A stretch of 21,378 nucleotides of DNA. Source: a virus. This document shows, in pieces, positions 1 through 21,378 of this stretch. The stretch is from positions 1 through 21,378 of IMG/VR virus record IMGVR_UViG_3300005289_000091; one strand, 5' to 3'. Position 1 is the first letter of the stretch; every line of letters starts with the position of its first letter. The notes below the pieces were generated by a model that was given only the letters and a program-made list of their open reading frames with translations, had not been told where the DNA came from and searched no databases. Made by a program: the position numbers and the translations under genes.

Positions 1-22
1 ACCCACCCCCACCCACACCCCC
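1..22 (-). other. Predicted G-quadruplex motif (G-rich on the minus strand)
   Basis: On the + strand, C-tracts at 2-4, 6-10, 12-14 and 18-22 are separated by 1, 1 and 3 bases. On the minus strand this is four G-tracts of at least three with very short loops, which meets the usual rule for a stable intramolecular G-quadruplex. It lies in the Pro/Thr linker codons of the replication gene. Whether it has a role in replication or is only the codon choice of a Pro-rich linker cannot be decided here. The motif may extend left of the window. Confidence 0.5.
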
Positions 23-352
23 GCGACCGAAACGCGCGCACGTAAGGGAACCCGGCTGGTGGAGGATTGGGAGCCTGAACCGCTGAAGGCCGAACACGCT
101 GCGATGGTCGCGAAATGGCCGCCCGGCGCCTTCGACCGGGAACGGCAGAAATTCAAAAATTACTGGCTCAGCAAATCGGGAGCCGGAGCCACGAAGAACA
201 GCTGGCAGCGAACTTGGATCAACTGGCTGCTCTCAGCCGACGAAAGGATGCCCCGTGATGGGACAGGAAATCGCCATTCAAACCCACGGCAGCACAGCAC
301 TGGCTTCCGTGACCCCGTTCTCGCTGACCTCGCTTCTGGCTACGGTTCCTGA
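2..352 (+). CDS. Phage replication initiator, C-terminal part (5' end outside window)
   Basis: The frame is open from the left edge to TGA at 350-352, so the N-terminal DNA-binding part lies upstream. A GTG at 59 could serve as a start but lies inside the conserved stretch and is probably not used. The visible protein begins with a Pro/Thr-rich linker (PTPTHTPAT), followed by the pattern GTRLVEDWEP and then F-x-NYW-x6-GAGATK-xx-W-xx-TWINWL. This tryptophan-rich tail is typical of the C-terminal end of many phage replication proteins (lambda O-like or helix-turn-helix replisome organisers), where it contacts the helicase loader or helicase. The last 30 or so residues overlap the next gene in another frame and are low in recognisable structure. 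The family call rests on this motif alone. The alternative is another phage DNA-binding protein with the same tail. Confidence 0.68.
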   Translation, partial: PTPTHTPATETRARKGTRLVEDWEPEPLKAEHAAMVAKWPPGAFDRERQKFKNYWLSKSGAGATKNSWQRTWINWLLSADERMPRDGTGNRHSNPRQHSTGFRDPVLADLASGYGS

Positions 353-1010
353 CTGGCTGGGCCGCGACCTTTTCGAGAATGGCCCCTTCAGCCTGCCCGC
401 CCAGATCCCCGCCGACGGGCCTCGCCAGTTGCGTGATGTAGCGCAGCGCTTCCGTGACAGCCTCGGTGAGCGCGCGGTGCGGGAGATGGTCGGCCAGCGG
501 CCGGTCGAGAAAGATGGCGAAACCAGCATGGTGCCCATCATCTCCGATCCGCTCGATCAGATCCTTGGCGAACTGCGCCTGCGCACGATTCCACGCAACG
601 AAGGCGATGAAGAGTCAAAGGCCCGCTTTCGCATCCTGCGCGATGATTGCCGCCCCCATTGTCTGGAAGCGGTGCGCGAAGCGTCGATGGCCTATGCCAA
701 GAAGCACAAGTTCTTTCCGGCAGGGATTGGCGAACTGCTCCCCTTTATCCGTGCGGCGGAGGGTCAGCGGGAGCGGACCATGAACCGGCTGCTGGACGCG
801 GCCCGGCGCGCTGAAGAAGAATTGGCGGAGCGGAAGCGCGTCGCTGACGATCCCGTCGACCCGGACGAGGTGTCCGCGCTGCTGTCCGAACTCTCCGCCG
901 CTTCGGGCCGCAAGGTCAATCAGGGCGTGAAGAAGGACTATTCGAACCTGCGGATGCCGACGGCTGAGGAACTTGCCGCGCTCGCTGCGGAGCCAAAAGG
1001 CCGCCGGTGA
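258..1010 (+). CDS. Phage protein of unknown function, possible helicase loader
   Basis: This 250-aa protein has no family I can name with certainty. The ATG at 258 is preferred over the adjacent GTG at 255 because AAGG at 244-247 lies ten bases upstream. This start gives a 95-nt out-of-frame overlap with the replication gene. Residues 121-190 are helical and charged and contain KFFPAGIGELLPFI (151-164). A similar FFP/FPT-x-x-E-hydrophobic element occurs in several phage proteins that follow replication initiators and act in helicase loading. The C-terminal part (195-250) is acidic, then basic, and low in hydrophobic residues, so it is probably disordered. No Walker A motif is seen, so it is not a DnaC-type ATPase. 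The position directly after an initiator C-terminus supports a role in replication, but that is inference. Confidence 0.6.
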   Translation: MGQEIAIQTHGSTALASVTPFSLTSLLATVPDWLGRDLFENGPFSLPAQIPADGPRQLRDVAQRFRDSLGERAVREMVGQRPVEKDGETSMVPIISDPLDQILGELRLRTIPRNEGDEESKARFRILRDDCRPHCLEAVREASMAYAKKHKFFPAGIGELLPFIRAAEGQRERTMNRLLDAARRAEEELAERKRVADDPVDPDEVSALLSELSAASGRKVNQGVKKDYSNLRMPTAEELAALAAEPKGRR

Positions 1011-1165
1011 TGAAGCGCGCAATTCTCGAATGCCTGTGCAGCGCGCGCGCCGACGACACCGGCCAAGCCCTGCCCACGAAATGCTGGAACTGCGGAAAGC
1101 CCACCATGGGCGAATGGAATGGAACCCGGCGCGTGTCGCGGCCGGCGGAAGGGGAATTGCTATGA
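1010..1165 (+). CDS. Small zinc-ribbon-like protein, 51 aa
   Basis: The start ATG at 1010 shares one base with the upstream TGA (TGATG), and the frame runs to TGA at 1163-1165. The 51-residue product has C8-x-C10 and C25-x-x-C28-G, a four-cysteine arrangement that could bind one zinc ion as a small ribbon. The C-terminal half is basic (GTRRVSRPAEG). It sits in an unbroken chain of overlapping genes, which supports translation by coupling to the upstream gene. Such small Cys-knuckle proteins are common in the early regions of alphaproteobacterial phages and have no known function. The gene is short enough to be missed by common length cut-offs. Confidence 0.6.
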   Translation: MKRAILECLCSARADDTGQALPTKCWNCGKPTMGEWNGTRRVSRPAEGELL

Positions 1166-1413
1166 GGAAGATCGCATTGCTCGCTCTGGTGCTGGTTGCT
1201 GGATGCTCAGACCCGAAGGAGGCGCGGCGCGCGGCGGAGTCCTTCGGTTTCACCGACGTTCGGATCACCGGCTACCGCTTCGGCGGGTGCAGCAGAGACG
1301 ACGCCTCCCGCACCGGCTTTGTGGCCACCAACGCGCAGGGTCGGGAGGTATCTGGCGTCGTCTGCTCAAGCTGGTCGCCCTTCGGCAAGTCCAGCACGGT
1401 GAGGATCGACTGA
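1162..1413 (+). CDS. Small phage lipoprotein, 83 aa
   Basis: The start is the ATG at 1162, which overlaps the upstream stop by four bases (ATGA). It follows AAGGGGAA about five bases upstream. Starting here puts a classic type II signal peptide at the N-terminus: two basic residues, a hydrophobic core and the lipobox LVAGC, with the lipidated cysteine at position 15. Upstream in-frame starts would destroy it. Ser and Asp follow the cysteine. The mature part of about 69 residues is Gly/Ser-rich with two further cysteines (C43, C68) that could form a disulfide in the periplasm. Its layout (helix, then FTDVRITGY, a GCSRDD element, GFVATNAQGREVSGVVC, and a final TVRI strand) matches a small protein recurrent in phages and bacteria, to my recollection without assigned function. 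Other phage lipoproteins (T5 Llp, lambda Cor) block receptors against superinfection; that role here is inference. Confidence 0.8.
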   Translation: MRKIALLALVLVAGCSDPKEARRAAESFGFTDVRITGYRFGGCSRDDASRTGFVATNAQGREVSGVVCSSWSPFGKSSTVRID

Positions 1414-2060
1414 TGGCCGGTTCCTCCGCGGAACGCGAAATCCGCGACTATGCCGCTGGCCGACTGCGCGAGATGCTGCCCGACGCTCGTATCATCCATG
1501 AACTGGTCGTGGGGCAGTGTCGGGCGGACCTTGCCGCGGTCCAGCCCGATCGCGTCACGCTGGTCGAAATCAAATCTGAGCGGGACACGCTGAAGCGGCT
1601 GGACCGGCAGGTGAAGCATTTCACGCGCGCCGGGCACGACGTCATCGTCATCGCCCATGAGCGATGGTTCGACACCACGCCATACCAAAACGGGGCACCG
1701 CGCTTCTTTCCGTCGGATGCTCTGGTTGAAGCATCGGGCGGCCACAGCCGGGCCGTGTGGGCTTATCCCGAAGTCCCCGAACGCTACCTTTTTGGGACAT
1801 GGGAGCCGAAGCGCTACTGGTCCGAACAGCCCGAACCCCATGCCGCCGAACTGCTCAACCTCATGTGGAAGGAAGAGATGCTGTCGGAATGTCGGGGCTA
1901 CGGACTGAAGGCGACGGCGCGCGACAACATGATGAAGCTGACCCGGCTGATGCAGTTGGAGCTGACCGGGCGACAGGTCGTGCGGTCAGTGTGCCGGCAG
2001 CTCCGCCAGCGCGAGTTCCCGGAGGCCGACCCGCCAATCACAGAAATGAGTGCTGGCTGA
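1413..2060 (+). CDS. PD-(D/E)XK nuclease-fold protein (MmcB / sce7726-like)
   Basis: The protein has 215 aa. The ATG at 1413 shares one base with the lipoprotein stop (TGATG). The N-terminal 80 residues carry a PD-(D/E)XK-type core: an initial helix (AEREIRDYAAGRLREML), E30, RADLAAV with D39, LVEIKS with E52 and K54, then a helix (DTLKRLDRQVKHF) and a hydrophobic strand (HDVIVIAHE). This matches the MmcB/sce7726 style of nuclease-fold proteins. The C-terminal half (about 145-205) is a separate helical domain with the pattern LLNLMWKEEML and a final LRQREFPEAD, which I recognise as a recurrent phage/bacterial extension of this family. The active-site residues look complete, so catalysis is plausible, but substrate and role are unknown. 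It is coupled directly to a DNA methyltransferase gene. An earlier start around 1119 would overlap two genes and is rejected. Confidence 0.75.
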   Translation: MAGSSAEREIRDYAAGRLREMLPDARIIHELVVGQCRADLAAVQPDRVTLVEIKSERDTLKRLDRQVKHFTRAGHDVIVIAHERWFDTTPYQNGAPRFFPSDALVEASGGHSRAVWAYPEVPERYLFGTWEPKRYWSEQPEPHAAELLNLMWKEEMLSECRGYGLKATARDNMMKLTRLMQLELTGRQVVRSVCRQLRQREFPEADPPITEMSAG

Positions 2061-2734
2061 TGGGCCGCGTTCTTGTAGCTTGCGAGCGCAGCGGCGTTGT
2101 GCGTCGGGCATTCGAAGCGCGCGGCCATGACGCATGGTCGTGCGACATTGAGGCTGCTGACGATGGCAGCAACCACCATATCTGCGGGGACGTGCGCGAC
2201 TATCTCGATGAGGGCTGGGATTTACTGGCCGTCATGCACCCGCCCTGCACGATCCTCTGCAACAGCGGCGCCAAGCATCTATACATCGGCGGCCAGAAGA
2301 AGAACGGACGGGAACCTGAGCGTTGGGCAAAGCTGGAGGAAGCTGCTGCTTTCTATCGTAGCCTTCGCGACGCGCACCAGATCCCGCGCCGCGTGGTGGA
2401 GAACCCTGTCATGCACGGCCACGCGATCCGGTTGACCCAGCGCGGCCGGACCCAGTTCGTGCATCCCTATTTCTTCGGGGAGCCGTTCTTCAAAAATACC
2501 GGGCTGGAACTGATCGGCCTGCCTGACCTGAAGCCGACCAACATGCTCACACCGCCGAAGCCCGGCACCGATGAGCATAAGTCATGGTCGCGTTGTCATC
2601 GCGAACCGCCCGGCCCTGATCGCGCGCGCCGCCGATCAGAAACATATCCGAGCATCGCGGAAGCGATGGCTGATCAGTGGCACAACCTGCTGCCCGATCC
2701 ACAATATGACATGCTCGAAAGGATGGCCGCCTGA
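2060..2734 (+). CDS. C5-cytosine DNA methyltransferase-like protein, short phage form
   Basis: The 224-aa protein starts at ATG 2060 (TGATG overlap). Motif I-like sequence is at the N-terminus (VLVACERSGVVRRAFEARG, then an acidic SCDIE at 27-31). Motif IV is HPPCT at 60-64 with the expected nucleophile C63, and motif VI is VENP at 113-116. Near the C-terminus a YPSIAEAMADQW segment (196-207) is typical of this short family. The enzyme would transfer a methyl group from S-adenosylmethionine to cytosine C5. It is much shorter than Dcm-type enzymes, and no large target recognition domain is visible between about 120 and 190. No cognate restriction enzyme is identified, although the preceding gene encodes a nuclease-fold protein. 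The most likely role is protecting phage DNA from host restriction. Annotation as a methyltransferase is common for this family, but activity should not be assumed. Confidence 0.82.
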   Translation: MGRVLVACERSGVVRRAFEARGHDAWSCDIEAADDGSNHHICGDVRDYLDEGWDLLAVMHPPCTILCNSGAKHLYIGGQKKNGREPERWAKLEEAAAFYRSLRDAHQIPRRVVENPVMHGHAIRLTQRGRTQFVHPYFFGEPFFKNTGLELIGLPDLKPTNMLTPPKPGTDEHKSWSRCHREPPGPDRARRRSETYPSIAEAMADQWHNLLPDPQYDMLERMAA

Positions 2735-2922
2735 TGCGCTCCAGCCTCGCCAAATGCGCGCCTGCCATGCGCGACCCAGACCCGCGCGCCCAGCGCGACG
2801 CGGCCCAGCAACTCTATGACCAATTCGGCATCGTCGTCATTTTCCCGAACGACGTTGGCCGCCTCGACTCCATGTGGATCGAGGCAATCGGGAAGCGCCT
2901 ATATGGAAAGCGGGGAAAATGA
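2734..2922 (+). CDS. Hypothetical protein, 62 aa
   Basis: The start at 2734 forms TGATG with the methyltransferase stop. GAAAGGA lies about ten bases upstream. The product is small and basic, with a predicted helix (RAQRDAAQQLYDQF) followed by a short hydrophobic strand (GIVVIFP) and a second helix (MWIEAIGKRLYGK). No cysteine cluster, signal peptide or membrane segment is present. I do not recognise a family. Its support is the overlapping junctions on both sides and the continuous coding character; a later ATG at 2767 would give a 51-aa form. Confidence 0.55.
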   Translation: MRSSLAKCAPAMRDPDPRAQRDAAQQLYDQFGIVVIFPNDVGRLDSMWIEAIGKRLYGKRGK

Positions 2923-3584
2923 CGATGAAGAAGACAGTGCGTGAGGCGGAAGAGGCTCGCGTCGATGCCCTGCTGAAGCGGGACGCTCATGACCGGGAGG
3001 CAGAGCGCCGCCGGAAGATCGCGGTCCAGCAGGTCGAGAGTGGCGAGTTCGCCAATCTGGACGATACCGTCGTGCCACCCACCCCGGAGCAGCTGAGCAA
3101 AGGAGACTTTGTCCCGTACACCCCGAAGGGCTTGGATGACACGGTCCGCACGGTAAAGACGGTTCGACGCTTGCTCATCAGCCAGATCGCCTATCTCTAC
3201 AGCCATGGCGTGCTGGATGATGACCTGTTCGCAGCGTGCCGCTGGTACAAGGACCGGTATGAGGCTGCGGAAATGGAACCGTCGGCCCCGGTCGCAAGCT
3301 ACGGTGAGAGTGTGCGGGGCGACGGCATTTATGGCCATCTGCCACACACGCAATGGGCGGCAGAAGCCCGGTCCGATCTGCGGTACGCTCAAGGCTTCAT
3401 CCCGCCGGATGTTTCCCGCCTTTTTGATGCAATAGTTCTTGAAGATCAGACACTTACGTTAGCGGCTCGATCGTCCCGCGTCGGCTACCGCAACATCAAG
3501 GCGGCATTTCTCAGGGGAGCGTTGGCGCTGCATGGAGGGATTGCCAACCGATTGGAGATCGAAAAGAGGTTTCATCTCGATTGA
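2919..3584 (+). CDS. Helix-turn-helix protein in the late-regulator position (DUF6456-like)
   Basis: The ATG at 2919 overlaps the upstream stop by four bases (ATGA). An ATG at 2925 is a possible alternative. The 221-aa protein begins with a charged helical region (1-45), then a linker. A helical segment at 82-116 (VRRLLISQIAYLYSHGVLD, then AACRWYKDRYEAA) resembles alphaproteobacterial DUF6456-type proteins. Residues 166-205 (LFDAIVLEDQTLTLAARSS to LRGALALHG) fit a sigma-region-4 or HTH shape, with a DQTLTLAA first helix. It is the last gene before the terminase genes and is followed at once by a promoter-like box and a terminator. That is where lambdoid phages keep the late antiterminator Q. 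Function as a late-gene activator or antiterminator is inferred from position and the HTH; no homology to lambda Q is visible. Confidence 0.6.
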   Translation: MTMKKTVREAEEARVDALLKRDAHDREAERRRKIAVQQVESGEFANLDDTVVPPTPEQLSKGDFVPYTPKGLDDTVRTVKTVRRLLISQIAYLYSHGVLDDDLFAACRWYKDRYEAAEMEPSAPVASYGESVRGDGIYGHLPHTQWAAEARSDLRYAQGFIPPDVSRLFDAIVLEDQTLTLAARSSRVGYRNIKAAFLRGALALHGGIANRLEIEKRFHLD

Positions 3585-3609
3585 CATTCCCGACAACTCG
3601 AATCATAGC
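3581..3609 (+). promoter_or_regulatory. Candidate late promoter (-35 TTGACA)
   Basis: A perfect sigma70-type -35 hexamer TTGACA is at 3581-3586 and overlaps the stop codon of the regulator gene. With a 17-base spacer the -10 would be CATAGC at 3604-3609, only a partial match to TATAAT (A, T, A at positions 2-4). It lies in the only true intergenic region of the window and points toward the terminase genes. The start of transcription would fall near 3615, a few bases before the terminator hairpin. The weak -10 could mean that an activator is needed, or that the match is chance. Confidence 0.35.
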
Positions 3610-3623
3610 GTAGTGCAACTTCT

Positions 3624-3657
3624 AAAAGGCGCGTCCAATTCAGGGCGTGCCTTTTTT
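3624..3657 (+). terminator. Rho-independent terminator between early and late operons
   Basis: The left arm at 3624-3636 (AAAAGGCGCGTCC) pairs with the right arm at 3643-3655 (GGGCGTGCCTTTT) over 13 base pairs with two G-U wobbles and a six-base loop (AATTCA). The right arm runs into a T-tract ending at 3657. The A-run on the left mirrors the T-tract, so it may partly work in both directions. It ends the early transcript 40 bases after the HTH gene and would also block a transcript from the candidate promoter just upstream unless antiterminated. Confidence 0.85.
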
Positions 3658-3699
3658 GTTTAATCCCAACTACTTATCGCTCGCGACTCGGAGGTCGAA

Positions 3700-4317
3700 A
3701 TGGCACGTCCAAAGGGTGATGCCAGCGACCTGATCAAACGGCTGGAAGCAGCCGCTGCTGTTGCCAAGCCCCGCGACGTCGTGGACGCGCAGGTCATGTC
3801 GAAGATCGTCGGCCAAACTTGGCGCAACCTGCTGGTGACCCACATTGAACCTGACCCGGCGTTCCCGGTCAAACGCCGGGGCGCGGAAGGGGTGGCTTGG
3901 GAGTTTCAGGTGGTAAAGGTGCTGAAGCACATGATCCGCCGGGCGCGCGAACGCATGGCGGCCAACGACGCGGCGGCGCGGCGCATCCACCAGTTGACCA
4001 ACTTCACGGTGCCAGAGGATCCGGCAGGCCCAGTCAGCATCGCTGAACTGAGCAAGCTGGCCGACCTGACGATGCGGGCGCAGGCCATGAAGGAAAAGCA
4101 GAAGGGTTATGTGCCGACGGCGCAGGTCCGCGATTTCCTGACGCGCTACAATTCGGCGGTGATCAGCGCCATTCTGGGCGTGTCGCAGACCGTCGATCCG
4201 AACGGAGGGATGGACCCGGCGGTGCGATCCATGGTCGACAATGAGCTTCGCAATGTGGCGGCCCATGTCGGTGATCAGGTCGACATATTTCTAAGGGAGT
4301 GGGTTGCGAGTCTATAG
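3700..4317 (+). CDS. terS: Terminase small subunit
   Basis: The 205-aa protein starts at ATG 3700 with a strong ribosome binding site, GGAGGT, at 3690-3695. It lies directly before and overlaps a GpA-type large terminase, the usual place for the DNA-recognition subunit. Residues 27-70 (VVDAQVMSKIVGQTWRNLLV, then DPAFPVKRRGAEG and a following helix) look like a Nu1-type winged helix-turn-helix, in which recognition of the cos or pac site is combined with a wing carrying basic residues. The middle (70-135) is helical and rich in Arg, Ala and Lys, suited to oligomerisation. The C-terminal end would contact the large subunit. The call relies on position and the HTH pattern, since small terminases diverge strongly. 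Confidence 0.72.
   Translation: MARPKGDASDLIKRLEAAAAVAKPRDVVDAQVMSKIVGQTWRNLLVTHIEPDPAFPVKRRGAEGVAWEFQVVKVLKHMIRRARERMAANDAAARRIHQLTNFTVPEDPAGPVSIAELSKLADLTMRAQAMKEKQKGYVPTAQVRDFLTRYNSAVISAILGVSQTVDPNGGMDPAVRSMVDNELRNVAAHVGDQVDIFLREWVASL
4293..4306 (+). promoter_or_regulatory. RBS and TTG start of the large terminase gene
   Basis: AAGGGAG at 4293-4299 is followed after four bases by TTG at 4304-4306. No ATG or GTG exists in the terminase frame near this point, and the conserved N-terminus begins immediately. The TTG start lies 14 bases inside the end of the small-subunit gene, so translation is coupled and probably kept low by the weak start codon. Confidence 0.65.
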
Positions 4318-6505
4318 CAGGGCAGAACTGTCCGGGACGATCGAGCAGATCGCCGCCGACGGCTTTTGCACAGACATCGCCAGCATCGCGCGGGACGCCC
4401 GGTCCCACCTTGTTCCGCCGCAGGACATCGGCACCATCGAATGCGCGGAGACGTCGCGCTATTTTCGCTCCCCCAAGGGCGACAAGAAGTTCCTCTGGAG
4501 CCGCGCTCAGACCCCTTATCTGATCGGCCCGGCCAACTTCGGTCTGGACGACGACACCTGTCGCGAAGTGATCATGCCTAAGCCGGGCCGGTCAGGCGGC
4601 ACCGCGATATTCGAGTGCTATGAGCACAAGCTGATGAAGCACGGTCCCATGCCGGACATGCTCATCTATCTGGGGTCGGACAGCGAGGTCGACAGCTACT
4701 GCGACAAGGGATTCAAGTACCTTTTCGAGGACCACCCGGACATCAAGGCCAAAATCGGGCCGGACCGCAGCGACAACAAGATCAAGTCGAAGAAGGTCGA
4801 TGGCCGGTCCGTCGAAGTGCTTCAAGCGAACAACAAGACCGTCACCGGACGGCAAGCTGCGTGGATGCGGGTCGATGAGCTGGACACCTTTCCGGCCAAG
4901 CTCTGCTCCAACTTTCTGGAACAGACGCGCATCCGTGGTCGCCAATTGGGGTCGCACCGCAAGGTGGGCATCACCTCCCACCCGGACATGGGCTGGGCAT
5001 CGGGCGTGGCGCAGGCGTGGACCATGTCGAGCAAGGGCATCTACATCATGCAGTGCCCGAATTGCGGTGGGCACGCTTCGCCATATCCGACCAAGTTCTG
5101 GCCGGACGTGCCCCGCTTCAAGCTGGTTTACGAGAAAATGCCCGACGGCGCGGCGTGGCCGCTGTCCAAACGGCTGAAGGTTGCCGAGCAGACGGCTGCG
5201 ATGCAGTGCCCGCACTGCCTCACCGGCCTGGACGACAAGCAGAGGTTCGCCATGGTGGACGAGGCAGCGGCCGGGCCGACCAACGGCTGGATGCATGAGG
5301 GCCAGACGCTCGACATAGAGGCGGGCATCATGGGCGAGCCGGACGAGAACCCGGCGCGCGGCTTCTGGATTCACGGGTTGATGGTGAAGGCCATCACCAA
5401 CGCGGAACTGGCGCGCGACCTGGAGGGCGCGGTGGCGCATTACCAGTCGACCCGGAAAGTCGACAAGCTACGGCAGGTGCTGGCTAAGGTCTTCGCGGAG
5501 ATTTTCGAAGGTGCGGGCGCCGGGCAGGATCTGGACAGCGCCGGATTGCAGAAGCGCGCCAGGGCATCGGTGGCCGACGACGCTGCGGACGATCTGGTCT
5601 TTTGGGTCGGTCGCTGCCCCCCCGGCGTCCGGTTCATCACTGCGGCGGTCGATCCCGGCCACGGGAAGTTCGACATCAGCTTTCGAGGCTGGGATCTGGA
5701 ATCGCGGTCATGGTGGCTCGACCGGCATACGATCCGCCAGCGGCGGTGGGCGGACGGCGTGATGCGCGACATTCGGCCAACGGACCGCATCGAGGACTGG
5801 GATGTGCTCTATGCGGTGATCAACCGACGCTTCCCGATCATCGGGCGGCCAGGCTGGTCCATGCCGGTGGCGGCGGTGGCCATCGACAGCGGTGACGGCA
5901 ACGCGACATGGAAGGCTCGCGAGTTCGCGCGGCGGTCCATCGCGAAGGGCTGTTTCTGGGGCACCAAGGCAAATCCTTGGCCTAAGGTCCGGCTAATCAA
6001 GGGTGCCAAGCCCAAGGATGCGCCGCCGCTGCCGGTCGTACCGCGCAAGGCGAGCAAGGATGAGCATGGCCACGAGGTTACGCCCATCGTGCTGGAGTTC
6101 GACCTGGGCGTGCATGGCCTCAAGGAACAGTCGATCGAGCGGCTGGGCGTCGCAGACGGCGGGCCGGGCCAGTGCGAGTTCGCGGACGGAATCGCGGCCA
6201 ATCATTTTGACGAATATTTCGGCGAAACGCTGATCGAAGGGAAGTTCGTGCGCAACGGCCCGAACGAAAGCCTCGACCTCTTCGGATACGAGGAGGCCGT
6301 GCGCCAGATGCTTCAGCCGGATCGCACCGACATCAAATGGGACGAAGGGAAATTGCCGCCTTGGGCAACTCCCGTTCCCGACAACGTGGAAGGAGGTGAT
6401 CAAGCGGTTGCGGGCCAGCGGAAGCAGGAGCCTGCGACACCACCGAAAGCCACGAAGCCGAACATTCTTCAACGTTTCGAACAACTCAACCGGGGAACCT
6501 CCTAA
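4304..6505 (+). CDS. terL: Terminase large subunit, lambda GpA family
   Basis: This 733-aa ATPase/nuclease packages phage DNA into the prohead through the portal. The N-terminal ATPase shows a Walker A-like KPGRSGGT at 93-100 and Walker B WMRVDELD at 187-194 (D191, E192). Two CxxC knuckles, C251/C254 (QCPNCGG) and C302/C305 (QCPHC), form the zinc-finger-like insertion typical of GpA (PF05876-type) terminases. The nuclease domain begins near 444 with ITAAVDPGHGKFD, where D450 is the expected first metal ligand. The last 50 or so residues are a Pro/Lys-rich tail that may contact the portal. The length is slightly above lambda GpA (641 aa). Start choice is explained in the TTG entry. It ends with TAATG coupling to the gpW-like gene. 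Confidence 0.95.
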   Translation: MRVYSRAELSGTIEQIAADGFCTDIASIARDARSHLVPPQDIGTIECAETSRYFRSPKGDKKFLWSRAQTPYLIGPANFGLDDDTCREVIMPKPGRSGGTAIFECYEHKLMKHGPMPDMLIYLGSDSEVDSYCDKGFKYLFEDHPDIKAKIGPDRSDNKIKSKKVDGRSVEVLQANNKTVTGRQAAWMRVDELDTFPAKLCSNFLEQTRIRGRQLGSHRKVGITSHPDMGWASGVAQAWTMSSKGIYIMQCPNCGGHASPYPTKFWPDVPRFKLVYEKMPDGAAWPLSKRLKVAEQTAAMQCPHCLTGLDDKQRFAMVDEAAAGPTNGWMHEGQTLDIEAGIMGEPDENPARGFWIHGLMVKAITNAELARDLEGAVAHYQSTRKVDKLRQVLAKVFAEIFEGAGAGQDLDSAGLQKRARASVADDAADDLVFWVGRCPPGVRFITAAVDPGHGKFDISFRGWDLESRSWWLDRHTIRQRRWADGVMRDIRPTDRIEDWDVLYAVINRRFPIIGRPGWSMPVAAVAIDSGDGNATWKAREFARRSIAKGCFWGTKANPWPKVRLIKGAKPKDAPPLPVVPRKASKDEHGHEVTPIVLEFDLGVHGLKEQSIERLGVADGGPGQCEFADGIAANHFDEYFGETLIEGKFVRNGPNESLDLFGYEEAVRQMLQPDRTDIKWDEGKLPPWATPVPDNVEGGDQAVAGQRKQEPATPPKATKPNILQRFEQLNRGTS

Positions 6506-6753
6506 TGGCCGATCTGCTACAGCTTCGAGTATGGCTGACAGAGGCGGAAGCCGCGCGCCATGCGCTCGCCATGGGGCAGGCTGTCGCGGAAGTCTGGCGT
6601 GATGGTCGGCGCATGACCTTCACGAAAGCCGACGTAACCAGGCTGAGCGACTATATCGAAGAACTGGAGCGCAAGATCGCAAAAGCGGAGGATGCTGTGA
6701 ACGGCACCACGCTGACGCGGCGCCGGGCGATCGCGTTGAGGTATCAGAATTGA
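6505..6753 (+). CDS. gpW-like head-tail joining protein
   Basis: This is an 82-aa protein whose ATG at 6505 overlaps the terminase stop by one base (TAATG). It lies between terminase and portal, exactly where lambda W (68 aa) lies. The core pattern DGRRMTFTKADVTRLSDYIEEL matches the gpW beta-hairpin (DGRR-x-x-F) followed by the second helix. The first helix (TEAEAARHALAMGQAVAEV) precedes it. In lambda, gpW binds under the portal after packaging, retains the DNA and prepares the site for FII and the tail. The C-terminal tail is basic (RRRAIALRYQN). Confidence 0.88.
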   Translation: MADLLQLRVWLTEAEAARHALAMGQAVAEVWRDGRRMTFTKADVTRLSDYIEELERKIAKAEDAVNGTTLTRRRAIALRYQN

Positions 6754-8411
6754 TGGGCCTGATCGCGAACCTGTCGAGCGGCCTTGGCCGCGTCGCCTAT
6801 GCTTTCGGCATCGGCGGTCAGCCACGTCGCGACGCTGGCCGCAACGACATCCCGGAACTGAACGGCTGGCAACCCGCTCCCGGCTTTGCAGGGTCCAACA
6901 GCTATGGCGAACGCGACGCCATCCTCGGACGCGCGCGCGACCTCGACAAGAACAATGCGTGGATCAATGGCGGCCTCGACCGCCGCGTTGAGTCCGTCAT
7001 CGGCGGCTCCATTCGCCTGTCTGCCCAGCCCGCAATCGAAATCCTCAACCGGGACTATGATTGGCGGATGAAATGGACCGCTGACGTAGAAGTCCGGTAC
7101 AAGGTCTGGGGCAATGACATCGAACGGCGCTGTGACGCGCGCCAGACGCTGACATTCGGGCAGATTACCCGCCTCGCCTATCTCAGCTACATCCGCGATG
7201 GCGAAGTGGCCGCCGAAATCCGCGACGAGGCGCGCGGCATCTCCAACACCACCAACGTGCTGCTGTTCGAAGCAGAGCGCATCAGCACTCCGCCGATGCT
7301 GAAGTTCGAAGAAGGCCCGGCTCTGCGCAATGGCATCGTTTTCTCCCGCAGCGGCGCGCCGATCGGCTATCATATCGCATCTCGCCATCCGTCCGACACG
7401 GAAGGCGTGCGCGGCGCTGATCGCTGGGATTATGTGCCACGCTTCGGCAGCACCGGCCGGGCAAAGATCATCCACGTCTTCAGCCCACGCTTCGCCGAAC
7501 AAAATCGCGGCATCTCGCGCCTCGCTGAAGCAATGGTGCCGGCGAAGATGCTGGACCGCGTGGATCGCGCAGAGGTGCAGGCCGCGCTGAAGGCGGCCAT
7601 CCTTTCCTTCTTCATCAAGTCGCCCGGCAGCACCGATGATCTTCAGCAGGCGCTCGCTCCGACCGGCGGCGAGAACGAGATTGATGCATGGGTCGAAAAA
7701 TACATCGACCATCGCACCAAATCGCCGGTCCGCATGGACGCGGCACAGATTGTCCACCTCCTCCCCGAAGAGGATGTGGTGGTGCCGAACGCGACGCACC
7801 CAAACAGCAACTATCCGACATTCGCCCGGTTCGTGCTGCAAAAGGTCGCCGCCTCGCTGGGCGTCAGCTACCCGCAGTTGTCGCAGGATTGGGCAGGCAT
7901 CAACTATTCGTCGGCCCGCGCACTGCTGAACGAGCTGTGGCGGTCGTTCCTGGAAGATCGTCAATTCTTCACCCAGCAGTTTTGCACGCCCATCTATGCC
8001 GCATGGCTGGAGGTTGAGGTCGCCAACGGCGATGTGAAGGTGCCGGGCGGCCCGGCGAACTTCTATCGGAACAAGACTGCGATCTGCATGGCGGAATGGA
8101 TCGGGCCGGGCCGTGGCTCTGTCGACCCACTGAAGGAAGCCAACGCGGACAATCTCGACACCGCCGCCGGACGCAAATCCACCGTGGAAGCCATTCTGGA
8201 GCGCGGGCGCGACCCGTCCGATGTGCTGGCGGAAGAGGATTGGTATCTCAAGGAGCGCAAGAAACGCGGCCTGGACGCTCCCAACCACAACGTCAAAGCG
8301 GGCATGGACGCGGCAGAAGGCGGCGCCAGTGGCAGCGAAGATGACCGCGATGGAGATGGCATCGCGAATGAGGGCCAGCAGCCCGGACGGAAGGAGAAGC
8401 TGCCAGCATGA
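6753..8411 (+). CDS. Portal protein, lambda GpB family
   Basis: The 552-aa protein starts at ATG 6753 (TGATG with the gpW-like stop). A TTG three bases earlier is not needed. Hallmarks of lambda-type portals are present: RARDLDKNNAWINGGLDRRV near 59-78, followed by VIGGSIRL; GVRGADRWDYVPRF in the middle; and IIHVFSPRFAEQNRGIS near 235-251. It would form the dodecameric DNA channel and dock the terminase and joining proteins. The C-terminal tail is acidic and then basic, and contains a calcium-loop-like DRDGDGIANE at 531-540, which is unusual for portals. The gene overlaps the downstream protease gene by four bases, as in the lambda B-C order. Confidence 0.94.
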   Translation: MGLIANLSSGLGRVAYAFGIGGQPRRDAGRNDIPELNGWQPAPGFAGSNSYGERDAILGRARDLDKNNAWINGGLDRRVESVIGGSIRLSAQPAIEILNRDYDWRMKWTADVEVRYKVWGNDIERRCDARQTLTFGQITRLAYLSYIRDGEVAAEIRDEARGISNTTNVLLFEAERISTPPMLKFEEGPALRNGIVFSRSGAPIGYHIASRHPSDTEGVRGADRWDYVPRFGSTGRAKIIHVFSPRFAEQNRGISRLAEAMVPAKMLDRVDRAEVQAALKAAILSFFIKSPGSTDDLQQALAPTGGENEIDAWVEKYIDHRTKSPVRMDAAQIVHLLPEEDVVVPNATHPNSNYPTFARFVLQKVAASLGVSYPQLSQDWAGINYSSARALLNELWRSFLEDRQFFTQQFCTPIYAAWLEVEVANGDVKVPGGPANFYRNKTAICMAEWIGPGRGSVDPLKEANADNLDTAAGRKSTVEAILERGRDPSDVLAEEDWYLKERKKRGLDAPNHNVKAGMDAAEGGASGSEDDRDGDGIANEGQQPGRKEKLPA

Positions 8412-9334
8412 CCCAGTTCCCGCTATGGGCCGAGCGGCTTTACAATCGCCCGCTTGCCCTCGACCGCTTCAAGAATGAGGTGCTTTGCGAGTTCGCGCAG
8501 ACGCGCATCACCGGAACGCGCCCCGAAAAGCTGAACGCCGCGACGCTTGACCGGGCCGACTTCGATCCTGAGCGTATTCAGGCGAGCGAGGGTTTCGCTA
8601 CTCGCCAAGGGCCGAACGGCGAGCGTCGCGAGTTCGCCGCCTTTGGAGACATTGCCGTTATCCCGGTGCGCGGCTCACTGGTGCATCGCGGCAGCTGGAT
8701 TGACGCAGAGTCCGGGCTGGTCGGCTACGACTATCTGCTGCGGCAGGCTCGCGCTGCTATGGCTGACAACAGCATTAACGGCCTGATGCTGCCGTTCGAT
8801 TCCGGCGGCGGCGAGTGCGCGGGCATGTTTGCGGCGGCCGAAGAATTGGCCAGCATGGCTAAGGCTGAAGGCGGAAAGCCGATCTACGCCTATCTGGATG
8901 AGCGCGCGTGCAGCGCCGCCTATGTGCTTGCCAGTGCCTGTGACAAGATCATGGGGCGCCAGGAGGTGATGGGCGGATCCATCGCCGCCATCATCAACAT
9001 GATGGACAAGTCCAAAATGCTCGAAAAGGCAGGGCTGGAACCCATCGTCATCCGGGCAAACTGGGCAGACCGCAAAGCCCGCTGGAGTGGCGTCGAGAAG
9101 GTTGACGAAGAGACGATCAGCCAGCTGGAAGAGATTGTTGACGAAGCGAGCGAGCAGGTAGTGGAATTTGTCGCGGCTATGCGTGGCGGCCGGGGCGTAA
9201 CAGTCAAGTCGCTCAAGGATTTGCGCGGCGGAGTCTTCACCGGCAACGATCTGCTGAAGTTCGGCCTGCTCGATGAAATCGCGTCGGAGAGCGATGCGTG
9301 GAAAGCTCTGCGCGCCGAAGCCCGGTCCACCTGA
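8408..9334 (+). CDS. S49-family (SppA-like) prohead protease, lambda gpC counterpart
   Basis: The 308-aa protein has its ATG at 8408, overlapping the portal stop (ATGA), with GGAAGGAG at 8389-8396 upstream. The S49 fold is recognisable: strand DIAVIPVRGSLVHR (81-94), PFDSGGGECAGMF (129-141), then AYLDERACSAAYVLASACD (161-179) with the likely nucleophile S169, and GGSIAAIINMMDKSKMLEKAGL (189-210). K223 in the ANWADRKARW stretch is a candidate for the dyad lysine. In lambda, gpC degrades the scaffold and trims the portal and capsid in the prohead. Some usually conserved residues are changed (SGGG rather than SPGG, GSIAA rather than GSIGV). The protein is shorter than lambda C because the scaffold is a separate downstream gene. 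Confidence 0.9.
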   Translation: MTQFPLWAERLYNRPLALDRFKNEVLCEFAQTRITGTRPEKLNAATLDRADFDPERIQASEGFATRQGPNGERREFAAFGDIAVIPVRGSLVHRGSWIDAESGLVGYDYLLRQARAAMADNSINGLMLPFDSGGGECAGMFAAAEELASMAKAEGGKPIYAYLDERACSAAYVLASACDKIMGRQEVMGGSIAAIINMMDKSKMLEKAGLEPIVIRANWADRKARWSGVEKVDEETISQLEEIVDEASEQVVEFVAAMRGGRGVTVKSLKDLRGGVFTGNDLLKFGLLDEIASESDAWKALRAEARST

Positions 9335-9356
9335 CCGGCCAACACAGGAAGCCATC

Positions 9357-9896
9357 ATGACCACCAGCAAGCGCCTCGCCGCGCATCGGGCCTCTGTGTC
9401 CGCTGAAAACCCCGAAGTTCCGAACTCACCGGCCGCCCCGGATGAGAGCGAAACCCCAGAGAATCCGAAGAAGAAGGATGATCCAATGCCCGATGAAAAC
9501 GACAATAAGGCGGCCGTCGACGCGGCTCGCACCGAAGGGCACGGTGCGGGCTTCAAGGCAGCCAACGAACGCATGAACAAGGTCTTCGCGTCCGAGCATT
9601 ACGTCGGTCGCGAAGCGCTCGCCCAGTCGCTGCTGGCCAGCGATGGCCTCTCCGCCGACGACGTCATCGGCCATCTGTCGAAGGCTCCGAAGGCGGAAGC
9701 CACGAACACCGCCACCCTGACCGAAGAGCAGCTGCGCGAAACTGCTGAGGAAGCTGGCCGGCAGGAAATGAAGGCGGAGCTGGGCAAGAACAAGAACAGC
9801 GACATCGATGCCAACACCGACAAGGGGCCGGACAAAAAGGCAGCCGCCGACGGTGTCTGGGCCAAGGCCTACGGGCTGAATAAGGAGGGCAAGTAA
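9357..9896 (+). CDS. Probable head scaffold protein (Nu3 position)
   Basis: The 179-aa protein starts at ATG 9357 with ACAGGAA about eight bases upstream. An in-frame extension to 9273 would overlap the protease and lacks a ribosome binding site. The composition is that of a scaffold: highly charged, Ala/Glu/Lys-rich, no cysteines, and little hydrophobic core. Residues 1-43 are a disordered Pro/Glu region ending PKKKDDP. From M44 the chain is predicted helical (AAVDAARTEGHGAGFKAANERM, and LTEEQLRETAEEAGRQEM). The end KAYGLNKEGK could be the capsid-binding tail. It lies between protease and decoration genes, where lambda has Nu3 and D. AAGGA at 9474-9478 precedes ATG 9486 by seven bases, so a shorter 136-aa form may also be made. 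Confidence 0.7.
   Translation: MTTSKRLAAHRASVSAENPEVPNSPAAPDESETPENPKKKDDPMPDENDNKAAVDAARTEGHGAGFKAANERMNKVFASEHYVGREALAQSLLASDGLSADDVIGHLSKAPKAEATNTATLTEEQLRETAEEAGRQEMKAELGKNKNSDIDANTDKGPDKKAAADGVWAKAYGLNKEGK
9474..9488 (+). promoter_or_regulatory. Internal RBS and start codon inside the scaffold gene
   Basis: AAGGA at 9474-9478, a seven-base spacer and ATG at 9486 form a well-placed translation start in the same frame as the scaffold gene. It would yield a protein lacking the first 43 disordered residues. The SD-like bases come from Lys/Asp codons, so chance is possible. Confidence 0.4.
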
Positions 9897-9897
9897 C

Positions 9898-10296
9898 ATG
9901 CCGGCAGTGACGTTCAACAATAAGCGCTCGTTCTGCTACCTGGGCGAGAGCGCTTCCCCCAACATCATCAACGAGGAAATCGTCGTCGCATCGGGCGCCG
10001 GTGTCCTCGACGCTGGCACGGTCATCGCGAAGATCACTGCTAGCGGCAAATATGTCGTCCACGACACCGCGTTGTCGAATGGGGCCGAACTGCCGGCAAA
10101 CGCCGTCATTCTGGGCCACCCCATCGACGCGACGTCGGCGGACGTCAAGACCGTCGCGACCGTGCGCGGCCCCGCCACCATCAACGGCAACATGCTGACC
10201 TACAAGGCCGGCATGTCTGGCGCCGCAAAGATCGCCGTCCGGAACGCCCTGCGCGCCAAGGGCATGGCGGTCCTTCCCCAGCACGCAGGCGAATAA
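9898..10296 (+). CDS. Head decoration protein, lambda gpD family
   Basis: The 132-aa protein has its ATG one base after the scaffold stop, with a very strong ribosome binding site (AAGGAGG, 9882-9888), which fits a product needed in hundreds of copies. The family pattern is clear. A variable N-terminus leads into VVASGAGVLDAGTVIAKIT (30-48), then KYVVHDTALSNGAEL, AVILGHPIDAT and ATVRGPATINGNML, ending with an alanine-rich helix and GMAVLPQ. In lambda, gpD binds as trimers at the three-fold sites of the expanded capsid and stabilises it against the pressure of the packaged DNA. The order protease, scaffold, D, E is that of lambda. Confidence 0.9.
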   Translation: MPAVTFNNKRSFCYLGESASPNIINEEIVVASGAGVLDAGTVIAKITASGKYVVHDTALSNGAELPANAVILGHPIDATSADVKTVATVRGPATINGNMLTYKAGMSGAAKIAVRNALRAKGMAVLPQHAGE

Positions 10297-10326
10297 CGCC
10301 CCGCTTCTTCAGAAAAGGACAATTCC

Positions 10327-11358
10327 ATGCCGATTTCCATGGCAGTTTTCGGCGGTGACGCTTTTACCCAAGCGTCGATGATCCGGGGGCTTGACCGCCG
10401 CCCCTATATTCCGAACCAGCTGGACAGCGTCATCGGCTTCGAGCCGGTCCGCGCCACCACGGACACGGTGTACGTCATCAGCCGCAAGCGCTACGTCAGC
10501 CTGATCCGCACCACGCTGCGCGGTGCGCCGATCGAGATGGCTGTGCCCGACGACAAGGATGCTCGCCCGCTGCGCATCCCGCGGCTGGCAAAGGGCGACA
10601 AGCTCTATGCTCACGAACTGGCGAACATCAACCCGCTGGAAGATGAAACCGAGACCGACCGGGCGGCGGCGGAAGTAGCCAAGAAGCAGGACAAGCTGAT
10701 CGGCGATACGGAGGCCACGTTCGAGTTCCAGCGCCTGGGCGCGCTGAATGGCCTCGTCCTCGACACCGACGGCTCCACGTTGGTCAACTTCTGGACCGAG
10801 TTCGGCATCACACCGCCCAGCGACATCGACCTGACGCTGGACGATCAGAACATGACCATCGGCCAGCTCCGCGAGAAGATCGCGACGTTGATCGTCATGC
10901 CCATCGCACGGGCATCCGGCGCCGGGAACGATCCCCGCTTCCGGGTCAAAGCGCTCTGCGGCGACGGCTTCTGGTTCGCGCTCACCGGCCATCCCGCGAT
11001 CGAGAAAACGTATCTCAATCAGGCGGCGGCGGCAGAACTGCGCGGCGAAAAGCTGTGGGATCAGTTCGAATTTGCCGGCGTGCTGTTCGTCCACTATCGC
11101 GGCACCGACGACGGCACGACCATCACCATCCCGACCAACAAGGCTCGCTTCTTCCCGGTCGGCGTCCCCGGCATGTGGCAGCATGTCATGGGGCCGATGA
11201 ACGAGAGCATGCCGCTGCTCAACCAGCCGGGCCGCCGCTACTATCCTTTCCTCGAAAAGGACAAGAGCGACAAGCAGCAGTGGGTGCAGCCGGAAATCTA
11301 CTCCTATCCGCTGTTCGTCAACGCCCGGCCGGACCTTGTCCTGACCGGCACCATCTGA
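10327..11358 (+). CDS. Major capsid protein, lambda gpE family
   Basis: The 343-aa protein is close to lambda E (341 aa). The ATG at 10327 follows AAAAGGA. Family features are visible. The N-terminal DAFTQASMIRGLDRRPYIPNQL leads to a strand with ISRKRYVSLI and a P-domain helix region with ETETDRAAAEVAKKQDKLI. A middle segment reads FWTEFGI, the domain VKALCGDGFWFALTGHPAIEKTY lies about 199-221, and FAGVLFVHYRG is near 247. Toward the C-terminus are KARFFPVGVPGMW and the closing PEIYSYPLFVNARPDLVLTG. It forms the capsid shell with the HK97 fold, cleaved and expanded during maturation. The 30-nt gap before it contains only the ribosome binding site. Confidence 0.93.
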   Translation: MPISMAVFGGDAFTQASMIRGLDRRPYIPNQLDSVIGFEPVRATTDTVYVISRKRYVSLIRTTLRGAPIEMAVPDDKDARPLRIPRLAKGDKLYAHELANINPLEDETETDRAAAEVAKKQDKLIGDTEATFEFQRLGALNGLVLDTDGSTLVNFWTEFGITPPSDIDLTLDDQNMTIGQLREKIATLIVMPIARASGAGNDPRFRVKALCGDGFWFALTGHPAIEKTYLNQAAAAELRGEKLWDQFEFAGVLFVHYRGTDDGTTITIPTNKARFFPVGVPGMWQHVMGPMNESMPLLNQPGRRYYPFLEKDKSDKQQWVQPEIYSYPLFVNARPDLVLTGTI

Positions 11359-11368
11359 GGAGGCGCAG

Positions 11369-11755
11369 ATGGCGAAGGATAAGATCCTCAAGCAGAAGGT
11401 CTATCACAACGGCACCAGCATGGTGGTCCTCAATATGGATGACAAGCATGCTGTGCCCGACCACCTTCGGCAGACCTTCATCGATGAGGGCGTGATCGAG
11501 GGGAAGACCTCCGATGAGCTGGCGCGGGAAGCTGCGGCGGCGGCTGCCGATGCGGAAGATGATGACGATGCGCCCCTCTTCACAGCCAAGCACACGGGTT
11601 TCGGCGTGTTTGAAATCAGCGGCCCCGGCCTCGAAGAGCCGGAAGTGGTTGCCGAGAAGGGGAAAAAGGCTGCCCAAGCCCGCGTCGCCGAACTGACGGA
11701 AGCCTATAAGGCGAAGCAGGCGGCGGACAACGGCGGCGGCGGCGCGCCGATCTGA
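11369..11755 (+). CDS. Head protein in the FI position, 128 aa
   Basis: The start ATG 11369 follows GAGGAGG. The protein has two parts joined by an acidic Ala/Asp linker (AAAAAADAEDDDDAP, about 54-68). The N-terminal part is a small domain (QKVYHNGTSMVVLNMDD). The C-terminal part reads FTAKHTGFGVFEISGPG and then a Lys/Ala-rich helix, the pattern of short beta-hairpin domains seen in several phage head proteins. The acidic linker and the place directly after the capsid gene recall lambda FI (132 aa), which helps terminase dock on the prohead. I see no sequence similarity that would prove it. The gene ends in TGATG with the next one. Confidence 0.6.
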   Translation: MAKDKILKQKVYHNGTSMVVLNMDDKHAVPDHLRQTFIDEGVIEGKTSDELAREAAAAAADAEDDDDAPLFTAKHTGFGVFEISGPGLEEPEVVAEKGKKAAQARVAELTEAYKAKQAADNGGGGAPI

Positions 11756-12096
11756 TGCCCCTTCCTGATCTGGAGAGCAGCACCGCAATGCTGTTCTCCA
11801 AGTCCGACGAACTGCTGGGCGACACCATCACAGTGGTGCCGCCCAGCAGTGCGCCGATCACCCTCAAGGTGCATGCCAGCCACCGCGACAAGACCCGCAT
11901 GCTGGATTTCTCGTCGGCCACTGCACAGGACATCCTGATCGACCTCGACAAGGCATCAGTGCCCGGCAAGCCGATCAGCACTTGGCGCATCGCCCTGCCC
12001 CGTATCCCCGGCAAGGTTTTCTCGCCGAAGGAGGTCAATACCGACGACAGCGGATTCCGGTGGGAGTTCGGACTGAAGGAGGAGCCGAATGGCTGA
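11755..12096 (+). CDS. Head-tail connector, FII-like
   Basis: The 113-aa protein has its ATG overlapping the upstream stop (TGATG). The N-terminal helix (LESSTAMLFSKSDELLGD) is followed by a small all-beta domain: TITVVPPS, PITLKVHASHRDKT, DILIDLDKA, WRIALPRIPGKVFSP, GFRWEFGLK. A short helix plus beta-barrel of 110-120 residues in this position is the build of lambda FII-type (Phage_attach) and related adaptor proteins that form the ring below gpW and receive the tail. The assignment rests on size, fold pattern and order. It overlaps the next gene by eight bases. Confidence 0.6.
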   Translation: MPLPDLESSTAMLFSKSDELLGDTITVVPPSSAPITLKVHASHRDKTRMLDFSSATAQDILIDLDKASVPGKPISTWRIALPRIPGKVFSPKEVNTDDSGFRWEFGLKEEPNG

Positions 12097-12562
12097 CCTT
12101 CCCATTCCGGCAGTCCGTAAGGTGCAGGCCGCAATGATCGCCGCAATTGCGGCCCGGCGGCCGGATCTGAACGGCTTCCCCGATCGCACACCAGGCGAAC
12201 CGCTGAGCGAAGGCGAATGGCCCGGCTATGTCATCCGGTACGAGGTGCGCTTTCGCCTCGCACCGGACGGCGGGCAATATTTCAATGAGGCCCAGTTCAC
12301 CTTCGAGTGCCAGAGCAGCAACGCGCCGGGCGAGCCGCTGGACCACATCAACCAGCAGTCCGTGACGGACATCAACAATGCCCTTCAGGCCGACCCGTCA
12401 CTAGGCGGCATGCTGGAGGATATTCAGCCGCTCGGCTCTGACAATTCTCAACCGGAGTCCCCGGACGTTGGCTCGGCCATCCTTCAGGTGATGGCCACCT
12501 ATTACACGCTGATCCACGACCATTCGACCATCGTCGGGGTCAGCGGCCAGCTCTTTCCCTGA
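12089..12562 (+). CDS. Tail terminator protein, gpU-like
   Basis: The 157-aa protein starts at ATG 12089 inside the end of the previous gene (ATGGCTGA), with AAGGAGGAG just upstream. The pattern is that of tail terminators and completion proteins: an N-terminal helix (IPAVRKVQAAMIAAIAARRP), then a strand-rich core (YVIRYEVRFRLAP, EAQFTFECQSS). A helix follows (DHINQQSVTDINNALQADPSLGG), leading to IQPLGSDNSQPESPDVGSAI and a final strand (VMATYYTLI). The sequence NALQADPSLGGML is a typical marker of this superfamily (gpU / DUF3168-like). It would cap the growing tail tube and form the interface to the head connector. Confidence 0.72.
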   Translation: MADLPIPAVRKVQAAMIAAIAARRPDLNGFPDRTPGEPLSEGEWPGYVIRYEVRFRLAPDGGQYFNEAQFTFECQSSNAPGEPLDHINQQSVTDINNALQADPSLGGMLEDIQPLGSDNSQPESPDVGSAILQVMATYYTLIHDHSTIVGVSGQLFP

Positions 12563-12582
12563 AAACCACTGGAGACACGACC

Positions 12583-12807
12583 ATGGCTGATACGCCCGTC
12601 GCGCCGCCGTTGCCGGATGGCAGCGTCGACTTCGACAAGATCCACGCCGCCGCGCGGCAGGGCCACAATCTCGAAAAGGCCATTGCCGATGCCGCTTTCG
12701 TCCACCCCGACAAAATCGAGGCGGAGAAGCAAGCGGCAGAAGCCACCGCGACCCAAGCGGATCCCGAACCCAAGGCCAGCAAGGCCGCCAGCAGCAAGGA
12801 GTCCTGA
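12583..12807 (+). CDS. Small acidic/alanine-rich protein, 74 aa
   Basis: The ATG at 12583 follows CTGGAGA. The first half contains one predicted helix (DFDKIHAAARQGHNLEKAIADAAF), and the second half is a Lys/Ala/Glu low-complexity tail ending KASKAASSKES. No lambda gene lies between U and V. The downstream tail tube gene uses the AAGGAG inside its last codons, so the two are translated together. The function is unknown. A small chaperone or recruitment tag for the tube protein is conceivable, without direct evidence. Confidence 0.55.
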   Translation: MADTPVAPPLPDGSVDFDKIHAAARQGHNLEKAIADAAFVHPDKIEAEKQAAEATATQADPEPKASKAASSKES

Positions 12808-12810
12808 TCC

Positions 12811-14001
12811 ATGGGCTTGAAGGCCAACAAGACGGCGCTCGCGGTCGCGCAGCAGCCCATCGTGGACACGTTCGTCCAGCCCAACGCCTCTACCGAGACG
12901 CTGCCGGTCGCGAACGTCAATTTCAACATTCAGGGCGTGACGGTCGCCAACGAGGAATATACCGGCTCGGTCCATAAGAATGGCGACGAGGTGATTGGCA
13001 AGACCTGCACCCTCACCTTCAACATTTACCTGCGCCCGCCGACGGGCGGCGCGGTGCCGGCGGCCAACGCCTTCCTGCCCGGTCGCTTCCTCCAGGCGGC
13101 GAAGTTCACCGAAAACCGCGTCTCGACCGCTATCCCGGCGGCACCGGAAGCCATCGGCGCCGGGCCAACCACGACCTCAGTAACGCTGGGCGCGGGCGCT
13201 GCGGCGACGGCCGGGCTGTACAAGGGGCTGCTGGTCTCGCTGGTCAGCATTGGGACCACCTATGCCGAGCGCCTAACTGCGATCCGCTCCTATACCGCCG
13301 GCAAGGTGGCGACGCTGATGGAGACGTTGGGTGTCGCGCCCAGCGGAAATTATCAGATCCCGCCGCAGTTGGCCTATCAGCGCACGATCAGCGAGACGGA
13401 TCCCGACCCGCTGTCCCTGTCGCTCTGGCTGGACGGCTTGCGCTTCGATCTGGTGAACATGCGCGTGTCTGGCCTTCGCGTGAACCTGCCGGTGTCGACG
13501 CGGACGCAGGGCGCTATCCCGATGCTGGAAGTGACCATGACCGGCTCCATCCAGACCACCGCCGACGAAGGCACGCCGGCCATCCCCGCGCTGGGCGCCG
13601 TGCCCAAGTTCCGCGACGGCGACCTGTGGATCGCAGGCAAGGCCGTGGGCGGTTCGTCGCTGGTCATCGACTTCGGTATCCGCACAGCCGCGCCGCCGAA
13701 CCCCAACAAGGACGATGGCTCTGACGCTGAGGAGCTGGTGGAGAGCAAGACCACCATCACCGCCGACCTTCAAAAATATCGGAAAGCCCAGTTCGACACG
13801 CTGGCGCTGGCCGATGCGCAGGCCCAGCACGCGGTCTGGGCGCAGTATGGCTACGGCGCTGGTGCCGTGGTCAGCCTGAACGTCCCCGACGCGCGGCTGA
13901 ACTATCGCTCGCCCAACATCGGCGGCGACTTCGTGAACGAGACGGGCGACCTGTTTGTGGACGCCAGCGACCGCAACGTGTCGATCGTCTTCCCCTTCTA
14001 A
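12811..14001 (+). CDS. Major tail tube protein
   Basis: The 396-aa protein starts at ATG 12811, with AAGGAG at 12798-12803. It is beta-rich with few charged clusters. It starts with an N-arm (AVAQQPIVDTFVQPNASTETLPV), a tube-like strand region (TGSVHKNGDEVIGKTCTLTFNIYLRP) and FLPGRFLQAAKF. A Gly/Ala/Thr-rich segment follows (about 113-150), and the C-terminal half returns to strand patterns such as LRFDLVNMRVSGLRVNL and LEVTMTGSIQTT, which are characteristic of tube subunits of alphaproteobacterial siphophages. It sits between the tail terminator and the frameshifted chaperone, exactly where lambda has V. It is longer than gpV (246 aa); the insertion around 115-190 may form a surface domain. 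Confidence 0.82.
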   Translation: MGLKANKTALAVAQQPIVDTFVQPNASTETLPVANVNFNIQGVTVANEEYTGSVHKNGDEVIGKTCTLTFNIYLRPPTGGAVPAANAFLPGRFLQAAKFTENRVSTAIPAAPEAIGAGPTTTSVTLGAGAAATAGLYKGLLVSLVSIGTTYAERLTAIRSYTAGKVATLMETLGVAPSGNYQIPPQLAYQRTISETDPDPLSLSLWLDGLRFDLVNMRVSGLRVNLPVSTRTQGAIPMLEVTMTGSIQTTADEGTPAIPALGAVPKFRDGDLWIAGKAVGGSSLVIDFGIRTAAPPNPNKDDGSDAEELVESKTTITADLQKYRKAQFDTLALADAQAQHAVWAQYGYGAGAVVSLNVPDARLNYRSPNIGGDFVNETGDLFVDASDRNVSIVFPF

Positions 14002-14015
14002 CCCGGAGATAGTCT

Positions 14016-14780
14016 GTGGCCTCCACTCCCGTTGAAGCTTCGCACATCAAGCGGTTCACCCCCGCTTCGTTGGCGGAAATCGAAGGTGCTCCCGTCTTCC
14101 TGCTCAAAGCAGGGTCAAGACGGGACCGCCTGCGCCATGAAGAAATCATGGCTGAAGAGCATCTGAACCATTACGATCAAGAGAGCATCCGCGCGGAAAC
14201 TCTGCGCGGACTCGAAGCCCTTTGGTCCCCCGACGACTATGAAATTTGGGCGCCACGCCTTCAGATGTTCTGGGAAGCGCGGGACCAATGGGTAGAAGAG
14301 AACCGCGATCTGGAGGAAAAGGCTCCGTTCGAATTCACCGACTTCGATCCCGCCGAGGTTCGTAGCCTCTCCTCCCGTGTGTCGGAGAACTGGCCGCCCC
14401 TGCGCAAAATGGCCATCGCCAACTTGAAGTTCGATCGCGAATTTCCAAAGCAGATCGGCAGCATCATTCTGGTGGGCTGGTCCGGAATCGAAGCAAAGTT
14501 CGAGCGGGCTGACGGCCTTGTCTCGCTCGACGCGATTGACCTGCTGGAGAGAGACCTGGCCAAGATCGAATTCGAGCGGCTGGGCACCAAGTCCGGTGCG
14601 ATTTTCGCTGAACTGATGCTGGAATGCGCCAATCGGCTCTTCCTTAGCGCGAGTGCGGAAAAAAACTCCGCATCGCAGCCGCCGTCCTCCACCGCCCCGC
14701 CGATTTCGAACAATGGGCAGGAGTTACAAGCTGGCACGTCGAAGGCGTCGGAGATTTCTCCCGAAACCCCCGCGAGCTAA
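14016..14780 (+). CDS. Tail assembly chaperone, gpG-like (unshifted product)
   Basis: The 254-aa protein starts with GTG at 14016, preceded by GGAG at 14005-14008. It lies between the tube and tape measure genes, as lambda G. The body (1-210) is charged and helical (LRHEEIMAEEHLNHYDQESI, ETLRGLEALWSPDDYEIW, IDLLERDLAKIEFERLG). After residue 217 the unshifted frame continues in a low-complexity Ser/Pro/Thr tail (SASQPPSSTAPPISNNGQ) to TAA at 14778-14780. That tail looks like a read-through region rather than a domain, as expected where a second frame encodes the T part. In lambda, G and GT coat the tape measure during tube assembly and are absent from the virion. Confidence 0.78.
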   Translation: MASTPVEASHIKRFTPASLAEIEGAPVFLLKAGSRRDRLRHEEIMAEEHLNHYDQESIRAETLRGLEALWSPDDYEIWAPRLQMFWEARDQWVEENRDLEEKAPFEFTDFDPAEVRSLSSRVSENWPPLRKMAIANLKFDREFPKQIGSIILVGWSGIEAKFERADGLVSLDAIDLLERDLAKIEFERLGTKSGAIFAELMLECANRLFLSASAEKNSASQPPSSTAPPISNNGQELQAGTSKASEISPETPAS

Positions 14781-14953
14781 TTACCAAGGCCGACATTGAT
14801 CTCATCCGGATCTACCAGCAGTGCGACCGTGGCCTTAGCGGTCATGTCTGGCCCGACGGCGGAGCGCTGCTGGACCAGCCCAATGTGTTGATCCAGGCCT
14901 TTAATGTTATCGGGAACGCTCTTCATCAGTTGAAGAAGGCGGGCGAGACCTGA
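14016..14953 (+). CDS. GT-like frameshift fusion (-1 shift at 14660-14666)
   Basis: A -1 shift at A AAA AAC joins the first 217 codons of the chaperone to a second frame that runs to TGA at 14951-14953, giving about 312 aa. The downstream frame is open only from 14648 (TAG at 14645-14647). It contains no ATG, and its first usable start codon is a GTG near its end at 14885, so it can hardly be expressed except by shifting. Its translation is protein-like, unlike the overlapping tail of the zero frame: VLHRPADFEQWAGVTSW, then LITKADIDLIRIYQQC, and a helical end (VLIQAFNVIGNALHQLKKAGE). Position, size and shift direction match the G/GT system of lambda-like tails, where the T domain binds the tube protein. 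Confidence 0.8.
14660..14666 (+). promoter_or_regulatory. Slippery heptamer for programmed -1 frameshift
   Basis: The bases A AAA AAC are in the X XXY YYZ phase of the chaperone frame (GAA AAA AAC = Glu-Lys-Asn), the perfect form for simultaneous -1 slippage of two tRNAs. It lies 13 bases after the last stop of the -1 frame and 112 bases before the stop of the zero frame. I see no obvious strong hairpin directly downstream and no good SD-like stimulator upstream; lambda G-T (G GGA AAG) is not known for one either. Confidence 0.82.
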
Positions 14954-14993
14954 CGCAGCGGCCACTGGCCCCGCATTCATCATCGGAGAATAG

Positions 14994-15704
14994 ATGCCTA
15001 AATTACACGGGACGGTCCGCCGTCCCGCCGATCATCATTTCCGCGACTTCCAGCGCGGCTGTATCCAGCGAATGGAAAGAGCTGCGCTGGTCGCATCCGA
15101 TCGCGGCGCACGAATGGCAGTATCGACGCTCCGGACGGAGATGGCTGCGGCCGGGCTGGGTCGCCTGGGCAACGCCATCACCTCTACATCCGACCTTCGC
15201 CGGTCTGGTCGCGTGCATCGGCGTGGTGTGGAAGGCTTCTCCGCATCGGGCATTGTCCACCTTCGCACCGCCAATGAGCGCACCGTTGGCGCGATCATCT
15301 CCTACACGGAAGGCGCGGAAATAACGCCGCGCGGCCCATGGATGTGGATCACCAGCGACGATCTTCAGAAGCGGGTCAAAGGCAATTTCCGCATGACGCC
15401 CGCGCAGTATCGCGCTGGCGGCTTTGAGCAGCGGATCGGTCCGCTTATCCAGATTCCCGGCCGTCATCCAGGCGAAGCCCTTCTCATCGTCCGCGATGTG
15501 ACCGTTCGCGCCGCCGGGCGCGCCAACCCTCGCCGCCTGCCCAACAGCGGGCGTGTTCGGGCCGGTCGCGTCCTTCAAGGCCAGTTCGTCGCCTTCATCG
15601 GCATCCGCCGCACCTCTCGCCGCGCTCGCGTCAACCCGCGCGCCATTCTCGTCTGGGCACGGTCCAACCTGCCCTTCCTCATCAAGCAGGCAATGGGAAA
15701 GTAA
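14994..15704 (+). CDS. DUF6441-type tail protein, possibly Z-like
   Basis: The 236-aa basic protein starts at ATG 14994 with GGAGAAT at 14984-14990. The N-terminal helix (MERAALVASDRGARMAVSTLRTEMAAAGLGRLGNAI) is followed by a beta region with GIVHLRT, GAIISYTEGAEITPRGPWMWI and RMTPAQYRAGGFEQRIGPLIQIPG. The end is Arg-rich (RRTSRRARVNPRA) with a closing helix (LPFLIKQAMGK). This agrees with the DUF6441 proteins of alphaproteobacterial phages as I recall them, usually next to the tape measure gene. The overall build (N-terminal helix, YTEG-x-I, RMTP, basic C-terminus) also recalls gpZ/HK97 gp10-type tail completion proteins, which are otherwise missing here. The function is inferred only. Confidence 0.62.
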   Translation: MPKLHGTVRRPADHHFRDFQRGCIQRMERAALVASDRGARMAVSTLRTEMAAAGLGRLGNAITSTSDLRRSGRVHRRGVEGFSASGIVHLRTANERTVGAIISYTEGAEITPRGPWMWITSDDLQKRVKGNFRMTPAQYRAGGFEQRIGPLIQIPGRHPGEALLIVRDVTVRAAGRANPRRLPNSGRVRAGRVLQGQFVAFIGIRRTSRRARVNPRAILVWARSNLPFLIKQAMGK

Positions 15705-18700
15705 ATGGCTGAATCGTCCATATTTCCAGCATTTATCCGTGCGGAATATGATCCCAGCGGCAATGGCTTCCCGTTGTTTGAAAAGGAGGCGGGTGCGGCA
15801 GCGGATCGTGCGCGTCGAAGTTTCGAAGCCAATTTTTCACAAGTGCAGCGAGTCATCCATTCGGCGCTTTCTGGCGGTCTGAAAACGTCGGGCGCACTCG
15901 ATCTGGGCGTCAGCGGATTTCGTCAAGCCGCGGCAGAAGCCCGTGCATATGAGGCATCTGCTCGCACCACGCGAGACGCAGCGATTCGACTTGCAGAAGC
16001 CACTGGTGATACGTCGCAGAGCACCCAATCTTATATTCAAGTCCTCCGTGCGCAGGTAATCGAAGCCAAAAGCAGCCGGCAGGAAGCCGAAGCCCAGGTG
16101 GCAACTTACACGCGCCTTCAGGCTGAAATCGACGCGACGGCCTCGCGTAACAGCGCGCTGGTTGCGACCTATCGGGAACTGTACGCGGAACAGGCGAGAG
16201 CTGCACGTGATGAGGTGGGGGCGCGACGCTCCCAGGCAGGGTATGATCAACTGCTGAACCTATCGCGACCGGCCGCCACGGCCAACGGCGCGGGCTTCGA
16301 AGCCTTGGATCAATATGCTCGGAATATGGAACGCCTTGGGGTGGCTGCGACCCAGCTTCACGCCCAGCTAGATCCGATGTACGCCGCTCAGCAGCGCTTT
16401 AATCAGGCGCTCGACACGGCCGACGATCTTTTGAAGGCAAATATCATCGATGAACGTTTGCATGCTGACGCAGTGCAAAACGCTCGCGATCAACTTCGTT
16501 CGCACAGCGATGCCATCCACAGTCAGGTCGATGGATTCCAGAAGCTAACGCGCGGCTCTGGGATTCTGCGGCAGGCCTATGTCCAAACAGGTCAGCAACT
16601 ACAGGACGTTACGATCAGTTTGATAGGGGGGCAGAAAGCCTCCGTGGTCTTCGCTCAACAACTTCCGCAACTCGCGTTTGCCCTGTCGGGATTGGGCATG
16701 CAGGCTGATGGCACGCAGCGCGGAATCGGCCGAATTGCGACGCTCCTTTCTGGGCCCTGGGGCGTAGCGTTCACTGGCGCAGCCTTTGCCGTCGGCCTGC
16801 TTGTGGAAAAGCTTTGGCAGACCGATGATGTCACCAAGAAGGCGGCGGATTCGTTCGACACATTTGGCGATGCACAGTCCAAGCTGGCGAAAGTGATCGA
16901 CCTGACCACTGGCGCTATGGCTTCGCAGAACATCGTCTTGCGAGAGGCTATCCGACTTGAGGCAATCAAGGACAAGCGGGACGCGGATAAGGCACTGGAA
17001 AAGGGCCGGGAGAGCCTAGCTCAGCTTCGCACTCGATCGAACACTACGTCTTCTCTTTCTGCGGTCGGCGGCGGCGGCTCTGCGATGTCGGTCGGCGGGT
17101 TTCGCGAAGATGTCGATCCCAGCACGCAACGGCGCCTCAGCGGCCTGCTGGACCGATATGTCAGCGGAAACCTGACCGAAACGCAGGTGCGCCGCGGGAT
17201 CGATTATCTTTCCGAGAAAAAGCTGCTCGGCGACCTCGATCCCATTTCAGTGCTGGAGCAGGTGCTGGAGGTCGGAAAGAGCCGCAACAAGGGGGCTGCG
17301 GCGCAGGGGATCATTGATGCCATCGATGGTAAAGGGCTGCCTGACTGGGCACGTAAGACCACGTCCACTTCGCCAACCGCCCGGCTCAACGCACAGGCGC
17401 GGCTGGATGCAGCAGATACCCCGCTCGAAGTCGCACGTGCAGAGCTTGCGCTCGAAAAAGCCAAAAGCGGCGAATTGCTGAAGCAAGGGAAAATCACAGA
17501 AAACCAGTATCTGGCGAATGTCCGCGCGAAGGAGGTCGAAGTCCAGCGCCAACAGGGCCTGAAGGAAGCCACCGCTCAGGGTGAAAAAGCTGCCCGCGCT
17601 TACCAAAGGTTACTCGACTTTGGGCAGCAGGCCGCTGAGACGATCCAGCGAATCTCGGAAAGATTTGATGATCAACCGAAGCTGATAGATCAGGCCGCGC
17701 AGGCAACCCGTAAGCTGGACGACATCATTTCAGACTTGGCCTCCCGGCAACCGCCCGGGTTCAAGGAAATGATTGCCGATGCGGAACGGGCAAAAGACGT
17801 TGTCGCTAATGGCCTGACTAAACCGTACCGCGATCTGATCCGTCAGATGGATGAAGACGTTTCAATCGGACAGTTGATCGTGGACGGTCGGCAAGCCGAA
17901 GCTGATGCCCTCCGTGCCATCCTCGCACTGAAGGAGCGGACTGGGCAGGTCGATGCGCAACAGGTTCGCGAAATCGCGAAGCGGACTGTGGAGCTAGAAA
18001 AACAGCAGCGCCTGATGGAAAAACTGCGTGATCAGCAGCAGCCCTATCTCAACGCATTGGGCGACATCCGATCAAGCATCACCGACACATTCGCCAGCTT
18101 CCGAACTGAGGGCATCGGCGCGCTTGGAGATTTCGTTGATCGGTTCCGCCGCACATTCGACAACCTGGCATCAGAGGTTCTGACCGAGAGTCTGTTCGGC
18201 GACATATTCCGTGAGTTGGAAGATAGCGTCACCGGCAGGAAGAAGGACATCCGCACCGACGAAATCAACAGCGCCCTGCTCGGCACCGCCGCCAAAGCGG
18301 AACAACTTGGTAATGCGCTTGCTGCGGCTGCCAACAAGGCCGCCGGGACAACCGTGGCCAACGACAACGAAACCGCCGCACAGGAGGCGTATGCGGACAT
18401 CGTCGTGACGGCGCGCAAGGCGATGCAGGAGCCGGTGTCTTTTCTCAGCACCTCAATGACCAAGCTTTTCGAAAAGGTTTTGCCGAAAGATCTGGCGAAG
18501 GATGTCGGCAAATACGTCGGAGAGGCCGTGCAGGGAGCCGCTTATGGCCAGATGGCTGGCGGCCTCCTTCTCGGTGGCGCCAACTCCAAGATTGGTTCAT
18601 CGATCGGCGGCGCGCTAGGCAACGTGGTCGGCAAGGAGTTGGGCACCAAGCTGGGCAGCACACTCGGCAAGTTCGCAGGCGCTCTTGGTCCGCTTGGCTC

Positions 18701-19853
18701 GATCGCTGGCGGCCTTTTGGGCGGAGCGGTAGGCAGCCTGTTTAAGACCGCCAAGTGGGGCACCGCCGCCGTCGTCGGTCAAGGTGAAGGCGATGTGACG
18801 GTGGGCGGCAACAAGTCCGCCTATCGTTCTAACGCCAACCTGGCGGGCACCTCGATCCAGAGCGGCCTTGCCTCGATCGCTGAGCAGCTGGGCGCCGACA
18901 TCGGCGGCTACAACGTCTCCATTGGCCAGTATAAGGGCAAGTGGCGCGTCAGCAGCACCGGTCGCACCGGCAAGCTGAAGGGGAAATATTCGGACGTAAC
19001 CGACTTCGGCAAGGAGGGCGCGGAAGACGCCATCAAATTCGCCATTTCAGATGCGGTACGCGATGGCGCGCTGCTCGGCCTGCGCGCGTCGACGCAGGCA
19101 TTGCTGGCCAATTCGGACGACATCGAATCCCAGCTGCAAAAGGCGCTCGATTTCGAAAGCGTGTTTCAGCGGCTGAAGGAATATAAAGATCCGGTCGGCG
19201 CGGCGATGGACACGCTGGACAAAGAGTTCAAGCGGCTCAAGGACATCTTCGAAGAAGCTGGCGCATCGGCGGAGGAATATGCCCAGCTGGAGGAGCTTTA
19301 CGGAATCGAGCGCGCCGCTGCCGTGAAGGAAGCCGCCGAGAAGGTCACCGCTTCGCTCAAATCCCTGTTCGATGAACTGACGGTGGGCAACGACGCCCGA
19401 TCGCTCCGGGAGCGGCTGGTAGAGGCGCAGGCAGCCTATAACCCGCTCGCCCAGCGCGTGGCGGCCGGGGACACCACGGCCTATGACGACTATTCCGACG
19501 CGGCCCGCACTCTGCTGGACCTGCAACGGCAGGTGTACGGCTCCAGCGAGGATTATTTCAAACTGCTGGACCAGATCACTGCGCTGACGAAGACCCGGAT
19601 CGACGCGGAGACCAGCGTGGCGGAGGCATCGGCCAACCGGGAATCGCTCTTCGCGACGGATACTGCGCTCGCCCCGGTGGTGTCCGCCACGGAAGCGCAG
19701 ACAACGGCGCTGACAACCGCGTTCACACAGGGGCTGTCGGCGCTCGGTATCAAGCTGGATGCGCTGAACGACAATTTCATCAGTATCTATCGCGCCAACG
19801 GCTCCAACTCGAAATTGATGGAAGCGCTCATCACCACGAGGGGCAACTTCTAA
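15705..19853 (+). CDS. Tail tape measure protein
   Basis: The 1382-aa protein starts directly after the preceding TAA (TAAATG). It sets tail length and is ejected through the tube at infection. Residues 1-290 are mostly alpha-helical and coiled-coil-like, rich in Ala, Gln and Arg. The family signature of lambda-type tape measures (QLQDVTISLIGGQKASVVFAQQ) is near 296-318, followed by a hydrophobic segment (GPWGVAFTGAAFAVGLLVEKLW, about 350-371). Long helical repeats follow to about 900. A glycine-rich membrane-active region (GGALGNVVGKELGTKLGSTL and GSIAGGLLGGAVGSLF) spans about 945-1012. After it comes a small domain (YNVSIGQYKGKWRVSSTG, about 1065-1090) and a final helical part. At roughly 3 residues per nanometre of helix-derived length, a tail near 200 nm is expected. 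Confidence 0.93.
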   Translation: MAESSIFPAFIRAEYDPSGNGFPLFEKEAGAAADRARRSFEANFSQVQRVIHSALSGGLKTSGALDLGVSGFRQAAAEARAYEASARTTRDAAIRLAEATGDTSQSTQSYIQVLRAQVIEAKSSRQEAEAQVATYTRLQAEIDATASRNSALVATYRELYAEQARAARDEVGARRSQAGYDQLLNLSRPAATANGAGFEALDQYARNMERLGVAATQLHAQLDPMYAAQQRFNQALDTADDLLKANIIDERLHADAVQNARDQLRSHSDAIHSQVDGFQKLTRGSGILRQAYVQTGQQLQDVTISLIGGQKASVVFAQQLPQLAFALSGLGMQADGTQRGIGRIATLLSGPWGVAFTGAAFAVGLLVEKLWQTDDVTKKAADSFDTFGDAQSKLAKVIDLTTGAMASQNIVLREAIRLEAIKDKRDADKALEKGRESLAQLRTRSNTTSSLSAVGGGGSAMSVGGFREDVDPSTQRRLSGLLDRYVSGNLTETQVRRGIDYLSEKKLLGDLDPISVLEQVLEVGKSRNKGAAAQGIIDAIDGKGLPDWARKTTSTSPTARLNAQARLDAADTPLEVARAELALEKAKSGELLKQGKITENQYLANVRAKEVEVQRQQGLKEATAQGEKAARAYQRLLDFGQQAAETIQRISERFDDQPKLIDQAAQATRKLDDIISDLASRQPPGFKEMIADAERAKDVVANGLTKPYRDLIRQMDEDVSIGQLIVDGRQAEADALRAILALKERTGQVDAQQVREIAKRTVELEKQQRLMEKLRDQQQPYLNALGDIRSSITDTFASFRTEGIGALGDFVDRFRRTFDNLASEVLTESLFGDIFRELEDSVTGRKKDIRTDEINSALLGTAAKAEQLGNALAAAANKAAGTTVANDNETAAQEAYADIVVTARKAMQEPVSFLSTSMTKLFEKVLPKDLAKDVGKYVGEAVQGAAYGQMAGGLLLGGANSKIGSSIGGALGNVVGKELGTKLGSTLGKFAGALGPLGSIAGGLLGGAVGSLFKTAKWGTAAVVGQGEGDVTVGGNKSAYRSNANLAGTSIQSGLASIAEQLGADIGGYNVSIGQYKGKWRVSSTGRTGKLKGKYSDVTDFGKEGAEDAIKFAISDAVRDGALLGLRASTQALLANSDDIESQLQKALDFESVFQRLKEYKDPVGAAMDTLDKEFKRLKDIFEEAGASAEEYAQLEELYGIERAAAVKEAAEKVTASLKSLFDELTVGNDARSLRERLVEAQAAYNPLAQRVAAGDTTAYDDYSDAARTLLDLQRQVYGSSEDYFKLLDQITALTKTRIDAETSVAEASANRESLFATDTALAPVVSATEAQTTALTTAFTQGLSALGIKLDALNDNFISIYRANGSNSKLMEALITTRGNF

Positions 19854-21378
19854 ATGGTGCATATCCTTGCTGAACTGGCTCCCCTCAATGCGATTGACGG
19901 GAGCCGCCCCGTGCTGCGCGCTTCCTCGGCGCAGGATCGGCGGCTCAACGGTGTGGCCGGCCAGCGCTGGTGGCCCGCCATATCCAAACGTCCTTCGTTG
20001 GCCATCCCACTGTTCGACGGCGATTTCACGGAAGACGTTGCGCCCGGCTCCGCAGGGTTCACCATTCGCCTCGACGCCCTGTCCAACCTCAACGCTGACG
20101 CGCGCGCACTGCGCTGGGCCGGTGCGGACGTTCGCCTCTACGCGATCGATCCCTCCACAGCCATGAATGCGGCTGGCAGCTATGACGTCGCCACGCTTTC
20201 CGACGCCCTGATATTCAAGGGCAGGGTCAGTGAATGGGGAGCGGAAGGCAACGCCCTGAGCCTGACCGCAGACGTCAATCTGGAGCCGTTCGAAAAAGAC
20301 GTTCTGCAACTGAAATATGCGGGCACCGGCGATGCGGAAGGCGGCGCGGATCTAAAGGACCGGCTGAAGCCTTGGATCTTCGGACGCGCGCTGAACGTCG
20401 AACCGATCCTGATCAACAGCGTCGACAACGTCGTCCAGTTTTCCGCCTATTCGATCCAAGGCATTTCCGCCCTGTATGAGCGCGGCGCGTCATTTGGCCC
20501 CAGCATCGGCAACTATGCCACCTATGCGCAACTGGTCGCGGCTGACATCCCGAATGGCCGCTGGGCGACCTGCCATGCGCTTGGCATGGCTCGCCTGGGT
20601 GCGCCGCCTGCGGGCGTCATCACCGGCGACGTCGACGGTGATAACGGGACGGGCTTCCTGCGCACCACCGGCGCCATCATCCAGCGCATCGCTTCAGTCG
20701 TCGGGATCGACGCAGGGCTGATCGACGCCGCATCGTTCGCGGCGCTGGACGCGGCAGTCCCCTACCCGATCAACATCGTCATTACCGAGCAGACGAGCGT
20801 CATTGATCTGGCGCGACGTCTCGCTCGCCCCTGCAATGCGCAGGCGGGCGTCAACTTCATCGGCCAGCTATTCGCGGTCCGGCCCGGCATTGGTCTGCCC
20901 ACCGTCACGCTCGATTGCCAAGGCCGCCGCCTTCCTCCGGTACGTCGCTGTTCGGAGGCCGACGTCAGCGCGCCTTACAAGCGCATCATGTTCGGCGCGG
21001 CGCGCAGTTGGCGGGTCCACACCTTTGACGAAATCGCCTTCGACGCCCAACTAATTGACCGGGGCGAATATGTCGCCACCACCACCTATCGGCGCGGCAA
21101 CATCGTCTCGCTGCCGAACGGCTCACGCTGGCTCTATGTTTCCGACACGCCCAAAGCAGGGTCTGGGCCGGGCAACGACAATCCCGATTGGGAGCAGATG
21201 TTCGGACCCCTGACGGCGGCGAACATCACCTACGAAAGCGGGGAGACGGTCGAAAGCCTGAAACCGCAGGAGCCGAATGCCACCCATGGCGCCACACCGG
21301 CGCAGGTGGATGCTCTTGAGCAACTGGCGCTCGATCTCGCCGCCGCCGAAGAGACGGTCGCCGCCGTCCAGACGCAGG
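19854..21378 (+). CDS. Tail hub/tip protein, 3' end outside window
   Basis: The start ATG 19854 follows the tape measure stop without a gap (TAAATG). The frame is open to the right edge, giving at least 508 residues. The N-terminal part is beta-rich (AIPLFDGDFTEDVAPGSAGF, WAGADVRLYAI, ALIFKGRVSEWGAEGNALSL). It has a distinctive block YAGTGDAEGGADLKDRLKPW, IFGRALNVEPILIN (about 153-188). I recognise this from tail-tip proteins of many proteobacterial phages: an N-terminal hub domain followed by a fibre. A region around 404-450 (TYRRGNIVSLPNGSRWLYVS, then PGNDNPDWEQMF) resembles carbohydrate-binding modules of the CBM5/12 style. The last residues (TPAQVDALEQLALDLAAAEE) start a coiled coil. It probably closes the tail and carries or anchors receptor binding. 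The exact counterpart in lambda (J or L) is uncertain. Confidence 0.65.
   Translation, partial: MVHILAELAPLNAIDGSRPVLRASSAQDRRLNGVAGQRWWPAISKRPSLAIPLFDGDFTEDVAPGSAGFTIRLDALSNLNADARALRWAGADVRLYAIDPSTAMNAAGSYDVATLSDALIFKGRVSEWGAEGNALSLTADVNLEPFEKDVLQLKYAGTGDAEGGADLKDRLKPWIFGRALNVEPILINSVDNVVQFSAYSIQGISALYERGASFGPSIGNYATYAQLVAADIPNGRWATCHALGMARLGAPPAGVITGDVDGDNGTGFLRTTGAIIQRIASVVGIDAGLIDAASFAALDAAVPYPINIVITEQTSVIDLARRLARPCNAQAGVNFIGQLFAVRPGIGLPTVTLDCQGRRLPPVRRCSEADVSAPYKRIMFGAARSWRVHTFDEIAFDAQLIDRGEYVATTTYRRGNIVSLPNGSRWLYVSDTPKAGSGPGNDNPDWEQMFGPLTAANITYESGETVESLKPQEPNATHGATPAQVDALEQLALDLAAAEETVAAVQTQ

Follow-up and report, generated by a model that had tools for sequence, protein, structure and literature searches.

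The window, by which we mean the whole stretch of DNA analysed here, is a 21,378-base virus record, and the hosts of this virus are sphingomonad bacteria. A TerL of the lambda gpA type is encoded at positions 4304-6505 (Pfam GpA_ATPase and GpA_nuclease). The tail genes follow in the order tail-terminator-like gene, presumed major tail protein (MTP), G-T, one further gene and tape measure protein (TMP), as listed in Table 1. The position of G-T between the presumed MTP and the TMP gene is the usual location of G/GT genes and supports a lambda-like G/GT chaperone. Homologues of the presumed MTP, at 49-90% identity, are present in the related loci L002-L005. In tblastn the TMP had weak hits, with an E of 1e-7 and covering 8% of the query, to proteins annotated as tail tape measure proteins in the Sphingomonas phages Lucius and Kharn. 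The 236-aa gene ahead of it gave no match in Pfam or PHROGs. In L003 about 0.7 kb of additional DNA (7140-7862, with an ORF at 7242-7538) lies downstream of T, ahead of the next tail gene; it is found neither in the window nor in the near relatives L002 and L004.

Table 1. Features of the tail gene region of the window
Feature	Position	Strand	Basis or remark
Tail-terminator-like gene	12089-12562		phrog_4204, E 2.7e-4
Presumed MTP, 396 aa	12811-14001	+	synteny only, downstream of the tail-terminator-like gene
G, putative zero-frame tail assembly chaperone, 254 codons	14016-14780	+	ORF and homologues
-1 (T) frame	14648-14953	+	opens past TAG 14645-14647; 101 codons 14648-14950; TGA 14951-14953
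Slippery heptamer A AAA AAC	14660-14666	+	in phase with G (..GCG GAA AAA AAC TCC..), near the 3' end of G
T domain, 95 aa, as translated past the shift (LRIAAAV...KKAGET)	14666-14950	+
Dual-coded overlap, 37 codons	14667-14777	+	zero-frame Ser/Thr/Pro/Ala tail over the T frame
Unknown-family gene, 236 aa	14994-15704	+	ORF downstream of T, ahead of the tape measure gene; homologues in relatives
TMP, 1382 aa	15705-19853	+	weak tblastn matches; length and position

G begins at a GTG preceded by GGAG (CCCGGAGATAGTCTGTG) and stops at TAA 14778-14780. A start-less frame of 101 codons overlapping the end of this gene, with a perfect A AAA AAC in the correct phase, had been predicted earlier from the sequence; all coordinates and numbers given for the frame are correct, and the heptamer is indeed found in phase within the gene that starts at GTG 14016. 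In the T frame ATG, GTG and TTG are absent until GTG 14885, which is positioned too late to yield the T domain. The predicted products are G of 254 aa and a G-T fusion of 217 + 95 = 312 aa with the junction ...AEKN|LRIAAAV. The AlphaFold model of G (mean pLDDT 80) has an ordered helical core at approximately residues 8-212, while residues 213-254 have pLDDT below 50; the model of the T domain has a mean pLDDT of 78. A scan of nine window genes gave only two other in-phase sites of the X XXY YYZ type (Y being A or T), and neither of them is AAAAAAC or GGGAAAC. The heptamer at the G/T junction is thus more than is expected by chance.

Conservation of the slip site and of both reading frames

Relatives of the locus were gathered through the MTP, the TMP and then the T alignment from virus contigs and Sphingomonadaceae genomes. 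Removal of near-copies left 25 distinct loci, and four more distant ones bring the set to 29. G alone as a query gave zero matches in the phage records and in the contigs of viruses and genomes. The T domain of the window shares 25-74% identity with its homologues, including the motif CDRGmxGxVxPDGGAxLDQP. According to the original prediction, homologues would tell whether the second frame is degenerate or has a start of its own. The -1 frame is open in 29 of the 29 distinct loci, and a start codon usable for the T domain alone is absent in almost all of them.

The heptamer is present in phase at the same point in every one of the 29 loci, as A AAA AAC in 23 and as G GGA AAC in six. The six G-type sites all belong to the core set of 25 (A AAA AAC in 19), and the four distant loci carry A AAA AAC. 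The wobble base before the P-site codon matches in 25/25 loci, which follows from the definition of the heptamer, and the match is made by varied codons: GAA, GCA or CTA ahead of AAA AAC, and GTG, GCG, TCG, GAG or CTG ahead of GGA AAC. In the G frames of the family AAA makes up 26% of Lys codons and codons ending with A only 9.6%; nonetheless 19 of the 19 A-type loci keep both. Raw probabilities calculated for such codon retention are too small, because the loci are phylogenetically non-independent. The tree requires at least two switches between the A and G types, and these fall on well-supported branches.

Both reading frames leave their mark on the nucleotide differences. Among the four closest loci, differences in the T-only part are mostly in third positions (0.52 vs 0.23 and 0.18), and in the overlap the third positions of T are slower (0.36). 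The zero-frame stop lies +115 to +124 nt past the heptamer in the 25 distinct loci except L044, L047 and L048. It interchanges between TAA, TAG and TGA by way of T codons such as CTA, GTA and ATA, which the window genes seldom use (CTA makes up 3.5% of Leu codons and GTA 5.5% of Val codons). The G and T frames are both constrained.

As observed originally, a clear downstream stimulatory structure is not seen in the window (z +0.9 and +0.6). In the family as a whole there is a modest folding excess at +10 to +110 nt (mean z -1.46 ± 0.23, compared with -0.15 to -0.74 in other folding windows), and RNAalifold did not find a consensus structure for 16 loci. A ten-pair stem of -15.1 kcal/mol can be drawn at 14649-14677 of the window, with the heptamer exactly in its loop. 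Similar stems are found in only a few relatives, the stem is not a structure common to the family, and we treat it as incidental.

The zero-frame tail beyond the slip site

The sequence had been described earlier as a Ser/Pro tail in the zero frame and a structured domain in the shifted frame. This description needs amendment in one respect: the tail itself seems to be selected in most relatives and is not only a by-product of the T frame. Note that the wobble base of a T codon is the second base of a zero-frame codon and therefore largely sets the polarity of the zero-frame residue. In the window, the T wobble is C or A at a frequency of 0.84 in the overlap vs 0.42 in the T-only part. In 25 loci with overlapping frames it is C or A in 80% of codons 1-38 and in 46% of the remaining T, the difference having the same sign in 25/25. 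The simplest reading is that selection favours a G tail that is open, polar and disordered.

There are relatives in which the zero frame terminates directly past the heptamer (AAC TGA or AAC TAA in L044, L047, L053, L116 and L118), so that the tail is removed. In the tail-less L044, L047, L116 and L118 the bias is largely gone (wobble C or A 55% vs 47%, not significant). We also redrew T codons from the family codon usage. The simulated zero frames had a Ser, Thr, Pro and Ala content of 0.47 vs 0.62 observed, and hydrophobic residues amounted to 0.19 vs 0.05 observed. Stops in the simulated frames numbered about 12 in total, compared with none in the real frame before its proper end. The possibility that the tail is a mere shadow of T, i.e. 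a by-product of GC-rich wobble positions, is ruled out by the codon simulation together with the natural controls. Pooled Fisher probabilities ignore shared ancestry, and for this reason the reading of the tail is based on the natural controls and on comparison locus by locus.

Our results make it reasonably probable that the zero-frame extension is a disordered tail of G with a function, kept by selection and dual-coded on the DNA that begins the T domain, and that the C-termini of G and G-T are individually selected. Tail loss would then be an evolutionary alternative; since some relatives do without the tail, it is not essential everywhere. If this is true, the unshifted chaperone is more than a truncated G-T. 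A long zero-frame extension was also observed in a DUF1799-type locus, L097 (approximately 1357-1480; NPSPAPGPAAAPAAGATPQPSRK...), from which it may be that a polar dual-coded tail arose in a second chaperone family.

Proposed frameshifting and its alternatives

The locus very probably encodes a lambda-type G/GT tail assembly chaperone pair expressed through programmed -1 ribosomal frameshifting. The sequences show the anatomy, the conserved heptamer with its matched A/G switch, the conserved T frame lacking starts and the constraint on both frames; the slippage, its rate and the chaperone function are inferred. The original proposal of such a pair is supported by the 29 loci with an open -1 frame and an in-phase heptamer. 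Most ribosomes would reach TAA 14778 and produce the 254-aa chaperone, consisting of a folded helical domain and a disordered polar tail. A minority would make a tandem one-base back-slip at the heptamer and go on in the T frame to complete the 312-aa fusion. By analogy with lambda, G would coat the tape measure protein, the major tail protein would be recruited by the T domain, and tail assembly would be controlled by the ratio of G to G-T.

G and T could also be joined at the level of mRNA. The window has a run of seven A (14659-14665) on which RNA polymerase might slip, and the mRNAs with an altered number of A would be translated conventionally. The six relatives with G GGA AAC have no run longer than three, which excludes homopolymer slippage there, and several A-type relatives have just six or seven A. 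What is conserved is the tandem-slip pattern and not the homopolymer. Retention of a slip-competent pattern while its letters change is the strongest evidence in this study, both in favour of ribosomal frameshifting by tandem slip and against transcriptional slippage on an A run; the latter we consider very improbable. It is even harder to credit a free T protein, not fused to G, that arises from internal initiation or termination-reinitiation. A GTG or TTG occurs upstream in the T frame at some related loci, but neither the window nor most relatives have ATG, GTG or TTG ahead of the conserved domain, and the conservation of the heptamer would lack a reason. Nor is the frame break a mutation or sequencing error in a formerly continuous gene. 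The joined frames do give one protein, and beyond this we found no support for such an origin: the identical arrangement recurs across 29 distinct loci whose assemblies are independent, and the stops of both frames are conserved, by which this explanation is refuted.

There remains the identity of the product. The frameshift could be real and its product not a chaperone of the tape measure but another tail protein, for instance a structural one. Homology to known chaperones was not detected, and G is larger than lambda gpG, which has 140 aa. Pfam and PHROGs searches with G and T returned no significant match, and nor did the Rfam search. The best hit to PHROG 313 'Tail assembly chaperone' had an E of 0.026 in one of 12 homologues, which is not significant. 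At E<=0.001 Foldseek returned nothing for the G or T models in the viral library and nothing for G in the PDB. By these searches the G/T family appears to be uncatalogued, being absent from the libraries searched. Known tail chaperones are highly diverged among themselves. Lack of a homology or fold match thus lowers the probability of membership by descent and does not touch the claim that the proteins work alike. Since no sequence or fold match identifies G or T, we infer the chaperone function from gene order and architecture: by its anatomy the G-T gene is expected to work like G/GT. The location between the presumed MTP and the TMP, the ordered core with a small -1 domain and the kind of heptamer all fit G/GT genes, and another kind of tail protein is a very unlikely product.

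AAC in the A site and comparison with known systems

The original prediction pointed out that AAC in the A site is usually less slippery than AAG in E. coli. This is correct: in E. coli constructs A_AAA_AAC is much weaker than A_AAA_AAG (PMC5009743), which counts against the proposed frameshift. AAC is nevertheless usual in the g-t setting and not a peculiarity. AAC g-t sites are on record in phiCbK (AAAAAAC) and Colossus (GGGAAAC) (PMC3556154) and in HCTV-1 (G_GGA_AAC) and HCTV-2 (A_AAA_AAC) (PMC5009743). In the loci sampled here AAC sites are near-universal. In an outgroup sample of proteobacterial DUF1799 loci (L096-L098, L099-L114 and L120-L149), 47 of 49 have an in-phase A AAA AAC or G GGA AAC; of the other two, one has A AAA AAG and the second gave no site.

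A tRNA explanation for this preference did not hold up. Sphingobium has tRNA-Lys(CUU), and this tRNA could disfavour AAG. As a general cause it fails, because hosts with no Lys-CUU gene listed by pattern search (e.g. G942, G985, G1006, G980, G993 and G822) use AAC too. A simpler conjecture is that the C of AAC keeps the invariant first T residue Leu (CTN) and permits a zero-frame UGA.

A frameshifted G/GT gene is a known kind of gene, and both heptamers have already been published as g-t sites. What is added here is the uncatalogued family, the matched A/G heptamer switch and the apparently selected dual-coded tail. Members of the family come from Sphingomonadaceae genomes and related virus contigs and add 29 natural shift-site variants to the frameshifted tail genes. 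The A/G switch, the tail-bearing and tail-less relatives and the strict A-site AAC are comparisons ready to hand; they bear on the questions why phages of bacteria choose a site with weak activity in E. coli, and what purpose, if any, the tail of the unshifted chaperone serves.

Compared with lambda gpG/gpGT, the gene order, the zero-frame protein with a -1 C-terminal extension and the tandem-slip heptamer, in phase and close to the zero-frame end, are alike. The heptamer differs (G GGA AAG in lambda, A AAA AAC here), sequence similarity was not detected, and G here has 254 aa, its frame continuing for 37 codons beyond the slip as a disordered tail. The chaperones encoded ahead of the tape measure gene in the Caulobacter phages phiCbK and Colossus likewise belong to alphaproteobacterial hosts and use the same two heptamers, AAAAAAC in phiCbK and its relatives and GGGAAAC in Colossus (PMC3556154). 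These are large prolate phages, and the window proteins gave no match in the phage collection. Among the g-t genes of the haloarchaeal viruses HCTV-1, HCTV-2 and HCTV-5 (PMC5009743), those of HCTV-1 and HCTV-2 have these heptamers as shift sites; the hosts are archaeal, and no search linked these viruses to the window.

Pfam DUF1799 (PF08809), whose function is unknown, seems to serve as the -1 (T) domain in a frameshifted tail chaperone; in the literature searched we found no paper that mentions DUF1799 together with frameshifting. A relationship of the window T domain to DUF1799 was considered and rejected, as hmmscan gave no DUF1799 match for T of the window or its relatives and hhalign against 28 DUF1799 T domains gave a probability of 1.8%. 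The DUF1799 chaperones differ from the family described here in this respect, and also in that their zero frame usually stops at the codon next to the heptamer. They are similar in that the T frame is likewise entered at A AAA AAC or G GGA AAC and the T domain starts with Leu after the slip.
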